Positions 1-64,000 of a stretch of 64,000 nucleotides of DNA are shown here, in pieces. The stretch spans positions 1 through 64,000 of the forward strand of contig NZ_CP118181.1 of NCBI RefSeq assembly GCF_028748145.1, in the 5' to 3' direction. This stretch comes from Entomospira culicis. GTDB taxonomy: Bacteria > Spirochaetota > Spirochaetia > WRBN01. The translations under genes were made by a program, and so were the position numbers. Position 1 is the stretch's first letter, and each line of letters starts with the position of its first letter. The notes beneath the pieces were generated by a model. The model was not told the DNA's origin and searched no databases. It was given only the letters and a program-made list of their open reading frames with translations.

Positions 1-2
1 TG

Positions 3-296
3 TTAACGGTGACAGGGATCTGGGTCTGGGGTAGGATCTGGGTCTGGGGTAGGATCTGGGTCTGGGGTAGGATCTGGGTCTGGGGTAGGATCTGGGTCTG
101 GGGTAGGATCTGGGTCTGGATTGGGATCTGGGTCTGGATTGGGATCTGGCTCTGGATCTGGATCTGGATCTGGTGCGGGTTTGTCTATGGTTTGATTGTT
201 CCCACTTGGCTGAGACTTAGACGCTGTTGGCTTACAACTTACTATGGTAGCCACACATAAAAGCAACAGCAAGGTTACTCTCTTTTTGCTAAACAT
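3..296 (-). pseudogene. truncated lipoprotein of the tandem DP-repeat family (copy 1)
   Basis: This 97-residue product begins with a lipoprotein signal peptide almost identical to those of the next three genes (basic MFSKKR start, Leu-rich core, lipobox IVSC with Cys21). A Ser/Asn spacer follows, then Asp-Pro-rich repeats: five TPDPDP units preceded by two NPDPDP units. It stops three residues after the repeats (CHR, stop at 3-5). The paralogues carry about 190 further residues as a conserved C-terminal domain, and this copy has none. It may be a broken gene, with the missing part lost or lying left of the window, or a deliberately short lipopeptide. The start has a Shine-Dalgarno AGGAGCG and matches the paralogue starts. 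Function is unknown; export and lipidation are inferred from the lipobox. Confidence 0.6.
16..141. repeat. 18-bp tandem repeat coding for (T/N)PDPDP
   Basis: Seven contiguous 18-bp units: five identical copies (16-105) and two variants that end in attg instead of ggta (106-141). They lie inside the truncated lipoprotein gene and encode Pro-Asp-rich hexapeptides. The unit length is a multiple of three, so slippage changes linker length without shifting the frame. Confidence 0.95.
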
Positions 297-352
297 ACAT
301 TTACGCTCCTTTATTTTTTATAGGGCAACGCCCCAATACTTGCGAAAATAAG

Positions 353-395
353 ATCAACCCAATAGCGAGATGGGAATAGTCACTATTAGGTTGAT
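353..395. other. inverted repeat between lipoprotein copies 1 and 2
   Basis: ATCAACCCAATAG (353-365) pairs with CTATTAGGTTGAT (383-395) with one mismatch. This forms a potential hairpin just past the stop of copy 2 and in the leader of copy 1. A related element (ATCAACC at 1239-1245 and GGTTGAT at 1274-1280) lies in the same relative place between copies 2 and 3, so the spacer was duplicated with the gene. A weak terminator or mRNA-stability element is likely; no long T run follows. Confidence 0.5.
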
Positions 396-440
396 GGTTA
401 CTAGGTTTAGAGCTATTGCGCGAGAAGTTTTGGCTGATGG

Positions 441-1181
441 TTATGCCATCGTGTAGACAAACTTCTCTAAATTGTCAAGATTGATGGGGTGCATATAGTA
501 GGATAAAAAAGTACTTTGCGGACTTATTCTAGATATAGCGATTGCGAGCAGGAGATAGAATTTTTCTCCAGCTTTTACGGCTAAATCGGGGAAGGTTTCG
601 TTTAAGGAGCTAACATCATCGTCTTGTAAAGACCAAGCTTCAGAGAACGACTTTGTATATCCAATTCTCTTTATTAGCTCGTTGGTAACGGTTGGGATAC
701 CCTCTTCACTATAAGACATGGTAGGGGCATTACGGTCAGTAAAGTTGAGGCGGAAGTCGTGCAAGTGAGGATTTAAAAAGAAGAACTCTTGTACTTCATT
801 ATGTTTTAGATAATTATAGCTTCCTAACCTCTTTTCTCCAACCCATTTGTTGAGAATAGAGACGAATTGGTTTGGGTTGGCGCGGAAGGCGTCTAACTTT
901 GCTTCAGGAACTAGAACGTAACGTAGGGAGATTTTCGTCTCCTCTGTAACGGAGTCCATTGCATCTTTAGGGAGAAATGGATAGGTAACAACAACATCAA
1001 TATCAGAGACTGGTGGCGGTGGTAGAGGATCTGGGTCTGGGGTAGGATCTGGATCTGGTGCGGGTTTGTCTATGGTTTGATTGTTCCCACTTGGGTTAGA
1101 TTTAGATGCTGAGGGCTTACAGCTTACTATGGTAGCCACACATAAAAGCAACAGCAAGGTTACTCTCTTTTTGTTAAACAT
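441..1181 (-). CDS. DP-repeat lipoprotein, paralogous family copy 2
   Basis: A 246-residue predicted lipoprotein. Signal peptide MFNKKRV plus a Leu-rich core ends in lipobox IVSC (Cys21), then a Ser/Asn spacer, a short Asp-Pro/Pro linker (about residues 38-57), and a C-terminal domain of about 190 residues shared with the next two genes. Shared landmarks are YPFLPK, a V/IPEAKL-AFR block, LNFT--APT-SY, VKAG-KFY and a final IN-DNLE. The start is set by AAGGAG nine bases upstream and by alignment with the paralogues; an upstream in-frame ATG at 1214 would spoil the signal peptide. It has the shortest linker of the intact copies. I do not recognise the C-terminal domain. An envelope or surface protein is inferred from lipidation plus the rigid linker. 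Confidence 0.8.
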   Translation of the reverse strand: MFNKKRVTLLLLLCVATIVSCKPSASKSNPSGNNQTIDKPAPDPDPTPDPDPLPPPPVSDIDVVVTYPFLPKDAMDSVTEETKISLRYVLVPEAKLDAFRANPNQFVSILNKWVGEKRLGSYNYLKHNEVQEFFFLNPHLHDFRLNFTDRNAPTMSYSEEGIPTVTNELIKRIGYTKSFSEAWSLQDDDVSSLNETFPDLAVKAGEKFYLLLAIAISRISPQSTFLSYYMHPINLDNLEKFVYTMA

Positions 1182-1325
1182 ACATTTACGCTCCTTTATT
1201 TTGTTATAGGGCAACGCCCCAATACTTGCAAAAATAAGATCAACCCAATATCGATATGAAATAGGTACTACTAGGTTGATGGTTGCTAGGTTTAGAGATA
1301 TGGCGTGAGAAGTTTTGGCTGATGG

Positions 1326-2033
1326 TTATGCCATCGTGTAGAGAAATTCTTCTAAATTGTCAAGATTAATGGTGTAGGTGTAGTATGGCGTTGGTTTATG
1401 GCTAACTTCTTGTACGCGTAAAAGAATGAGGAAGTAGAATTTATCCCCTGCTTTAACGCTTAATTCTGGGAAGGTTAGGTTTAAATCATCGATATCAAGA
1501 TCTTCTATATCCCAAGGTTCATTAAAAGGTTTGTGAAAGCCGATTTTTTGAAGCGGAGCATTAATGACGTCATCTATGTCCTCGCCAACGTAAGAGATGG
1601 TGGGTGCTTGGGGATCGGTAAAATTGAGTTGTATCCAATGTAGATGTGGGCGCAAAAAGAAGGCGGGTTGCTCAAGATAGTGCATCAAATAGTTATAGCG
1701 ACTTAGCGCATTTTTACTGCTCCATTGATTGAGCATCGGGACAAATTTATTGGGGTCTTCTCGGAATGCTTGTAATTTCGCTTCTGGAATCAAGAGATAA
1801 CGCAGAGAGATGCTCGCCTCCTTACTGACGGTATCTATCACCTCTTTGGGAAGAAAGGGATAGCTGGCAACAATATCACGCGAGGAGAGCGGTGCTGGTG
1901 GTTGAGTGAAATTTGGTATAGGGTTTGGCTTGGGAGGAGATGGTGGGGTAGACTTTGATGTTGATGGCTTACAGCTCACCATGGCACTTAGACAAAAAAG
2001 TAATGATAGAGTGATTCTTTTTTTGTTAAACAT
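1326..2033 (-). CDS. Pro-linker lipoprotein, paralogous family copy 3
   Basis: A 235-residue predicted lipoprotein of the same family. Signal peptide MFNKKRI with lipobox MVSC is followed by a short linker rich in Pro, Ser and Lys (about residues 25-50) in place of Asp-Pro repeats. The conserved C-terminal domain then begins at SSRDIVASYPFLPK. This domain is clearly closer to copy 2 than to copy 4. The Shine-Dalgarno AAGGAG lies eight to nine bases before ATG 2033; a longer in-frame start at 2138 would put 35 non-signal residues ahead of the leader and is rejected. Its 3' flank (1210-1325) closely repeats the 3' flank of copy 2, direct evidence for tandem duplication of gene plus spacer. Function unknown. 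Confidence 0.8.
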   Translation of the reverse strand: MFNKKRITLSLLFCLSAMVSCKPSTSKSTPPSPPKPNPIPNFTQPPAPLSSRDIVASYPFLPKEVIDTVSKEASISLRYLLIPEAKLQAFREDPNKFVPMLNQWSSKNALSRYNYLMHYLEQPAFFLRPHLHWIQLNFTDPQAPTISYVGEDIDDVINAPLQKIGFHKPFNEPWDIEDLDIDDLNLTFPELSVKAGDKFYFLILLRVQEVSHKPTPYYTYTINLDNLEEFLYTMA

Positions 2034-2150
2034 AGCAGTACGCTCCTTTATTTTTTTATTAGGCATTACCCTAATTTTTTCTGAAACTATTGGTAGATAA
2101 AGGGTGCTTGAAAAGAGAAAAGAGGCAAGAGATTCCATTATATAGAATGG

Positions 2151-3095
2151 TTAATCTCCCATCACATAAGAGATTGCTTCTAGATTGTCGATGTTGATGG
2201 GGTGAGAGTAGACGTTTAAGGGGTTACTCCTGTCTCTATTGAAAAAATTAAAGACGAAGAGGAGGTAAAATTTTTCGCCTGCTTTTACTTCCAACTTGGG
2301 TAAGAGAGTGTTTAAGAGCCTAACGTCCCTATTTTGCATTGACCAAGGTTCAGAGAAGAATATTTGGGGGTTGTAGTTTCTCCATAATTGCTCGTCAACA
2401 ACATTAATATCATTACTATTGGTATAAGAGACGGTGGGTGCCTTAGTGTTGGTAAAGTTAAGACGCAACCAGTGTGGGGAAGCTGTGAGCATGAATACAT
2501 CTTGATTCTCTCTATGGCTTAGGCCATAGATATCAATCATTGTAGTGCCGTCACTCCAGGTGTTTAGCTTGGGCATAAAGGCTTGAGGGTCGTCGCGGAA
2601 TGCGCTAAGTTTGGCCTCTGGAATGATATAGTACCCGATGTTCAGTATACTATTTGGGGCGAGAGCATCGCGCACTTCTTGGGGAATATCCCAATCGTTG
2701 GTGATGATATCTCTGGAAGAGACTGGGGTGGGGGCTGGTGTGCGTTTTGGTTCGGGATCTGGTTCAGGCTCAGGCTCGGGCTCTGGTTCTGGCTCTGGCT
2801 CTGGTTTAGGATCTGGTTCTGGCTCTGGCTCTGGTTTAGGATCTGGCTCTGGTTCTGGTTCAGGCTCGGGCTCTGGTTCAGGCTCTGGTTCAGGTTTAGG
2901 ATCTGGGTTAGGATCTGGGTTAGGCTCTGGTTCAGGTTTAGGAACTGGATTGGGTTCCGGATCTGGATCTGGTGCGGGTTTGTCTATTATTTGATTGTTG
3001 TTGTTCGTATTCGACTTAGATGCTGATGGCTTACAAGCAACTATTGCACTCATAGATAAAAGTAACAAAAGCGTCGCCCTTTTAGGGTTAAACAT
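2151..3095 (-). CDS. EP/DP-repeat lipoprotein, paralogous family copy 4
   Basis: A 314-residue predicted lipoprotein, first gene of the minus-strand array. Signal peptide MFNPKRA with lipobox IVAC (Cys21) is followed by a very long linker of alternating Pro with Glu, Asp, Lys and Asn (about residues 42-118), then the family C-terminal domain from SSRDI to the end. This domain is the most divergent of the three intact copies but keeps [32 protein letters not shown] and IN-DNLE. The start has AAGGAG at good spacing and a strong promoter upstream (3128-3156), so this copy probably leads the array. The acidic Pro linker should be extended and could hold the domain away from the membrane. No known function is recognised. 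Confidence 0.8.
2755..2970. repeat. 6-bp-based degenerate repeat coding for EP/DP/KP linker
   Basis: A run of hexamer-type units (variants of ggctct, ggttca and ggatct on the + strand) encodes the alternating Pro-Glu/Asp/Lys linker of lipoprotein copy 4. Units are mixed and not perfectly ordered, as expected for repeated slippage and recombination. The + strand reading of this stretch gives a Gly-Ser repeat that is only a shadow. Confidence 0.9.
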
Positions 3096-3127
3096 AGCAA
3101 TACTCTCCTTGTTCGAGGTGTAGGCTT

Positions 3128-3156
3128 AGCGTAATTCTTTTTGAGAGCGCTGTCAA
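3128..3156 (-). promoter_or_regulatory. sigma70-type promoter for the lipoprotein array
   Basis: On the minus strand TTGACA (3151-3156) and TACGCT (3128-3133) are separated by 17 bp. The predicted start lies about 25-30 bases before the ATG at 3095, leaving room for the AAGGAG ribosome site. Confidence 0.7.
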
Positions 3157-3248
3157 CGAAGGCTGGTTATCTTATTCTCCTTGTTGGGTAGGTCAATCGT
3201 TTGCCTATAAGAAAAAATCGTTTTTTCGTGTAAAATTTTTCTCTTTTA

Positions 3249-3278
3249 TTGACATACTTCAAGCCGATACGTTATACT
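3249..3278 (+). promoter_or_regulatory. sigma70-type promoter upstream of ychF
   Basis: TTGACA (3249-3254) and TATACT (3273-3278) with an 18 bp spacer, about 55 bases before the ychF start. It is divergent from the lipoprotein-array promoter. Confidence 0.75.
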
Positions 3279-3331
3279 CAATAGCAAGAAGCCCTTATCT
3301 GATGGGCGCAAAGGAAGAGGAATCGCTATAT

Positions 3332-4441
3332 ATGAGTGTCAATTGTGGAATTGTAGGTCTGCCCAACGTGGGAAAATCGACCATCTTTAGTGGATTGAGT
3401 GCAACCAAAGCCGAAGTTGCCAACTATGCCTTTTGCACAATTGAGCCCAATAAGAGCATTGTTAATGTGCCCGATGCGCGTTTAGATCGGATTAATACGA
3501 TCAACCCTGCTGAGAAGGTTCTCTTTGCGACGATGGAATTTGTCGATATCGCCGGATTGGTAGCAGGTGCCAGCAAGGGCGAGGGCTTAGGCAATAAATT
3601 TCTTGCCAATATTCGCCAAACGGGTATGATTGCCCACGTGGTGCGCTGTTTCGACGATCCTGATATGATCCACGTGATGGGGAGCATCGATCCGGTACGT
3701 GATATTGGCATTATTGATACCGAGCTTATCCTTGCCGATCTCGAGACGGTGCTCAATCGCCTTGAGAAGAACCAACGCCTCAAGAAGAATCCTGATAAGA
3801 AAGTCAGCGGTAAAGCCATCGCCGAGGAGGCATTTCTTCAGCGTTTATCGGCACATCTCGAAGAAGATCTTCCCGCTCGCGCCTTAGAGATCTCGGATGA
3901 TGAGGCGCTTATCATGCAAGAACTTTTTTTGATCACCGCGAAGTCAGAACTTTTAGTCTGCAATGTCGATGAGGCCTCGATTAATCAAGAGAATCAGTAT
4001 GTACAGGCGGTGCGCGAGCTTGCCAAAGCTACCAATCGCGAGGTAATTACCCTCTGCGGTAAGCTTGAGGCGGAGATTAGTGAGCTTGAAGATGCTGATG
4101 AGCGTGCGCTCTTTTTGGCCGAGGCGGGCATTACCATAACGGGACTTCAACAGTTGAGCCAAAAGGCTTATCACATGCTTAACTTACGCACCTTTTTTAC
4201 AGTGGGACAAAAAGAGAATCGCGCTTGGACGTTTCATGAAGGGGACAAAGCCCCACGGGCAGCAGCGGTTATCCACACCGACTTTGAGAAGGGATTTATC
4301 AAGGCCGAGGTTTATCACTGCGAGGATCTCTTTGCATTAGGCAGTGAATCGGCGATTAAGAGCAAGGGTAAGTTGCGTCAAGAGGGCAAGGAGTATGTGG
4401 TGCAAGATGGTGATGTAATCTTTTTTAAATTTAATTTATAA
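3332..4441 (+). CDS. ychF: redox-regulated ATPase/GTPase YchF (OLA1 family)
   Basis: A 369-residue protein, the usual family length. The Obg-like G domain begins at residue 1, with P-loop GLPNVGKST (9-17), a switch II DIAGL (72-76), and NVDE in the G4 position, which in this family favours ATP over GTP. A central coiled insertion follows, and the C-terminal TGS domain contains FFTVG and the RAWTFHEGDKAPRAA block. YchF/OLA1 is a cytosolic ribosome-associated P-loop NTPase linked to stress and translation control. ATG 3332 is chosen because it gives the canonical MSVNCGIVG N-terminus and has an AGGAAGAGG Shine-Dalgarno; the in-frame ATG at 3302 would add ten atypical residues. A promoter precedes it. 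Confidence 0.97.
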   Translation: MSVNCGIVGLPNVGKSTIFSGLSATKAEVANYAFCTIEPNKSIVNVPDARLDRINTINPAEKVLFATMEFVDIAGLVAGASKGEGLGNKFLANIRQTGMIAHVVRCFDDPDMIHVMGSIDPVRDIGIIDTELILADLETVLNRLEKNQRLKKNPDKKVSGKAIAEEAFLQRLSAHLEEDLPARALEISDDEALIMQELFLITAKSELLVCNVDEASINQENQYVQAVRELAKATNREVITLCGKLEAEISELEDADERALFLAEAGITITGLQQLSQKAYHMLNLRTFFTVGQKENRAWTFHEGDKAPRAAAVIHTDFEKGFIKAEVYHCEDLFALGSESAIKSKGKLRQEGKEYVVQDGDVIFFKFNL

Positions 4442-4467
4442 AAAATTGCACAACAAGGAGGCAATCG

Positions 4468-5946
4468 ATGCGTCGATTTCGTGTGCTGTTATGGGGATTG
4501 TTGATGGTGGTCAGTTGTCGTGGTGGACAAGAGCGGGCAAGCGATCGGCTATTACGTGTTGCCATTACCATCGAGCCTGAGACGACGAATCCTCTGCAGA
4601 TGACCTCTGCGGATGTCATTGCGCTCTTTGACAATGTCTTTGACGCACTGCTTCGTTATGATGTAGCTGGTCGTGTGCATCCGCATTTAGCCAAGGAGTG
4701 GCAAGCGTTTGAGGAGAATCAGCGATTTCTCTTTCATTTGCGCGATGATGTGATCTTTCATCATGGTGAACTGCTTACTGCCAAGGATGTGGTACATACC
4801 TATCAAACTTATGCGCAGTATAGCAGTCGTTTTGCGTTGGTAGAGAGCGTGGAAGCACTTGATACGCATATCGTAGAGATTCGTTTGCGCGAGTCCAGTG
4901 CCGACTTTCTCAATTTAGTGGCGACAACGTGGATCTTTAGTGCCTCGGAGGGGGAAAATCCACATAGCGGGACGGGCGCGTATCGTTTTGTCCGTTATGA
5001 TGCGGGGCGAGTGGTGCGTCTGGAGCGCTTTGATGATTCATTTTTACATGAGGCGGGGCTCTCTTATTTTGAAGCCGTCGATTTTATCATTATTAAGGAG
5101 AGTGCCGGCATCCTTCTCGGCTTGCGCAGTGGGGCAATTGATTTAGCCGTACAGATTGATCCTACCTCGTTGGATAACCAGATGGTAGATGCTCTACAGG
5201 TGATTCTTACGCCGCAAAATTTGACGGTCTTACTGGCGATGAATCATCGCGTGGCACCATTTAACGATAAGCGCGTGCGTCAGGCGCTTAATCATGCAAT
5301 CGATAAAGAGCGGTTGATTAATCTCTTATTTAACGGCGAGGCAGAGCGCTTGGATACGGGCATGTCGCCAGTGTTGGGCGCATTTTATCACCATGGCTTG
5401 GCGAACTTTTATCCTTATAATCCAGAAAAAGCGCAAGAGCTTCTCCAAGCGGCTGGTTATCATGAGCAAAATCCTTTGCGTTTTCGCGTACATGTGCCTA
5501 GCAACTATGCGATACACTTACGTAATGCCGAAATTTTAGCCACGCAATTATCGGCGGTGGGCGTGGTTATGGAGATTGAGGCGATTGAATGGGCGAGTTG
5601 GTTGAGCGAGGTGTATCAAGGTGGCAAGTATCAAGCGACGATTGTGGGCTTGACAGGTAAGTTGAGTGCTTATCAGCAATTGGTGCGATATAGTCAGCAA
5701 TCGCAGACGGCGTTTACTGGTTTTACACATCAGGGATTTGAGGAGAGTTTGCATCGCGCATTAAGGAGTACCTCGTTTGAGGAAGAAGTTGTCGCCTACC
5801 ATGAGGCGCAGGCGATTTTAGCGCAAGAGGCGGTGGCGCTCTTTCTTTTTGATCCATGGTTGGCTGCCGTGATGCGTAAGGATTTACGGGGTTGGCAGAT
5901 GTATCCACTTCGCACCTTTCGGGTACGAGAATATTCTTTGGCATAG
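4468..5946 (+). CDS. ABC transporter substrate-binding lipoprotein, family 5 (Opp/Dpp type)
   Basis: A 492-residue lipoprotein with a short basic start, hydrophobic core and lipobox VVSC (Cys17). The body fits SBP family 5: an N-terminal lobe with EPETTNPLQ, an H-LAKEW block followed by FHLRDDVIFH-G and LTAKDVV, and further on a FNDKRVRQALNHAIDKE block. Family members bind oligopeptides, dipeptides, nickel or other solutes outside the inner membrane and deliver them to a two-permease ABC importer. AAGGAGG stands at ideal spacing before ATG 4468. The gene is followed within 3 bp by two permease genes, so these three form one operon. No ATPase gene follows. Peptide specificity is a family-level inference. 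Confidence 0.92.
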   Translation: MRRFRVLLWGLLMVVSCRGGQERASDRLLRVAITIEPETTNPLQMTSADVIALFDNVFDALLRYDVAGRVHPHLAKEWQAFEENQRFLFHLRDDVIFHHGELLTAKDVVHTYQTYAQYSSRFALVESVEALDTHIVEIRLRESSADFLNLVATTWIFSASEGENPHSGTGAYRFVRYDAGRVVRLERFDDSFLHEAGLSYFEAVDFIIIKESAGILLGLRSGAIDLAVQIDPTSLDNQMVDALQVILTPQNLTVLLAMNHRVAPFNDKRVRQALNHAIDKERLINLLFNGEAERLDTGMSPVLGAFYHHGLANFYPYNPEKAQELLQAAGYHEQNPLRFRVHVPSNYAIHLRNAEILATQLSAVGVVMEIEAIEWASWLSEVYQGGKYQATIVGLTGKLSAYQQLVRYSQQSQTAFTGFTHQGFEESLHRALRSTSFEEEVVAYHEAQAILAQEAVALFLFDPWLAAVMRKDLRGWQMYPLRTFRVREYSLA

Positions 5947-5949
5947 GGT

Positions 5950-6909
5950 ATGAAACACGCGAATCGATGGCTTTTTTTGACAAGGCGACTCTGTTATACG
6001 TGTTTTTTGGCGCTTTTGGCGGTGGTGAGTCTTTTTGTTGTCTTTAGTGTGATTCCGGGGGATGCGGCTTTGTTGAGTGTTGGGGTAGAGGCAGATGAGC
6101 TGTTATTGGCAACGCTTCGCACCGAGATGGGTTTAGATCGATCGCTTTGGATACGCTTTGTCGACTGGCTGGCGCGCGCGATGCAGGGCGATTTGGGTAT
6201 TTCCACGCGCTATAAAGAGCCTGTGGTCGATCTTATTGCTCGACACGCGGGGGTTACGCTAAGGCTTACGCTTGTCTCAATGAGCTTAACGATTGGGTTT
6301 TCGTTTATTATTGCCTCTTTTGTGATGATATTGCGCCGACGTACTGTGATTACGTGGGTCATCTGGTTGAGTCAGATTTTCTTGGCGATTCCGCAGTTTT
6401 GGCTGGGCATGATGGTGATTCAGATCTTTAGTATTAAGTTGGGATGGTTTTCGCTCTTTTATCTGGAGCTTGATTGGCGTGATTATTTTGCCCCTGCGCT
6501 GGTTTTGGCATTTGTCCAGAGTGCGTATCTGGCACGTTATCTTATCTCTAGCTGGCAACGAGAAATTCGTCAGCGCTACGTGGTGAGCGGGTTGGCGCGT
6601 GGACTCTCGGAGAGGCGATTGCGTTTTGGGCATGCGCTACGCGGGAGTTTAACGTCTACGGTGATGATGTTAGGTTTGATTTGGATTGATCTCTTAAGTG
6701 GAAGTATTATCATCGAAATGCTCTTTATGTTACCGGGGCTAGGGCAACTCTTGATTAACGCGGTTAGTGCGCGCGACTTGCCTTTGGTGCAGGGCATTAC
6801 GCTCTATTTTGTCTTGATGGTTTCGATCAGTAACATGGTGCTGGAGGTGATCTTGTATAAGCTTAATCCTCGAGCACAACAGGCGGTGGGTGATGGTGCA
6901 ACTGTATAG
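5950..6909 (+). CDS. ABC transporter permease, DppB/OppB type
   Basis: A 319-residue polytopic membrane protein. An N-terminal helix (about 12-38) leads into a periplasmic segment with the family-typical VIPGDAA and LGLD-style MGLDRSLWIRF blocks. Five further membrane helices follow. The cytoplasmic EAA-like loop (about 215-230, SGLARGLSERRLRFGHALR) docks on the ATPase in this family. It starts 3 bp after the binding-protein gene and overlaps the next permease gene, showing translational coupling. It forms the translocation pore with the DppC-type partner. The ATPase that powers it is not encoded in the window. Confidence 0.92.
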   Translation: MKHANRWLFLTRRLCYTCFLALLAVVSLFVVFSVIPGDAALLSVGVEADELLLATLRTEMGLDRSLWIRFVDWLARAMQGDLGISTRYKEPVVDLIARHAGVTLRLTLVSMSLTIGFSFIIASFVMILRRRTVITWVIWLSQIFLAIPQFWLGMMVIQIFSIKLGWFSLFYLELDWRDYFAPALVLAFVQSAYLARYLISSWQREIRQRYVVSGLARGLSERRLRFGHALRGSLTSTVMMLGLIWIDLLSGSIIIEMLFMLPGLGQLLINAVSARDLPLVQGITLYFVLMVSISNMVLEVILYKLNPRAQQAVGDGATV

Positions 6910-7696
6910 GCGAATTTCTTTTTGGCTGGGGTTGCTGGGGCTCTTATGGGTGGTGGTGCCTGCGTTGCTCTCGTGGTGGTGGACGCCTTATGATGCGATG
7001 ATGATACAGGAGGATAAGCGTTTGCTTACGCCTCGTGTGGAACACTTATTGGGAACAGATCTCTTAGGACGCGATCTTTTGAGCAGGATGATGGTGGCCG
7101 GTCGTACGGCGCTGGTGATTGCTTTTGGTGCGGTGAGTTTGGCCTTTGGAATAGGCTTCTTGCTGGTGGTGATGAGCGTGGTATGGGCGCGGTGGTTGGG
7201 CTTTTTCGCGCGAGTTGTGATGGATTTTATCTTGATCTTTCCTACAATTCTCTTTGCGTTAGTGATGATTGTGATTTGGGGGAATGGTTTGGGCGCGATG
7301 ATCTTGTTGTTGGGTATTGCGATGAGTCCGCGTTTTCTCAAGGTGATGATTGCTACTATCCATGAGCAACAGGGCTTGGAGTATCTCGCTGTTGCGCAGT
7401 CGCTAGGGAAGCGGGGATGGCATTTGCTGGTCTATCACTATCTACCGGCGCTCTGGCAACCGATGATCCACACGGTGGTTACGGCATTAGCCATGGTTAT
7501 TTTGAGCGAGGCGAGCTTGAGCTTTTTAGGGTTGGGGGTTATGCCGCCAAATCCAAGCTGGGGCTACGCCTTAAGCGAGGCAAAGCAATATTTTTTTAGT
7601 TATCCTCACCTTGCCTATGCTCCGCTTCTCTTTATGATGACAGCGATTTTGTCTTTGAATTTATTGGGATACGCGTTTAGCCAAGAACAAGGGTAG
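6893..7696 (+). CDS. ABC transporter permease, DppC/OppC type
   Basis: A 267-residue permease with about six membrane helices. The N-terminal helix is followed by the DppC-type LLGTDLLGRDLLSRM block (about residues 52-66), and the EAA loop reads EYLAVAQSLGKRGWHLLVYH. Near the C-terminus EASLSFLGLGVMPPNPSWG is the classic DppC signature. Two starts compete: GTG 6890 and ATG 6893; ATG is preferred. Either overlaps the end of the upstream permease by about 17-20 bp. It heterodimerises with the DppB-type subunit. No ATPase follows; the next gene is an unrelated symporter behind its own promoter, so the operon ends here. Confidence 0.92.
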   Translation: MVQLYRRISFWLGLLGLLWVVVPALLSWWWTPYDAMMIQEDKRLLTPRVEHLLGTDLLGRDLLSRMMVAGRTALVIAFGAVSLAFGIGFLLVVMSVVWARWLGFFARVVMDFILIFPTILFALVMIVIWGNGLGAMILLLGIAMSPRFLKVMIATIHEQQGLEYLAVAQSLGKRGWHLLVYHYLPALWQPMIHTVVTALAMVILSEASLSFLGLGVMPPNPSWGYALSEAKQYFFSYPHLAYAPLLFMMTAILSLNLLGYAFSQEQG

Positions 7697-7715
7697 GGCT
7701 ATCGACACAAAATAG

Positions 7716-7744
7716 TTGACATAAGCCTTTTCGCATGATACGAT
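7716..7744 (+). promoter_or_regulatory. sigma70-type promoter upstream of the symporter
   Basis: TTGACA (7716-7721) and TACGAT (7739-7744) with a 17 bp spacer. The predicted leader of about 125 bases is long for this window; I see no recognisable riboswitch in it. Confidence 0.6.
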
Positions 7745-7878
7745 ATAAAATATGTATAGGTTGTAACGCGCGTTTGCGTGGGTATCCATAGCATTTAAGG
7801 GTTGATGGTCTTGGGTTGGGACGATGAAGATAAGCGTGGTTTAGCTACGTTTAAAATATCAGATAAGTGGGGTAGAGG

Positions 7879-9090
7879 ATGAAAAGAGTACCGTTGATTG
7901 TAAAGTTACTCATTGCGATTGCACTGGGATTTTTCTTGGGTATCGCCATTCGGCAGATGGCCGATCAGGGGATGCTGTGGGCAATGATTCCAGGGCGCAT
8001 TTTGGTAACATTTAATGGCATTTTTGGTAATTTCTTAGGGTTCGTGGTGCCGTTGTTGATTGTGGCGTTTGTCTCGGTGGGGATTGCCGAACTGGGGCGT
8101 GGTGCTGGTAAGATGCTTGGCTTTGCCGTACTGCTTGCATATACGAGTACGGTACTTGCTGGTCTCTTTGCTTATGGTGTGGGCAGTACGGTGATTCCAA
8201 GGCTTTTGGACAATGGCTTTATGTCTTTAGAGATTACTAGGCAAGAGGGCGGTTTGGCACTGGAGAGGCTCTTTAGCATCGATATGCCAGCACTCTTCCC
8301 CATTACCAGCGCGTTGATTGCTGCGTTTATTTTGGGGATTGGGGTCTCTACACTGGGCGAGCGTGGTGCGTTGTACGAGGTGCTTAACTCCTTTCAAAAG
8401 ATTGTCGAGAAGATTATTGGCAGTATCATTATTCCGCTCTTACCTTTCCATATTGCGGGTATCTTTATGAGCATGGCGTTTGACGGCGAGGCGTTGCAAG
8501 TGTTGGGGGTGATGGCGCTTATTTTCGTGCTTATTATTGCGATGCACTGGATTATGTTGATTGTTCATTATACGCTGGCTGGTACGATGCGTGGGAAGAA
8601 TCCCTTTGTCATGCTAAAAACGATGCTTCCTGCTTACTTTGCGGCAATTGGTACGCAATCTAGCGTGGCAACGATGCCAGTAACGCGCCAGTGCACGATT
8701 AAGAACGGCGCAGATGAGAATATTGTCAACTTTACGGTTCCGCTCTTTACGACGATTCATATGCCTGGTAGCATCATTACGATTACCACCAGTGCCTTGG
8801 CGGTCTCGTTGTTGATGGGGCATTCTATCGAGACTGCGACAATGATCTCGTTTATCTTTAGCGCCTCCATCATGATGGTAGCAGCACCCGGTGTTCCTGG
8901 GGGATCGATTATGGCCGCTTCTGGAGTATTGCAGAGTATTTTAGGTTTTGATGCCACGCTTTTAAGCCTGATGATTGCTATCTATCTGGCGCAGGACTCC
9001 TTTGGTACGGCTGCCAATGTTACGGGTGATGGTGCGCTGACCTTTTTTGTGGAGAAATTTGCTAAGAAAGAGGGCATAACAGGGCAATAA
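7879..9090 (+). CDS. dicarboxylate/amino acid:cation symporter (DAACS family)
   Basis: A 403-residue inner-membrane secondary transporter. The N-terminus LIVKLLIAIALGFFLGI and the loop G-FGNFLGFVVPLLIVAFVSVGIAELG match the DAACS/GltP fold. SSVATMP (about residues 260-266) resembles the HP1 serine-rich hairpin, and the PLFTTIHMPGSIIT segment corresponds to the TM7 NMDGT-type region. AAPGVPGGSI matches HP2. Family members move glutamate, aspartate, serine/threonine or C4-dicarboxylates with Na+ or H+. NMDGT is altered here (HMPGS), so substrate and coupling ion are left open. It has its own promoter (7716-7744) and a GGGGTAGAGG ribosome site. Confidence 0.9.
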   Translation: MKRVPLIVKLLIAIALGFFLGIAIRQMADQGMLWAMIPGRILVTFNGIFGNFLGFVVPLLIVAFVSVGIAELGRGAGKMLGFAVLLAYTSTVLAGLFAYGVGSTVIPRLLDNGFMSLEITRQEGGLALERLFSIDMPALFPITSALIAAFILGIGVSTLGERGALYEVLNSFQKIVEKIIGSIIIPLLPFHIAGIFMSMAFDGEALQVLGVMALIFVLIIAMHWIMLIVHYTLAGTMRGKNPFVMLKTMLPAYFAAIGTQSSVATMPVTRQCTIKNGADENIVNFTVPLFTTIHMPGSIITITTSALAVSLLMGHSIETATMISFIFSASIMMVAAPGVPGGSIMAASGVLQSILGFDATLLSLMIAIYLAQDSFGTAANVTGDGALTFFVEKFAKKEGITGQ

Positions 9091-9125
9091 ATCGTGAATT
9101 TTAGTAAAATCCCCTAGCTATCGTC

Positions 9126-9155
9126 TTGACAGAGTATTTTAATATGTTTTATCCT
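9126..9155 (+). promoter_or_regulatory. probable promoter upstream of the outer-membrane barrel gene
   Basis: TTGACA (9126-9131) and TATCCT (9150-9155) with an 18 bp spacer, about 56 bases before ATG 9212. Confidence 0.55.
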
Positions 9156-9211
9156 GATAGCAGGCACGTTGGGGCTTGGATGAACGTAAGGCAAGGAAAG
9201 AAGGATAATGT

Positions 9212-9904
9212 ATGAAGAAGATAGCGACAATCTTAATGCTGATAGTGCTGGGCGGAGCTGGAAGCTTTGCTCAGAGTGGAACAAGTGCGTTTTCCTCAAA
9301 TGATGATGCGCACTGGGCGTTGGGTATTAAGGGAGGCGTGGGATTTAATTGGGCGTCTGGGCCATTGGGGCAACCTTCCAATGGTCTATTGATGAAGGGT
9401 CATGCGGGCGTATTTGCTGAGTATGCTTTTATGAAGTATCTGGCAATTCAGAGCGACTTTATGATTGGCTTGCGGCATGGATTTCGTCGAGAGAACTACC
9501 AGTTAAGTTGGACAACAATGGATTTTGATATCCTTATTAAGGGGCGCTTGCCTGTGGGTTCTTACGTTATCTTTACGGCGGGGGTTGGTCTGGCATTAAG
9601 CACGGGCGTAGGACCTCTCACCGAGACGATCAGCGGGGAGACCCAGAAGGTCAATTTTGCCGATTATTTTTTGAATGCGGTGGGCATGGGGGTTGTCGTA
9701 GAGCTGGGTGTGGAGTATAATCTGCCTAAAAATGCCGGCTATGTGGGTACAAGTTTGCGCATGGATTGGAAGCTCAATCCGCACTATAAACCGCTTAATT
9801 ATGTAGATACGGAGCGCCCTAAGGGGTCGGTGCATACGCCTATTGGTATTATGCTCTTTTACGGATACCGTTGGGCACAGCCACGTTTGTCGATTTTTGG
9901 TTAA
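9212..9904 (+). CDS. outer-membrane beta-barrel protein, unknown family
   Basis: A 230-residue protein with a signal peptide (MKKIATILMLIVLGGAGSFAQ, cleavage probably after AQ at about residue 21). The rest reads as amphipathic beta-strands with alternating hydrophobic residues and Gly turns (GIKGGVGFNWASG, IFTAGVGLALSTG), ending in an aromatic-rich strand. This is the pattern of small 8-strand OmpA/OmpX-like barrels. ATG 9212 has an AAGGA-type ribosome site and a promoter at 9126-9155. It stands alone between the symporter and a peptidase. Placement in the outer membrane is inferred from pattern only; no specific family is recognised. Confidence 0.7.
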   Translation: MKKIATILMLIVLGGAGSFAQSGTSAFSSNDDAHWALGIKGGVGFNWASGPLGQPSNGLLMKGHAGVFAEYAFMKYLAIQSDFMIGLRHGFRRENYQLSWTTMDFDILIKGRLPVGSYVIFTAGVGLALSTGVGPLTETISGETQKVNFADYFLNAVGMGVVVELGVEYNLPKNAGYVGTSLRMDWKLNPHYKPLNYVDTERPKGSVHTPIGIMLFYGYRWAQPRLSIFG

Positions 9905-9986
9905 TCTATTAGAGAATTTAAAGAAAATCCATACGCCCTAGCAACGATACCCAGTAGGTCGTGGAGAGAGTAGGGCAAACGTATTC

Positions 9987-10901
9987 ATGAAGAGTGATCT
10001 ACCTGCAGAGTTGATGAAGGATATGCGCGAATTTAGCCAGAGCGAAGATCGATTTGAGTATCTGCGTCGTTGGCTGATGCGCTGTGGTATCCGAGGCAAG
10101 AAGATTGAGCTCTTGGGTAGGCGTCATCTCTTGGTGCGCTTTGAGGGGGCGTATGATCCACGTCGGGTTACGAAGATTTTTGTGGCGCACTACGACAAAG
10201 TTCCGCATAGTCCGGGGGGAAACGATAATGGGGCGGCGGTTTTTCAACTATTAGCGCATGCTGGTAGGCTAGCGCACGAGCGTGATCATGGGCAGGTGCA
10301 GATCCTCTTTACCGATGGGGAGGAGATTCTTAATGGTCCGATTAGTTCGCAAGGAGCGTTTCAGCTGGCGCGCTTTTTTAAGAGTCGTGGGCTGGAGCAT
10401 ACGCAGTTCTATGTCTTTGATATGTGTGGGATTGGGGATACGATTGCTATTGGGGGGGCGGGGTCGCTGTTGTTGGATCAGAGTTTGAAGCAACGGCTGA
10501 TTGGTAAGGATTTTTACGATGAAGCGTATCAGGCGATAAACAATGGCGCGAGCATTTTACGGGCGTTTCAAGGGCGACCTGCCGATTGGATTTATGCGCT
10601 CTTTTCGGATGATTTGGGTTTTTTGCTCAATGGCTACCCAGCGGTCTATTTTTCGGTTTTGCCCGCCTGTGAGGCAGCCTTAGCGCATAGCAATTGGCAT
10701 GAGGTGGTCAAAAATGAGCGTGCCATGCAGGCACTGGAGAAGGGTTATCTAAGTGAGGAGTTTCGTAAGTTGATCTATCCACTTCTCCCGGCTAGTTGGC
10801 GCACATGGCATACGCCGGAGGATAGCGTAGAGGCCTTGGAGCGACGGGCGTTTTTGGTGATGGAGGAATTTCTACACTTTTTGACGTACTCGTTGGTGTG
10901 A
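9987..10901 (+). CDS. M28-family zinc peptidase
   Basis: A 304-residue protein without a signal peptide. Metal and catalytic motifs of M28 di-zinc aminopeptidases are visible: AHYD (His68, Asp70), the bridging Asp in GGNDNGAA (Asp80), the catalytic pair in FTDGEE (Glu112, Glu113), and the late WHTPEDSVE (His about 273). Family members remove N-terminal residues from peptides; glutaminyl cyclases share the fold. A cytosolic role in peptide breakdown is likely, perhaps with the Opp-like importer upstream, but that link is only suggested by proximity. The ribosome site is weak (GAGAGAGTAGGG at some distance). It converges with the cytidine deaminase gene. Confidence 0.85.
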   Translation: MKSDLPAELMKDMREFSQSEDRFEYLRRWLMRCGIRGKKIELLGRRHLLVRFEGAYDPRRVTKIFVAHYDKVPHSPGGNDNGAAVFQLLAHAGRLAHERDHGQVQILFTDGEEILNGPISSQGAFQLARFFKSRGLEHTQFYVFDMCGIGDTIAIGGAGSLLLDQSLKQRLIGKDFYDEAYQAINNGASILRAFQGRPADWIYALFSDDLGFLLNGYPAVYFSVLPACEAALAHSNWHEVVKNERAMQALEKGYLSEEFRKLIYPLLPASWRTWHTPEDSVEALERRAFLVMEEFLHFLTYSLV

Positions 10902-10936
10902 GGTGAGGGGCAAGAGAAATTCCTTTATTTTTTATC

Positions 10937-11365
10937 CTATTTACTGGTGTGAGATTTGGCATCGCCTAGGGATTGAAAGCTCATGGGGAAGAGCGCACCG
11001 AGGGTAGTTTCGGTAACCTCTTTGTTCTGGCTGATGAGCAGGATGGGGAAGCTTTCGGGGACAAATTCGGCAAGCACCTGTCGACAAGCGCCACAGGGTT
11101 GCAAAGGCGTTTTTGCTTGAGGCGAGAAGATCGCAATCGCCTTAAATTCGGTAATGCCTTGACTAAGGGCGCTAAAGATCGCCGAACGTTCGGCGCAGTT
11201 ACTCAATCCAAACGAGATATTCTCGATATTTGCCCCTGTAATGATCGTTTCGTCGTTGGTAAGCAGGGCAGCGCCCACCGCAAAGTGCGAGTAGGGACTA
11301 TACGATTTATCGCTTGCCTGGACGGCATGGTGAATAAGTTCTTCTTTAGTTTTTAGATTTAACAA
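10937..11365 (-). CDS. cdd: cytidine deaminase
   Basis: A 142-residue homotetrameric-type cytidine deaminase converting (deoxy)cytidine to (deoxy)uridine in pyrimidine salvage. The zinc site is complete: NCAER (Cys57, catalytic Glu59) and PCGACRQ (Cys91, Cys94). The N-terminus SYSPYSHFAVGAALL with GANIEN is the substrate-binding signature. Length is typical (about 130-140). The start is preceded by AGGAGC on the minus strand. It is a single gene, divergent from the beta-propeller gene at 11436 and convergent with the M28 peptidase. Confidence 0.97.
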   Translation of the reverse strand: MLNLKTKEELIHHAVQASDKSYSPYSHFAVGAALLTNDETIITGANIENISFGLSNCAERSAIFSALSQGITEFKAIAIFSPQAKTPLQPCGACRQVLAEFVPESFPILLISQNKEVTETTLGALFPMSFQSLGDAKSHTSK

Positions 11366-11383
11366 TTTTTGCTCCTAAATAGA

Positions 11384-11413
11384 TTGACTTAAAGCTTGAA
11401 TTAAGGTTATGAT
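11384..11413 (+). promoter_or_regulatory. promoter of the beta-propeller/LytM-like pair
   Basis: TTGACT (11384-11389) and TATGAT (11408-11413), 18 bp apart, 22 bases before ATG 11436. Confidence 0.6.
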
Positions 11414-11435
11414 AGATTAAGGATATCAAGAAACG

Positions 11436-12500
11436 ATGAAACGAACCATAGACGGACTCATATTATTGCTCTTTGTTATACATTTCCTCTTTCTGCCTAT
11501 TCGCCTAGGTAAAGAGCGATACTTTGTTGCCGTGCAAGCAATCGCCCTGCCTAGCGCGCAGGTAAGTGATACCTTTGATGAGGAGAGACTCTCCTCCTTT
11601 GCATTATCGGGTTATTTAGGCTATATAGATAGTGAATTTGCTTTGCGATCGAAATTTTTAGTCGAAGATCGGCTTGCACACAGTGCAGACGGTTACGTTC
11701 TCTACTCCCAATCGAATACGGATAATCGCTATTACCGCCCCGACGGCACGCTTATTGCTTCGATTGCACAGGCAGGCGTCCCGCTCTTTTTTGGCGAGGA
11801 TCTCTATTTTGTTAATAACATTACCGGCGAAGTTTCGCGCTATGATGCTCATGGTGCGCTTCTGTGGCATTATGAAGTGGGCGCGTTTATTAGCTCCTTT
11901 GATGCCAATGAGAATCTAATTGCCATTGGTGATATTGTCGGGAATATCACGCTTTTGGATAGAGATGGCCAACGTATCGATCAACATCAGATTGTGGGTA
12001 GCGAGTATTTAGGCATCTATGGTGTAAAAATTAGTCCTAGCGGGCAATATATTGCGACGATTGCCGGAATTAACCAGCAACGCTTCATCCTCTTTCGCAA
12101 AGGAATCAATGGCTATACGCGTATTGTGCACCGCCCCACCGACGAAATACGGCGCGGTGTGCCACTTTTTTTCGATAAAGCAGAAAAATTTGTCTATTAT
12201 GAAGGAGAAAATAAACTTTTTATCTTTCAAATATCCGATAGTAAAAGAGTAGAGCAATTAAAAGAATTTGTTTTAGCCGGAAGTTTAGAGCTCTTTGTTC
12301 CTGATATTGTGGCGAATATGTTTGGTGTGGTGAGTATGGTGGGGCAAGAGAAGCGACTACAGCTCTACTCCGCAGATGGCGAGTATCTCTTTGCGGATAT
12401 CCCTTTTGAGAGTGAAGATCGGACAGTTTTGCTTGCGCAAGGCGATAAATTTTTCATGGGTATTGATGGAGTGATGATGGAAGTGACGTGGCAAAAATGA
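11436..12500 (+). CDS. membrane-anchored beta-propeller-like protein
   Basis: A 354-residue protein with one N-terminal hydrophobic segment (about 7-24) that could be an uncleaved anchor. The remainder looks like WD40/PQQ-type propeller blades: short beta-strands with recurring patterns such as YFVNNITGEVSRYDAHGALLWHYEVG, LIAIGDIVGNITLLDRDGQ and SPSGQYIATIAGINQ. Its stop overlaps the ATG of the next gene (ATGA), so the two are coupled. It probably sits outside the inner membrane and binds a partner; no catalytic residues are recognised. Similar propeller plus LytM-like pairs occur in spirochaetes as far as I know, but I cannot name the family. Confidence 0.65.
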   Translation: MKRTIDGLILLLFVIHFLFLPIRLGKERYFVAVQAIALPSAQVSDTFDEERLSSFALSGYLGYIDSEFALRSKFLVEDRLAHSADGYVLYSQSNTDNRYYRPDGTLIASIAQAGVPLFFGEDLYFVNNITGEVSRYDAHGALLWHYEVGAFISSFDANENLIAIGDIVGNITLLDRDGQRIDQHQIVGSEYLGIYGVKISPSGQYIATIAGINQQRFILFRKGINGYTRIVHRPTDEIRRGVPLFFDKAEKFVYYEGENKLFIFQISDSKRVEQLKEFVLAGSLELFVPDIVANMFGVVSMVGQEKRLQLYSADGEYLFADIPFESEDRTVLLAQGDKFFMGIDGVMMEVTWQK

Positions 12501-13354
12501 GAAGTCTTTTAATTTTACTGCTAGTTATCGCGAGTATACCTTCGCTCTTTGCATACACTTGGCCTACCGAGGATGCGCAAGTGTTGGAAAATTTTGGGCA
12601 GAGAGTCGCTTCTGGGAGCATGGTTGCGCGTGGATTACGTTTACGTACGCAAGAAGATATGCTACAACCTATTGAGACGGGGGAGATCTTGTTTAGTCAA
12701 GATGCGCAGAGCCTGATTCCTTCGCGCAGCAGTGGCACGGTGCTTGTTGCCCATGAGGAAGAGCTCTACTCGGTGTATACCTCCATTGATTACACGCAGA
12801 GTCTGCCTGCTAGCATCAAGAGTGCGCAGGTGATGCGTCTTTTTGGGGAAGATGTGTTGGCGTTGTCGACAAATGTTTATGAACTGTATCTCTTCGATAG
12901 TCGGGTGCGTCGCTATGTAAACCCTGGATTGTTTTTGTCGCTTGGTCGTATGAGTGGTCGTGTGATAGTGGATCAGCTGGTGATGGTGAATGCTCTTGGA
13001 GAGCGCTATCCCGTATATAATGGGGCGGTTTTGCCTAGCATGGAGGGCACATTATACGCATCTATCTACACGCTTAATGACGTGGGTAGTCGGCTGGCAG
13101 TGCGCGAAGTCTCGCTACAGGTGCTGGGTAATAGCGTGGGTACTCTTGATTTTAGCAGTATGCGAGAGGAGGGAGGCTTGGCGTATTTGTCCGAAGGAAA
13201 GCCGGTAATGATTAAGAAATTATATAATGAAGAGGGATTATTGAATGTGGCTAGTACGCAATTATTGGAGGGACAGTTAAACATGGTACTGAGAGTAACA
13301 ACTGTGGATGGACAGGTACAAGAAAATACTATGCGTATTCGTGTGGTAAATTAA
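12497..13354 (+). CDS. exported protein with degenerate LytM/M23-like N-terminal domain
   Basis: A 285-residue protein with a clear signal peptide (MRSLLILLLVIASIPSLFA). Mature residues begin TWPTEDAQVLENFGQR, followed by an RGLRL block, a PIETGEILF block and SSGTVLVAH, which follow the order of an M23 (LytM) domain: WP, NFG, GL.I, V.A...G.V, vvi.H. The HxxxD and HxH zinc ligands are not present, so enzymatic activity is unlikely; EnvC/NlpD-like regulators of peptidoglycan amidases show the same loss. The C-terminal half is beta-rich and unassigned. ATG 12497 overlaps the stop of the propeller gene; an earlier in-frame GTG at 12488 is possible. Confidence 0.6.
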   Translation: MRSLLILLLVIASIPSLFAYTWPTEDAQVLENFGQRVASGSMVARGLRLRTQEDMLQPIETGEILFSQDAQSLIPSRSSGTVLVAHEEELYSVYTSIDYTQSLPASIKSAQVMRLFGEDVLALSTNVYELYLFDSRVRRYVNPGLFLSLGRMSGRVIVDQLVMVNALGERYPVYNGAVLPSMEGTLYASIYTLNDVGSRLAVREVSLQVLGNSVGTLDFSSMREEGGLAYLSEGKPVMIKKLYNEEGLLNVASTQLLEGQLNMVLRVTTVDGQVQENTMRIRVVN

Positions 13355-13386
13355 AATGAGAAAAGAGAGAGAGAGGAGAGTGGTTG

Positions 13387-15471
13387 ATGAATAATCGAAT
13401 CGCATTTAGGGTTGCGATATTGAGCGCAGCCTTCGCTGGGTTTTACAACTTTATCATTCGAATTTTGCGCTTATTAAGTTTTTCTTTTTATGGTGCTAAT
13501 TTGAGTGCGGATACTTGGTTGAACTACTTATTGACGGAAGGGTTGCTTCGTTTTGGCTTGGCGATGGTAGGTGGTATGTTTGTTTTGTATCTGTATTTAC
13601 GCATCCGTGTGGTGAAGGAGTGGGAGCTTCTAGAGAGTATGCCACAGGATACCGAAGAAGATATACGCTCTATCGCCAGACAGAAGAGCTTGATTAGAAG
13701 AAACATAGGTATTTTTCGTTGGTTTGTGGTTGTTGGTGCGGTGATTGCGGTGCACGACTTTGTTCTTAAGGCATTTGGTTCTAGCTTGGTAGAGATTTGG
13801 GGCAATGCATTGTGGGCAGTTTCTGCGGTATTGATGATTACGGTCTCGGTCAGTGCCTTAACCGATCGCTTTTTTGTGCCGGTCTATCTTGCGCTTGAGC
13901 AATCCACGATGGGCGATCATCAACCACAGAGTATTCGTAAAAAGACGCTTGGTTATGCCATTGTGATTGTGGTGAACTTGATGCTCTCTGCGAATTTTGT
14001 TAAGACGATGCCGACGATGATTCAGGCGAAATCGGCGGAGATTTTTAGTCGTGCAGCTGATGTTAATGACGGGTCTATTGTTTTTAATGAGGATGGAAGC
14101 CATCTGGTAGATAGTGGCTACTTGAAATACTTACAAGATTTGGCAGATCGTAATAAGTATCGTGTAAACGTTACCTTGGGTAATGTGCACTACTTGGGCA
14201 CGCAGAGTTTTGAGGATATGCTCCTTAAAGAGTTGACACTTTTTATTACGTTAATTGGCTTTTTGACGATTATGGCGGGCTTTATTTTCGATACGATTAT
14301 GGGAAGCATTAAGCGTCAGATTGATAACCTCTCTTACACGGTGCGTTCGATTATCCGTGGTGAGTCTTCTTTGCGTTCTCGTATTTATATTGCCGAATTT
14401 AACGACGTAGGCTACATGACTGGTTATGTCAACTTGCTTATTGGTTATGTAGAGGAGTTGGCACTTGGGCTTAAAGATACTGCAGAGAAGGTCTTGCTGG
14501 CTTCTAATGAGATTACTACCGCAGGTAAGACCTCGGCGACCACGATGCTTGACTTACGTAAGCAAAGTGATCTGGTGAATACGAGTATTTCGGAGCAAAA
14601 TAGTTCCATGGAGACGGTTAATTATCAGCTTCAAACACTTACGAACTCGATTGCTGCGATTATTGACGGGGTAGATGGGCAGAATGCCTTTATCGCGGAG
14701 ACGACCACTTCGGTGGAGAAGTTTGCACAGAGTGTAAACGAGGTACGTAACATGACCGAAGAGGCCAAGAAGGTCGCGCAAGATTTGGTTAGTGTTACCA
14801 ATCAGGGTACCGAGGCGATGCAGGCTGCGATGCGCGCAATGCAAGCAATTGAAGAGGCAAATGATAAGGTTATCGAGGGTGTGAGTTTGATCTCTCGTGT
14901 GGCTAGCCAGACGAATCTTCTTGCGATGAATGCTTCGATTGAGGCAGCCCATGCTGGTGAGTATGGCCGTGGATTTGCCGTGGTTGCTAATGAGGTGCGT
15001 AGCCTTTCGGAGAATGCTACGGTTCAATCTAAGGTTATCCGTGGTTATGTTCAGAGTATGAGTGAGACGGTTAGCAACGGATTAGAGACGGCGGTGCACG
15101 TTCAAGACTCTTTGGAGGTTATTTCTAAGGGTATTGAGAAGTCTAATAGTATCACCCTTGATATTGCGCAGGCGATGATTAATCAGGCGCAAGACTCTTC
15201 CAATATTGTTGGTGCGCTCTCTTCTTTGAGCGAAACTTCTGAATCGATTAAGTCTCAAACACGTCAGCAACAAGAGGCCGACCTCACGTTGCGTAATTCC
15301 GTGCGCGTCTTGAGCCAGCTCTCTAACCAGATTAGTGGTTATGTAGATGTTCAGCTTAAGGGCGTTACCGAGGCGGATGTCGACACCAAGCACATCAATG
15401 CGGTTGCCGAGGAGACGCTCCTTTTGGTAGAGAAGCTTAAAGAGATGGTCTTAAAATTCAACATTAGCTAG
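13387..15471 (+). CDS. methyl-accepting chemotaxis protein, six-TM type
   Basis: A 694-residue chemoreceptor. The signalling tip is unmistakable: [20 protein letters not shown] followed by [17 protein letters not shown] (about residues 501-540), with flanking coiled-coil arms ending at about residue 685. Unlike a standard two-TM receptor, the N-terminal part has five hydrophobic helices (about 8-30, 55-73, 108-128, 140-160, 190-210), then a short extracytoplasmic segment and a sixth helix (about 280-303) leading into the HAMP-like region. It signals to CheA/CheW and so to the periplasmic flagella. The start is ATG 13387 with GAGGAGAG upstream; TTG 13384 is an alternative. An intrinsic terminator follows. 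Confidence 0.95.
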
Positions 15472-15508
15472 GGCTCTAGTGTGAAGTTAAGATAATAAGA
15501 TATAAGGG

Positions 15509-15540
15509 AAGAGCATGGTAACATGCTCTTCTTCTTTTTT
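15509..15540 (+). terminator. intrinsic terminator after the chemoreceptor gene
   Basis: AAGAGCATG (15509-15517) and CATGCTCTT (15522-15530) form a perfect 9-bp stem with loop GTAA, followed by CTTCTTTTTT. Confidence 0.9.
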
Positions 15541-15561
15541 GGAGAGGGGATATTTTATCTT

Positions 15562-16170
15562 TTACAAAGCGTGTAATTTTTCGCGATTCTCTTGAAGTTT
15601 GGCTAAGTGGCGATCGAGGATTTTGGCAAAGTCTAATTTGTTTTCCCGAATTAAGGTACGCTCGTTGTGCCAGTTGCTTATTTCGGGGATATAAATCCAG
15701 CGAAAGTCGGGATTATCCATCTGCTCGATCCAAATAAGGGCTTCGTCCCAAAAGTAGCGCGCGCGTTGGTAGTAGTTCTCGGCGATATCGAGATTTTTGA
15801 GGCTCTGCTCTTTCCAGGGGGCGCTATAAAAGGGCACGTTTCTTCGATCGTACTTATCGGCAAGCGCCATGTAGGTACGTACCATCTGTAAGTTGAGGTG
15901 CATCTTAAAGAGATAGCGATAAAGTTGCCACTGATCGGCGCTCTCTATCTTGGCAAGGGCGTAGAGCGGGTGGCTAAATTCGGCATTTAAGGCGTGCTCT
16001 AGGTAGACGAGGTTTTCAAATTCGTCACTAGGAGAGCGCAAAAGATGCTGATGGTAGAGGCGATACCACTGTTCAGTATAGACAATCCGCGTGTTAATAG
16101 TCGCATTAACCGAGGGCGTTAGGGTGAAAAGTCCCCAAAAAAGGACAATAATAGCTCTGTAGTCTCTCAT
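15562..16170 (-). CDS. exported helical protein of unknown function
   Basis: A 202-residue protein with a signal peptide (MRDYRAIIVLFWGLFTLTPSVNA, cleavage about residue 23). The mature part is alpha-helical and rich in Tyr, Trp and Leu, with an RIVYTEQWYRLYHQHLL segment and an ENYYQRARYFWDEALIWI segment that looks like a TPR-type helix pair. I believe similar proteins occur in treponemes, but do not recognise a named family. The ATG lies eight bases past a TATTAT-like -10 on the minus strand, so its mRNA may have a very short leader. It is divergent from the PUR-domain gene. Confidence 0.65.
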   Translation of the reverse strand: MRDYRAIIVLFWGLFTLTPSVNATINTRIVYTEQWYRLYHQHLLRSPSDEFENLVYLEHALNAEFSHPLYALAKIESADQWQLYRYLFKMHLNLQMVRTYMALADKYDRRNVPFYSAPWKEQSLKNLDIAENYYQRARYFWDEALIWIEQMDNPDFRWIYIPEISNWHNERTLIRENKLDFAKILDRHLAKLQENREKLHAL

Positions 16171-16217
16171 CTTACTCTATAATATCGGCCAAAATTGCAA
16201 GATTTTAAAGGTAAGAC

Positions 16218-16246
16218 TTGAATAAGATGCCATTTTAGAGCATAAT
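16218..16246 (+). promoter_or_regulatory. promoter placing transcription start at the ATG (PUR gene)
   Basis: TTGAAT (16218-16223), a 17 bp spacer and CATAAT (16241-16246) end seven bases before ATG 16254. Transcription should start at or next to the ATG. Confidence 0.6.
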
Positions 16247-16253
16247 AGAGAGC

Positions 16254-16865
16254 ATGGGTGAACGAGGTGAGATTGATTCGAGTGTGATTTACACACAACA
16301 TGGGCAGAAGACATACTTTATCAATGTCAAAGAGAACCGCTTTCGCGATCTATTTTTGGTGATCGCCGAGAGTGTGAAGAATGAGAGTGAGGGTTTTGAT
16401 CGCTTTGCACTGAATGTTTTTGAAGAAGATCTCAACTTTTTCGAGACACACTTGCTCAAAGCGCAGACGCTCTTAGAGCAACTTGAGAAGCAGAGCTTTG
16501 CCAGTAAAGAGCTTCCCGATAGTTGGGCAATCAAGAGTAGCAGTGGTTCTGGTGAGCGCTACTTTAAATTCTCCTTGCATCGACGCGCGCGTATGTTACA
16601 GGTGGTCATCGCCGAGCGTAAATTCAAGCAAACCAGCGAAGCCTTTGCCCGCACGGTACGCATCGACGCTGAGAGCCTAGCCATGTTCATTCGTCAGTAC
16701 CAACGCATGAAAAAACGCCTCTTTGAACGCAAAGAGATCCGCGACAATGAGCCCTTGCGCGATCCCAAACTCATCGAAAAATATCGTAAAAAGAGTGAGG
16801 ACGCTCCAAAAGTTGTGCGAAAAGTGGTTGTTAAACGTCGTCAATCTGCCGATAATCAAGGATAA
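16254..16865 (+). CDS. PUR-domain nucleic-acid-binding protein (DUF3276/BpuR-like)
   Basis: A 203-residue protein whose N-terminus MGERGEI and YFINVKENRF are hallmarks of the bacterial PUR-alpha-like family; the Borrelia member (BpuR) is a small DNA/RNA-binding regulator. Residues about 1-77 form one beta-beta-beta-beta-alpha PUR repeat. Residues about 100-160 (ERYFKFSLHRRARMLQVVIAERK then TVRIDAESLAMFIRQYQ) look like a second, more divergent repeat, after which a basic tail ends in VVVKRRQ. Known bacterial PUR proteins are usually single-repeat and dimerise, so this copy may fold as an internal dimer. The gene appears leaderless (see the promoter at 16218). It heads a + strand run ending in lgt. 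Confidence 0.85.
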   Translation: MGERGEIDSSVIYTQHGQKTYFINVKENRFRDLFLVIAESVKNESEGFDRFALNVFEEDLNFFETHLLKAQTLLEQLEKQSFASKELPDSWAIKSSSGSGERYFKFSLHRRARMLQVVIAERKFKQTSEAFARTVRIDAESLAMFIRQYQRMKKRLFERKEIRDNEPLRDPKLIEKYRKKSEDAPKVVRKVVVKRRQSADNQG

Positions 16866-16905
16866 ATGAGAAGAAAGAAAACTCCTAGGTACGAGGTAAG
16901 ACGAT

Positions 16906-17361
16906 ATGGCTAAAGAAAAAGCCCCAAAAAAACGCAAAAAATCTTTCATGAAAAAGATAAGTCCTTTTCGCCTCTTTGGCAAGCGCAACGTTTGGATCTT
17001 TATTGGGTCGGTCTTATTCATTACATTAGTGATTAACGGTATTCAAATTGTGGATAGCTACCGTAATAAGAAATTACTCAAACAGCTTGAGAGTCAGCAA
17101 CGACTCTTCTCGCCTTCGGAGTATCAAGCATTGTTACGCCTGCCCACCATTCAAGATTATATCTTTCCCGAAGAGCCTCTGGACTTCACCGCACGTTATC
17201 AACCATGGCGTAGCTCGGTCTCATTGGAAGAGCGCATGGCGCTGCTTGGTGAGCTCTGGATTGATCCACAAGCGCTGGCATTTGAGCAACTCCCTGATCG
17301 CAGTCGGCAAAATTTACGCGATTATATTGCGAGTGTTCGTGCCGAAGATCCAAATTTTTAG
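16906..17361 (+). CDS. single-TM membrane protein of unknown function
   Basis: A 151-residue protein with a very basic N-terminus (KEKAPKKRKKSFMKK), one transmembrane helix (about residues 29-48, WIFIGSVLFITLVINGIQIV) and a C-terminal part of about 100 residues that should face the periplasm. That part has charged helices (KKLLKQLESQQRLFSPSEY) and no known motif. It lies 17 bp before the repeat-rich protein gene and probably shares its transcript. No function can be assigned. Confidence 0.65.
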   Translation: MAKEKAPKKRKKSFMKKISPFRLFGKRNVWIFIGSVLFITLVINGIQIVDSYRNKKLLKQLESQQRLFSPSEYQALLRLPTIQDYIFPEEPLDFTARYQPWRSSVSLEERMALLGELWIDPQALAFEQLPDRSRQNLRDYIASVRAEDPNF

Positions 17362-17378
17362 AGCTCAAGGAAGAGAAG

Positions 17379-19124
17379 ATGCGACGTAAATTAGTAGGAT
17401 TTTTAGGTGCAGTGGTTTTGCTTTTAGGGGGTGTTCATTTAGGTCTCCAGATGCAAGCGCCACAGAAGATCGACGATTATCCGATGATTGCGCAAAATCC
17501 TGTTGCGCTAATGAGTACTGAATCGAGAGGCATGCGTTCGGCGAACCCCGCCATGTTAGATACGCAGTCCATTGAGCAAGCAGAGGTTATTAACCGTTTA
17601 CAAGGCGAGCGTGGTGAGACGGCCTCCCCTGATAGCTCACCAACACCAAAGGTTACACCCAAAAAAGAGTTGCCATCGAGTACCCCTGCTAAGCCCACAA
17701 CATCAACGCCTAGCGCGAGTAAACCTTCAACCAATCAAGGAACACCTCCTGCCGAGAAAAAGCCTACTACGTCCCCAGCGCCAAAGGTAACCACGCCTTC
17801 GGCAAGTAGTAATCCCCCTAAAACGAATACACCCGCTAAACCCGCGGCATCAACGCCTGCTACTCCCAATCCACCTGCAAATACTTCCCCGACGACACCA
17901 CCAAAGCAGAATCCTTCAACCAATCAAGGGACACCTCCTGCCGAGAAGAAACCGACTACGCCCCCAGCGCCTAAGGCAACCACGCCCTCGGCAAGCAGTA
18001 ATCCCCCTAAAGCGAATACGCCCGCTAAGCCAAGCACCCCTGCTAAACCCACGGCATCAACGCCTACTACTCCCAATCCACCTGCAAATACTTCCCCGAC
18101 GACACCATCAAAGCAGAATTCCTCGAGCAATCAAGGGACACCTCCTGCCGAGAAGAAACCGACTACGCCCCCAGCGCCTAAGGCAACCACGCCCTCGGCA
18201 AGTGGCAATCCCCCTAAAGCGAGTACGCCCGCTAAGCCAAGCACCCCTGCTAAATCCACGGCATCAACACCTAGCGCGAGTAATCCTTCAACCAATCAAG
18301 GAACACCTCCATCATCCTCTGCATCAGGTAACCCAACCAGCAAGCTTCCGGTGCGCGTAATTACTCCGCCTGCCACCGCTACGCCTCCTACCACCGCTAG
18401 CCCACCACCAGCGGAGAGCACGCAAACCCCAGCTCCGCAGAATCATCTGGTGCGTAGCCAGACGGGACTCTTTTTTAACATCGATCTTACCGAACGCGGT
18501 TGGGTGTTGATTACCAATGTTACCGGGCGATTGCAAGTGGTAGAGCGTACGATGTTAGAGAATAATGCTACACGCTATACCTTGCGTGCGATGGAATCGG
18601 GGAGCTATACGCTAGAGTTTAGCCGACAGTTGCCCAGTGGTTATGAAAAGCGTGAAGTTACCGTGGTGATTGATCCGTATCGAACGTCTACCGCATCTCC
18701 CGCGCCACAATCTGCGCCTAGCTCCGAGGTACAAGCAGCGATGACATTAGAAGAGATTATTTATCAGTCGCAAAGTGCACAAGCGATTGCCGCGCAAGCG
18801 CAGGCGTTGCGAGAGCAAAAAAACACATTAGGGCAAGCGGAGCTTAAGCGTGCGTTCGACCTCTTATGGCAAGAGCAAATTTATCACCTTTTAGCAACCG
18901 AACTGGGTGAGACTTTTGTCGCACGTTTTCGAGCCGATCCGGTGAGTGCGGAGGTACTCTATCGCTTGGCGCAGATCTTTGAAAATCACACGCAAGCGCG
19001 CGATCTACGCCGATCTTATAACTATTACCGACGTGTCTTTGAGGAGTATCCCATTACCCCATACAGCCGTTTAAGTAAAGAGCGCATGGATCATCTCGAT
19101 CGCTTTTTCTTTCAAATTCAATAA
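17379..19124 (+). CDS. anchored Pro/Thr/Ser-repeat protein with helical C-terminal domain
   Basis: A 581-residue protein. An N-terminal hydrophobic segment (about 5-24) may be a signal anchor. Residues about 85-345 are low-complexity Pro, Thr, Ser, Ala and Lys, built on three long imperfect repeats that begin NQGTPPAEKKPTT. Residues about 350-430 form a small beta-rich domain (TGLFFNIDLTERGWVLITNV), and after a second Pro/Ser linker the C-terminus (about 465-581) is helical with a TPR-like segment (RRSYNYYRRVFEEYPITPYSRLSKERM) reminiscent of BamD/YbgF tails. An envelope-spanning tether that binds a partner at its end is a reasonable inference. The role is unknown. It precedes lgt by 28 bp. 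Confidence 0.7.
   Translation: MRRKLVGFLGAVVLLLGGVHLGLQMQAPQKIDDYPMIAQNPVALMSTESRGMRSANPAMLDTQSIEQAEVINRLQGERGETASPDSSPTPKVTPKKELPSSTPAKPTTSTPSASKPSTNQGTPPAEKKPTTSPAPKVTTPSASSNPPKTNTPAKPAASTPATPNPPANTSPTTPPKQNPSTNQGTPPAEKKPTTPPAPKATTPSASSNPPKANTPAKPSTPAKPTASTPTTPNPPANTSPTTPSKQNSSSNQGTPPAEKKPTTPPAPKATTPSASGNPPKASTPAKPSTPAKSTASTPSASNPSTNQGTPPSSSASGNPTSKLPVRVITPPATATPPTTASPPPAESTQTPAPQNHLVRSQTGLFFNIDLTERGWVLITNVTGRLQVVERTMLENNATRYTLRAMESGSYTLEFSRQLPSGYEKREVTVVIDPYRTSTASPAPQSAPSSEVQAAMTLEEIIYQSQSAQAIAAQAQALREQKNTLGQAELKRAFDLLWQEQIYHLLATELGETFVARFRADPVSAEVLYRLAQIFENHTQARDLRRSYNYYRRVFEEYPITPYSRLSKERMDHLDRFFFQIQ
17733..18293. repeat. three long in-frame coding repeats (189, 207 and 165 bp)
   Basis: Units begin with AATCAAGG-ACACCTCC at 17733, 17922 and 18129, and a partial fourth begins at 18294. 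They encode 63, 69 and 55 residues of Pro/Thr/Ser-rich linker and differ by in-frame insertion or deletion of short blocks such as KPSTPA. Units 2 and 3 are nearly identical over long stretches, which implies recent duplication or gene conversion. Confidence 0.9.
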
Positions 19125-19152
19125 TTTTTGTACCATAAGGAGTACTATCAAT

Positions 19153-20088
19153 ATGCACTATCCCAGTTGGTTAAAACCTGAGATTTTTCCCAATTTTCAT
19201 ATAGGAACATTTACGTTGCGTTGGTACGCGCTGGGCTATATTATTGCCTTTTTGCTTACCTATATTCTTGCCAAGCGCTTGCATGAGAAAGAGCCCTTTT
19301 TAGCCAAAAAAGAGCAGTTAGCCGATATTCTTTTTAGTGGCATGCTTGGCTTAATTATTGGTGCTAGAGCATTTTACGTGCTCTTTTACGATTTTTCCTC
19401 TTATATGCAAGCACCTTGGACGATCATTATTCCTTATCAAAATGGACAATTTGGTATCTCTGGACTTTCCTATCACGGCGGAGCGGTGGGCGCGTTTGTT
19501 GGAGTATTGCTTTATGTGAGAAAGCATCGCATCTCTTTTTGGCGTGTAACCGATCTCTTTTCTGCAGTCATTCCTTTTGGCTACACCTTTGGACGTTTGG
19601 GGAATTTTGCCAATGCCGAGTTGTATGGTAAGGCGACCGCAGGGCCATTAGGAATGATCTTTCCAGATGCCACGCCCTTTGCTACCCGACTTGCTTGGGT
19701 GCGTGATATTGCAAGTCAAGCGGGAATGGAGATTAGTGGCGCATATATTAACCTACCGCGCCACCCGAGTCAGCTGTACGAGGCGCTCTTTGAGGGCGTG
19801 ATTTTGGGATTAGTTTTGGTCTTTATCGTGCGACCGCGCGTGCGTGTACCGGGGCAGGTTTTTGCCTTTTACTTGATGGGCTATGGTGTTGCGCGCTTTT
19901 TTATTGAGTATTTACGCGAACCTGATAGTCAGCTTGGTTACATCATTGCGCTGGGGGCTGGTAAGGATACACCGGGGGTCTTTGTTAGTTGGTTCAATTT
20001 CTCCATGGGGCAGTTGATGTCTTTTAGCATGATTCTTTTGGGCGCGATGTTGTATTTTATTCTTGGTGCTCTAAAGAAAAGTGATTGA
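19153..20088 (+). CDS. lgt: prolipoprotein diacylglyceryl transferase
   Basis: A 311-residue polytopic membrane enzyme. Lgt moves diacylglycerol from phosphatidylglycerol to the lipobox cysteine, the first step of lipoprotein maturation. The ends and loops match the family: LRWYALGYIIAF near the N-terminus, GLSYHGGAVGAFVG (about residues 112-125, conserved His), the signature GRLGNFANAELYGK (about 149-162), RHPSQLYEA, and FFIEYLREPDSQLG near the C-terminus. AAGGAG stands at correct spacing. It is placed downstream of two envelope proteins. It would act on the many lipoproteins encoded in this window. Confidence 0.97.
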   Translation: MHYPSWLKPEIFPNFHIGTFTLRWYALGYIIAFLLTYILAKRLHEKEPFLAKKEQLADILFSGMLGLIIGARAFYVLFYDFSSYMQAPWTIIIPYQNGQFGISGLSYHGGAVGAFVGVLLYVRKHRISFWRVTDLFSAVIPFGYTFGRLGNFANAELYGKATAGPLGMIFPDATPFATRLAWVRDIASQAGMEISGAYINLPRHPSQLYEALFEGVILGLVLVFIVRPRVRVPGQVFAFYLMGYGVARFFIEYLREPDSQLGYIIALGAGKDTPGVFVSWFNFSMGQLMSFSMILLGAMLYFILGALKKSD

Positions 20089-20113
20089 TTATTTAAGTAA
20101 ATAACGATATTAT
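20085..20113 (+). promoter_or_regulatory. promoter placing transcription start at the ATG (PilZ gene)
   Basis: TTGATT (20085-20090), 17 bp, TATTAT (20108-20113), then six bases to ATG 20120. No Shine-Dalgarno sequence is present in between. Confidence 0.6.
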
Positions 20114-20119
20114 TAAGCT

Positions 20120-21097
20120 ATGAGTTATAACTGGATAGAGATATTGCGTGTAGTGGGCTGGCTAGCTTTGGCGATAGGATTGTGGTATATCATACGCATT
20201 GCTATCTTTTGTGCTGAGGCTAGACGCTATTACTTCTCCCCTAAGGAGCGCTTACTTCTCCTTAAATATATCATGAAAAAGCGTCTGCGTCTCTCAGGAT
20301 TTTTTCGTAGTAAGTCCGCGCTCTTGCAAGTGATTGCGGTTGTTTCTGGACAAAAGGCACTGATGCAAGAGCATAGTGGCTTGTTAGAACGTCTTTACGG
20401 TGCATATACTAAACTGGAGCATCAACTTCATAGCGCAAGTCTGGCGAAAAAACAGACTTCAGGCAAGAGTAGTACTGAATCTTTAGAGATGGGCATGATC
20501 TTGACAGTGGAATTTACGAATGGGTGTCGTAAAAATGCCAAAGTGATGGGCAAGGAGAATCATGCGTTGCAGATACGTTTGCTTGATGAGGTGGATGAGA
20601 TCTCTGATGAGGTTATTGTCTACTTTTGGCGTTCTGATGCGGGGTATCGTTTTTCTAGTAAATTATTACGAAAAAAGGGATTGTACCTCGATCTTCAACA
20701 TACGCGACATATCCAGCAATATGTACGACGCGCGCATCCACGTATTAAGTTGGACGCGCCTGCAAGATTTTTTTTAATTCCTGCGCATCAGCAAGCCAAT
20801 TATGAGATTGAGCGTCAGGCGGCGGGCTTTGAGTGTGTGATTCGTGATATTTCCGAGGGCGGGGCTGCTATTATTGCCGAGGGGCGTGGGCAGGTGGGGC
20901 TTCATATCAAGCTTCAGTTTCGGCTAGGCGACCGCGACTTGGTAATGTGTGGCACCACCAAAGATGTCTACTATGACCACGAGTACAACCAGTCGCGCAT
21001 CCACATTCAAGCTGATCGTAACATGCCCTTTACGATGAAAGAACCCATCCTTGCCTATGTCTATGCCGAAGAGATGAACTCCTTGGGTAATTGCTAG
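20120..21097 (+). CDS. membrane-anchored PilZ-domain protein (c-di-GMP receptor candidate)
   Basis: A 325-residue protein with one N-terminal transmembrane helix (about 10-28), a helical region, a beta-rich YcgR-N-like domain (about 118-190) and a C-terminal PilZ domain. The PilZ motifs are intact: RRAHPR (RxxxR, about residues 196-201) and RDISEGGAA (D/NxSxxG, about 238-246). These residues bind cyclic di-GMP in the family. In spirochaetes, PilZ proteins such as PlzA link c-di-GMP to motility and virulence. The gene follows lgt but has its own promoter, with no leader predicted. A hairpin follows the gene. Confidence 0.88.
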   Translation: MSYNWIEILRVVGWLALAIGLWYIIRIAIFCAEARRYYFSPKERLLLLKYIMKKRLRLSGFFRSKSALLQVIAVVSGQKALMQEHSGLLERLYGAYTKLEHQLHSASLAKKQTSGKSSTESLEMGMILTVEFTNGCRKNAKVMGKENHALQIRLLDEVDEISDEVIVYFWRSDAGYRFSSKLLRKKGLYLDLQHTRHIQQYVRRAHPRIKLDAPARFFLIPAHQQANYEIERQAAGFECVIRDISEGGAAIIAEGRGQVGLHIKLQFRLGDRDLVMCGTTKDVYYDHEYNQSRIHIQADRNMPFTMKEPILAYVYAEEMNSLGNC

Positions 21098-21105
21098 GTA
21101 AATAG

Positions 21106-21138
21106 CAGAGTCTAACATATTTATTGTGCTAGACTCTG
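21106..21138. terminator. hairpin between convergent pilZ-type gene and adenosine deaminase
   Basis: CAGAGTCTA (21106-21114) and TAGACTCTG (21130-21138) form a 9-bp stem with a 15-base loop. Both genes converge here, so it may serve both directions. T runs on either side are weak. Confidence 0.55.
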
Positions 21139-21155
21139 ATTTATCTTACTATTAC

Positions 21156-22196
21156 TTAGTGTGCTGAAGTAACTTTTCCCCAAGCTTGCAAAAAGTTCTT
21201 TTCTAGGTCGATTTTCTCTTTGGGTGGTAAGAACGAGGCTTGGATAGAGTTGAGGTTGAGCGCTTTAAGCTCGTCGATAGAGAGCCCCATTTGGTGATGA
21301 CAAGCGTTATAGTCGTCAACAAGGGTGGCATTTTGCACGGTGGGGTCGTCGCTATTGAGGGTTACGCAGAGACCTTCCCGTAGGAGATCGCGGATGGGAT
21401 GGTTGGCGGTGTCGGGTACTGCACCGGTTTGATAATTACTAATCGGACACATCTCAAACGCGATACTTTTCTCTTTAGCATAAGCAATTAGGTTTGGGTC
21501 ATCGGTAACTTTTACGCCGTGCCCGATACGTTTGGCGTGCAGTTTGTCGATGGCTGTCCAAATTTGATCGGCAGAGGTAACTTCTCCTGCGTGGATGGTG
21601 GCAGGCAATCCATGACTCTGGATGAGCTGGAAGAAATGTTGAAATTTTTCGGGTGGAAAATTGACCTCATCACCCGCAAGATCGATGCCAATAATGCCGG
21701 TGAGGTCGACCTTATCGACAAACTGTTTAAAGACTTCCATGTAACGCTCTTCAGGGTAGAAGCCACGGTTGATGGTCATGAGGAGTTTGGTGTGGCTCTG
21801 TTTTTCGCGGATGGCGCTACGGGCGGCCATGAGGAAGGTCTTGAGCGTATCAACGGGATCGAAACCTTTGTTGATGCAGAAGTGAAAGGGGTTGAAGCGA
21901 ATTTCACTATAGAATAGATTTTCATTCTGATCTATATTAAGAAAAGAGTTGTAGACGACGGTGTAGACATCATCGAGATCGTTGTACCACTTGTTGTAGA
22001 ATTTACTTAGGAATAGCGCGAAGTCGGGCTTGGAATCTTTGGGAAATTGGAGTTGCTCTTTGAAGGCTTCAAATTCTTGGGGAAAATCGAGACGATTTTT
22101 TTGGGCAATTTGGAAGAGCGTGGGTGGATGAAACGAACCCTCGATGTGCCGATGCAGTTCAATTTTCGGCAAATCCTGAATGATGTTGCTAGACAT
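21156..22196 (-). CDS. add: adenosine deaminase
   Basis: A 346-residue metal-dependent deaminase that converts (deoxy)adenosine to (deoxy)inosine in purine salvage. Zinc and catalytic motifs are all visible: ELHRHIEGS (His15, His17), TIHAGE (zinc His and catalytic Glu), KRIGHGVK, and NSDDP (metal Asp). Length is typical. ATG 22196 is chosen for its GAGG Shine-Dalgarno and because the family starts just ahead of LPKIELH; the longer in-frame start at 22232 adds twelve residues. It forms a salvage theme with cdd, though the two are not in one operon. It is divergent from mnmE across the DnaA-box region. Confidence 0.95.
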   Translation of the reverse strand: MSSNIIQDLPKIELHRHIEGSFHPPTLFQIAQKNRLDFPQEFEAFKEQLQFPKDSKPDFALFLSKFYNKWYNDLDDVYTVVYNSFLNIDQNENLFYSEIRFNPFHFCINKGFDPVDTLKTFLMAARSAIREKQSHTKLLMTINRGFYPEERYMEVFKQFVDKVDLTGIIGIDLAGDEVNFPPEKFQHFFQLIQSHGLPATIHAGEVTSADQIWTAIDKLHAKRIGHGVKVTDDPNLIAYAKEKSIAFEMCPISNYQTGAVPDTANHPIRDLLREGLCVTLNSDDPTVQNATLVDDYNACHHQMGLSIDELKALNLNSIQASFLPPKEKIDLEKNFLQAWGKVTSAH

Positions 22197-22297
22197 AAAT
22201 GCATACCTCGTAACGGACGGAGGAGAGCGCATTGAACCAATGACTTTTTTCTCTCTTGCTTATAACATCGACAACTAAGCCACATAATTATCACAAG

Positions 22298-22331
22298 TTA
22301 TCCACAAGTTACAAAATTTTTTTGTGGATAA
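22298..22331. promoter_or_regulatory. inverted pair of DnaA boxes
   Basis: TTATCCACA at 22298-22306 (+) and its complement TGTGGATAA at 22323-22331 (minus orientation). With one extra base each they form a perfect 10-bp inverted repeat around an A/T-rich loop. Confidence 0.8.
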
Positions 22332-22490
22332 GTGTTGGAGGTAGTGAGGAGCATGCTATCGGAATGCTTTTTGTTAAAGCGTTGATTAGTATGGAATTAT
22401 TTTTTTATCTTTTATTTGTATAGGTTGATAGGCATATAAACTTTAGCTGTTGTGCAAAAATAAATTCATTTATGCCCAAGTTATCCACAA

Positions 22491-22519
22491 GATAATAAAA
22501 ATTTTTTCTCTTATCCACA
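22491..22519 (+). promoter_or_regulatory. two direct DnaA boxes upstream of mnmE
   Basis: TTATCCACA at 22491-22499 and 22511-22519, same orientation, start-to-start 20 bp (two helical turns), separated by an AT-only-like stretch. They are about 100 bases before mnmE. Confidence 0.8.
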
Positions 22520-22616
22520 AGGAGGAAATAAATTTTTTTCTCTCAAGTAGCAATTTATTTAGCCGATAATGATATCAATTTGGCAATTTTATCGATAAAG
22601 CGAGGAGACATCTGCG

Positions 22617-23951
22617 ATGGAAGCACTCTATACCAACGAGCCGATTGTAGCACTGGCAACGCCTTGGGGACGTTCGGCACTGGCAGTAATTCGCCTGAGT
22701 GGGGAGGGCACGCTGGCCTTATTAGCGTCGAGCTTTACGGGAAAGTTAGACCAGTCGCACCGCATGGTTTTTGGTAAACTGGTTGACAGGCAGAGCAACC
22801 AAACGCTTGATGAGGTGATGATTGCTCCTTTTACCCATGGAGCAGGCTACACGGGCGAGGAGGCTTGTGAGATCTATTGTCATGGTAATCCACATTTAAT
22901 TGAGACAATTCTTCATTACTTAGTGAGTTGTGGTTTTCGGTTGGCGCTTCCGGGGGAATTTTCGTATCGTGCGGTGAAGCATGGCAAGATGGATTTAACC
23001 CAAGCCGAGGCAGTGCATGAGTTGATCATGGCACAGACAGCGCTGGCGGCACAATCGGCATTGCATCGATTATCGGGTGGCTTGGGCAAGGAATTCGGTG
23101 CGATCTATCAAGCCATTATCGATCGTTTGGGGGCGGTGGAGGCCTATTTAGATTATCCTGAAGAGGAGCTAGAGCCTTTTGTCTGGCTACCATTAGATAG
23201 CTTGCGCGAACAATTATTTCGCTATCTTAAAGAAGAGCCGATTGGACAAATTTTGCAAGAGGGTGCGTTGGTGGTCTTGGCCGGAGAACCGAACGTGGGT
23301 AAGAGTTCGCTCTTTAACTGGTTGGTGGGCAGTGAGCGGGCGATTGTCTCGCCAGAAGCTGGTACGACACGTGATTATATTGAGGTAACGCTGGATGTGC
23401 ACGGTTATCCGATTCGTTTGGTAGATACTGCGGGCTTGCGCGAGAGTGCGCAGGCGATTGAGCAGATGGGCATCCAGAAGAGCTATGAACTCTTAGCTCA
23501 GGCGGATGTGATTCTCTATCTTACTACACCAGCGCAACCTGCCGATGATGATTTTATGCTAATGTATAGAGATAAGTTGATTTGGTTAGAGAATAAGCGC
23601 GATGCATTGGCTAGAGATGCGCAAGTTGGAATGGAGGAACGCTTGGCGATATCGGTATTAAAAGGGTTGGGGTTGGAGGAGATGTTGGCAAAGCTGGTCG
23701 CGCATATCGACCCCGATGGCGTGGCTAAACGTCGCGAGCATGCACTTTTGGGTTCGTTGCGTCAGCGGGAAATTGTACAACAGGCGCTTAACACGTTGGT
23801 AGAGTGCGAGGCGCTTGCTAAGGAAGATGCCCTCGATTTGGTGGCCTTTACGTTGCGAAAAGCCAGCGGATATTTTGCCCAACTCATTGGCACGGATATG
23901 CAACAAGATGCCATGGACGCGATGTTTCGTCAGTTTTGTTTGGGCAAGTAG
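22617..23951 (+). CDS. mnmE: tRNA modification GTPase MnmE
   Basis: A 444-residue protein of normal length. The N-terminal folate-binding domain has ATPWGRSALAVIRLSG (about 15-30) and RPLPGEFSYRAVKHGKMDL-like sequence. The G domain begins near residue 215 with P-loop GEPNVGKSS (about 222-230), then a GTTRDYIE switch and DTAGLRES. The C-terminus ends in the FCxGK-type FCLGK motif needed for catalysis. With MnmG (encoded at 56989) it makes the (carboxymethyl)aminomethyl modification at wobble U34 of several tRNAs. ATG 22617 has GAGGAG upstream. DnaA boxes lie in its promoter region. Confidence 0.97.
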   Translation: MEALYTNEPIVALATPWGRSALAVIRLSGEGTLALLASSFTGKLDQSHRMVFGKLVDRQSNQTLDEVMIAPFTHGAGYTGEEACEIYCHGNPHLIETILHYLVSCGFRLALPGEFSYRAVKHGKMDLTQAEAVHELIMAQTALAAQSALHRLSGGLGKEFGAIYQAIIDRLGAVEAYLDYPEEELEPFVWLPLDSLREQLFRYLKEEPIGQILQEGALVVLAGEPNVGKSSLFNWLVGSERAIVSPEAGTTRDYIEVTLDVHGYPIRLVDTAGLRESAQAIEQMGIQKSYELLAQADVILYLTTPAQPADDDFMLMYRDKLIWLENKRDALARDAQVGMEERLAISVLKGLGLEEMLAKLVAHIDPDGVAKRREHALLGSLRQREIVQQALNTLVECEALAKEDALDLVAFTLRKASGYFAQLIGTDMQQDAMDAMFRQFCLGK

Positions 23952-24061
23952 AATTAATTAATATGTATTGTTTAATAAGTGTGTTGTGTTTATGTGTTTT
24001 TTGTGTTATTATAAAATGAATAGATTTTATGTTAATATAAAAAGGAGACACAATTTTAAAA

Positions 24062-25954
24062 ATGACTACTTTATCTGATTTGGTTAATTGTTATGATCAG
24101 CTCATTGTGCCGGATTTTCAGCGAGCGTATAGCTGGGATAAAAAGCACTATACACGCTTTTTAAAAGATATTGAGGAAGCGCTAGATGACTCTAGAGCAG
24201 GAATAGCTACTAAAGGAATTCCTTACTATTATGGGCACTTTTTGATGCTTAAGGAGTCTGGACGTAATGATGGACAAATGATTGATGGGCAACAACGACT
24301 TACTACCGTTGCGCTTTTTCTAGCCAGCATTCATCGCCATAATTTAAGCGCCAAAACAGTATCGTTTATTCAAAAATTTCTAGATAAATTCCATACAGTA
24401 GCGTATGATCAAGAATTTTTTTCTAGCTTGATAAAAGTGAAAGACGTAGATGCTAAGGAGTTAAAAGTACGTGAAACTACTTTATCTGCTGAACGATTAT
24501 CAGCAGCTTATCGATATTTTTCCAAGCAACTCCAAGAGAGGGAGTCCACCGAAATAGATACGATGGTTGCTGTGTTAGCTAGTGCACAGGTTACGATTCA
24601 TGAAATTGAGAATCTTATAGAAGCCACGCATATTTTTACTTTTCAAAACGATCGCGGTAAAGTGCTTACAGAGCTAGAGAAAGTTAAGGCCTTTGTTGCT
24701 TTTCAGTATTATCGCAATGGGGCAGACTTTGTGCGTTTAAAACGCTTTTATGATCGATTCACCAACATTTATCAGAATATTGAAAAGATTAGAATTGGTG
24801 TGAACGTCGAGGAGAACCTAGAAGATTCTGATGGTAGTGATAAGCTCGCTAAATTAGGGCTTAATGAAGATCAAGTGCTTTATGCTTGTTTGGACGCGTT
24901 TTACTTTCATTTTGAAAAGAATAAGCGTAGCTTTGAAGAACACTTTAGCGATGCAGTGGGAAAGAGTTTAAAGAATGACAAAGTAGCTATTATGGAATAT
25001 TTAGATACTTTTACAGCACATTTAGAGAAGGCGTTTAAGACATTACTAGATTTTAGTGATTATCTTAAAGATGAGGGACAATTCTCCGTTGCTAAAAGTG
25101 TTACTATTCTTTCTAAGGGGGAGTCTTTTTATCCTTTCTTTTTCTTGCAAAATGAGCTAGAACCATTTAACAAAAATAAGATATCGTTTGCTTATCAGCA
25201 ACTCTTTTTTGCCTTTGAACAATTGCTGGTTAGAGTTAATTGTGTGAATCATAGCAAGCGATTTGAGCATGGTTTTTTACGAGATTGGATGCGTTGGTGG
25301 CTTGATAGTAAGGAGCATCATGGATCTGTTGCTGAGTATATGTGGCATTTTCTAAATAGGTTGTATATCAATTCTTTTGAAGTGGAGGGAGAATGGCAAC
25401 ATCCTTACGCTTTGGGAGAGTCGGTGGTTTATGAAAAGCTACTAAGAAGACCGCATGGGTCAATTGTTTATTACATTTTGTGGCGCTGGGAGTTGCAGTT
25501 GCGTGCCGAGCAGGGATTAGAACTAATTAGGTGGGAGGATATGCCTAAAAGCATCGAACATATTGCTCCCCAGAGTTTGAATCGGAATTTGGAGATTGAA
25601 GGCTATTCTTTCTGGAGTGATATAAATTTTGACAAAGAAAAAGATTTAGAGGTTTTTTATGATCGTTTATATGGCTGGGGAAATCTTACTTTGGTAGCAA
25701 AATCACTTAACAGTGAGCTAAGTAATAAGTCTTTTAAGGAAAAACAGGAGTGTGTTCAAGCGTGTATTACGAAGGATAATCATCCTTCTTTAGCGCAATA
25801 TCATGGTGTTTTTGTGGAGTATAATAAGCGTAGAAGTTGGAAGAGATCAGCTTTAGAAGATCGTCAAAAGCAAATTGTTGATTTTATTACTCATAGTTAC
25901 CTAAACTGGATGGTATGGAAAGAGTATTACAATCCTGAAGAGATGCCTTCTTAA
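24062..25954 (+). CDS. GmrSD-like type IV restriction protein (DUF262 + DUF1524)
   Basis: A 630-residue single-chain protein. The N-terminal DUF262 half has VPDFQRAYSW (16-25), a YYYGHF strand and DGQQRLTT (75-82), the NTP-binding DGQQR motif of GmrS. The C-terminal DUF1524 half has IEHIAPQ (about 497-503) and YGWGNLTLV with a following LNSELSN (about 536-555), the His-Me finger nuclease pattern of GmrD. Characterised GmrSD enzymes cut phage DNA with glucosylated hydroxymethylcytosine; relatives restrict other modified DNA. The gene is more AT-rich than its neighbours, stands alone between mnmE and a terminator, and so looks acquired. Start is ATG 24062 with AAGGAGA at long spacing. Confidence 0.88.
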   Translation: MTTLSDLVNCYDQLIVPDFQRAYSWDKKHYTRFLKDIEEALDDSRAGIATKGIPYYYGHFLMLKESGRNDGQMIDGQQRLTTVALFLASIHRHNLSAKTVSFIQKFLDKFHTVAYDQEFFSSLIKVKDVDAKELKVRETTLSAERLSAAYRYFSKQLQERESTEIDTMVAVLASAQVTIHEIENLIEATHIFTFQNDRGKVLTELEKVKAFVAFQYYRNGADFVRLKRFYDRFTNIYQNIEKIRIGVNVEENLEDSDGSDKLAKLGLNEDQVLYACLDAFYFHFEKNKRSFEEHFSDAVGKSLKNDKVAIMEYLDTFTAHLEKAFKTLLDFSDYLKDEGQFSVAKSVTILSKGESFYPFFFLQNELEPFNKNKISFAYQQLFFAFEQLLVRVNCVNHSKRFEHGFLRDWMRWWLDSKEHHGSVAEYMWHFLNRLYINSFEVEGEWQHPYALGESVVYEKLLRRPHGSIVYYILWRWELQLRAEQGLELIRWEDMPKSIEHIAPQSLNRNLEIEGYSFWSDINFDKEKDLEVFYDRLYGWGNLTLVAKSLNSELSNKSFKEKQECVQACITKDNHPSLAQYHGVFVEYNKRRSWKRSALEDRQKQIVDFITHSYLNWMVWKEYYNPEEMPS

Positions 25955-25970
25955 TGTAACATAACCATAG

Positions 25971-25997
25971 AGAGCGCCTGATGGGGCGCTCTTTTTT
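25971..25997 (+). terminator. intrinsic terminator after the GmrSD-like gene
   Basis: AGAGCGCC (25971-25978) and GGCGCTCT (25985-25992) with a six-base loop, followed by a T run to 25997. Confidence 0.9.
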
Positions 25998-26019
25998 ATT
26001 TGAGGTAAGAAGATATCTT

Positions 26020-27120
26020 TTAGCGTACGTAAAAGAGGCGACTCGCCCCGCCGTCTATAGGAATGCGAAACCCACGATTGATGCGTGGAATTTCTTCGCC
26101 TGTCATCACATCGATAAGTCGTTTGCCACGCACCACATTGCTCACCACCGCGAGATTGAGAATGGAGTGGTCGTCGCCAAAATTAAAGACGCGCACCATC
26201 TGTTGGTTGCCCTGGTAGAGCACATCGCTGTAAATGGTGGTAGAGTGGCCTAAGAGCATGAGTTTGGCGCGTTGGAGCAAGGGTTCTTGCTGACGGATTT
26301 TAAGAATAGTGGGAAGCTCTTGCTGAAGGAGACGATCGTCTTGGGGGTGGAGCATACCGGTGTAGTGGAAAGGCTGGGGGAGCGTACCGATAAACCAGAG
26401 GAGTGGGGCGCTCTTGGGGGTGTTGGCGATGATGCTGGGCGGGGTTGTGGTGATGGCTTGCGCGCGTTCGCCGTAGAGGGAGCGTAGATTGTGGAAGTGG
26501 ATGAGGATTTGCGGAGATTCGTTTTGGGTGATGAGCGCTTGCTCGAGGCTCTGTTGCCCTAGCGTGTTGAGGAAGATTTGCATCTCCTTGCGTCGGCCGT
26601 TGTGTCCAAAGGTCGCTTCGGTAAAAAATTCCCAACTGGTTTGGTGGCTACGTCCAATGAGATAGCCAGCTGTTCCCCACGCCTGCTTCTCTTTTTGGTT
26701 GAGTGTGGCGCTCTGCTTGATGAGGGTTTGTAGCTCTTTGCGTTCGGCATCGTTGATGTTATCGGTGCTGTCGAGGATAATGCCGTCAACTTGGTGATTA
26801 CGCACCCAGTGATGTATCTGTTGAGTGAGGCTTGGTGTATAAGGTAACTCGATGATCACAAAGAGATTAGCTTGATGCGCGAGGGCGACAGCTTGCTCCA
26901 GTTGCTCACGGGAGAATTGCGTACTATTGAGCATGATGGTGTTGAATCCGATGGTGGCGATCTCGGTGAAAAATGTCTCTTGTTGGACAAACGCTTGGAG
27001 ACTTGGCAACGGTTGATATATTGTCAAGTTGAGCGTTTTGGGCGCTCGATTACAGCTGGTTAGTGTACTCAACAGGAGCGTACCTAAGAGGAGGGAGAGC
27101 AATTTTCTTTTTTTATGCAT
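26020..27120 (-). CDS. lipoprotein with amylase-like (GH13-type) fold, probably degenerate
   Basis: A 366-residue predicted lipoprotein: basic start, Leu-rich core, lipobox LTSC (Cys23). The body resembles a shortened GH13 (beta/alpha)8 barrel: IATIGFNTIMLN early, VIIELPYT where amylases have a D-V-NH strand, and VDGIILDSTD at the nucleophile strand. The C-terminus (PTILKIRQQEPLL, then YQGNQQMVRVFNFGDD and DVMTGEEI) resembles the amylase C-terminal beta-domain. Several catalytic and calcium residues expected in active amylases are not evident, so it may bind sugar or do something else. The fold call is by eye and moderate. It is followed upstream by manA on the same strand. Confidence 0.55.
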   Translation of the reverse strand: MHKKRKLLSLLLGTLLLSTLTSCNRAPKTLNLTIYQPLPSLQAFVQQETFFTEIATIGFNTIMLNSTQFSREQLEQAVALAHQANLFVIIELPYTPSLTQQIHHWVRNHQVDGIILDSTDNINDAERKELQTLIKQSATLNQKEKQAWGTAGYLIGRSHQTSWEFFTEATFGHNGRRKEMQIFLNTLGQQSLEQALITQNESPQILIHFHNLRSLYGERAQAITTTPPSIIANTPKSAPLLWFIGTLPQPFHYTGMLHPQDDRLLQQELPTILKIRQQEPLLQRAKLMLLGHSTTIYSDVLYQGNQQMVRVFNFGDDHSILNLAVVSNVVRGKRLIDVMTGEEIPRINRGFRIPIDGGASRLFYVR

Positions 27121-27174
27121 GATAAAACCTTCTTCTTTTTATAGAATTTGTCGGAGTAAGAGCGAACAATTCTC

Positions 27175-28386
27175 TTATAATCTCCAAACCAAGAGAAATA
27201 GTCCGCGCCCCTCTAGGGTGTAGCCACCGGCCTCGTGGGGGAGAAAGATCGCCTCACCACGCGTGAGGGCGATGTCGTCGATGGGGAGCTTGTCTCGTAA
27301 GCGATTTCCCGACGCACTGGAGAGACGCGCTTTTCCTTTGAGCGCGAGGAGAATGAGTGGCTGATTCTTGCCGTTGATAAAATGACTCTCTTCGAGGTGT
27401 ACCATTTGTATATGAAAGGGAAGGTTGCTTAGGGGAAGATCAGGGTTGTGGCGGTCGCGCTGGATAAGGTTAGGTTGAGGAAGCGTAAGATCGAGGTGCG
27501 ACCAGAACGATGCGGGATGATGACTAGACGGCGAGGCTAAGGGGAGCATGTTGTCGCTGGGGGTGCTAATCTCTACCATCAAGCCACGTAGGATGAGGTG
27601 GGGTGTTTGCGGAGCAATGAGGATGCTTTCATCACACATTAAGAGCTGGTGTTGCAAGAAGAGGGGCATGATTAATGTGAGATCTTCTGGATTTTCTCCC
27701 GCTAAATGGACAATCTGTGATGCATAGCTAAAGATCTCTTGGTAGTCGTCGGCAATGCGCAGAATTTGTTGGGCAAGCACCTGTTGCTCTTTGGCTGGCA
27801 GTGTAAAGAGTTGCATAAGCAAGGCTTGCAAGCTCTGGGGCGTGGGCGATTGATAAAAAGGTTGCGCCATCTTCTGCAACGAGGCAATGCTAAAGAGCTC
27901 CAAGCGCTCTTGAATTTCGGCAAAAGGTAAAAATCCTGCGAGGATCTCCACTTGCGGGTCGAGAGCATAGAGGAGCTCACTCTTGGCAAACGCGTCATGG
28001 AAGAGGCGCTTCTCTGGCGCGAGATGAGCTTGGTTCTCGAGGAGCATGCCTGCCTTGGCTTGTGCCTCATTGGGGTGGAGATGCAACGGTTGCGCGCGCT
28101 CGGCGTGGAGAATCTTGATGATAAATGGCAGGTTGCGATCGGTGGTGTCGCCCAACAATAAGGCGCTCTGTTGATGCAACAGCTGGTGAAGGGTGAAACT
28201 CTTCTTTTCTACTACCGTCGTGCTAGGTGCTAAGGGGTAGGCGCTATACCAAAGCTCAGCAAGGGGATGGCTCTCTTTTGCTTTTTTGATGGCGAGGCTA
28301 GCCAAAAAAGGCAAGAGCGCGCCATCGCCCCCCCAGGGAGCACTGCGGATAAAGGGGGTTAGGTTAAGGGGATATTTACTCTTCAT
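27175..28386 (-). CDS. manA: mannose-6-phosphate isomerase, type I
   Basis: A 403-residue cupin-type zinc isomerase interconverting mannose 6-phosphate and fructose 6-phosphate. PMI-type landmarks are visible: RSAPWGGDGALLPF at the N-terminus, ELWYSAYPLAPS, LPFIIKILHAERAQPLHLHPNEAQA (about residues 85-109; zinc-binding HLHP), and PQTPHLILRGLMVEISTPSDN in the C-terminal cupin. The helical insert in the middle is typical. No Shine-Dalgarno stands before ATG 28386; instead a strong promoter ends nine bases upstream, so the mRNA should be leaderless or nearly so. It lies upstream of the amylase-like lipoprotein and may share its transcript. Confidence 0.92.
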   Translation of the reverse strand: MKSKYPLNLTPFIRSAPWGGDGALLPFLASLAIKKAKESHPLAELWYSAYPLAPSTTVVEKKSFTLHQLLHQQSALLLGDTTDRNLPFIIKILHAERAQPLHLHPNEAQAKAGMLLENQAHLAPEKRLFHDAFAKSELLYALDPQVEILAGFLPFAEIQERLELFSIASLQKMAQPFYQSPTPQSLQALLMQLFTLPAKEQQVLAQQILRIADDYQEIFSYASQIVHLAGENPEDLTLIMPLFLQHQLLMCDESILIAPQTPHLILRGLMVEISTPSDNMLPLASPSSHHPASFWSHLDLTLPQPNLIQRDRHNPDLPLSNLPFHIQMVHLEESHFINGKNQPLILLALKGKARLSSASGNRLRDKLPIDDIALTRGEAIFLPHEAGGYTLEGRGLFLLVWRL

Positions 28387-28395
28387 GATGCTTAC

Positions 28396-28424
28396 AGTCT
28401 ACACAAAAAGTTATGTTCTGTCAA
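28396..28424 (-). promoter_or_regulatory. consensus promoter next to the manA ATG
   Basis: On the minus strand TTGACA (28419-28424), 17 bp, TAGACT (28396-28401), then nine bases to the ATG at 28386. Predicted leader is 0-3 bases. Confidence 0.7.
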
Positions 28425-28456
28425 ACTGATGCGCAGTGTGAGCTTTGGGCTAGATA

Positions 28457-28477
28457 GTGGCTACGAAGTGTAGCCAC
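28457..28477. other. 8-bp hairpin downstream of the exported protein gene
   Basis: GTGGCTAC (28457-28464) and GTAGCCAC (28470-28477) with loop GAAGT. There is no T run on the side expected for a minus-strand terminator, so its role is uncertain. Confidence 0.5.
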
Positions 28478-28489
28478 CCAAAAAATACA

Positions 28490-29125
28490 CTAAAAAGTAA
28501 ACGGCGTACCCGTAATAAATTTCTTTTTGACCTTTTTATCGCGAGGCTCCATAATGTTTTGCATCTCGTTTTGGAAGTATTTAATAGCGCTTTTTGTTCT
28601 ATAATCTTTGGCATGATGGGTATTATTGAGCTGCACGTCATTAATCTCAGGCCAGACGGCAAAGTAGCTTGTTACGCCCCCAATATTCTGTATATCCTCT
28701 TCGCTAAGGGGTACGTAAAAGTCGAAAGAGAGAACGCGCCCGTTGTGATCCACCGTCTTCTCGACGCGTGCAGGTAACCTATAACCATTATCATCAATGC
28801 GGAGTATGAGGTTAACTGAAGAGAGGTTGTCTCTAATCTCGTAGTGGCTAGTCTCATAGCGCAAGAGGTAGTGGATGCCCTCGGCGTTCTCTATCGCATA
28901 GATATAGATTCTAACGCCATATCTATCTTGCTGCAGTGCGGGGTAGCGGTACTGGGAATAACCTGTAGTCCAATATCGCCAGATGCTCTTACCGTAGACG
29001 GGGTCGTTGGCACGATACTCTATCCTCGTCCAATTTTTCAAACCATACGCATCTGGGCTAAATTGCGCGGCAAGGGGGCTAGTGGCTAGCGCTACTAGGG
29101 CTAGCATCAATACAAATCGTTTCAT
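28490..29125 (-). CDS. exported protein of unknown function
   Basis: A 211-residue protein with a signal peptide (MKRFVLMLALVALATSPLAAQ, cleavage after about residue 21). The mature part is beta-rich with many Tyr and Arg residues (YWTTGYSQYRYPALQQDRYG, VRIYIYAIENAEGIHYLLRYE) and ends with a basic stretch (RDKKVKKKF). It may be a periplasmic or outer-membrane-associated protein. AAGGAG precedes ATG 29125 at good spacing. Single gene, divergent from the lipoprotein pair at 29271. No family recognised. Confidence 0.65.
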   Translation of the reverse strand: MKRFVLMLALVALATSPLAAQFSPDAYGLKNWTRIEYRANDPVYGKSIWRYWTTGYSQYRYPALQQDRYGVRIYIYAIENAEGIHYLLRYETSHYEIRDNLSSVNLILRIDDNGYRLPARVEKTVDHNGRVLSFDFYVPLSEEDIQNIGGVTSYFAVWPEINDVQLNNTHHAKDYRTKSAIKYFQNEMQNIMEPRDKKVKKKFITGTPFTF

Positions 29126-29235
29126 TAAGAAAACTCCTTTTTAAAAGAAATTATTTTCTTTATTATACTACATAAATCATCACGTTGTCAATCAAATCTC
29201 TCTTTGGCGCTACAATCACCATTGTTGGCAACCTC

Positions 29236-29264
29236 TTGTCTATTCGCGCCATTGAGGCTATACT
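29236..29264 (+). promoter_or_regulatory. promoter placing transcription start at the ATG (lipoprotein 29271)
   Basis: TTGTCT (29236-29241), 17 bp, TATACT (29259-29264), then AGGAGC and ATG 29271. The AGGAG is only one to two bases from the ATG, too close for a normal Shine-Dalgarno and inside the expected start-site window. Confidence 0.6.
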
Positions 29265-29270
29265 AGGAGC

Positions 29271-29702
29271 ATGAGGAAATTTTATCTATTGTGGATGTGG
29301 GCGCTGGTGTTGCCTTTATCGTGCCGTGGGGTATTGGGGATAAGTGACTCGCCTGAAGGTGTGGCAAATGATTTTGTACGCCATCTCTATCAGCTTAACT
29401 TCGATCCCTTATCGCATCTGGCGCAGGGATCTGCCTTAGAGCAGGTTGCTTTGCTTGAGGGACACGCCGATGCCTTTTCCCTTACCGAGCGTCAACGTTA
29501 CGCTAACAGTAGTGTATTGGTTACTGAATTTAGCCTCAATGACCAAGAGAGCGAGGCCCGCGCGAAATATACGCTCACCTTTCAAGATGGGCAGACCCTC
29601 GAGAATCAGATCACCTTACAGCTTATTGATAAGCGCTGGCAGGTGGTTGCCTTTGCCACACCGTTAATTGAGCCTCATATTTATATCTATTTTGAGGATT
29701 AG
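29271..29702 (+). CDS. small lipoprotein, NTF2-like (DUF4878-type) domain
   Basis: A 143-residue predicted lipoprotein with lipobox PLSC (Cys18). The mature part begins with a helix (SPEGVANDFVRHLYQLNFDPLSHLA) and continues into long beta-strands (ARAKYTLTFQDGQTLENQITLQLID, then RWQVVAF), the order seen in NTF2-like DUF4878 lipoproteins. No ligand or enzymatic role is evident. It is followed after 11 bp by a second lipoprotein gene and is probably co-transcribed with it. The upstream promoter suggests a leaderless transcript. Confidence 0.65.
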   Translation: MRKFYLLWMWALVLPLSCRGVLGISDSPEGVANDFVRHLYQLNFDPLSHLAQGSALEQVALLEGHADAFSLTERQRYANSSVLVTEFSLNDQESEARAKYTLTFQDGQTLENQITLQLIDKRWQVVAFATPLIEPHIYIYFED

Positions 29703-29713
29703 AGAGGAGTTAC

Positions 29714-30442
29714 ATGCGATCGAGAGTAGGATTTTTTCTTTTATTGTTGATGATATTGAGCAGTTGCGCTGGAAAGAGCGATATGACCATCCGTGAGCCG
29801 AAGGCGGGGCAATTTAGCATCAGCTTTGCCAGTGAGGGCGCGCTCTCGAGCGTGATGATGAGCTACTTTGAAGATCTCGACGTTATGATGGGGGTTGCGC
29901 CTCGTGAGGATGGGTTGCCCTCGGCTTTTGATGAGGCGCTTGCGTTTTTATTGCCGTATGTCCAGAATCAACAGTTACGTCGATTAGCTGGAAATCGTTT
30001 GTCTTATCGCTTTGCCATTAACGATTTAGCACGATTTCAACAGGAATTTAGTGAGGCAGGGTTTAAGGCGATCCAATTCTATCAGGAGAACCAAACCTAT
30101 CGCTTACGTTTGGCGATGAGCGAGGTAGAGCTTGAACTTTTTTATGCCTCGATGAGTATCTTGCCTAAAGTGCCTAGCCAGTGGAGCGCGAGTAGTCGTA
30201 GTGCGTATATCCAACAGCTGGCCAATATCTTTGGGGCAACGCAAAATGAGCGTAATCGCCTTGCCCAAGAGCTAGAGCGCGCCACCATGACGTTCACCTT
30301 AACATTGCCTAAGAATGCGAAGAATGCCTCGTTGCAGACCAGCAAAGGTTCTACCGTGATAAAGAATCAGCGCATCGAGCAAGAACTCTCGGTGATAGAT
30401 TTTTTAGCCGGTAAGGAGTGGCTAGAGATGACTTGGCAGTAG
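29714..30442 (+). CDS. lipoprotein of unknown function
   Basis: A 242-residue predicted lipoprotein: MRSRVGFFLLLLMILSSC, lipobox LSSC (Cys18). The mature part starts with beta-strands (KAGQFSISFAS), then mixed alpha/beta with long helices (SAYIQQLANIFGATQNERNRLAQELERA) and a final beta pair (MTFTLTLPKNAKNASLQTS). No known family is recognised. It is preceded by GAGAGGAG and lies 11 bp downstream of the NTF2-like lipoprotein gene, forming a two-gene operon. Confidence 0.65.
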   Translation: MRSRVGFFLLLLMILSSCAGKSDMTIREPKAGQFSISFASEGALSSVMMSYFEDLDVMMGVAPREDGLPSAFDEALAFLLPYVQNQQLRRLAGNRLSYRFAINDLARFQQEFSEAGFKAIQFYQENQTYRLRLAMSEVELELFYASMSILPKVPSQWSASSRSAYIQQLANIFGATQNERNRLAQELERATMTFTLTLPKNAKNASLQTSKGSTVIKNQRIEQELSVIDFLAGKEWLEMTWQ

Positions 30443-30463
30443 CGTATTGTTTGGAATAATTGC

Positions 30464-31060
30464 TTATAATCCCATAAAATAACGTATCAACTCGATAGGC
30501 ATACGTATCGTAAAGTAGACACGCCAGCTAGAGATTTGATCGATCTTCGTTCCGCCCACGTGTAAGGCTGGGCCTGCGGTGAGCGAGACAATGTTTAGGA
30601 TCGATACGCCAAAGAATGGGTAGAGACGGATGTCGTACTCTTGAAAGTTAGAGGGCGTATAAAAGAAGGTCTCTAACCCGATAATGATGGGGCCAAGTAA
30701 TTGGGCAACGCCAATTTTTGGTGCCCAAGCGATACGTTTTTTAGATACATTTAAGTCAAATCCGGCGTAGAGGGAGGTGTTTAAAAAGAGCCCCATCACG
30801 GAATTCATCAACTCTGCCTGCATATCCTTATAGTAGAAGGTAATGCCGCCATGAATACTACCATTAAAGACACTTCGGGGTTCTTGGGTTAAGCCACCCC
30901 CTAAATCGATGCCAATAAAACCCGCCGTATGCTTAGGCGAGAAGTGTACGGATAGGGGATGTGGCGGATCTTCTGGGCTATCATCGCCAGAAGCGTAAAG
31001 ATTAAATGGCAATAAAATTAATAGCAACAGGAGATAGCGGTAGGGATGTTCTCTTCTCAT
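30464..31060 (-). CDS. exported beta-barrel-like protein, unknown
   Basis: A 198-residue protein with a signal peptide (MRREHPYRYLLLLLILLPFNLYAS) and a mature part made of glycine-rich alternating strands (TAGFIGIDLGGGL, GSIHGGITFYYKD, TSLYAGFDLNVSK, VSLTAGPALHVGG), the pattern of a small outer-membrane barrel. ATG 31060 is preferred since it starts the basic n-region. It lacks a ribosome site and lies seven bases past TATATT on the minus strand; a GTG at 31084 would add eight residues. It is divergent from the lipase-like gene. Family unknown. Confidence 0.6.
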   Translation of the reverse strand: MRREHPYRYLLLLLILLPFNLYASGDDSPEDPPHPLSVHFSPKHTAGFIGIDLGGGLTQEPRSVFNGSIHGGITFYYKDMQAELMNSVMGLFLNTSLYAGFDLNVSKKRIAWAPKIGVAQLLGPIIIGLETFFYTPSNFQEYDIRLYPFFGVSILNIVSLTAGPALHVGGTKIDQISSWRVYFTIRMPIELIRYFMGL

Positions 31061-31115
31061 GTGTAACAATATACAATAAATCACTAAAAAAAGAAAGGGA
31101 TTTTGCTCAATAGCC

Positions 31116-31144
31116 TTGCATTTTCTTCAAAAATTCGTTAATCT
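31116..31144 (+). promoter_or_regulatory. promoter placing transcription start at the ATG (lipase-like gene)
   Basis: TTGCAT (31116-31121), 17 bp, TAATCT (31139-31144), then AGAAAGA and ATG 31152. The distance is seven bases. Confidence 0.55.
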
Positions 31145-31151
31145 AGAAAGA

Positions 31152-32063
31152 ATGAGAGGATGGATCTGCACATTGTTGTTGCTCTTTTTTGGAGAGCCTA
31201 TCACGCTTAGTGCCTACACGTTTGTGGATATTTTAGAGGGACTGCACGAGACGCGTTATGATCGTATCAGTGGTTATGACGGCTTTGATTGGATGGTACG
31301 ATCGTATGCAGAAGAGCGTTTGGTGGTGATCTATTTTGATTCAACCACCGAGTATTTAGACTTTCGTGCCGATGCAAGTGCGGTACTTTCGCGCTTTTTT
31401 CAGCGTGCCGAGAGTAGCGATCATCGCCAAGAAGAGCGCCAAAAACAGCTAGAGAAGATCTGGAAAATCAAAGATCCTCATAAGCAAGAGCAAGCTCTCA
31501 AAGCTTATCAATCTCGAATGATCAACGAGATGCTCACCGATAGTTATTTCTCTTTGAGTCCGCAAAATTTTGTGCTCAATAGTCAGCTAAGGCAGGCGTG
31601 GCAACTCTTTCTTACCGTACTCACCGAGCCAAACTATCAAGACTATAAAATCTTAATGGTAGGGCACTCTTTTGGCGCATTACTGGCGCAAGCTACGGCC
31701 AGTCGTGCACTTATGCTCAACCTTGTGGCAAATCTTAATCGAGAAATTTATGCGGTTACCTTCGGTGCGCTCGGTGCTAATGGTGCGATTAAGAATTACT
31801 TGCCTAAATCCTATCTCGAAAGGTATATTTATACATTTAATCGAGAACAAGATATTGTCGTTAAGTTAGCTTGGGGTGGCAGTTTTGGACGCGAGTTTCT
31901 CTGGCCAGAGCATCAGCATGATCCGAGTATGGATAATATGTACGCTTTTTTAGTAGAGCGATTGTTAGGGAATCATCACTTAATTCCGATTATTTTGGAT
32001 CTTGAGGCCAATAAGCTTCCCTATGCGAATTGTTTCCCGTGGATGGATCATTGTGAGCCTTAG
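31152..32063 (+). CDS. exported lipase-like alpha/beta hydrolase (lipase class 3 type)
   Basis: A 303-residue protein with a signal peptide (MRGWICTLLLLFFGEPITLSA). The nucleophile elbow is ILMVGHSFGALLAQATA (about residues 167-183; GHSFG serine). It is followed by AVTFGALGANGAIK and then FNREQDIVVKLAWGG, which fit the strand after the elbow and the catalytic Asp region of class 3 lipases; a late His (about HHLI) could complete the triad. Substrates are probably lipids or esters in the periplasm. ATG 31152 starts the signal peptide and the promoter lies seven bases before it; an in-frame ATG at 31116 falls within the -35 element. A strong hairpin follows the gene. Confidence 0.8.
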   Translation: MRGWICTLLLLFFGEPITLSAYTFVDILEGLHETRYDRISGYDGFDWMVRSYAEERLVVIYFDSTTEYLDFRADASAVLSRFFQRAESSDHRQEERQKQLEKIWKIKDPHKQEQALKAYQSRMINEMLTDSYFSLSPQNFVLNSQLRQAWQLFLTVLTEPNYQDYKILMVGHSFGALLAQATASRALMLNLVANLNREIYAVTFGALGANGAIKNYLPKSYLERYIYTFNREQDIVVKLAWGGSFGREFLWPEHQHDPSMDNMYAFLVERLLGNHHLIPIILDLEANKLPYANCFPWMDHCEP

Positions 32064-32103
32064 TTACAAGATTAAATTATGCTGTTACAATGATTTATAA
32101 AGC

Positions 32104-32131
32104 ACAAGGGGGAGCATTTGCTCCCCCTTGT
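32104..32131. terminator. 13-bp perfect hairpin between convergent genes
   Basis: ACAAGGGGGAGCA (32104-32116) and TGCTCCCCCTTGT (32119-32131) with a TT loop. It separates the lipase-like gene from the convergent FlgM-like gene. Neither strand has a following T run, so it may act by blocking read-through or with Rho. Confidence 0.6.
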
Positions 32132-32165
32132 AACGGCTAGTACGCTAGGTTTACTAGGTCATCAG

Positions 32166-32447
32166 CTACCAATTCCAAGCATCTAAAAGACGGTCGGCAA
32201 GTGCCTCAATCTTATCGTTAAGATAATTCGGGTCAGCAATGGCTGCCTGTACTCGGACAATTTCATCAGCTCGCACATCTGGTGCACGACGCACTGCTTC
32301 CAGCGCGTAGAGTCTCTCGTGTGCTAATTGAGCATCTGAGGAGACTTGAATCGATTGTCCGCGTTCACTACGCTCAACACGCCCCATGGCTTCAGGTTTC
32401 TTGACTGAAAACAGAGGATCTAGCGGATTGATCCGATTGATATTCAT
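32166..32447 (-). CDS. flgM: FlgM-like anti-sigma-28 factor
   Basis: A 93-residue protein with the FlgM plan: a disordered N-terminal half starting MNINRINPLDP (compare MsIdRtsPLkP of enteric FlgM), VSSDAQ, then a C-terminal sigma-binding half with helix PDVRADEIVRVQAAIADPNY and a final IEALADRLLDAW helix. FlgM holds sigma-28 (FliA) inactive until the hook is complete and is then exported. AAGGAG stands before ATG 32447. It is the last gene of the rpmF-acpP-rnc-rsmI run, an unusual place for a flagellar regulator, and may have its own promoter. FliA is not in this window. Confidence 0.72.
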   Translation of the reverse strand: MNINRINPLDPLFSVKKPEAMGRVERSERGQSIQVSSDAQLAHERLYALEAVRRAPDVRADEIVRVQAAIADPNYLNDKIEALADRLLDAWNW

Positions 32448-32495
32448 GGTAACTCCTTGATTAGCTCGTCTCTTTAATTATCGCCTGATTTATTC

Positions 32496-33194
32496 TTAAC
32501 ATTTATGATTATATGTAATAATTAATGCAAACTCGCCAATAAAAGGTGTACCGATTCGCTCATGGGCAAGGCTCTGAGCAGATCCGCGCCAAAATTCCTC
32601 ATAGAGTTTGGTCATCTCCCTGCCGACAATGAGATGACGATCGGGGGCAAGTTCGGCAAGTTCTTTAAGTAAATTTTCCGCACGATAAGGGGATTCATAG
32701 AGCAATATTGCACTCTGCATGGTGAGCAATTCTTGGAGACGCTTGGTGCGTTTTTGCCCGCGTTGAGGAAGAAATCCAGCAAAAAGAAGCGTTTCATCAT
32801 TGGTGCCCATCACCGAAAAGAGTGTAGCTAAGGCACTGACTCCCGGAATGGGATGCACCTGTCCACCCGCGAGCAAGACACTCTCCACCAGCCTCGCCCC
32901 CGGATCGCTGATACCGGGGGTGCCAGAGTCACTACAGTAGGCAACGTCATGTCCGGCCTCTAAAAGCTTGATAATACCCTGCGCCGAAGCGCGCTCGTTA
33001 TGGCGATGACAGGCGAGTAAACGTTTTTGTGATATATCATAATGATGTAATAACTTAGATGTTTTACGCGTATCCTCACACCCAATGTAGGAGACCTCTT
33101 TGAGTATTCTTAAGGCGCGAAACGTGAGATCTTCTAGGTTGCCAATGGGCGTGGCGACGATATAAAGCGTACCCCACGCATCGGGATTTGACAT
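32496..33194 (-). CDS. rsmI: 16S rRNA (cytidine1402-2'-O)-methyltransferase RsmI
   Basis: A 232-residue SAM-dependent methyltransferase of the tetrapyrrole-methylase fold, methylating the 2'-OH of C1402 in the ribosomal P site. The family blocks are clear: GTLYIVATPIGNLEDLTFRAL, CEDTRKTSKLL, CHRHNE, CSDSGTPGISDPGA and PIPGVSALATLFSV, followed by LFAGFLPQRGQKR. It is slightly short because the C-terminal small domain of the E. coli enzyme is missing, as in many bacteria. It lies 33 bp downstream of rnc on the minus strand. Confidence 0.96.
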   Translation of the reverse strand: MSNPDAWGTLYIVATPIGNLEDLTFRALRILKEVSYIGCEDTRKTSKLLHHYDISQKRLLACHRHNERASAQGIIKLLEAGHDVAYCSDSGTPGISDPGARLVESVLLAGGQVHPIPGVSALATLFSVMGTNDETLLFAGFLPQRGQKRTKRLQELLTMQSAILLYESPYRAENLLKELAELAPDRHLIVGREMTKLYEEFWRGSAQSLAHERIGTPFIGEFALIITYNHKC

Positions 33195-33227
33195 AGGTAT
33201 CTCCTTGTAAAATAGCGCGGATCTAGG

Positions 33228-33965
33228 TTATTCATGCTTCATCCCTTTACAGACATGTTGATAGGCATTGTGCGCGGCATCTTGAGAGGCCTCTTTTTTG
33301 TTCTGTCCAGTGCCTGTTGCCACCAATGTTTCATCAAAAAAGATACCGACCTCATACTGCTTGGCGTGATCATCGCCCCATTCACGGATGACACGATATT
33401 CTGGGAGGGTGTTCCCCCCTTTTTGTCGACATTCATTGAGTTTAGACTTGGCATCTTTGGTGAGCAGGTTCTCCGCAAGGTCATGAAAGTAAGGTTGATA
33501 GAGCTGGAGGATGAAAATACGCGCAATATTGAGGCCTTGATCGAGGTAGAGCGCACCAAAGAGAGCTTCCATCGCATCGGCAAGGAGGGCACTTTTCTGG
33601 CGACCACCATCGCGCTCTTCGCCTTTGTTGAGGAGTAAACAGCGTCCTAAGTCGATATGTTGGGCAATTTTTGCAAGCATCGCCTCGCAGACGAGGTTTG
33701 CCTTCATGCGGGTGAGTAACCCCTCGCTATGTTCGGGAAACTGATGAAAAAGATACTCTACCATAACGAGATCGAGGACAGCATCACCAAGGAATTCAAG
33801 ACGCTCATTACTTGCAAGCGGACTCCTTTGTTCGTTAGCGTAAGAGCTGTGGGAGAGTGCTTGGAGGAGAAGAGATTTATCGAAGAAAGAGATTTTGAAT
33901 TTCTCTTGACAGGTTTGAAGAAGACTCTGCTGATGTTTCAGCAGAGTATGATGTTGATGTTTCAA
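33228..33965 (-). CDS. rnc: ribonuclease III
   Basis: A 245-residue double-strand-specific endoribonuclease for rRNA and mRNA processing. The RNase III signature NERLEFLGDAVLDL covers residues 53-66, ALSHSSYANE comes before it, and the second metal-binding block DAMEALFGALYLDQG comes at about 130-144. A C-terminal dsRNA-binding domain runs from about residue 170 (KSKLNECRQKGG, then GIFFDETLVATGTGQNKKEASQDAAHNAY). It starts 6 bp after acpP, as in the common acpP-rnc order. Confidence 0.97.
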   Translation of the reverse strand: MKHQHHTLLKHQQSLLQTCQEKFKISFFDKSLLLQALSHSSYANEQRSPLASNERLEFLGDAVLDLVMVEYLFHQFPEHSEGLLTRMKANLVCEAMLAKIAQHIDLGRCLLLNKGEERDGGRQKSALLADAMEALFGALYLDQGLNIARIFILQLYQPYFHDLAENLLTKDAKSKLNECRQKGGNTLPEYRVIREWGDDHAKQYEVGIFFDETLVATGTGQNKKEASQDAAHNAYQHVCKGMKHE

Positions 33966-33971
33966 CGCCGT

Positions 33972-34220
33972 TTAGTTCTTTTGCGAGACGATAAAGGCAA
34001 GAGCATCGCCAACTTTTTCAAAGTCTGTGGCTTTTTCGGCAGGAATGGTAATCTCCATCTCTTCCTCGATTGAGTAGACTAGATCGTATGTATCTAAGCT
34101 ATCTGCATTGAGATCCTCTCTAAAGCGTGCCTCTTTGGTAACCTTGGCTGGATCTTCTACTTTGAGTTTTTCTACAATGATTTTTTTGAGTTGCTCAAAA
34201 AGTTCCTCTTCTGTATGCAT
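33972..34220 (-). CDS. acpP: acyl carrier protein
   Basis: An 82-residue acidic four-helix protein. The 4'-phosphopantetheine serine is in the motif ADSLDTYDLV (Ser41); classical ACPs read DSLD(T/M)VEL, so it is well conserved. It carries growing acyl chains in fatty-acid synthesis. AGGAGAGG stands at ideal spacing before ATG 34220. It lies between rpmF and rnc; the plsX and fabH genes often found with rpmF are absent here. Confidence 0.97.
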   Translation of the reverse strand: MHTEEELFEQLKKIIVEKLKVEDPAKVTKEARFREDLNADSLDTYDLVYSIEEEMEITIPAEKATDFEKVGDALAFIVSQKN

Positions 34221-34317
34221 AAAAACACCTCTCCTGTTTAATAAAGTTTGCCGTAGGGTTGCTACGGAATTAGATAAGAATAAAGATAAAACGTGAATTT
34301 TATCTCTTAGTTACGGG

Positions 34318-34494
34318 TTAAATGTCGATAATTTGACGTCCGCGATAGAAGCCACACTTTTGGCAAACACGGTGGCGGCTGACGCTATTGCCACAATTGC
34401 TACAGGTGCTTAGTTCTGGGCTTGCTAGGCGCATGTTGATGGTGCGACGACGTTTGGTGCGCGCTTTGCTGGGTTTGTACTTAGGAACTGCCAT
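34318..34494 (-). CDS. rpmF: 50S ribosomal protein L32
   Basis: A 58-residue ribosomal protein. The N-terminus MAVPKYKPSKARTKRRR is the universal L32 start, and the four cysteines of the zinc ribbon are present (CSNC and CQKC at residues 31, 34, 44 and 47), so it is the zinc-binding form. It ends RGRQIIDI. It is the first gene of the rpmF-acpP-rnc-rsmI run, about 120-130 bases downstream of a strong promoter. Confidence 0.97.
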   Translation of the reverse strand: MAVPKYKPSKARTKRRRTINMRLASPELSTCSNCGNSVSRHRVCQKCGFYRGRQIIDI

Positions 34495-34619
34495 TCTTTT
34501 TATACCTCATCTTTATGATAAAAGTGATTTGCACATGCGTTTTAGGCTGGCATGCGAATGATCGGACTTTTGTGCTAGATCTTTTATCTTACTAAGTAAA
34601 AACACAACAATCCTCTTTT

Positions 34620-34648
34620 ATTCTATAAAAAAAGGGCACTTTTGTCAA
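34620..34648 (-). promoter_or_regulatory. promoter of the rpmF-acpP-rnc operon
   Basis: On the minus strand TTGACA (34643-34648), 17 bp, TAGAAT (34620-34625). Confidence 0.75.
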
Positions 34649-34717
34649 GTAAAAAGTTAGATCGATGAAAAATTTGCACGATTTTAGCGAAAATACGTTA
34701 ATTTTATTGGAAGGTAC

Positions 34718-34745
34718 TTGTCAAAAATAAAAAATCGAGTACTAT
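34718..34745 (+). promoter_or_regulatory. probable promoter of the V-type ATPase operon
   Basis: TTGTCA (34718-34723), 16 bp, TACTAT (34740-34745), about 85 bases before the first subunit gene. Confidence 0.55.
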
Positions 34746-34830
34746 TAATAAATAGGAAGAGGGTCGGTGCAGGGTGCTGATGCTTCTTTTGGGCTTGTTT
34801 AGGGAGAGGAAAAAGGAGTAGGGGTGGTCT

Positions 34831-35148
34831 ATGTTACAGAGCGAACTTACAGAGATTTTAGAGGCAGAGCAGGCGGGGGCGAAGAGACTTTCGGCGAAGA
34901 TTGCGGATTTGGCGCAACAAAAACAGATGTTGGAGCGCCAGTTGTATGAGGATTTTCGCGTCCAAAAGAGTACTCTTCTGGCGCAGCAGCGACGGGAAAT
35001 CGATGCGATGAGAGTGCAAATGGAGCAGGATCTTCAGCAAAAGATAGAGACACAGCAGAGCCTTCTCTCGCAAGAGGCGCTCCTTTTAGATGCCAAGAAG
35101 GGTGAGGTGGTTAGCCTTTTAGTTGAGACCTTCTGGACAACCCCATAG
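34831..35148 (+). CDS. V-type ATPase peripheral-stalk subunit G/H-like
   Basis: A 105-residue protein that is almost wholly coiled-coil, rich in Glu, Gln, Lys and Leu (ILEAEQAGAKRLSAKIADLAQQ). This matches the small stalk subunit (NtpF of Enterococcus, subunit G/H of archaeal enzymes), which pairs with subunit E to link the A3B3 head to subunit I. The assignment rests on composition, length and its place as first gene of the operon, since such subunits diverge strongly. It starts just after AAGGAGTAGGGG and is 9 bp before subunit C. Confidence 0.7.
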   Translation: MLQSELTEILEAEQAGAKRLSAKIADLAQQKQMLERQLYEDFRVQKSTLLAQQRREIDAMRVQMEQDLQQKIETQQSLLSQEALLLDAKKGEVVSLLVETFWTTP

Positions 35149-35157
35149 GAGTCGTAA

Positions 35158-36204
35158 ATGTTCCAAGTGCAACGCTACGCTTATATTAATGCTCGTTTAC
35201 GCTCTCGTCTTTCGTATTTATTGGATAAATCTTTGCTTGTCAAGATGATTCAGGCGGGCTCTTTAGAGGAGAGTCTAGCCCATTTACGTGGCACCTATTA
35301 CGATGACTTCTATCAATCTTATCAACAAAGTGGCGATTTAATTCTTGCCGAACAAGCCTTTACGCAGAGCCAGATGCGCTTACTCTCTCATTTGAGTTTG
35401 GGATTGAGTGCCTCGGTGCAAGATTTTATGAAGTCGCTCTTAATGATGCATGAGACTGCACTCCTTAAGACGGCGTTACGCGTCTGGTTTTATCGGGAGA
35501 TCCTACAAAAACCGTTAAGAAGCATCTCTTTGCCTAGCGGGCAGATGCTCCTAGCATACGATATCTCCTATGAGACGCTGATGGCGAGCGCTACGCTCGA
35601 CGAGATGCGTGAGCATCTTAAAGAGACGCCCTATGCCCAAATTCTTCATGCGCATGAGGCAACAATTCTTAGCGATCGCACGCTTTATGCGCTTGAGGTC
35701 GCGCTAGACCGCTATGTATTTACTGATATTCAGCGCGTCATTCACTTATTGCCTGCTGGCGAGCGTATCATGATGCAACAACTGATGGGTGCGTATATTG
35801 ATATGGAAAATTTGCAATTTGGTCGAGGATTGGTTGCTTACCATGTCGATAAAAATGTGCAAATGGAGGCGGAATTTTTGTCAGGAGGCAGTCGGCTCCA
35901 GCCAAAGCTCTGGATGGATGTGATCCATGATGAGGATCAATTACGCAAGCTCTTAGTAGAGTGGTATCCGGCGCTAACGGCTCATGAGGAAGAGCCTATT
36001 TCCCTTCTGTTAATGCTTGCCGAGCGCGAACTTTTATACACGAGTGGCAAGCGCGCGTTAAGTTATCCGCCCTTCTCTTGTGCGCCGATTGTTGCCTATT
36101 TCTTTTTGGTAGAGCATGATAGACGAACGATTCTTTCGATTATCAATGCCAAGGTGTATGCAATTTCTTCCGATCAAATTATGCAGATGACACGATTAGA
36201 GTAA
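35158..36204 (+). CDS. ntpC: V-type ATPase subunit C
   Basis: A 348-residue helical protein of the V/A-ATPase subunit C (d) family, the funnel that seats the central stalk on the c-ring. The family-typical start is YAYINARLRSRLSYLLDK, followed by SLEESLAHLRGTYYDDF, and three repeated helical modules can be followed along the chain. Neighbours are the small stalk subunit and subunit I. AGGAG stands before ATG 35158. Confidence 0.88.
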   Translation: MFQVQRYAYINARLRSRLSYLLDKSLLVKMIQAGSLEESLAHLRGTYYDDFYQSYQQSGDLILAEQAFTQSQMRLLSHLSLGLSASVQDFMKSLLMMHETALLKTALRVWFYREILQKPLRSISLPSGQMLLAYDISYETLMASATLDEMREHLKETPYAQILHAHEATILSDRTLYALEVALDRYVFTDIQRVIHLLPAGERIMMQQLMGAYIDMENLQFGRGLVAYHVDKNVQMEAEFLSGGSRLQPKLWMDVIHDEDQLRKLLVEWYPALTAHEEEPISLLLMLAERELLYTSGKRALSYPPFSCAPIVAYFFLVEHDRRTILSIINAKVYAISSDQIMQMTRLE

Positions 36205-36219
36205 AATGAGGTAAATGCG

Positions 36220-38247
36220 ATGTTATTAACGGAAAAGATGGAGTATCTCTCGGCGATTGTGCTTAGTCAGGATGTGGATAGTGTTACTAAGCGCCTCTTA
36301 GCAGTTGGTGCGGTGGAATTTGCTATTGATGCGCACTATCGTGATCAGGAAGGGGTGCGCCAATATAGCAAGAGTACAACACAGAATAAGATCGCCGATT
36401 TACGCAGGCGCTGTGGCACGCTCCTAGAGTTAGGTAAGATAGCTTATCCTGATACGCGAGATCTGGAGGTCTCTCGAGAATTACCCGCGTTAGATCTCTC
36501 CCGAGTAGAGAATCTTGTGGGGGAGCTGAATACCAAGATTGCCTCTATTCGCGAAGAGCAACGTCGTGTACAACAACGTTTACATGAGATGCGCATTCTC
36601 CAGAAGCGTCTGCTTAGTTATACCGACAATCAAGTGGAGCATGCGCTCCTAAGTTATCGAGGTCTTATCCCTTTGGTCTACGCGCCAAATTTACAGAAAA
36701 AATTGAAGAGCTTTAGCCTTGTCAGCTTAGAGACCAATCATGTCAATGAGCTAGCGTTGGAGCTTCTTTTTAATAAAAGCGATGCCCCCGAAATTATGAA
36801 GATTTTGGAGCGCTATCGCTTGAGTGAGCTTGCACCTAGCAACTTAGACGAGGTTTCCTTGCGTGAGCGTTTTCGCACACAGCTAGAAGCAAGTCTTCAG
36901 GGGCTTGTGCAAGAGCAAGAGCAACGTAGTTCGCTGGTGGAGAATTTATTGCAGTCCGAGCAAGCGAGTTTACAGAGTGCTTGGTTGGCGTTACGCGCTA
37001 AGGAGCTTTATGAGCAGATTCAGGGGCAATTCAACAGTACAAACACGACAGTGATCTTTTCCGGGTGGGTGCCAGCTTCAGAAAAAATGGTGGTGATAGA
37101 GGCACTCAAAGAAGCGACACAAGGGCGTGCGATTATTCAATTAGAGGCGGTGCCTGTCGATGCTAGCAAGAGCGAGGTGCAAGCCGAGCCTCCTACTAAG
37201 TTGAAAAATAACGTAGTTAGTCGTCCGTATGAACTTTTGGTAAATACCTATGGTGTTGTTAAATATGGTCAAGTAGACCCAACCTTTATGGTCTCGATCT
37301 TCTTTACCTTAATGTTTGGCTTGATGTTTGCTGATGCAGGGCAGGGTCTGGTGATCTTCTTTTTGGGGATCTACCTCTGGCGAAGAGCATACAAAGCAAA
37401 AAGTGCTGGAGCATCGCTGATGAATGCGGGAAAGATTGTTACGTACTGCGGTTTGTCGGCGATATTTTTTGGCGTGATGTTTGGCAGTTACTTTGGCTTT
37501 CAATGGTTGGCACCGGTCTGGTTTGATCTGCATGGTATCGTGATGACGGGGGAACCGCATCATACGACTGCTAGTTCGATTCAATCGATTTATGGCATCT
37601 TTGCCTTGAGCTTTAAGATTGGGTTTGTGGTGATTGGTACAGGCTTTCTCTTTAACGCGATCAATCAAGTACGGAAGAAGAACTATTTTGCGCTGGTTTT
37701 TGGCGCTAATGGTCTCTTGGGTGCGCTCTTTTACGCCTCGGCAATGCACATGATTTGGGATGCCCTCACGCAGGGGCTGGAGAGCTATCCTTATCGTGAT
37801 CTTGTCCCACTGTTGCTTGTCGGCATTGCGGTAAGCTTTATCCTGATTCCCGTGAAACATACGCTAGAAGAGAACAAGAAAGAGAAGCGATCCTTAGCTT
37901 TTAAACAGATAGTGGTCTGGCCGTTGCAGTGGCTCTTTGAGCTTTATGAGATGATGATTGGCTACTTCTCGAGCACGGTGAGTTTTATTCGTATTGGTGC
38001 GATGGGAATGGTGCATGTGGTCTTAATGAGTGTCTTTTACTCGATGGCCCAGCAGAGTCCGTATTTATGGCTCTCGATTGTCATCATCGTCTTTGCCAAC
38101 GTCTTGGTTATCGCCTTGGAGGGCTTGTTGGCGGCAGTTAATAGCATGCGTTTGCAGTTTTACGAATTCTTTAGTAGATACTTTGAGAGCGGTGGTCGCA
38201 TCTATCAACCTATCTCTCTGCATGAAGAGACGGGTAAGCAGAGCTAG
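36220..38247 (+). CDS. ntpI: V-type ATPase subunit I
   Basis: A 675-residue two-part protein. The N-terminal cytoplasmic half (about 1-340) is alternating alpha/beta and coiled-coil and binds the peripheral stalks. The C-terminal half (about 345-660) has about seven membrane helices with PTFMVSIFFTLMFGLMFADAGQG, the typical opening of the membrane domain, and a later SFIRIGAMGMVHVVL segment. The arginine in SFIRIGAM (about residue 590) is the likely ion-path arginine of the stator half-channel. The gene sits between C and K. Confidence 0.93.
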   Translation: MLLTEKMEYLSAIVLSQDVDSVTKRLLAVGAVEFAIDAHYRDQEGVRQYSKSTTQNKIADLRRRCGTLLELGKIAYPDTRDLEVSRELPALDLSRVENLVGELNTKIASIREEQRRVQQRLHEMRILQKRLLSYTDNQVEHALLSYRGLIPLVYAPNLQKKLKSFSLVSLETNHVNELALELLFNKSDAPEIMKILERYRLSELAPSNLDEVSLRERFRTQLEASLQGLVQEQEQRSSLVENLLQSEQASLQSAWLALRAKELYEQIQGQFNSTNTTVIFSGWVPASEKMVVIEALKEATQGRAIIQLEAVPVDASKSEVQAEPPTKLKNNVVSRPYELLVNTYGVVKYGQVDPTFMVSIFFTLMFGLMFADAGQGLVIFFLGIYLWRRAYKAKSAGASLMNAGKIVTYCGLSAIFFGVMFGSYFGFQWLAPVWFDLHGIVMTGEPHHTTASSIQSIYGIFALSFKIGFVVIGTGFLFNAINQVRKKNYFALVFGANGLLGALFYASAMHMIWDALTQGLESYPYRDLVPLLLVGIAVSFILIPVKHTLEENKKEKRSLAFKQIVVWPLQWLFELYEMMIGYFSSTVSFIRIGAMGMVHVVLMSVFYSMAQQSPYLWLSIVIIVFANVLVIALEGLLAAVNSMRLQFYEFFSRYFESGGRIYQPISLHEETGKQS

Positions 38248-38338
38248 TTTTAGCGTTGGTGTATTTGTAGACAGTGTGAATTTTATTTGATGAAAGAGCA
38301 AAAAATATAGATTATATTAAGGTAAGGAGCGTGTAACC

Positions 38339-38707
38339 ATGGATGGAGCACAGAAGAAATTTGCGTGGATCACGGGAGCTAGTTTTATCGCGTTGGTTTT
38401 GGCGATGGCGACTGTATTGATGGTTTTTGGTGGACAGAAAGTGCATGCCCAAGAGGCAACGCCTACGCAGCAAGAGGTGGCGGCACCCAAGGCGGCTAAT
38501 GGTATGGGCTTATTGGGGGCGGGCATTGCATTTGGACTTGCGGCCTTAGGTGCAGGCATTGCAATTGCTAGTGTTGGCGCGGCTGCTTTAGGCGTTATCA
38601 GCGAGAAGCCAAAGATGCTAGGTCAAGCCTTTATCTTTGTTGCCTTAGGCGAAGGTGTGGTTATCATGGGCTTTGCGATGGCTTTTGTGATCATGCTCAA
38701 CGGCTAA
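38339..38707 (+). CDS. ntpK: V-type ATPase subunit K (membrane rotor c subunit)
   Basis: A 122-residue proteolipid. Residues about 50-77 (GMGLLGAGIAFGLAALGAGIAIASVG) and 95-120 (AFIFVALGEGVVIMGFAMAFVIML) form the c-type hairpin; Glu103 in ALGEG is the expected ion carrier. An extra N-terminal hydrophobic helix (about 12-30) followed by KVHAQEA looks like a signal sequence that may be cleaved, as in some archaeal c subunits; the Enterococcus subunit instead has four helices. The usual Na+-site residues (a Gln in helix 1, Thr or Ser after the Glu) are not seen. ATG 38339 follows AAGGAGCG. Confidence 0.92.
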   Translation: MDGAQKKFAWITGASFIALVLAMATVLMVFGGQKVHAQEATPTQQEVAAPKAANGMGLLGAGIAFGLAALGAGIAIASVGAAALGVISEKPKMLGQAFIFVALGEGVVIMGFAMAFVIMLNG

Positions 38708-38726
38708 AGGGTCGCGTGGCATAGCG

Positions 38727-39032
38727 ATGCAGTACTTTGTGATGGGTAGTGATGATGTGGTATTAGGCTTTCACTTAGCCGGGGTGGAGGGTGCGGTGGT
38801 GCACGACGAAGCGAGTGCTAGGGAGACTTTCCAGCGCGTGCTTGCGATGAAGGGCTTGGGTATCGTGCTTATGGAGGATACGATCGCGGATTTGATTCGA
38901 GAGGAGGTCGATGCCTACATCTTCTCGCATCAGTTCCCGCTGATCTGCGAGATTCCAGGCACACAAGGGCGTGATCCCAACCGTCAATCTTTGCATGACC
39001 TTGCGGTACAGGCGATGGGCATCAAAATATAG
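38727..39032 (+). CDS. ntpG: V-type ATPase subunit F
   Basis: A 101-residue Rossmann-like subunit of the central rotor stalk that binds subunit D and tunes ATPase activity. It shows the family order: YFVMGSDDVVLGFHLAGVEG, then GLGIVLMEDTIADLIREEVDAY, then PLICEIPG followed by DPNRQSLHDLAVQAMGI. It is in the Enterococcus ntpG position, between K and E here. Length is normal for the family. Confidence 0.92.
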   Translation: MQYFVMGSDDVVLGFHLAGVEGAVVHDEASARETFQRVLAMKGLGIVLMEDTIADLIREEVDAYIFSHQFPLICEIPGTQGRDPNRQSLHDLAVQAMGIKI

Positions 39033-39041
39033 GAGCGTAGC

Positions 39042-39668
39042 ATGGACAATGAGAGTGCGAAAGTTCAGATGATCGGAGCGATTGACGAGCAGAGCCAAGG
39101 GCGCATTGCGACGCTGGAGGCTCAGGCCAAGGCAGAAGAGGTGAGATTGCGCCGTGAGTTTGATGCCAAGCTTGCTACCTTTAAAGAGCAGTTAGAGCAA
39201 GAGAAGCGTCAGGAGAGCAATCAGCTAGAGCGAGATGTAGCCCAGCGTCTGACTAACGAGACGAAGCAGATGACCTTAGCTTTGCATAGTCGTATCATGA
39301 GCGAGGTGATGGAGGAGTGCTATCAACAATTGATACACCGCACCGCTACGCCGGCTTATCTGGAGCGTTTAGAATACTGGATTTTTGAAGGTATGCAGGT
39401 GGTTGCCGATGCTCAGTTGTACGTACAGTTGGGTAAATTGGATTTGTCTCTGTGGGATGAGCAAATGATGCATAAATTGATACGTAGAGCGAATGATGAG
39501 CTGGGAATGCAAGTAGAGCTTGCCTTGCATCCATCTGGCGTGCATGCTGGCGTTGGGCCGATAGTTAGCTCGCAAGACGGCAGACGCTTGTGTGATAACA
39601 CTTTTGGCGCGCGTTTTGCAAGAGAGCGGGCTAGGTTGAGTCGTCTAGCTGCAAGCAAGCTATTTTAA
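39042..39668 (+). CDS. ntpE: V-type ATPase subunit E
   Basis: A 208-residue peripheral-stalk subunit. The N-terminal two-fifths is a long charged coiled-coil (RIATLEAQAKAEEVRLRREF and on to about residue 95) that pairs with the G/H-like subunit. The C-terminal globular part (about 110-208) binds the top of subunit A/B and contains GIEL-like beta-strands. Start AGGAGCGTAGC ATG at 39042. Assignment rests on architecture and on its place immediately before subunit A. Confidence 0.85.
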   Translation: MDNESAKVQMIGAIDEQSQGRIATLEAQAKAEEVRLRREFDAKLATFKEQLEQEKRQESNQLERDVAQRLTNETKQMTLALHSRIMSEVMEECYQQLIHRTATPAYLERLEYWIFEGMQVVADAQLYVQLGKLDLSLWDEQMMHKLIRRANDELGMQVELALHPSGVHAGVGPIVSSQDGRRLCDNTFGARFARERARLSRLAASKLF

Positions 39669-39678
39669 GAGGGAAGAG

Positions 39679-41454
39679 ATGGAGCGATTAATAGGACGAG
39701 TAAAACGCGTAACTGGCCCGGTAGTGCATATCGACGGGGTGAGCGACGCCATGATGATGGAGCTAGCCCACGTAGGCAAAGAGCGTATTATCGGTGAGGT
39801 GGTTAAGCTAGCTGGCGATAGTGCGGTGGTGCAGGTGTATGAGAGTTCGGTGGGGATTGCACCGGGGGATGAGGTTTATGGCGAGGGCATGCCCTTGAGT
39901 GTAGAGCTTGCTCCGGGGTTGATTGGATCGATCTATGATGGTATTCAGCGACCCCTACAAGCATTGGAGGCTGCCAGTGGTGCCTTTATGGCTCGAGGCA
40001 TTAGTGCGCCTGCGATCAGCTATGAAAAGCGTTGGTCATTTACCCCCAAGGTTACGCAAGGGAATAAGGTGAATGTTGGTGATGTGCTTGGGGTGGTTCC
40101 AGAGAGTAGTGCGGTGGAACATCGCATAATGTTACCTGCGCATGTGGGTAATGGCGCTACGGTGGAGATGGTGCAAGTCGCCGGTGAGTACCTTGTTGAC
40201 GAGGTAATCTTCAAGGTCAAGAGTGCACAGGGTAAAGAGTACGAGCTCACTATGGTTCAGCGTTGGTCGATTCGCACACCACGTCCGGTTAAGGAGCGTC
40301 TACCTTTGGATATTCCTCTGATTACAGGGCAACGGGTTATCGATACGCTCTTTCCGTTAGCAAAAGGTGGTGCGGTAGCGTTACCAGGTCCTTTTGGCGC
40401 GGGTAAGACAATGACGCAACATGCGGTAGCAAAGTGGTGTGATGCGGATATTATTGTCTATATTGGCTGTGGCGAACGTGGGAATGAGATGACGGATGTG
40501 TTGAATGAATTTCCGCACTTGATTGACCCTAGAACTGGCAAGAGCTTGATGGAGCGTACGATTTTGATCGCCAATACCAGTAATATGCCGGTCTCTGCGC
40601 GTGAGGCGAGTGTCTATACGGGGGTTACCATCGCCGAGTATTATCGGGATATGGGCTATCACGTGGCGATTATGGCAGATTCTACGAGTCGTTGGGCAGA
40701 GGCGATGCGTGAGCTCTCAGGTCGTATGGAAGAGATGCCTGCTGAAGAGGGCTTTCCTGCCTATCTTCCCACAAGAATCGCAGCTTTTTATGAGCGTGCG
40801 GGGTTGATGTGCAACCTCAATCATAGCCACGGATCGGTAACGATTATTGGTGCGGTATCGCCTCCGGGGGGAGATTTCTCCGAGCCGGTAACTCAGCACA
40901 CCAAACGCTTTGTGCGTGCCTTTTGGGCGCTCGATCGATCGCTGGCTTATGCAAGGCACTTTCCTAGCATTAGTTGGATCGACAGCTATTCGGAGTATTT
41001 GCCTGATCTGCAAGGGTGGTGGCAACGTGAGGTGAGCGAAGAATTTACCAAAAATCGTAATACCATGGTAGAATTACTATTGAAGGAGGACAAGTTGCAA
41101 CAAGTGGTTAAGCTGGTGGGTGCCGATGCATTGCCTGAGAGCCAGCAATTTGTCTTAGAGGTTTGTACGATGTTTAAAAATGCCTTTTTACAGCAGAGCG
41201 CTTTTGATAAGGTGGATCAATTTTCTACGATGCAGAAACAGGCTAAAATGCTTGGACTCATTGTGCGCTATTGGCAACTGGGCAGTCAAGCGATTCGTAA
41301 TGGCGCGCACTTGGTGCATATCCGCCAGCTTGATGCGGTGCGCGCATTGGTGCGAATGAAACTTACCGTACCGAACGAGCAATTAGAAGAGTTTGATGCC
41401 ATGGAGCTAGCATTAGAGCAAGCAATTAGCCAGACGGAGGGAAGAGATGCTTAG
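39679..41454 (+). CDS. ntpA: V-type ATPase catalytic subunit A
   Basis: A 591-residue catalytic subunit. After the N-terminal beta barrel comes the non-homologous bulge that marks V/A-type A subunits (about residues 110-190). The P-loop GPFGAGKT lies at about 235-242, with [13 protein letters not shown] and the Walker B region later ([19 protein letters not shown]). The C-terminal helical domain completes the normal length. It hydrolyses or makes ATP at the A/B interface. Its end overlaps the subunit B start by 8 bp. Confidence 0.97.
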
Positions 41455-42862
41455 TTCAAAGGATAGTATTGATCGTGCCTTACTTGCTAAGCGCGAGTAT
41501 GTGGGTATTAGCGAGATTAATGGTCCATTAATTTATATTAAAAATACGCACAATATTGGCTATCAAGAGCTGGTGGAGTGTTCTGATAAAGAGGGAAACG
41601 TTCGCTTAGGGAATGTGCTTGATACCAGTAAAGATGTGGTGGTGGTGCAGTTGTTTGAGAGCACCACGGGGCTCAATTTGCCAGATACGCGCGTAAAATT
41701 TTCGGGGCAACCTTTGATGCTTGGCGTGAGCGAGAGCATGCTGGGCAGAGTTTTTGACGGTTTGGGGCGCCCGATTGATGGCGGAGCGGAGATTATCCCT
41801 ACAAAAGAACTTAATGTCAATGGTTTGCCGATGAACCCTGCTTCGCGTCTGTATCCCAAGAATTTTATCCAGACGGGCATTAGCCTTATCGACGGGATGA
41901 ATACCTTGATTCGTGGGCAGAAGCTTCCTATTTTTAGTGGGAACGGTATGCCTCACGAGCGGTTGGCGGCGCAGATTGCGCGTCAGGCGAAGATTACGGG
42001 GGGCGATGGCACCGAGGAATTTTGCGTGGTTTTTGCTGCGATGGGTGTAAAGAGTGATGTGGCGCATTACTTTACCAAGACCTTTGAGGAGTCGGGGGTG
42101 TTGGGCAATGTGGCGCTCTTTTTGAGTCTGGCGGATGATCCAAGTGTGGAACGCACCATTACCCCGCGTGTCGCGCTCACCTTGGCCGAACACTTGGCCT
42201 TTGATTGTGATAAGCACGTCTTGGTGATTATGATTGACATGGCTAACTACTGCGAGAGTCTGCGCGAGATCTCTACTATGCGATCGGAGATTCCTAGCCG
42301 TAAGGGCTATCCGGGGTATCTCTATTCTGACTTAGCCGAGCTTTATGAGCGCGCTGGCATGCTTAAAGGCAAGAAGGGATCGATTACGCAAATTCCTATT
42401 CTCACGATGCCTAATGATGACATTTCGCACCCCATTCCCGATCTGACAGGATATATTACCGAGGGACAAATTGTCTTTGATCGCATGATGCATGCGCAAG
42501 GCATCTATCCACCGATTGCTAGTTTGGCGAGTTTATCGCGCTTGATGAAGGACGGTATTGGTGAGGGGCTTACTCGGGCTGATCATCCACATCTATCGGC
42601 ACAACTCTTTGCTGCATATAGTTATGTCAAAGATGTCCGCAATTTAGCCTCGGTGATTGGTGAGGATGAGTTGACCGATTTGGATAAGAGCTATATCGCT
42701 TTTGGCGAGGCGTTTGAGCGTGATTTTGGGGCGCAAGGCTTTGAGGAGAATCGTACGATTGAAGAGACATTGGAGCGTGGTTGGCGCTTGGTCTCGATGC
42801 TACCTAAGGAGGAGTTGACGCGTCTAACCGAAGAGGAGATTGAGCAATATTATGGCCACTAA
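41447..42862 (+). CDS. ntpB: V-type ATPase subunit B
   Basis: A 471-residue non-catalytic nucleotide-fold subunit. Landmarks: [44 protein letters not shown], in which the P-loop is lost as expected for subunit B, then [21 protein letters not shown] and [12 protein letters not shown]. It alternates with A in the head. The start overlaps subunit A, and its end overlaps subunit D, so the three are translationally coupled. Confidence 0.97.
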
Positions 42863-43481
42863 GCACCAATACGCCCCTACCAAGACGAATCTCAATAAGC
42901 TTAAAGATGAGCTCAAATTTGCTAAACAGGGCTATGAGTTACTCGATCAAAAGCGCACGATTTTGATTATGGAGTTGATGCGATTGATTGATCAGGCTAC
43001 GGAGTTTGAGGAGCGGGCAGACGCGCTATTAGCGAGTGCGTATAAGGCATTACGCGACTCGGTGGTGGCCAATGGGCGACTCAATGCCTACGCACAGGCA
43101 TTAACGGTGAACATTGAGAGTGAAATTGTGGTGGATAATCGGCGCATTATGGGAGTGAGTATTCCTGCGGTTACTACGCATTTTGTCGATCATCCCCCTT
43201 ATTACAGTGGATATGGTGCGGGATCGGCGCTTGATGAAGCCGTGATCGCCTTTAAGCAGGCGGTACAGCTGATGGGGCGTCTGGCGGAGCTAAAGATTGG
43301 TATTATGCGTTTGGCGCACGAGGTCAAGCGTACGATCCGTAAGGTTAATGCGCTAGATCGTATCGCTATTCCTAGTGCGCAGGGACAAATTCGGGTGATA
43401 GAGTCGCATTTAGAGGAGAGCGAGCGCGATATGTTTGTCTTAATGAAGAGCGTCAAACAGCATCTACAGAAGAGGCAGTAA
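42852..43481 (+). CDS. ntpD: V-type ATPase subunit D
   Basis: A 209-residue central-stalk subunit, the rotor shaft. N-terminal [18 protein letters not shown] and C-terminal [20 protein letters not shown] are the family signatures; both ends are helices that wind together inside the head. ATG 42852 is chosen to fit the family start; it overlaps subunit B by 11 bp. The in-frame TTG at 42840 is less likely. It is the last ATPase gene in the run. Confidence 0.96.
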
Positions 43482-43493
43482 AGGAGGATGAAG

Positions 43494-43976
43494 ATGGAGG
43501 GTATACCAAAAATTTTGGTTTACGCTGATGGTACAGACGAGGCGCTTACTGCTATGAAGTATGCGATTTACATGGCAAAGTCTTATCAGTTAGAACTTTA
43601 TGGCGTGCATGTGATTAATACCAAGGCGCTTAATGATTTGGTACGTGCGAAGATATTTTTGCAGTTGGAGCAAGAGGAGTATCTACAAGATATGCAAAAC
43701 GATGCGCGTAAGCATTTGGATGAGTTGATTCACTTAGCCCAAAAGAAGGGGGTGCTGGTGCATCCGCTTATCGAAGAGGGCGAGGTTTATAAAGAGGTGA
43801 TACGCGTAGTTAAGGAAGAGGAGATAAACATCTTGGTTATCGGTGAGTTGGCCTCGATTCGCAGTAAGCGCGATGAGCATCACAATGAGATGGAGCGTCT
43901 GCTACGCAACGTCTCCTGTTCGGTCTTGGTGGTTAAGGATAGTAAGCGGGTAGACAAACTTTATAATACATTGTAA
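43494..43976 (+). CDS. universal stress protein (UspA family)
   Basis: A 160-residue protein with the UspA alpha/beta fold: ILVYADGTDEALTAMKYAIYMAK at the N-terminus, ELYGVHVIN, and the ending INILVIGEL with NVSCSVLVVK. The ATP-binding G-2x-G-9x-G(S/T) loop is only partly kept (GELASIRSKR--MERLLRNVSCS), so nucleotide binding is uncertain. ATG 43494 is chosen because AGGAGG directly abuts ATG 43488 and is six bases from 43494. It lies 12 bp after subunit D and is likely co-transcribed with the ATPase genes. Confidence 0.85.
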   Translation: MEGIPKILVYADGTDEALTAMKYAIYMAKSYQLELYGVHVINTKALNDLVRAKIFLQLEQEEYLQDMQNDARKHLDELIHLAQKKGVLVHPLIEEGEVYKEVIRVVKEEEINILVIGELASIRSKRDEHHNEMERLLRNVSCSVLVVKDSKRVDKLYNTL

Positions 43977-44014
43977 GATAGAGCAGAGAGTCGCTATCTT
44001 AAGGGAGAGAAGAG

Positions 44015-44467
44015 ATGAATGTAATGAAGACATTAAATGTACATCGGATTAAAACACCATTAGTTTCGCACAAAAAAGAGGACGTTTTACGTGAGCTGGT
44101 GATGATATTGGCAAAAGATAACATTATTAGTAATGTAGAAGAGGCCTATATGGCCGTGGTGGCGCGCGAGCAGAAGGGTTCGACGGGATTGGGTGGGGAG
44201 ATTGCCATTCCACATGCGAAGACTACCGAAGTGGAGAAGGTGGCTATGGCGATTGGTATTGCCCCTGATGGCATCGCTTTTGATAGTTTGGATGGGGCAC
44301 CGGCGAAGATCTTCTTTTTGATTTTGGCTAATCCGGAGTACGCGTCGTTGCATATTGAGGCGCTCAATGAGATTGCGCATCTTACGCGTGATAAGGCATT
44401 TTGTCAAGAGTTGATTCGCGCGAAGAGTGCCCAAGAGGTTCTATCCATTATTCAACGTGAGGAGTAG
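44015..44467 (+). CDS. PTS EIIA domain protein (PtsN/fructose-type)
   Basis: A 150-residue single-domain EIIA of the fructose/mannitol/nitrogen type. The phospho-acceptor motif is GGEIAIPHAK with His67; RELVMILAKDNII, REQKGSTGLG before it, and IFFLILANPEYASLHIEALNEIAHL after it match the family. No EIIB or EIIC domain is fused or adjacent, so a regulatory PtsN-like role fed by EI/HPr is more likely than sugar uptake. AAGGGAGAGAAGAG precedes ATG 44015. recD starts next to its stop. Confidence 0.92.
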   Translation: MNVMKTLNVHRIKTPLVSHKKEDVLRELVMILAKDNIISNVEEAYMAVVAREQKGSTGLGGEIAIPHAKTTEVEKVAMAIGIAPDGIAFDSLDGAPAKIFFLILANPEYASLHIEALNEIAHLTRDKAFCQELIRAKSAQEVLSIIQREE

Positions 44468-44468
44468 T

Positions 44469-46211
44469 TTGGTTAGCATCGATACAATTAGAAATTTAGT
44501 GGAGAGAAAAGAGACATCTCTTGCACCCTTGTCGGCATATCTCTTGCAGGAGTTGATCGCGCGATTACCTAGGGAATATATGGCATTAGAGACGATCTTG
44601 CATCGTCTGCTTCTTGCGGTTGATGGGGGATCGTTAGCGCTCGAACTTAGCAATAAGGAGCTGGAGCGTTTACGTAGTTGCGAACTGGTTAGTCTTGAGG
44701 ATGTGGCTGGAGAGCGAGCAACTCCTTTGGTTTTATCGGGGAGGTATCTCTATTTACGGCGTTTTTGGAATTTGGAAGAACGTGTGGTTGATTTGATGAA
44801 AAATGAGCTGATCATGCGCTCTTCGGCTACGGCGTTTGAGGTTAGAGAGCCAGAAGCGTTGTTGCATGCTTGGCAAGCTTCGGATTCGTCTGTGAATGAG
44901 GCGATCGCCTTGGCGGGGGCGCGCATTTTGGCGAGCGATTTCTTATTGTTGAGCGGTGGGCCAGGATCGGGGAAGACCTTTTCTTTGGTGCGATTGCTCA
45001 AACTTTTGGATTTATGGGCAGGGCATGCTGGGAAGAGGTTGTCGCTTTTGGTGAGCGCGCCTACGGCAAAGGCGGTGGCACGTATCCAAGAGGGGATGCA
45101 TAAAGAGGCTAAGTTTTCACACTTTGATTTAATGTTGAGTACGCTGCATCGGGCGCTGGGCTATCGCAGTGATGGCACGTTTACCCATGGACGAGCGTAT
45201 CCGCTTAGCGTTGATGTGGTGATTGTCGACGAGATGAGCATGGTGGATATCTACCTTTTTGAGCAACTCTTGAGCGCGCTACCTAGGCGTTGTAAGGTTA
45301 TCTTTTTAGGCGATGCCGATCAACTACCGAGCGTTGCGCGTGGGGCGATTTTATCGGACTTGGTCTATTATCATCAACATCCGCAAGAAATTCCGACGGG
45401 TAAGCATGATCCTTTAGCAAAAAACATGCTCTTTTTGAAAGGAAGTCAGCGATCGAATGTGGCGATTTTGGGACTAGCTCAAGCTTTTTTGCGTGGGGAT
45501 AAAGCAGAGGTGGAAAAGATCCGTAGTGAGGTGCGTGCGCACCAATCGGAGAGTCTCTTTTTTCATGCATTGCCGACAGATGCGTCGAAATTTTACGACT
45601 GGGTCAAAGAGCAGTATGCTATGTATATCCCTAAAACAGCGAGGCTTGGCGCGTATGATGCAACCTTCGGGTTGAATGCTAGGCAAATCGAAATAGCAAA
45701 AGCATTCTTTGCGATGTATGATATGTTTGCGGTGATTACACCGGTGCATGATGGCGCGTATGGTGTGAAGAGCATTAACTTAGAGGTGCGTAAGCGGTTG
45801 GGTTTTTTGGATAGTTTGTATGATGGTATGCCGATTGTGATTACGGTGAATCAACCTGAACTTGGCTTGGCAAATGGCGATCGGGGGGTGATATTGAAGC
45901 TGGATGGCACGTACTATGCACTTTTTCGCGAGGGCGAATCGACCTATCGCTGTTATCTATCGACGGAGCTAGGTGCGTATGAGGTGGCTTATGCGATTAC
46001 GGTACACAAAAGTCAGGGATCGGAGTATGAGAACGTGGCGGTATTGCTTCCTAGTAACGCAAAGCGCTTGCTTGATCGAAGCCTGATTTATACGGCGATT
46101 ACACGGGCAAAGTCGCAAGTGAGGATCTTTGGAGGCGACGAGGAGATTGGCTATAGTTTAGCCCAGAGGCAACAACGTGTGAGTCAGATAGCGAGCAAAA
46201 TTTTAGATTGA
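44469..46211 (+). CDS. recD: exodeoxyribonuclease V alpha subunit (RecD helicase)
   Basis: A 580-residue superfamily 1B helicase similar in length to E. coli RecD. Motif I is LLSGGPGSGKTFSLVRLL (about residues 158-175), motif Ia has SAPTAKAVARIQE, motif II VIVDEMSMVD, motif III IFLGDADQLPSVARGA, and motifs V/VI are AITVHKSQGSEYENVAVLLPS and YTAITRAKSQVRIFG. RecD works with RecB and RecC in double-strand break repair; they are not in the window. The start is uncertain: TTG 44469 is taken because GAGGAG lies just before it and it follows the EIIA stop by one base; a GTG at 44427 is possible. Confidence 0.92.
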   Translation: MVSIDTIRNLVERKETSLAPLSAYLLQELIARLPREYMALETILHRLLLAVDGGSLALELSNKELERLRSCELVSLEDVAGERATPLVLSGRYLYLRRFWNLEERVVDLMKNELIMRSSATAFEVREPEALLHAWQASDSSVNEAIALAGARILASDFLLLSGGPGSGKTFSLVRLLKLLDLWAGHAGKRLSLLVSAPTAKAVARIQEGMHKEAKFSHFDLMLSTLHRALGYRSDGTFTHGRAYPLSVDVVIVDEMSMVDIYLFEQLLSALPRRCKVIFLGDADQLPSVARGAILSDLVYYHQHPQEIPTGKHDPLAKNMLFLKGSQRSNVAILGLAQAFLRGDKAEVEKIRSEVRAHQSESLFFHALPTDASKFYDWVKEQYAMYIPKTARLGAYDATFGLNARQIEIAKAFFAMYDMFAVITPVHDGAYGVKSINLEVRKRLGFLDSLYDGMPIVITVNQPELGLANGDRGVILKLDGTYYALFREGESTYRCYLSTELGAYEVAYAITVHKSQGSEYENVAVLLPSNAKRLLDRSLIYTAITRAKSQVRIFGGDEEIGYSLAQRQQRVSQIASKILD

Positions 46212-46306
46212 TAGGTTTTTTGCGAATAAATATCTAAAAATTACGCACATCGTCAATTTTCTTTGGTATAAATGATAAAAAGATCTTCTCTTTTTGTATA
46301 AAAATA

Positions 46307-46315
46307 TGGTATAAT
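46307..46315 (+). promoter_or_regulatory. extended -10 promoter of argR-type gene
   Basis: TGGTATAAT (46307-46315) is an extended -10 with perfect TATAAT. No good -35 is seen, as is common for this promoter class. The ARG-box-like palindrome starts 9 bases downstream. Confidence 0.6.
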
Positions 46316-46323
46316 AAGGGTAT

Positions 46324-46339
46324 ATCGATAAAAATCGAT
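46324..46339. promoter_or_regulatory. ARG-box-like palindrome, possible ArgR autoregulatory operator
   Basis: ATCGAT-AAAA-ATCGAT. The 5-4-5 layout with a central A/T block equals that of ARG boxes (TGAAT-wwww-ATTCA), but with TCGAT/ATCGA half-sites. It lies just downstream of the extended -10 and in the expected transcribed start region of the argR-type gene. Confidence 0.5.
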
Positions 46340-46375
46340 GCAATAAGTTCTATAAATAAAGAGAGAATAACAGCA

Positions 46376-46861
46376 GTGAAAGCAAGAATTCATCGTTTAA
46401 AACTGATTGAGCGGTTGATAGCGGAGAAGCATATTTCTAGCCAAGAGCAACTTCAAAGTCAGCTGGAGCACGAGGGCTATAAGGTTACTCAGGCCACGCT
46501 CAGTCGTGATTTGCGTACGCTACAGGTGTGGCGTACGGTGGATAAATTTGGTTCATTCCGCTATATGCTCCCCGGTGAGGGAGGGACACAGAATAATTAT
46601 TTAAATGAATCACAGTTGGATATTGAGCGCGGTTGTCTGTCGCTCGATTTTTCTGGAAATATGGCGGTTTTTCGCTCGCCAGAGGGCTTTGCAAACTCGC
46701 TGGGCTTGGCGATTGAACACCTTGGCTTTGATGAGATTTTGGGGTTAATCGCTGGGTTTGATACCGTCTTTGTTGCCCTAAAAGATAATGTAACGCGCGA
46801 GGGATTTGTGAAATCGCTTAAAGAGAAAGTGCCTAATATTCGTATCAAGGATTATGCTTAA
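46376..46861 (+). CDS. argR: ArgR-family transcriptional regulator
   Basis: A 161-residue two-domain regulator. The N-terminal winged helix has SSQEQLQSQLEHEGYKVTQATLSRDLRTL (TQATLSRD at 38-45), the ARG-box recognition helix. The C-terminal hexamerisation domain has FANSLGLAIEHLGFDEILGLIAGFDT. In arginine-responsive members this last motif is GTIAGDDT and the two Asp residues hold arginine; here the first Asp is Phe (GFDT, 127-130), so the ligand may differ. No arginine biosynthesis gene is in the window. The start is GTG 46376 with GAGAGAATAA upstream. Likely autoregulated through the palindrome at 46324. Confidence 0.9.
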   Translation: MKARIHRLKLIERLIAEKHISSQEQLQSQLEHEGYKVTQATLSRDLRTLQVWRTVDKFGSFRYMLPGEGGTQNNYLNESQLDIERGCLSLDFSGNMAVFRSPEGFANSLGLAIEHLGFDEILGLIAGFDTVFVALKDNVTREGFVKSLKEKVPNIRIKDYA

Positions 46862-47985
46862 TGGTGGGAGTAAGGAGAATGTATAAACTTTGGGCGGTTG
46901 CCCTGTTGAGTGTGGGATTGTTGAGCTGTCAGAAGAGTGCTGATGCTCAGAGTGCTTCGTCGGAGCAAAAACGTGTAAGTGAGCAGAAAAATTTAATCAT
47001 TGAAGGAAGTCAGATGGACAGAGACGAACGTATCAAGACGTTGAATGATGGCTTATATGCCGTTATTAGCACCACCCGTGGGGATATTTGGGTAGAGTTA
47101 TTCTACGAGCAGGCACCGTTGACGGTGGTCAATTTTGCTGGATTAGCCATGGGAAGCTTGAGTAAGGCGAATAAGAGTGGGGCATTTTACGATGGCTTGA
47201 CCTTTCACCGTGTGATCGATAATTTTATGATTCAGGGTGGAGACCCAACTGCGAGTGGGTCGGGTGGGCCTGGTTATCGCTTTGCTGACGAAATTGTGGA
47301 AGGTCTCACCTTTAATCGTGCGGGTCTCTTGGCGATGGCGAATGCGGGTGCTGGGACAAATGGAAGTCAATTCTTTATTACGCACGTGCCTACACCGCAT
47401 TTGAATGGCAAGCATACTATCTTTGGGCAAGTGGTTGCTGATATCGATCAGCAGGTGGTGAATGCGATCAAGCAGAATGATCGTATCGAGACGGTTACGA
47501 TTTTGCGTAAGGGTGATAAGGCGCAGGCGTTTGTGATTGATCAGGCGAATTTTGATGCTATCGATTTGGATTACAAAACCAAAGAGCGCGCGACGCAGGA
47601 GAAGGCGAATGCGTCGATGATTGCTGAGATTAAGAAGCAGTATCCGAATATCCAAGTGAGTGAGCTGGGTGTGTATTATATTATCGAGAAGGCGGGGAGC
47701 GGCGAGCGTCCAAACCGCGGACAGGTGGTGAGTATGCATTATGATGGCGTGCTCTTTCCTAGTGGGAGTCGTTTTGACAGTAGCTACCAACGCAACGAAC
47801 CGATTGAAGTGCCTGCTGGCGATGGCTATGTGATTGCGGGGTGGGATGAGATGATGCTTCAGATGCAAGTGGGGGAAAAACGTATTGTCATTTTGCCACC
47901 AGAGCTTGCCTATGGGGCGGCTGGTCGTCCACCGGTGATTCCACCAAGTGCGTGGCTTCAGTTTACGATGGAGCGCGTCTCTTAG
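46861..47985 (+). CDS. dual cyclophilin-FKBP peptidyl-prolyl isomerase lipoprotein (CFBP)
   Basis: A 374-residue lipoprotein (lipobox GLLSC, Cys23). Residues about 60-220 form a cyclophilin domain with TFHRVIDNFMIQGGDPT, GLLAMANAGAGTNGSQFFIT and HLNGKHTIFGQV. After a helical linker, residues about 280-374 form an FKBP domain (GQVVSMHYDGVLFPSGSRFD, VIAGWDEMMLQMQVGEKR, YGAAGRPPVIPPSAWL). Fusions of the two immunophilin families in this order have been described in Treponema denticola and a Flavobacterium. It should speed proline isomerisation during folding of envelope proteins. ATG 46861 overlaps the argR stop (TAATG) and has AAGGA upstream; ATG 46879 is an alternative. Confidence 0.95.
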   Translation: MVGVRRMYKLWAVALLSVGLLSCQKSADAQSASSEQKRVSEQKNLIIEGSQMDRDERIKTLNDGLYAVISTTRGDIWVELFYEQAPLTVVNFAGLAMGSLSKANKSGAFYDGLTFHRVIDNFMIQGGDPTASGSGGPGYRFADEIVEGLTFNRAGLLAMANAGAGTNGSQFFITHVPTPHLNGKHTIFGQVVADIDQQVVNAIKQNDRIETVTILRKGDKAQAFVIDQANFDAIDLDYKTKERATQEKANASMIAEIKKQYPNIQVSELGVYYIIEKAGSGERPNRGQVVSMHYDGVLFPSGSRFDSSYQRNEPIEVPAGDGYVIAGWDEMMLQMQVGEKRIVILPPELAYGAAGRPPVIPPSAWLQFTMERVS

Positions 47986-48013
47986 GCGAATTTTTTATCT
48001 AGGAATAGCGAAA

Positions 48014-48042
48014 GGCAAGGAAGTTGGGATGATTTTCTTGCC
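48014..48042 (+). terminator. probable terminator after the PPIase gene
   Basis: GGCAAG (48014-48019) pairs with CTTGCC (48037-48042), extended by weaker inner pairs, and T-rich ATTATTCTTTAT follows. Confidence 0.55.
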
Positions 48043-48132
48043 ATTATTCTTTATAAAAAGTAGGTTGGCAATATATAGGATGTTGTGTGTAAAAAGTAAT
48101 CATAATTAATTCTTTCTATTTAAACAATTAAC

Positions 48133-48161
48133 TTGACTTTTAATTAACTTTTGCGTAACAT
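48133..48161 (+). promoter_or_regulatory. sigma70-type promoter of flaB copy 1
   Basis: TTGACT (48133-48138), 17 bp, TAACAT (48156-48161). No sigma-28 element (TAAA / GCCGATAA) is evident. The leader of about 67 bases holds a perfect 10-bp palindrome GCTGGCCAGC at 48182-48191. Confidence 0.6.
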
Positions 48162-48234
48162 TAAAAGAGTAGAGGGAGCAAGCTGGCCAGCGGAGTAAAC
48201 TTTATGCCTAATCAAGAAGAATGGAGGATATAAA

Positions 48235-49059
48235 ATGATTATCAATCATAATATGAGTGCGATGAACGCCAATCGAAATTTAAACAACACCAATCAGGTG
48301 ATGCGTAAGGACATGGAGAAGCTTGCTACGGGGCAACGTATTACCCGCGCAGGCGATGATGCTTCTGGGTTGGCGGTTTCGGAGAAGATGCGCGCGCAGG
48401 TGCGTGGATTGAATCAGGCTGTTCGTAACATTAATGATGGTGTTTCGTTTATTCAGACCACCGAGGGGTATCTGCAAGGCACTACAGAATCGCTACAACG
48501 TATCCGAGAGTTATCGGTGCAGGCGGCTAACGGTATCTATGCCGAAGAGGATCGTGGGTATATTCAGGTTGAGGTTTCGCAGATGGTAACGGAGATTAAC
48601 CGAATTGCCTCACAGGCGCAGTTCAACACGATGAATCTTTTGGATGGGAATTTAGCCGAAGGGACGGAAGGGATGCGTATCCATATGGGCGCGAATACGG
48701 ATCAGTACTCGTCGATGTATGTGAACTCGATGAGTGCGGAGTCGCTGGGTGTGGAGGGTATCAGCTTGCTTACGGCGGACGAGGCTAATACTGCGATTGC
48801 GACAGTGGATCGCGCTCTACAGATGGTGAGTAGCGAGCGCTCCAATTTGGGTGCGTATCAAAACCGTATGGAGATGGCCTCGCGTAGTCAGGCAACGGCA
48901 TCGGAGAATCTCCAATCTACGGAGAGCCAGATTCGCGATTTGAATATGGCAAACGGAATGGTTGAGTTAAGTCGTGAGCAAATTTTGAATCAAGCTGGTA
49001 CGGCGATGCTGGCACAAGCCAATCAAAGTAGCTCTGGTGTGATGCGACTTTTGGGATAA
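48235..49059 (+). CDS. flaB: periplasmic flagellar filament core protein FlaB, copy 1
   Basis: A 274-residue spirochaete core flagellin. The conserved N-terminal D0/D1 region [20 protein letters not shown] and [19 protein letters not shown], and the C-terminal [21 protein letters not shown] and [16 protein letters not shown], are near-identical to the next two genes; the short variable part lies at about 150-200. There is no D2/D3 domain, as in other FlaB proteins. Proteins are exported through the flagellar type III system and form the periplasmic filament core under the FlaA sheath. GGAGG precedes ATG 48235. Codon use is closer to that of ordinary genes than in copies 2 and 3. Confidence 0.97.
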   Translation: MIINHNMSAMNANRNLNNTNQVMRKDMEKLATGQRITRAGDDASGLAVSEKMRAQVRGLNQAVRNINDGVSFIQTTEGYLQGTTESLQRIRELSVQAANGIYAEEDRGYIQVEVSQMVTEINRIASQAQFNTMNLLDGNLAEGTEGMRIHMGANTDQYSSMYVNSMSAESLGVEGISLLTADEANTAIATVDRALQMVSSERSNLGAYQNRMEMASRSQATASENLQSTESQIRDLNMANGMVELSREQILNQAGTAMLAQANQSSSGVMRLLG

Positions 49060-49088
49060 TTTGCACAAATTGTAAAGAAAAATTTCGA

Positions 49089-49124
49089 GAAAGAGTACAG
49101 TTTGATGTGCTCTTTCTTATTTAT
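49089..49124 (+). terminator. terminator after flaB copy 1
   Basis: GAAAGAGTACA (49089-49099) and TGTGCTCTTTC (49106-49116), one G-T pair, six-base loop, then TTATTTAT. Confidence 0.8.
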
Positions 49125-49290
49125 AATATAAGAGGATAAAAATTTTCAGAAAGAATGTGAATTTTTGCATTAGGTACTTCCCTTTTTTTTATAAACATGT
49201 TATACTTAATATAAATCTGGCAGAAATGCCTAAAACCAAGAATGAGTGCAAAATGGATTTTTGTACTTCAGAATCTATGGAGGGAGAAAA

Positions 49291-50115
49291 ATGATTATCA
49301 ATCACAACATGAGTGCGATGAACGCAAATCGCAACTTAGACAACACCAATCAAGTTATGCGCAAAGACATGGAGAAGTTGGCTCAAGGTCAACGCATCAC
49401 CCGCGCTGGTGATGACGCTTCGGGGCTTGCTGTATCGGAGAAGATGCGCGCACAAGTTCGCGGTTTAAACCAAGCTGTTCGTAACATCAATGACGGTGTT
49501 TCTTTTATTCAAACCACCGAGGGTTACCTACAAGGTACCACCGAGTCTCTACAACGTATTCGTGAGCTCTCCGTACAGGCTGCTAACGGTATCTACGCTG
49601 AAGAAGATCGTGGTTATATCCAAGTAGAGGTTTCCCAAATGGTAACCGAGATCAACCGTATTGCTTCTCAAGCTCAGTTCAACACCATGAACCTTCTTGA
49701 TGGTACCATGGCTGAGGGAACTGACGGTATGCGTATCCACATGGGTGCTAACACCGATCAATACTCGTTTATGTATGTTAATTCGATGACCGCTGAGGCT
49801 CTTGGCGTAGAGGGTGCTGATGTTACCACTATGGATAACGCTAACACCTTGATCGCTACCGTTGATAACGCTCTAAAAACCGTTAATGAACAACGTTCTA
49901 ACCTTGGTGCATACCAGAACCGCATGGAAATGGCTTCCCGTAGTCAGGCAACTGCTTCGGAGAACCTACAATCCACCGAGAGCCAAATTCGTGATTTGAA
50001 TATGGCAACTGGTATGGTTGAGCTTGCTCGTGAGCAAATCCTTAACCAAGCTGGTACTGCTATGCTTGCACAAGCTAACCAGAGCACAGCTAGTGTTACT
50101 CGTCTTCTTAACTAA
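49291..50115 (+). CDS. flaB: periplasmic flagellar filament core protein FlaB, copy 2
   Basis: A 274-residue FlaB, nearly identical to copy 1 over the first 150 and last 70 residues, with differences at about 155-200 ([11 protein letters not shown] then [14 protein letters not shown]). Codons are strongly biased towards GCT, GGT, ACC, AAC and CGT, typical of a highly expressed gene, so this may be the main filament subunit. ATG 49291 follows GGAGGGAG; an in-frame start at 49246 would add 15 residues not found in FlaB. It has terminators on both sides, so it is probably transcribed singly, perhaps from a TATACT-containing promoter near 49201. Confidence 0.97.
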
Positions 50116-50141
50116 AATTTAGCTTAAGTTTGATAATGAAA

Positions 50142-50173
50142 ACCCGTCTTTATAAGAGACGGGTCTCTTTTTT
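50142..50173 (+). terminator. strong intrinsic terminator after flaB copy 2
   Basis: ACCCGTCT (50142-50149) and AGACGGGT (50157-50164), seven-base loop, followed by CTCTTTTTTTC. Only about 40 bases remain before the next flaB start. Confidence 0.9.
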
Positions 50174-50214
50174 TCTTAATAAAAGAGAGTCAGTATGTTA
50201 ATCAGGAGGAACAA

Positions 50215-51057
50215 ATGATTATCAATCACAACATGAGTGCGATGAACGCAAATCGTAATCTCAACAACACCAATCAGGTTATGCGTAAAGACATGGAAAA
50301 ATTGGCTCAAGGTCAACGCATTACCCGCGCCGGCGACGACGCTTCGGGACTCGCGGTATCGGAAAAGATGCGCGCACAAGTACGCGGCTTAAACCAAGCC
50401 GTACGCAACATGAATGATGGCGTCTCTTTTATTCAAACAACAGAAGGCTACCTACAAGGCACCACCGACGCGCTTCAACGTATCCGTGAGCTCTCCGTGC
50501 AGGCAGCCAACGGTATCTACGCTGAAGAAGATCGTGGATATATTCAGGTTGAGGTCGATCAGATGGTAACCGAGATTAGCCGTATCGCATCCCAAGCCGA
50601 GTTCAACACCATGAAGCTTTTGACTGGTGATTTTGGCGAAGGCACGAGCGGAATGCGTATCCATATGGGTGCTAACACCGATCAATTTACCACCATGTAC
50701 GTGGGCGCAATGACTCCAGAGGCGTTAAGCATTGGTACCGATCAGGGTGAGTCGCTGGTTGATGTCTCGACCATGGATGGTGCTAACAGCTCGATTGCGA
50801 TGGTTGATGTCGCACTCCAAACGGTTAATCGCCAGCGCGCCGATCTTGGTGCCTATCAAAACCGCATGGAGATGGCTTCTCGTTCCCAAGCAATTGCTTC
50901 GGAAAACCTACAATCCACCGAGAGCCAAATCCGTGATCTCAATATGGCAAGTGGCATGGTCGAACTTGCACGTGAGCAGATTCTCAATCAAGCTGGAACT
51001 GCCATGCTTGCCCAAGCCAATCAGAGTGCAGCAACTGTTACGCGCCTCTTAGGTTAA
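50215..51057 (+). CDS. flaB: periplasmic flagellar filament core protein FlaB, copy 3
   Basis: A 280-residue FlaB; six residues longer than copies 1 and 2 because of a longer variable segment (about 160-205, SIGTDQGESLVDVSTMDGANS). N- and C-terminal regions are near-identical to the other copies. Codon use is biased with many C-ending codons. AGGAGG precedes ATG 50215. Because a strong terminator stands between it and copy 2, either read-through or a promoter squeezed into about 50 bases must drive it; a lower level than copy 2 is likely. A terminator follows. Confidence 0.97.
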   Translation: MIINHNMSAMNANRNLNNTNQVMRKDMEKLAQGQRITRAGDDASGLAVSEKMRAQVRGLNQAVRNMNDGVSFIQTTEGYLQGTTDALQRIRELSVQAANGIYAEEDRGYIQVEVDQMVTEISRIASQAEFNTMKLLTGDFGEGTSGMRIHMGANTDQFTTMYVGAMTPEALSIGTDQGESLVDVSTMDGANSSIAMVDVALQTVNRQRADLGAYQNRMEMASRSQAIASENLQSTESQIRDLNMASGMVELAREQILNQAGTAMLAQANQSAATVTRLLG

Positions 51058-51075
51058 GCACCTCTTTGTCCGATA

Positions 51076-51109
51076 ATATGGGAGAGGAGCAATCTTCTCC
51101 CATATCTTT
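51076..51109 (+). terminator. terminator after flaB copy 3
   Basis: ATATGGGAGA (51076-51085) and TCTCCCATAT (51096-51105), a perfect 10-bp stem, followed by CTTTT. Confidence 0.85.
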
Positions 51110-51122
51110 TAAAACAAAGCTC

Positions 51123-51151
51123 TTGTCAAAAAGATAAAAATAGCTTATTCT
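51123..51151 (+). promoter_or_regulatory. promoter of fliD
   Basis: TTGTCA (51123-51128), 17 bp, TATTCT (51146-51151), 31 bases before ATG 51183. Confidence 0.65.
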
Positions 51152-51182
51152 ATGAGCGATTAGACCGCAGGAGGTTCATGCG

Positions 51183-53225
51183 ATGGCCGAATTAGGTGTC
51201 CCTGGTGTTAGTAGCCAGTACGATCAATATATTGAGCGCTTGGTGGAGCTTGCCAAAGTGCGACGCAAACCCATCGAGGAGCGCTTAGAGCAGAGCAAAC
51301 TACGCAAAAGTGTCTGGATGGAGCTGAATAATCGCTTATTAAAGCTTGAGGAGGCCAGCCGTCAGCTGTATGGTCTTAATAATGTCTTTCGCGATCGCAT
51401 GGCAACTAGCACGAATGAAGATGTGGCGATTGTGCGTCCGCGTCGCGATATTGAGCCTGTCGATATGCAGATTCAGGTGAAGCAGATCGCCAGTGCCGAT
51501 CGCTTCTCTTCGCAGCCTGTCGATGTTACCCGTACTATCGAGGCTGGTATCTATCAATTTCGGGTGGGTGATGAGGAAATTAATGTCAATTTTGCCGGAG
51601 GCGACCTGAGAGCCTTTAGTGAGGCGCTCAATGCGATCAACCCTGAGGTGTTACGCTCTTCAGTGGTACAGAGCCACGCTAATCAACAGACGATATTTTT
51701 AGAGTCTCGCTTGATTGGTGCGCAAAATGCTATCGACTTTGAGGGCAAGGCGAAAGAGCTCGCGTTTGATTTAGGGCTCATCACCGATCAAGTTGATCTC
51801 ACTTTACGCGTGGAGAGTGACTCACGTAGTGCTAATGCGGTTGGGCGACTCTTCGACCCCAAAGAAGAGCTTTTGCTTAGCTCGGGGCGTACCGTGGCTT
51901 TGGCGGTAGAGGTCGATGATGATCGGATTCAAGAGGGCGCAATTTTACGCCTACAATATAGCACACAAGATCGTCCTAGACCGAATGTTGCCTTCTTGGC
52001 GGCTGCTGATCGGCAAAATGTCGATCAAGCTCTGCGTGAGGGGCGCTTAACCCCCGTAACCCCCGACAATATCCCTTATGATCTGCCTGTCTCTAGCCCT
52101 AATGATAATGTTTTCTTGCGTATTAATGATCGCTTAGTTGCGCTCTCTTCGCTTGCCAACACCGCCGGTGAGGATGGCATGATTGAGTTATCTCTTGATC
52201 AATTTGCTGGTCAGCGCCTGCAGGGCATTGTCTTGAATAATCAGGATGGAGTGCGTGATATCACGATTAATAGTATGGAGTTATCTTTTCCTAATCTCAC
52301 CGATTGGACACCGATTAATGCGGTCTCTCGGGCGCAAGATGCCGAATTCAATATCGATGGTGTGGATGTAACGCGCGATACCAATGTGATTGAAGATCTC
52401 GTTCCGGGGCAGACTATTGAGCTACGTAGTGCTAGCGATGAGGTGGTCGATTTAAGTGTAAAATACGATACAGAAAAGGCCACCCGCGCGATTGAGGAGT
52501 TCCTCTTTTACTACAACTGGACGGTCTTTCATATCAATGCCGCCACCACGATACGTGATAACGAGAGCATCTTAGAGACGGGATACTACACGACCGAGCG
52601 CGACGTGGAACTTGCTAAGGAGATTCTGGGGTTGATGCAGGGCGATCAACAGCTCAATGGGTTAAAGAGCCGTATGCAATCGATGATGATTTCGGCTTAT
52701 CCTATTGGTGTGGATGGCGAAGAGCAGTATATTTTTGCGAATATGGGTGTAAGTACCAGACGACTCAACTCTTCGGCTAGTGGTGCCGACCGTTTAGGCT
52801 ACTTTAATATCCACGATCAAGATCGCTTTGAATTCGCACTTAATGAGAGTTGGGAAGATGTGCGCGACTTTTTTGCCCGCGCTCCGCTTTCCCAAGGTGT
52901 CTATGAGACGGGCTTGGTGCGTGGTCGTATGCCAAACCCTAATCCTGATCCCACCAAAGAAGAGGATCAATTTTTACCCACAGGGTTAAGCGCGACGGCA
53001 AGCACGTACACTTTTGGCCCTCGTAGTGTGATTGCCACGCGCTCACAACAGCTTGATAGTGAAATTAAGCGTCATACCGACGCCCTTACTGCCTTTGATG
53101 AAGATCTCGAGCGCAAGCGCCAGCAGTGGATCCGTGACTTTGCCGCTGCCGAGAATGCCCAACGCGAAATGGAGCGCCTGCAGAGTCAGATTGAGGGTAT
53201 GAATCGTAGTCAAAATAATCGTTAA
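51183..53225 (+). CDS. fliD: flagellar filament capping protein FliD
   Basis: A 680-residue FliD (HAP2), in the long spirochaete size range. The N-terminus AELGVPGVSSQYDQYIERLVELAKVRRKPIEERLEQSK-type helix and the following NVFRDRMATSTNEDV (FliD-N) are clear, with VKQIASADRFSSQPV. The C-terminal FliD-C coiled-coil runs from about residue 610 (SQQLDSEIKRHTDALTAFDEDLERKRQQW). FliD caps the growing filament and guides flagellin insertion. CAGGAGG precedes ATG 51183. It has its own promoter and is followed by unknown genes on the same strand. Confidence 0.95.
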   Translation: MAELGVPGVSSQYDQYIERLVELAKVRRKPIEERLEQSKLRKSVWMELNNRLLKLEEASRQLYGLNNVFRDRMATSTNEDVAIVRPRRDIEPVDMQIQVKQIASADRFSSQPVDVTRTIEAGIYQFRVGDEEINVNFAGGDLRAFSEALNAINPEVLRSSVVQSHANQQTIFLESRLIGAQNAIDFEGKAKELAFDLGLITDQVDLTLRVESDSRSANAVGRLFDPKEELLLSSGRTVALAVEVDDDRIQEGAILRLQYSTQDRPRPNVAFLAAADRQNVDQALREGRLTPVTPDNIPYDLPVSSPNDNVFLRINDRLVALSSLANTAGEDGMIELSLDQFAGQRLQGIVLNNQDGVRDITINSMELSFPNLTDWTPINAVSRAQDAEFNIDGVDVTRDTNVIEDLVPGQTIELRSASDEVVDLSVKYDTEKATRAIEEFLFYYNWTVFHINAATTIRDNESILETGYYTTERDVELAKEILGLMQGDQQLNGLKSRMQSMMISAYPIGVDGEEQYIFANMGVSTRRLNSSASGADRLGYFNIHDQDRFEFALNESWEDVRDFFARAPLSQGVYETGLVRGRMPNPNPDPTKEEDQFLPTGLSATASTYTFGPRSVIATRSQQLDSEIKRHTDALTAFDEDLERKRQQWIRDFAAAENAQREMERLQSQIEGMNRSQNNR

Positions 53226-53236
53226 AGAGGTGTTAG

Positions 53237-54088
53237 GTGAAGATAGAGATTGATGGAGTAGATGTGCCGTATCAGCTAGATGGCGAGAAGGTGTTGGGTG
53301 ATCTTATCCCAACCTTGCGCCTCTATCTCTTTAATCAGGGGCGGATGATTGAGCAGTTGCTGGTGGATGGTGCAGGTCGTGGTATTGATGCTCAATTACC
53401 CATCACGCAGATCGGGTTGCTTAGTTTAACCACCGCGGTTATTTTAGATCTTGATGAGGTGAGCAAGCGTGCGAATACTCTGCTTAAACATATCGAAACA
53501 GGTAAGGGATGTCAGTTAGATAAATGCGCGCACAACATTACGCAGTGGGCAAAGAGTGTGGAATTTTGGTTGCAAGATTTCTCTCTCTCGCCTGACTTCT
53601 TCCAACTTTTGGCCCGACTCCCTCAATATGATGGCAAAGCAGAGGAGACGTCGCTCTATCAAAAAGCGCTTACGGTGGTGGTGCGTTGCCTTGCCGAGCG
53701 TAATGCTGAGCTTGAAGATCCCATTACTGTAACGTTGCATGGCATGCAGGCGTTGCTAGAGAAAGAGCAAGCGATGTTGGATATGGGGATTACGCTTCAG
53801 AGCAATCAGGATGCGACCTCTGCCTATGAGATTTTGCTCTTTACCGAGGCTTTACAGAAGCTAAAACGGGTCAGTCGCCTCTTACCGGAGAGCCACGATG
53901 CGCTTTATGATCGTCTGGATGCTTGGCTGGAGGAGAGCCTTGGCATTATGACGCAGATGGTGGAAGCATTTGATACGAAAGATTTTATCCTTACTGCGGA
54001 TTTGGCTGAATATGAATTGGTGGAGCGCCTCCAATCTTTAAAAACGTTAGAAGAAGAATTTCGCGTGCTCTCTTTGGGGCAATCCTAA
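53237..54088 (+). CDS. unknown cytosolic protein downstream of fliD
   Basis: A 283-residue protein, no signal peptide or TM helix. An N-terminal beta-rich start (KIEIDGVDVPYQLDGEKVLGDLI) resembles a small ubiquitin-like or beta-grasp segment; the rest is helical and acidic. The gene starts at GTG 53237, 11 bp after fliD, in a conserved-looking flagellar setting, so it may act as a chaperone or assembly factor, but nothing in the sequence proves this. No family recognised. Confidence 0.65.
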   Translation: MKIEIDGVDVPYQLDGEKVLGDLIPTLRLYLFNQGRMIEQLLVDGAGRGIDAQLPITQIGLLSLTTAVILDLDEVSKRANTLLKHIETGKGCQLDKCAHNITQWAKSVEFWLQDFSLSPDFFQLLARLPQYDGKAEETSLYQKALTVVVRCLAERNAELEDPITVTLHGMQALLEKEQAMLDMGITLQSNQDATSAYEILLFTEALQKLKRVSRLLPESHDALYDRLDAWLEESLGIMTQMVEAFDTKDFILTADLAEYELVERLQSLKTLEEEFRVLSLGQS

Positions 54089-54093
54089 CGTTG

Positions 54094-55083
54094 ATGGTGA
54101 TTTATTCGTTACTTGTTCTTCTCTCTTTGACTCTGCTATTTGCGATGCTCTACCGCTCATGGCTCTACGTGCGCTATCGACAATGGCGTTTTCATCATCA
54201 AGCGATACGTATTGGCATGAAGAGTGAGCCTCGCCGACTCTTGTGGCAATTGGTGCGCGACTATCACATCAAAGAGAGCGCCTATACGCTGATGAATTCG
54301 CGACTACTTAATAAAATTCTTCTTAAGGCACTCAACGATGTGGAGATGGATTTGAGTATCTCCCTTAAAGAGCGCGAGCTTTTACAGTATCAATATTACG
54401 AAATCAAACGCTTTTTTGATCGGGTGAAGGTATCGCCTAGCTTGTTGACTACCAAGGATTTACCGATGGATGCGCTTCTACTAATCAATAAGCCCGATAA
54501 TGTGCGATTATCTTTGCGCGCGCGGTGCATACAGTTGACAAATTTAGGGTTTTCGGTGGCGCTAGAGAAGATGTCCCAAGAGCAGTGGGCAACTTTGAGC
54601 CATCGCGGGATTTTTGAGTTTCTCTATACCGATGCCCAGCACTTTGAGTATCACTTTACGGCAAAACTACGCACGGTAAAGGAAGATTCTGGGCAATTAT
54701 CGCTCTTTTTTGCGCATAGCAAATCGATAGAGATTCTTGCTGATCAACGCCCGCCTTCGCGCCGTTTTGATCGCGAGGCTCTGCTTGCGCCAGCCGATCT
54801 GCTTTTAGATAAGACGGGAAATCGTCAATTTACTGCCCAAAAAGAGGAACTATGCTCTCTCTTAGAGCTCTCGCTGGTGGGCGCGGTGCTTAAAAGTAGC
54901 CAAGATTTGCTTTTGCATCAATTTGTCTACTTACAATTTATGGGCGCTACGCAACGTGTGGTCTGTTATGGTCGGGTGGAGAAGCTGGTGCAACTGGGCG
55001 AGCAAAAGCAAATACATGTACAATTTTTACAAACGAGCCGATCGAGCTTGAATCAAATTAGCTATTTAGTGTATGATTTATGA
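54094..55083 (+). CDS. membrane-anchored protein with degenerate PilZ-like domain
   Basis: A 329-residue protein with one N-terminal TM helix (about 5-22) and a cytoplasmic body laid out like the PilZ protein at 20120: helical part, beta-rich YcgR-N-like part (about 125-215), then a C-terminal part with RPPSRRFDREALL (about 217-229) and LLELSLVGAVLKSS (about 252-265), where PilZ proteins have RxxxR and (D/N)xSxxG. The second motif has Glu for Asp. It might bind c-di-GMP weakly or not at all. ATG 54094 (TTG 54091 also possible) follows the previous stop by 5 bp. Confidence 0.6.
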   Translation: MVIYSLLVLLSLTLLFAMLYRSWLYVRYRQWRFHHQAIRIGMKSEPRRLLWQLVRDYHIKESAYTLMNSRLLNKILLKALNDVEMDLSISLKERELLQYQYYEIKRFFDRVKVSPSLLTTKDLPMDALLLINKPDNVRLSLRARCIQLTNLGFSVALEKMSQEQWATLSHRGIFEFLYTDAQHFEYHFTAKLRTVKEDSGQLSLFFAHSKSIEILADQRPPSRRFDREALLAPADLLLDKTGNRQFTAQKEELCSLLELSLVGAVLKSSQDLLLHQFVYLQFMGATQRVVCYGRVEKLVQLGEQKQIHVQFLQTSRSSLNQISYLVYDL

Positions 55084-55105
55084 ACGTAGATGAGGATGAA
55101 AAGCT

Positions 55106-55369
55106 ATGGAATTAATCGAAATTAGAGAGATAGAACCAGAACCGAACGCGGTCTACTATCGTCAGAAGTATGATGGTAAGGCGCACTTTCGCAGTGAAGC
55201 CATTGGCGACTTTGAAGTCCCTATTCACTTTATCGTGGAGACCGACCCACTAGGACAGAAGAGCATTACTGCATCATTTCCTAAGGGGGCAGAGTACCCA
55301 TTGATTCCTTTGGTGCGTTTGTTAAAGGAGCGTATTTTGGAGTTGCACAATAATGGACACCTCTATTAA
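55106..55369 (+). CDS. small conserved protein of unknown function
   Basis: An 87-residue acidic protein, mostly beta-strand, with ELIEIREIEPEPNAVYYRQKYDG at the N-terminus and a final helix (LVRLLKERILELHNNGHLY). No signal peptide. Its 3' end overlaps the tsaE start by 17 bp, so the two are coupled in translation. No motif is recognised. Confidence 0.65.
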   Translation: MELIEIREIEPEPNAVYYRQKYDGKAHFRSEAIGDFEVPIHFIVETDPLGQKSITASFPKGAEYPLIPLVRLLKERILELHNNGHLY

Positions 55370-55793
55370 GGAAGCGCCAGAGTATTATCGCTGTGCAAGT
55401 GAGGATGAGCTCTTTCTTTTAGGAGAGAGGTTGGCTTCGCGATTAACGCCTCAAACCACGGTGCTTCTTAAAGGTACGCTGGGGGCGGGTAAGACATTAT
55501 TGGTGCGTGGCATGATGAGCTATTTTGGGGTCTCGCCTGGTATGGTGGCCTCACCATCGTTTGCTATTGTCCACGACTACCCTGCCTCTATCCCAATTAA
55601 GCATCTCGATCTTTATCGCATTACTGATCTTGATTCGTGGTATCAGTTGGGCATCGAGGAAGAGCTTGGGCGCGCCCTCCTTTTAATTGAGTGGCCGCAG
55701 TTGATCGAAGCGGAAATTCCCTCGCCCAAGGTGGAGATTTCGATCACTATCGAGGCGGACAATGCGCGTAAGGTGGCGGTGGTATGGAGTTGA
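55353..55793 (+). CDS. tsaE: tRNA t6A biosynthesis ATPase TsaE
   Basis: A 146-residue P-loop protein of normal length. Walker A is LLKGTLGAGKTLL (Gly41-Thr48), with VASPSFAIVHDYP (switch-like Ser/Thr region) and HLDLYRITDLDSWYQLGIEE plus LLIEWPQ, all TsaE signatures. With TsaB and TsaD it makes threonylcarbamoyladenosine at A37 of ANN-decoding tRNAs. It overlaps the next gene, tsaB, by 10 bp. TsaD is not in the window. Confidence 0.96.
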   Translation: MDTSIKEAPEYYRCASEDELFLLGERLASRLTPQTTVLLKGTLGAGKTLLVRGMMSYFGVSPGMVASPSFAIVHDYPASIPIKHLDLYRITDLDSWYQLGIEEELGRALLLIEWPQLIEAEIPSPKVEISITIEADNARKVAVVWS

Positions 55794-56470
55794 GCAAACC
55801 TAACATTCTTTCTATCGACAGTGCTGGGGCGTACCTAGGCGTGGCGCTCTTGCGTGGCGATACTCTGTATGAAGAGCGCATCGTAGGCGATAGCAAACAG
55901 CAAGAGGCACTCACCCCCACCCTACAGCGTTTAGTAGCTAAGGCAGAGCTTACCCCTCAGGCGATCGATCTCATCACGGTGATGCGTGGTCCTGGCACCT
56001 TTACGGGGTTGCGCGTGGGTATGGCGGCGGGCAAGGGTATTGCCTATGCGCTCAAGAAGCCGTTGGTGAGTCTATCTACGTTATTGGTATATGCAGAAGA
56101 GCTTAAAAAGCATACCTACAGTGCGGTAATTCTGGATGCGCGTAAGCATCGTTATTATGCGCAACTTTTTCACTTTGGCAAGCCGATAAGTGAGCCTTTG
56201 GATATTGGCGCACTGGAGCTTAGCCAGAAGATGACGGATGTTTCTTCCCTTGAGTGGTGGGTGAGTGGTTATGGCGTGGATAGCTTTATGCAGGAGATTA
56301 TTAGAGATGACCTTGCGTGTATCCCGCTTGAAACGGCGCACGAGGCGAAGGCGGGACTTTTGGCGCGCTTGGCTTTTGCGCATTATCAAGAGCTGGGGGC
56401 AGATGATTTCGCGCAAGGCCCGATGTATCTACGCTTGAGTGAGGCGCAGTTGAGTATTCAGAGTAGATAG
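55784..56470 (+). CDS. tsaB: tRNA t6A biosynthesis protein TsaB
   Basis: A 228-residue ASKHA-fold protein. N-terminal NILSIDSAGAYLGVALL and TPTLQRLV are followed by VMRGPGTFTGLRVGMAAGKGIAYAL (about residues 66-91), the core TsaB signature, and ILDARKHRYYAQLF. It acts as the scaffold and activator partner of TsaD. It starts inside the end of tsaE, so the pair is co-translated. Confidence 0.96.
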   Translation: MELSKPNILSIDSAGAYLGVALLRGDTLYEERIVGDSKQQEALTPTLQRLVAKAELTPQAIDLITVMRGPGTFTGLRVGMAAGKGIAYALKKPLVSLSTLLVYAEELKKHTYSAVILDARKHRYYAQLFHFGKPISEPLDIGALELSQKMTDVSSLEWWVSGYGVDSFMQEIIRDDLACIPLETAHEAKAGLLARLAFAHYQELGADDFAQGPMYLRLSEAQLSIQSR

Positions 56471-56472
56471 GT

Positions 56473-56907
56473 ATGTTATCTCGATATAAAAAGATTTGGT
56501 GGGCGCTTTATGCTGGACTTTTGAGTTTATTGCTTGTCGATCTCTTTCTTGGGTCGATGAATTTTGGGTTGCAAGCCCAGCAACGGCGAGAGATCGAACA
56601 AATGCAAGAGAATCTCGATGCGTTGCTCTCGTTGCAGGTGATGTTAGAGGCAATTAAGGCAGACCACGAGCATAACGATGAGACGATTATTTTGGAGGCA
56701 CGAAAAGTTGGCTTTTTTCGCCCCAATGAGGCGCTAATCGTGGTGCGTGGGGTGGAGAATCTTGCCGACAATCGTGAGGTGGGTCAGGTGGTACGCCAAG
56801 TGGTAGATCGGAAGCCTGCATTACGTTGGTATGGAATTTTCGCCTTTGTTGTCGCGTTCTGCTTGGTGCTGATGGGTCAACTCTTTTTGCATCGAGAGGA
56901 AGAGTAG
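56473..56907 (+). CDS. FtsB/DivIC-like septum formation protein with second TM helix
   Basis: A 144-residue protein. An N-terminal TM helix (about 9-28) leads to a short coiled-coil (QQRREIEQMQENLDALLSLQVMLEAI) and then IILEARKVGFFRPNEALIVV, closely matching the REELGMVKPGE-type end of FtsB/DivIC proteins that link FtsL and FtsQ at the division site. Unusually a second TM helix (about 120-137) follows, placing the C-terminus inside. It starts 2 bp after tsaB. Division role is inferred from the motif order. Confidence 0.72.
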   Translation: MLSRYKKIWWALYAGLLSLLLVDLFLGSMNFGLQAQQRREIEQMQENLDALLSLQVMLEAIKADHEHNDETIILEARKVGFFRPNEALIVVRGVENLADNREVGQVVRQVVDRKPALRWYGIFAFVVAFCLVLMGQLFLHREEE

Positions 56908-56988
56908 TCAAAGAATTTTCTGGTATGGTGTAGCGTTTTTCTTGGTGATAAGATAGTTGTTTCGCACCAAGGGTATGAGGAGTAAGGA

Positions 56989-58806
56989 ATGGATTTTGAT
57001 ATTATTGTGATTGGCGCGGGGCATGCTGGCATTGAGGCGAGTTTGGCGGCGGCGCGTCTGGGCGCAAAGACGCTCTTGGTTACGCAGACGATAGAGAGCA
57101 TTGGGCGTATTAGTTGTAATCCGGCGATTGGTGGTCTGGCGAAGGGGGCAATTGTCCGCGAGCTAGATGCGCTGGGTGGAGAGATGCCTCACTTGGCCGA
57201 TGCGAGCATGTTGCAGTATCGTATGTTGAATGAGAGTAGGGGTGGTGCTGCCCAGAGTCCACGTGCGCAGATTGATAAGTATCTCTACTCGGCGCGGGCG
57301 AGAATCGCGCTTGATGGGGAGTCTTCGCTCTCTATCTACCAAGAGACGGTGGTCGATTTACTCACTGATGGGAAGGTCTGCTATGGTGTTCGCCTCGAAC
57401 GTGGACGTACCATTCGTGCTAAGGCGGTGATTCTCTGTAGCGGAACCTTCTTGGAGGGGCGCATTATGATTGGTACGATGGAGCAACCCTATGGGCGTAT
57501 TGGTGAGCCTGCTGCCATTGGTTTGGGTAAAAAATTACGCGAGTATGGTCTCTCGATGCACCGTTTTAGTACCAGCACTTCGGCGCGGGTGCGGTTTCGT
57601 AGTTTAGATTTGGAGAAGATGCAGGCGCAATTTGGCGATCCTGCGCAGGCTTTTAGCTTTAGTCGCGATCAGCAAGCGCTTAATGTGGAGCAGAAGCCCT
57701 GTTATATGGTGCATACCGATGAGCGTGCGCACAAAATTATTCGCGATAACATTGAGCAGTCGCCTATCTGGACAGAGGTTGCGAGTGGGCCTCGCTATTG
57801 CCCGAGCTTTGAGGAGAAGGTGATGCGTTTTCCCGATAAAGAGCGCCATCATATTTTTATTGAACCCGAGAGCGCCCAGAGCGACGATGCTTATCTTAAT
57901 GGGTTATACTCTGGTTTGCCAGAAGATCTGCAAGAAGCATTTTTACGCACCATTCCTGGGATGGAGCGCGTGGAGGTGGTGAAACCCGGCTATGCAGTGG
58001 AGTATGATTATGTTGATCCGCGCGAGCTGACGGCGGGCTTGGAGCATAAAAAGATGGCAGGTCTCTACTTTGCCGGGCAGGTAAATGGTACCAGTGGCTA
58101 TGAAGAGGCGGCCGGTCAAGGCTTTTTGGCTGGGGTAAATGCGGTGTTGAAGATGCGGGGCGAACCGCTCTTTGTGTTGGCGCGTAGCGATGCCTATTTG
58201 GGCATTTTGGTGGATGATATCACCCAAAAAGGCGTAAAAGAGCCTTATCGTATGTTTACTAGTCGGGCGGAGTATCGGATGCGTTTGCGTCATGATAAGG
58301 CCGATGAGCGCCTCTTTTTACGTGGATATCAATTAGGGTTGCACACGGAGGAGCGATACGAACAGTTTAAGGATAAGATGGCACGTATCGATGTGGTGAA
58401 GGAGCTGATCAAAAAGCAGAAGGCGCGCTGGCAAGATGGTCGCAAAGAGGACAGAAGCTTAGAGAAGGCGATACAAGATCCAGCGTATAGCCTTGCTGAT
58501 GCGCAAAGAAGTAGCGTGGAATTTAATCAGTTGCCGGAGAATTGGCAGAAGAGCATCTACATGGATGTGCGCTATGCGGGCTATCTGCAACAAGAGGAGC
58601 AAGAGGTGAAGAAGATGGCGCACTATGCCAAGGTGCGTATTCCTAGCGATTTTGCCTATGAACAGATTAGCAACCTCTCCACCGAGGCGCGCGCGCGGTT
58701 GGCAGAGAGTCGCCCAAAAACGCTACAAGAGGCGTTGAGTTTGAGTGGTCTCAACCCTGCGGATATCACCAATTTGTTGCGTTATTTAGAGAAGCGTAGC
58801 TCTTAG
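56989..58806 (+). CDS. mnmG: tRNA uridine-5-carboxymethylaminomethyl modification enzyme MnmG
   Basis: A 605-residue FAD- and NADH-binding enzyme (GidA). GAGHAGIEA (8-16) is the FAD Rossmann motif; [24 protein letters not shown], and [11 protein letters not shown] follow. The C-terminal part has [16 protein letters not shown] and [19 protein letters not shown], with the tRNA-binding helical domain at the end. It partners with MnmE (22617) for wobble-uridine modification. GAGGAGTAAGG precedes ATG 56989. Its stop overlaps the convergent lipoprotein stop by 4 bp. Confidence 0.98.
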
Positions 58807-59192
58807 GGTGTCTCTTTAATAAGTTCATAATCGAGAAGGAGCTCTTTCAGCTCCTTGCCGGCAAGCAAAAGATCGGCGCCGGCTTGGGTGAGATCCGATG
58901 AGGCCTCTTTGAGATCGGCGTGCGCTTCGTTAAAATCGGCAATGGCAAGCTGGAGATCTTGCATAGCTTGGCTAAGATCCTCGATGGCTAGACCAAGATC
59001 CGTCTTGGCTTCCTGAAGATCGGCTTGGGCAAGGATAAGGGTATCATGTGCCTGCCTAAATTCCAGACTAGCTTCCTGAAGATCGCCAAGCGCCTCCTGA
59101 AGATCCTCCGACTGCTGTTGCATCTCCATAGAAGCAAGATCGGAGCAGGAGACCAGCGCAAAAACACCAAAAATAAAAAAATAATAACGCAT
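58803..59192 (-). CDS. Ala-heptad coiled-coil lipoprotein (Lpp-like)
   Basis: A 129-residue predicted lipoprotein with lipobox LVSC (Cys16). After a short Ser/Glu spacer, residues 30-120 consist of 13 uninterrupted heptads of the type D-L-Q-E-A-x-x: position two is always Leu or Phe and position five is Ala in 12 of 13. This is the pattern of a tight Ala-coil, as in Braun's lipoprotein and similar rods. It should form an alpha-helical oligomer attached to the membrane; no C-terminal Lys for peptidoglycan linkage is present (end LIKETP). The gene converges with mnmG. A probable promoter lies at 59223-59252. Confidence 0.75.
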
Positions 59193-59222
59193 AACTCTAT
59201 CCTTTTTGTAAAATTATCACCC

Positions 59223-59252
59223 AGTATATCGACAAAAAAGAGCAAAGAGCAA
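59223..59252 (-). promoter_or_regulatory. probable promoter of the Ala-heptad lipoprotein
   Basis: On the minus strand TTGCTC (59247-59252), 18 bp, TATACT (59223-59228), 30 bases before the ATG at 59192. Confidence 0.5.
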
Positions 59253-59301
59253 GGAAATCGCCCATAATATCGCTTTTATCTTTAAGATCACGTAATCTTC
59301 C

Positions 59302-59331
59302 TTGACAGAAGCGAGATAAATGTGCTATAAT
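59302..59331 (+). promoter_or_regulatory. promoter of rplM-rpsI
   Basis: TTGACA (59302-59307), 18 bp, TATAAT (59326-59331): both hexamers are perfect consensus. The leader is about 40 bases. Confidence 0.85.
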
Positions 59332-59378
59332 CGGAGTTAAGTATAAAGAATTCAAAATGATAGGATGCTCGTTACAGA

Positions 59379-59807
59379 ATGAAAACAGTATTTGTCAAGC
59401 CACAAGAAGTCAAAAGAGAGTGGCACATCATTGATGCTACAGACCGACCATTAGGTGAGGTGGCTGTGAAAGCTGCTTACTTAGCCCGCGGTAAACATAA
59501 GGGATGCTATACTCCGCATCAACTAATTGGAGACTTTGTCGTCATTGTCAACGCCGATAAAGCGCTAATGACGGGAAATAAAACCCAGAAAAAGATGTAT
59601 TATCGACACTCGGGTTACCCCGGTGGAATGCGATCCTTTAGCTACGAAAAGTTGCTTCAGCGTCGCCCAGATGCGCCGATGCGTCTTGCTATTAAAGGAA
59701 TGCTTCCTAAAGGTACTTTAGGTAACAGTATGTTCCGATCGATTAAAATTTATAGTGGCGATAAACATCCGCACGCCGCACAACAACCAACTGCGTATCA
59801 GTGGTAA
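59379..59807 (+). CDS. rplM: 50S ribosomal protein L13
   Basis: A 142-residue early-assembly large-subunit protein. Family blocks: REWHIIDATDRPLGEVA at the N-terminus, DFVVIVNADK with KMYYRHSGYPGG, and the end AIKGMLPKGTLGNSMF then YSGDKHPHAAQQP. Normal length. It is the first gene of the universal rplM-rpsI pair, driven by a perfect-consensus promoter. Confidence 0.98.
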   Translation: MKTVFVKPQEVKREWHIIDATDRPLGEVAVKAAYLARGKHKGCYTPHQLIGDFVVIVNADKALMTGNKTQKKMYYRHSGYPGGMRSFSYEKLLQRRPDAPMRLAIKGMLPKGTLGNSMFRSIKIYSGDKHPHAAQQPTAYQW

Positions 59808-59834
59808 CATTTTCGCTAAGAGAGATAAAATTTT

Positions 59835-60233
59835 ATGAGTAGTAATGTAAATTTAGCAATTGGTGTAGGTCGTCGTAAAACCGCAGTAGCGCGTGTCTAC
59901 TTACGTAACGGTAGTGGTAAAGTACGCGTCAACGGTAAGGATATTCAAGAGTATTTCCCTGTAAAAGAGCATGTGGCGATGGTTATGCAACCACTACAGG
60001 TGGTAGATGCGATGAACAAGTTTGATCTTGTGGTAACCATTCGTGGTGGTGGCGTAAGTGGTCAAGCTGGTGCTTGTCGTCATGGTTTAGCCCGCGCATT
60101 GGTGCTTCATGATGAGAGTAATCATGCAACCATTAAAGCCAACGGCTTCTTAACTCGCGATAGTCGTATGGTTGAGCGCAAGAAGTACGGTCAACGTGGT
60201 GCGCGTCGCAAGTTCCAATTCAGTAAGCGCTAG
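59835..60233 (+). CDS. rpsI: 30S ribosomal protein S9
   Basis: A 132-residue small-subunit protein. GVGRRKTAVARVYLRNGSGK and VNGKDIQEYFP are at the N-terminus, GGGVSGQAGACRHGLARALV in the centre, and the C-terminal tail RDSRMVERKKYGQRGARRKFQFSKR ends in the invariant S-K-R that contacts P-site tRNA. It lies 27 bp after rplM and is co-transcribed with it. Confidence 0.98.
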   Translation: MSSNVNLAIGVGRRKTAVARVYLRNGSGKVRVNGKDIQEYFPVKEHVAMVMQPLQVVDAMNKFDLVVTIRGGGVSGQAGACRHGLARALVLHDESNHATIKANGFLTRDSRMVERKKYGQRGARRKFQFSKR

Positions 60234-60287
60234 TTTTGGGATAGTCTATTTTTGGGTTATGTAGATAAATGGGGGGCAAAGAATAAT

Positions 60288-60911
60288 ATGTACAGTAAGT
60301 ATAGGCTTCTTGTGGTTGCGCTGTTTGCTCTCTTATCTTCTTGTCTTAGCATGGGTCCAGAATTATCCATAGATGAGGATAGTCTTTTAGCTGGTGAGGA
60401 GTTGGTTGATCTATCCGCGCTTGGCTCTTACTCCAAGATTATTGTCCAGGGACCATTTAATATTACGCTCTCTAATATGCAAGGGATCGCTTCTAATATG
60501 AAAGCCCCCTTGTTAGAGCGTGTGGAGTTCTCGGTTAAGGAAGATACGCTTTACATCATTCCCTCTCGACGCTTCTTCCCTTATCCTACGGATGAGATTC
60601 TCTTCTCTTTGGGATTAGACGGTTTGGATGAGGTTACTTTACAAATTGACGGCAATGTTTCTACGCGTGGGATTTTACGTATGGAGAGTTTATCGTTACA
60701 TTTTGAGGGTAATAGTAAGGGGTTGATTCATAGCGAGGTAGAGAAACTTTCCATATCTAGTCGCTCTCCGGGGCGTATTGTTTTGATCGGGCAGGCTAAG
60801 GTTTTAGAGACACGCCTCTTTCCTAAAAGTTTACTCAGTTTACGAAGCTTTCGTGCGGAGGAACTCATTTTTCATAATGACAACGGCTCCCAAGTGTTGA
60901 TGCCTCGCTAA
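60288..60911 (+). CDS. GIN-domain (DUF2807) lipoprotein
   Basis: A 207-residue predicted lipoprotein with lipobox LSSC (about Cys19). The mature part begins with LSALGSYSKIIVQGPFNITLS, which matches the DUF2807 start (sf-kI-V-Gpfnv-l), and continues as a right-handed beta-helix-like run of short strands (LEVEFSV-type, LYIIP, VTLQIDGNV, LSLHFEGNSKGLIHSEVEKLSI). Such domains are found in many envelope proteins; the role is unknown. The ATG is at 60288, since the TTG at 60252 would add 12 non-signal residues. It converges with the next gene, leaving one base between stops. Confidence 0.75.
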   Translation: MYSKYRLLVVALFALLSSCLSMGPELSIDEDSLLAGEELVDLSALGSYSKIIVQGPFNITLSNMQGIASNMKAPLLERVEFSVKEDTLYIIPSRRFFPYPTDEILFSLGLDGLDEVTLQIDGNVSTRGILRMESLSLHFEGNSKGLIHSEVEKLSISSRSPGRIVLIGQAKVLETRLFPKSLLSLRSFRAEELIFHNDNGSQVLMPR

Positions 60912-60912
60912 G

Positions 60913-62904
60913 TTATAGCGGTGGTAACATTTGGAAGGATTGTATCCACTCTGTTGATAATCCAGCGCGTCTTAGCAGTGTTTCGGCGATGGGGCGTTGG
61001 TCGACGCGCAGACTTAAGAGGCTGGTATTTATCTCCTGTATAATACTTTGATAGCGTAAAAACGCTTCTTTTTGTTGCGCATTTCCACGAGAAAAATTTT
61101 GTCGTAACGCTACTGTTAATTGATCACGTTGGTGGCGTAGTTCTTGTGTATTGTCTAAGCTTTGGTTATTATCACGGTTATTGATAATTTGGTTGAAGAG
61201 GCGTTGTTGCTCTTCTCTTTGCCCTTGCAGTTTTCGATTTACTTCGGTTAGCTCTTTGCTTATCTGGATAATGTTATTTGTTTGATCGATCCCTCTACTT
61301 GATTGAATAAGTCGCTGTAGGTCGACAATGCGATTAAGGAAGACCTGTAGCGTGGCAGGTTTTGCTTGCGTGATGCTCGTTTGCCAAAGATCGTCATTGG
61401 CATGGGTAAGAAGGAAGAAGAGACTTGGTTCATAGACAAGCTCCTTTTCAGTTTTTCCGTAGGTAATAATTTGCGTTAATCCATTAGACATAAAGAGTTC
61501 CATGATAAAGAGCGTGCTTGCCTTGGCAGTGAGATTTTGCCGATAGGTCTCGAGGAGGAGTTCTTGGATATTTGTTTGCTGTATGATTTGTCTAAAGAAT
61601 TGCTGACTTTGCACGCTGACGGCGCTAGTAGGATGATCGAGAAGGGGAAGCATAACTTCGGCGGTGCTAAGGCGTAGAAAATTGAGGGTATAGGGCATGA
61701 GCGCAAGGAGTAAGGGCTCGGGGGTATCAGGATTGGTGAGATGTTCGATGAGATAGGGATAGTAGGTTGCATCCGCAGTGATGATAAATTGGTGAGCGAA
61801 GGAGCGCACGGAAGATTGTGGGTGAAGCAGGAGTTCGTGGATAAAGTAGAGCGAGAGCGGGTGATTTTGTCGTGCTAAAAATTCAATAAGAAGCATGCGT
61901 ACGGCGGGGGTTTGGGGGGTATCGAGTGTATTGACAGCCTCTTGAGTTAGCCATGGTGTCGGGCGTCTAAAGAGGGCGCGCTTGGTTGCTTCTTGCACTT
62001 TAGGATCTGGAGAATTCATGAGGTTAATGCCGAGAATAAAGGCATCGGAATCTTCATAGGAGAAGATCCAAGGACCAGCTATATGTTGATTAAATCTAGC
62101 TGGATCGAGAATCTCTTTGAGCTGTGGATTATTATGGTCTGGATAGATGCTGGCCAGTTCTTGGACGACGGTATCCACAATTACGGTCTCTTCACGTTGC
62201 AGTAAGGTAAAGAGATAAACCGCTCCATGGGGTACGCGTCTAAAGAATGGTACAAGGCGCGCGCTCATTTGAGGGGGTAGGCGACCGCTTTGGATAATTT
62301 GCCAAACGTAGGGATACATCTCTGCATCGGCGCTATAGACATATCGTAGTGCTTCTTCGCGGATCGGGTGATACATGTCTCTATCTTCTTCTCTAATGGC
62401 TTGATTGGGGGAGAGTTCCTCTTCGGGCATGGGATAGGAGAGTTGTTCGAGGATAAGTAAAAAAGTACGAGGTGAGTAGTCGCGCGAGAGCAGGCGAATA
62501 ACGGCTTGAATTTCGAGGATACGCACTTGGGTTTCGCGCCGAGAGGGTGCTGGTGGCGGTGGCGAGGGTCTTCTCATGCGATTCTCATCGTACTCTTGCT
62601 TGCCAAAGGAGGGGAGGTTATCGGTGTTGATAGGCTCTTGCTTTTGGCTAGCTTCTGGGTTGGGGACAAAGAACATATTGGTCTCTAGGAGATCTTGCAA
62701 ACGGGTGATATCTTCGGGGCGTAGCTCGATACGGTCAATGTTGAGCCGTAAGATGCGCATTGCCTCGACCTCCCGCGCATCGAAGGAGCGATTATTATTA
62801 AAGAGCGTGCCCGTCTCGCTAAGATTGACATTCTTTGTCGAGAGACAACCCCCAAAAAAGGGTATCAACAAGATAATCATAATGCGCAGGAAATAGCGAT
62901 TCAT
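60913..62904 (-). CDS. large helical-repeat lipoprotein of unknown function
   Basis: A 663-residue predicted lipoprotein with lipobox FGGC (Cys21). After a Pro/Arg-rich disordered stretch (about 85-120), much of the protein (about 125-480) consists of helix pairs with HEAT/Armadillo-like spacing (MSARLVPFFRRVPHGAVYLF, SSVRSFAHQFIITADATYYPYLI). A coiled-coil region near the C-terminus (about 560-640) has RKLQGQREEQQRLFNQII. It may be a scaffold in the envelope. ATG 62904 starts the signal peptide and lies six bases past TATGAT on the minus strand, another leaderless candidate; a start at 62931 would add 9 residues. Confidence 0.65.
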   Translation of the reverse strand: MNRYFLRIMIILLIPFFGGCLSTKNVNLSETGTLFNNNRSFDAREVEAMRILRLNIDRIELRPEDITRLQDLLETNMFFVPNPEASQKQEPINTDNLPSFGKQEYDENRMRRPSPPPPAPSRRETQVRILEIQAVIRLLSRDYSPRTFLLILEQLSYPMPEEELSPNQAIREEDRDMYHPIREEALRYVYSADAEMYPYVWQIIQSGRLPPQMSARLVPFFRRVPHGAVYLFTLLQREETVIVDTVVQELASIYPDHNNPQLKEILDPARFNQHIAGPWIFSYEDSDAFILGINLMNSPDPKVQEATKRALFRRPTPWLTQEAVNTLDTPQTPAVRMLLIEFLARQNHPLSLYFIHELLLHPQSSVRSFAHQFIITADATYYPYLIEHLTNPDTPEPLLLALMPYTLNFLRLSTAEVMLPLLDHPTSAVSVQSQQFFRQIIQQTNIQELLLETYRQNLTAKASTLFIMELFMSNGLTQIITYGKTEKELVYEPSLFFLLTHANDDLWQTSITQAKPATLQVFLNRIVDLQRLIQSSRGIDQTNNIIQISKELTEVNRKLQGQREEQQRLFNQIINNRDNNQSLDNTQELRHQRDQLTVALRQNFSRGNAQQKEAFLRYQSIIQEINTSLLSLRVDQRPIAETLLRRAGLSTEWIQSFQMLPPL

Positions 62905-62910
62905 GCTCTT

Positions 62911-62916
62911 ATCATA
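62911..62916 (-). promoter_or_regulatory. -10 element next to the ATG of the 663-residue lipoprotein
   Basis: TATGAT on the minus strand, six bases before the ATG at 62904. The -35 match at 17 bp (TTCTAA) is weak. Confidence 0.4.
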
Positions 62917-63000
62917 GCCGAAAATCATCAAAATTAGAAGAGGCTTAGCACAAATTCGATAAGGATTATAGGAGAATGTGGGATTTTTTTTTGAGATAAC

Positions 63001-63029
63001 TTGAAGATTCCTTGAAAATAGGGTAGAAT
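63001..63029 (+). promoter_or_regulatory. promoter next to the ATG of the HAD hydrolase
   Basis: TTGAAG (63001-63006), 17 bp, TAGAAT (63024-63029), then nine bases to ATG 63039. A GAGAGG motif ends two bases before the ATG, too close for normal use. Confidence 0.55.
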
Positions 63030-63038
63030 TGAGAGGAT

Positions 63039-63725
63039 ATGAAAATTAAGGCAGTCATCTTTGATGTTGATGGGACGGTTTACCCCAATACGCTTATGCA
63101 TATAATGTCGATTCCGCTCTTTATTCGTTATGGGCGTAGACTCTTACGCTTGAATAAAGCAAGGCACTACCTTCATGCCCATCCTGATGAGGTGGCGAAG
63201 GCGGGGGTCGACTTTCTGGAATTTCAGGGGCAATTGATGTCGCAGTATAGCCACGGACGTTATGATACGGCAACTTCGCGTCGACAAATTGAGGAATTTC
63301 GCACCCGTTGGGAGCAAATTTTCCATAAGATCAAACCCTATAAGCACTGCAAAGAGAGCGTTCTCGCCCTTAAAGAGGCGGGTCTCAAAGTGGCGCTCTT
63401 TTCCGATTTTCCTATCAATCCCAAGGTGGGTTATTTGGGTTTAGATGGCATCTGGGACGGGGAACTCTGCTCCGAAGATGCCGGCGCCCTAAAGCCCGAC
63501 CCAAGAGGCTTCTTAGCCATTGCACAACAGCTAAACGTTCGCCCAGAAGAGGTGCTCTTTGTGGGTAATAGCCATAAATACGATGTAGAAGGGGCTAAAT
63601 CGGCCGGCATGTATACAGCTCATTTAAAATGGGGCAAGCCGGTAAAGAATAGTTTAGCCGATATCACATTTTATGGATATAAATCATTTGCAGATTTGGT
63701 GTTAAACTGGATTGCATCATTGTAA
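63039..63725 (+). CDS. HAD-superfamily hydrolase
   Basis: A 228-residue HAD phosphatase-type enzyme. Motif I FDVDGT holds nucleophile Asp9 and general acid Asp11; motif II is LFSDFP (Ser), motif III Lys lies in GALKPDPRGF, and motif IV is FVGNSHKYDVEGA. A helical cap (about 18-95) is typical of subclass I phosphatases of small metabolites (phosphoglycolate-like). A specific substrate cannot be given. It is followed after 15 bp by a coiled-coil protein gene. Confidence 0.88.
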   Translation: MKIKAVIFDVDGTVYPNTLMHIMSIPLFIRYGRRLLRLNKARHYLHAHPDEVAKAGVDFLEFQGQLMSQYSHGRYDTATSRRQIEEFRTRWEQIFHKIKPYKHCKESVLALKEAGLKVALFSDFPINPKVGYLGLDGIWDGELCSEDAGALKPDPRGFLAIAQQLNVRPEEVLFVGNSHKYDVEGAKSAGMYTAHLKWGKPVKNSLADITFYGYKSFADLVLNWIASL

Positions 63726-63740
63726 AGGTTGATAAATAAC

Positions 63741-64000
63741 ATGGATTTTTTGAGTATTGGTAGTTTGATAATATCGTTTGTCGCGATAGGCTTGGCAGTT
63801 ACGCTCAAGCGTAATGATAAAAATAGCCGTAGCATCAGCGGGGTGCAACGCTTTTTTGACAAGAAGCGTCAGGAGCTTGAGGAGTACGTGCAACAGACGA
63901 CCCAACAAGTGCACGATCTCTTTGGCGAGCTAGAGAGCCACGATAAAACGGGGCGAGAGATCCTCAAGCGGGTAGAAGAGGATGTGCGTGAGATTGTGGC
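63741..64000 (+). CDS. membrane-anchored coiled-coil protein, N-terminal part (runs off the window)
   Basis: An open frame from ATG 63741 to the window end with no stop (86 residues visible). It has one N-terminal TM helix (MDFLSIGSLIISFVAIGLAVTL) and then a highly charged helix (FFDKKRQELEEYVQQTTQQV, GREILKRVEEDVREIV). The layout resembles the long spirochaete coiled-coil proteins called SpiroCoCo, but only the start is present, so this is tentative. AAAGG precedes the ATG. Confidence 0.65.
   Translation, partial: MDFLSIGSLIISFVAIGLAVTLKRNDKNSRSISGVQRFFDKKRQELEEYVQQTTQQVHDLFGELESHDKTGREILKRVEEDVREIV

What the first reader, a model, noticed from the sequence alone, without database searches (positions are those of the whole stretch)
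1..3095. Tandem array of four lipoproteins with variable repeat linkers
Four adjacent genes share near-identical signal peptides, and the three intact ones share a C-terminal domain. Linkers differ greatly: 18-bp TPDPDP units, a short DP/Pro stretch, a Ser/Pro stretch, and a long EP/DP/KP run. Spacers are duplicated too. Rigid acidic Pro linkers of variable length on lipid-anchored domains suit surface proteins that vary by slippage and recombination. The C-terminal domain is unfamiliar.
Basis: partly seen in the sequence, partly recalled or inferred. Interest (0 to 1): 0.58.

Follow-up and report, generated by a model that had tools for sequence, protein, structure and literature searches.

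The report
Spirochaete lipoproteins on repeat-built stalks
A bacterium from mosquitoes carries a family of 16 membrane-anchored proteins, most of them holding one compact domain out on a stalk built from short DNA repeats, and some of the genes look as if they have swapped parts with their neighbours.

Summary
The genome is Entomospira culicis BR151, a mosquito-gut spirochaete (replicon sizes add up to the base). The window begins at a contig end inside the 18-bp repeats of the fourth gene, so that gene's truncation is an assembly edge. Its other half and three more genes lie at the far end of the same contig: the array has seven genes, not four. Iterated profile searches found two further three-gene arrays and three single genes, 16 members in all. 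All have a lipobox and a C-terminal domain of 161-215 residues; 10 of 16 carry an in-frame tandem-repeat stalk, of a different sequence in each array. In each array some members share a 5' module although their domains have diverged; gene O joins an N-like 5' half to a P-like 3' half, a sign of recombination. Strain-level length change and surface exposure are untested. No convincing relative in 393 other genomes of the class, Pfam, NCBIfam or PDB. Best reading: stalk-and-head surface lipoproteins that work like Periscope Proteins, but with unfolded stalks. New variant of a known kind; interest 0.5.

The parts
2151..3095 (-). gene A, 314-residue lipoprotein; lipobox IVAC (Cys21)
2721..3032 (-). 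stalk of A, 104 residues, EP/DP/KP-rich, degenerate 6-42-bp tandem repeats
2154..2720 (-). C-terminal domain of A (189 residues)
1326..2033 (-). gene B, 235-residue lipoprotein; short Pro/Ser linker (28 residues), no tandem repeat
1329..1886 (-). C-terminal domain of B (186 residues)
441..1181 (-). gene C, 246-residue lipoprotein; 36-residue linker with a single TPDPDP unit
444..1010 (-). C-terminal domain of C (189 residues)
16..296 (-). 5' part of gene D: signal peptide, leader and TPDPDP stalk; the rest lies at C1:1638857-1639585 (L018:13858-14586)
16..173 (-). 18-bp tandem repeat, 8.8 copies, in the stalk of D
1..15 (.). contig-end bases found nowhere else in the genome; they supply the apparent stop of gene D
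354..394 (.). inverted repeat in the C-D spacer (TCAACCYAATAG arms), terminator-like by eye; not called by the scan
1240..1279 (.). the same inverted repeat in the B-C spacer

Best explanation
The array is the largest cluster of a 16-member family of lipoproteins of Entomospira culicis. Shown from sequence: every member has a lipobox signal peptide and one C-terminal domain of 161-215 residues, modelled as a mixed but mainly beta fold; 10 of 16 carry between anchor and domain a stalk of in-frame tandem repeats, of a different sequence in each array; in each of the three arrays some members share a 5' module while their domains have diverged. Inferred: the lipid holds the protein in the outer membrane, the extended acidic or Gly/Asn stalk lifts the domain away from it, repeat number sets the reach, and the domain binds something in the mosquito gut or on neighbouring cells. 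Tandem duplication, change of repeat number and exchange of 5' modules, with crossovers in or near the linker, produce new pairings of promoter, stalk length and head. Status of the steps: anatomy shown; recombination shown by mosaic genes; length variation likely but not seen; surface exposure and binding inferred.
For: Lipobox with [AGS]C at position 17-21 in 16 of 16. Family and arrays; profile-profile P 5.7e-10, 2.6e-9, 1e-6. Repeat stalks in 10 of 16. Unit variants private to each gene. Excess of identical synonymous codons in leader over domain: C-E 35/37 v 45/95, D-E 34/36 v 62/105, N-O 34/35 v 36/63, I-J 17/18 v 47/93. Mosaic gene O. No acidic residue in the first three positions after the Cys in any member; in Borrelia, acidic patches close to the anchor are the known inner-membrane retention signal (PMC2987989, passages).
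Against: No second strain was compared, so length variation is unseen. Six of 16 members have no tandem repeat. Members H, M and array 3 have acidic residues within about ten positions of the Cys. In Treponema many lipoproteins are argued to be periplasmic, including one with an unfolded N-terminal region (PMC7521688). No ligand and no fold match. Six of ten gene pairs show no or only marginal leader excess.
Confidence: 0.55

Rival explanations
1. The proteins face the periplasm. The stalk lets a domain anchored in one membrane reach across the peptidoglycan layer to a partner or small ligand; the paralogues differ in ligand.
For: Treponemal TP0751 has the same plan, lipid anchor, unfolded region and beta-rich domain, and is argued to be periplasmic and ligand-binding (PMC7521688, passages). 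Array 1 lies upstream of a solute-binding protein and sugar-transport and alpha-amylase-type genes, and a PTS gene lies near array 3.
Against: Sixteen fast-diverging paralogues (28-71% identity in array 1) with stalks from 20 to 306 residues are more than a fixed periplasmic gap needs. The array-1 spacers and the sugar genes are not shown to be co-transcribed, and array 2 has no sugar genes beside it.
Confidence: 0.3
2. Ordinary lipoprotein paralogues whose unfolded linker tolerates minisatellite growth; the repeats have no function of their own.
For: Six of 16 members do without repeats. Repeat sequences are unlike between arrays, as expected if any hydrophilic filler is tolerated.
Against: Repeats were gained in all three arrays and in 10 of 13 array genes, in whole codons and between anchor and head. 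Five other lipobox proteins in the same stretches scored 3-5 on a crude repeat measure, against 12-105 for A, E, F, I and J (that scan missed D, H, K, L, N, O and P, and gave B, C, G and M only 3-5).
Confidence: 0.15

Closest known systems
Periscope Proteins (PMC9704523, passages read)
   Same: One functional head projected from the cell on a stalk coded by highly alike tandem DNA repeats; repeat number would set the reach.
   Different: Their stalk repeats are domains that fold individually, anchored by sortase or by an inverse autotransporter barrel. Here the units are mostly 5-7 residues (29 and 33 in F), Pro-rich or Gly/Asn-rich, the anchor is a lipid, the order is anchor-stalk-head from the N-terminus, and strain variation is unseen.
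Variable lipoproteins (Vlp) of Mycoplasma hyorhinis (PMC12815946, passages read)
   Same: Family of lipoproteins with a shared signal sequence and in-frame repeats.
   Different: In Vlp the repeats are region III, the outer part (its C-terminal place is recalled); here they lie between anchor and a folded head. Different phylum, no sequence similarity tested.
TP0751 of Treponema pallidum (PMC7521688, passages read)
   Same: Spirochaete lipoprotein with an unfolded N-terminal region and a beta-rich C-terminal domain.
   Different: A single lipocalin protein argued to be periplasmic; the passages read mention no repeat stalk and no array.

Membership tests
Bacterial lipoproteins (spirochaetal lipobox) | n-region with Lys/Arg, hydrophobic stretch, [AGS]C within the first 17-21 residues | tested here: met
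   read from sequence for 16 of 16 members; no signal-peptide program was at hand
Bacterial lipoproteins (spirochaetal lipobox) | lipidation of the Cys | not testable with these tools
   needs labelling or mass spectrometry
Periscope Proteins | stalk coded by highly identical tandem repeats | tested here: met
   met by most of the 10 repeat-bearing members: 93-100% matches in D, E, F, I, J, K, N, P; O 81-91% and A 74-80% are more degenerate
Periscope Proteins | each stalk repeat folds as a domain | tested here: not met
   units are mostly 5-7 residues, too short to fold; the 29- and 33-residue units of F are Pro/Ala/Ser/Thr-rich and were not modelled
Periscope Proteins | repeat number varies between strains | not testable with these tools
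   only one genome of the genus is held
Periscope Proteins | head exposed at the cell surface | not testable with these tools
   needs surface proteolysis
Mycoplasma Vlp-type variable lipoproteins | repeats form the outer region, with no separate folded head beyond them | tested here: not met
   a conserved domain of 161-215 residues follows the stalk in all members; that Vlp lack such a head is recalled
Lipocalins (as TP0751) | eight-stranded antiparallel barrel | tested here: inconclusive
   no lipocalin among the listed rows; absence from the list excludes nothing
FadR C-terminal domain (PF07840) | family match above the gathering score across members | tested here: not met
   1 of 16 members matches, over about 50 residues (25.1 bits, cut-off 23.6); 15 do not

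The most novel reading that the evidence does not exclude
The linker DNA is the hinge of a cassette system. Minisatellites of unlike sequence arose separately in the three arrays and act as crossover zones, so that a promoter-signal-leader module can be moved onto different heads and stalk length reset in the same event, giving a mosquito-gut spirochaete a shuffling surface coat built on a domain family for which no model or structure was found.
Probability: 0.25. Interest if true: 0.68.

Novelty: new variant of a known kind. Interest (0 to 1): 0.5.

Why it matters
Sixteen genes are about 1% of the 1,623 protein genes reported for BR151, with no convincing family model in Pfam or NCBIfam. Entomospira can be cultured, so stalk-length variation, surface exposure and module exchange can be tested directly in a spirochaete from mosquitoes. 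The repeats could serve as strain-typing markers, and they explain why the chromosome record ends where it does.

Tried and rejected
Homologues outside the genome: genome contigs with gene C (17 pattern stretches, 0 confirmed); genome contigs with the neighbouring solute-binding protein, to fetch sister Entomospira loci (2 relatives at 26-27% identity, Photobacterium and Filibacter); plasmid records by tblastn with 4 of the 16 members (C, I, L, O; no match); 393 other genomes of the class with profiles of 7, 13 and 16 rows. Two outside matches were rejected: G008 (signal peptide and AP-rich linker of an unrelated binding protein) and G254 (68 positions inside a long protein without a lipobox).

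Foldseek gave no match at E 0.001 or better in PDB or viral models. VIA-align gave Z 3.4 at best, to T-box (Ig-like) domains, with adhesin ester-bond domains at 2.2-2.7: too weak to use. PDB sequence search: best E 0.12 and 0.046. Whole-protein hits to PARP, SslE, internalin and the like cover the repeat linkers or are weak, and reflect composition. The 17th genome match (E 1.0) was not counted. YN00 dN/dS failed; only NG86 values exist, many saturated. The terminator scan called only one of the array-1 hairpins.

The 96-base difference between the BR149 N50 (1,639,683) and C1 (1,639,587) was considered as a hint of repeat change and dropped: contig ends can differ for other reasons.

Full report
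WHERE IT IS. The genome is held as 1,769,585 bases in 4 contigs, and C1 has 1,639,587 bases. The total equals C1 plus the plasmid sizes 98,591, 28,402 and 3,005 published for Entomospira culicis BR151; the sister strain BR149 has 3,028 for the last (PMC11636382, main text read apart from the end of the reference list). The window is the first 64 kb of C1. Both strains came from Culex pipiens midguts.

THE EDGE. The fourth gene of the finding (D) stops inside the first bases of C1. The first 15 bases occur once in the genome, right there. At the other end of C1 an open frame begins with seven TPDPDP units and runs on into the missing domain. The assembly used Illumina reads of 150 bases and Nanopore reads averaging 1,897 bases, so a break inside an 18-bp repeat is unsurprising. 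Six of the seven units on the far side have the same 18 bases as the four on the near side, whereas six of seven units in gene E differ by one base. This fits one gene D, but gene C has one unit of the D type too, and unseen genes in the gap cannot be excluded.

ARRAY 1. In order of transcription A, B, C, D, E, F, G, between ychF (recognised by eye) and a DUF1622 gene, which is followed by a solute-binding protein and transport genes. Linkers from Cys to domain: A 104, B 28, C 36, D at least 72 on one side and 53 on the other, E 88, F 306, G 30 residues. F has 87-bp units (5.1 copies) and 99-bp units (3.0 copies).

THE FAMILY. A profile of the seven domains found an eighth member, H, at E 8.8e-4. 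With H added, the profile brought a second array of three (I, J, K) and two more singles (L, M). The 13-row profile brought a third array: two places at E 0.004 and 0.035, where three genes N, O, P lie. The 16-row profile recovers the 16 members at E 4.5e-30 or better and a 17th place at E 1.0, which I do not count; members that built the profile match it by construction. Less circular support is the profile-profile comparison of the groups: P 5.7e-10 for array 1 with 2, 2.6e-9 for the 13 with array 3, 1e-6 for array 2 with 3, and only about 1e-4 for array 1 with the singles, array 2 with the singles and array 1 with array 3. One Trp is invariant in all 16, in the motif W-x3-[DN]-x-[DE]-[IV]. 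A tree puts array 2, array 3 and the singles each on one well-supported branch; array 1 is one group only weakly (41/67), with long branches for A, G and H.

THE STALKS. TRF finds in-frame tandem repeats in 10 of 16 members: A, D, E, F, I, J, K, N, O, P. B, C and G have none at score 50; H, L and M have none at score 40. Units are 15, 18, 21, 87 and 99 bp, plus 33- and 45-bp readings in array 3 and several readings of 6 to 42 bp in the degenerate run of A: all are whole codons. The arrays use unlike sequences: PDPDP/EP in array 1, PNPEx and PPIDDNK in array 2, GGNDN in array 3. The singles have linkers of 20-30 residues. That Pro-rich stalks are extended and Gly/Asn ones flexible is general knowledge, not tested here.

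RECOMBINATION. I compared codons for the same residue in two genes, first in signal plus leader (24-40 codons), then in the domain. Four of ten pairs show a clear excess of identical codons in the leader: C-E 35/37 against 45/95 (p 1e-7), D-E 34/36 against 62/105 (2.4e-5), N-O 34/35 against 36/63 (7e-6), I-J 17/18 against 47/93 (3e-4). A-E is marginal (0.047). C-D (0.079), N-P (0.099), B-C (0.21), A-C (0.37) and O-P (0.81) show none, so the leader is not constrained as such. These p values are not corrected for ten tests. Gene O is the clearest mosaic: its 110 upstream bases match N at 90 and P at 55 of 99; its leader protein equals N over 40 residues; but its domain matches P at 148 of 198 residues and N at 66 of 184, and downstream it matches P at 80 of 105 and N at 56 of 89. 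Shuffling the codon states gave a run as long as the observed one in 0 of 2000 tries for C-E and N-O, 8 for O-P, 67 for A-C, 136 for I-J and 1560 for B-C. In array 1, C is like D upstream (101 of 109) and like B downstream (90%). In O the switch lies in or near the linker; a crossover in the repeats themselves is inference.

THE HEAD. The better model (gene D domain, seven-row alignment) has mean pLDDT 87.9 and pTM 0.87, but the other four models score 43.8-68.5, so it needs caution. It has seven strands of five or more residues and five helices. No structure in PDB or the viral library matches at E 0.001; VIA-align gives Z 3.4 at most, to Ig-like T-box domains. No Pfam or NCBIfam family matches more than one member's domain.

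DISTRIBUTION. Of 394 genomes of the class searched, own included, only the own genome has a convincing match; the one other held genome of the family has none. Only one genome of the genus is held, and sister species could not be reached, so the family may be genus-wide or confined to this species.

MECHANISM AND LITERATURE. Periscope Proteins project a head on a repeat stalk whose length varies, but are defined by folded repeats (PMC9704523, passages). Borrelia lipoproteins have an N-terminal tether that guides them to the surface, and acidic patches near the anchor hold them in the inner membrane (PMC2987989, passages). Members here have no acidic residue in the first three positions after the Cys, though H, M and array 3 have some within about ten. 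Against surface exposure stands the view that many treponemal lipoproteins are periplasmic (PMC7521688, passages). A search for papers holding both Entomospira and lipoprotein found 0 in the held library; the genus description holds neither 'lipoprotein' nor 'repeat' in its main text (PMC7554043, outline and term search).

Noticed in passing
window 17379-19124 (+): A 581-residue protein with a long Pro/Thr/Ser-rich stretch and a 207-bp tandem repeat (2.1 copies, 94%); no Pfam match.
   Followed up: partly
window 48235-51057 (+): Three adjacent genes that read as near-identical flagellins (recognised by eye).
   Followed up: no
L066:1330-3060 (-): A 16S rRNA gene and a tRNA lie just downstream of array 3.
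   Followed up: partly
L038:2051-3354 (-): Two adjacent genes with nearly the same N-terminal sequence beside single member H, another tandem pair of unknown function.
   Followed up: no
window 22481-22541: Two 30-bp copies holding TTATCCACA, DnaA-box-like as recalled, ahead of a gene at 22617.
   Followed up: no
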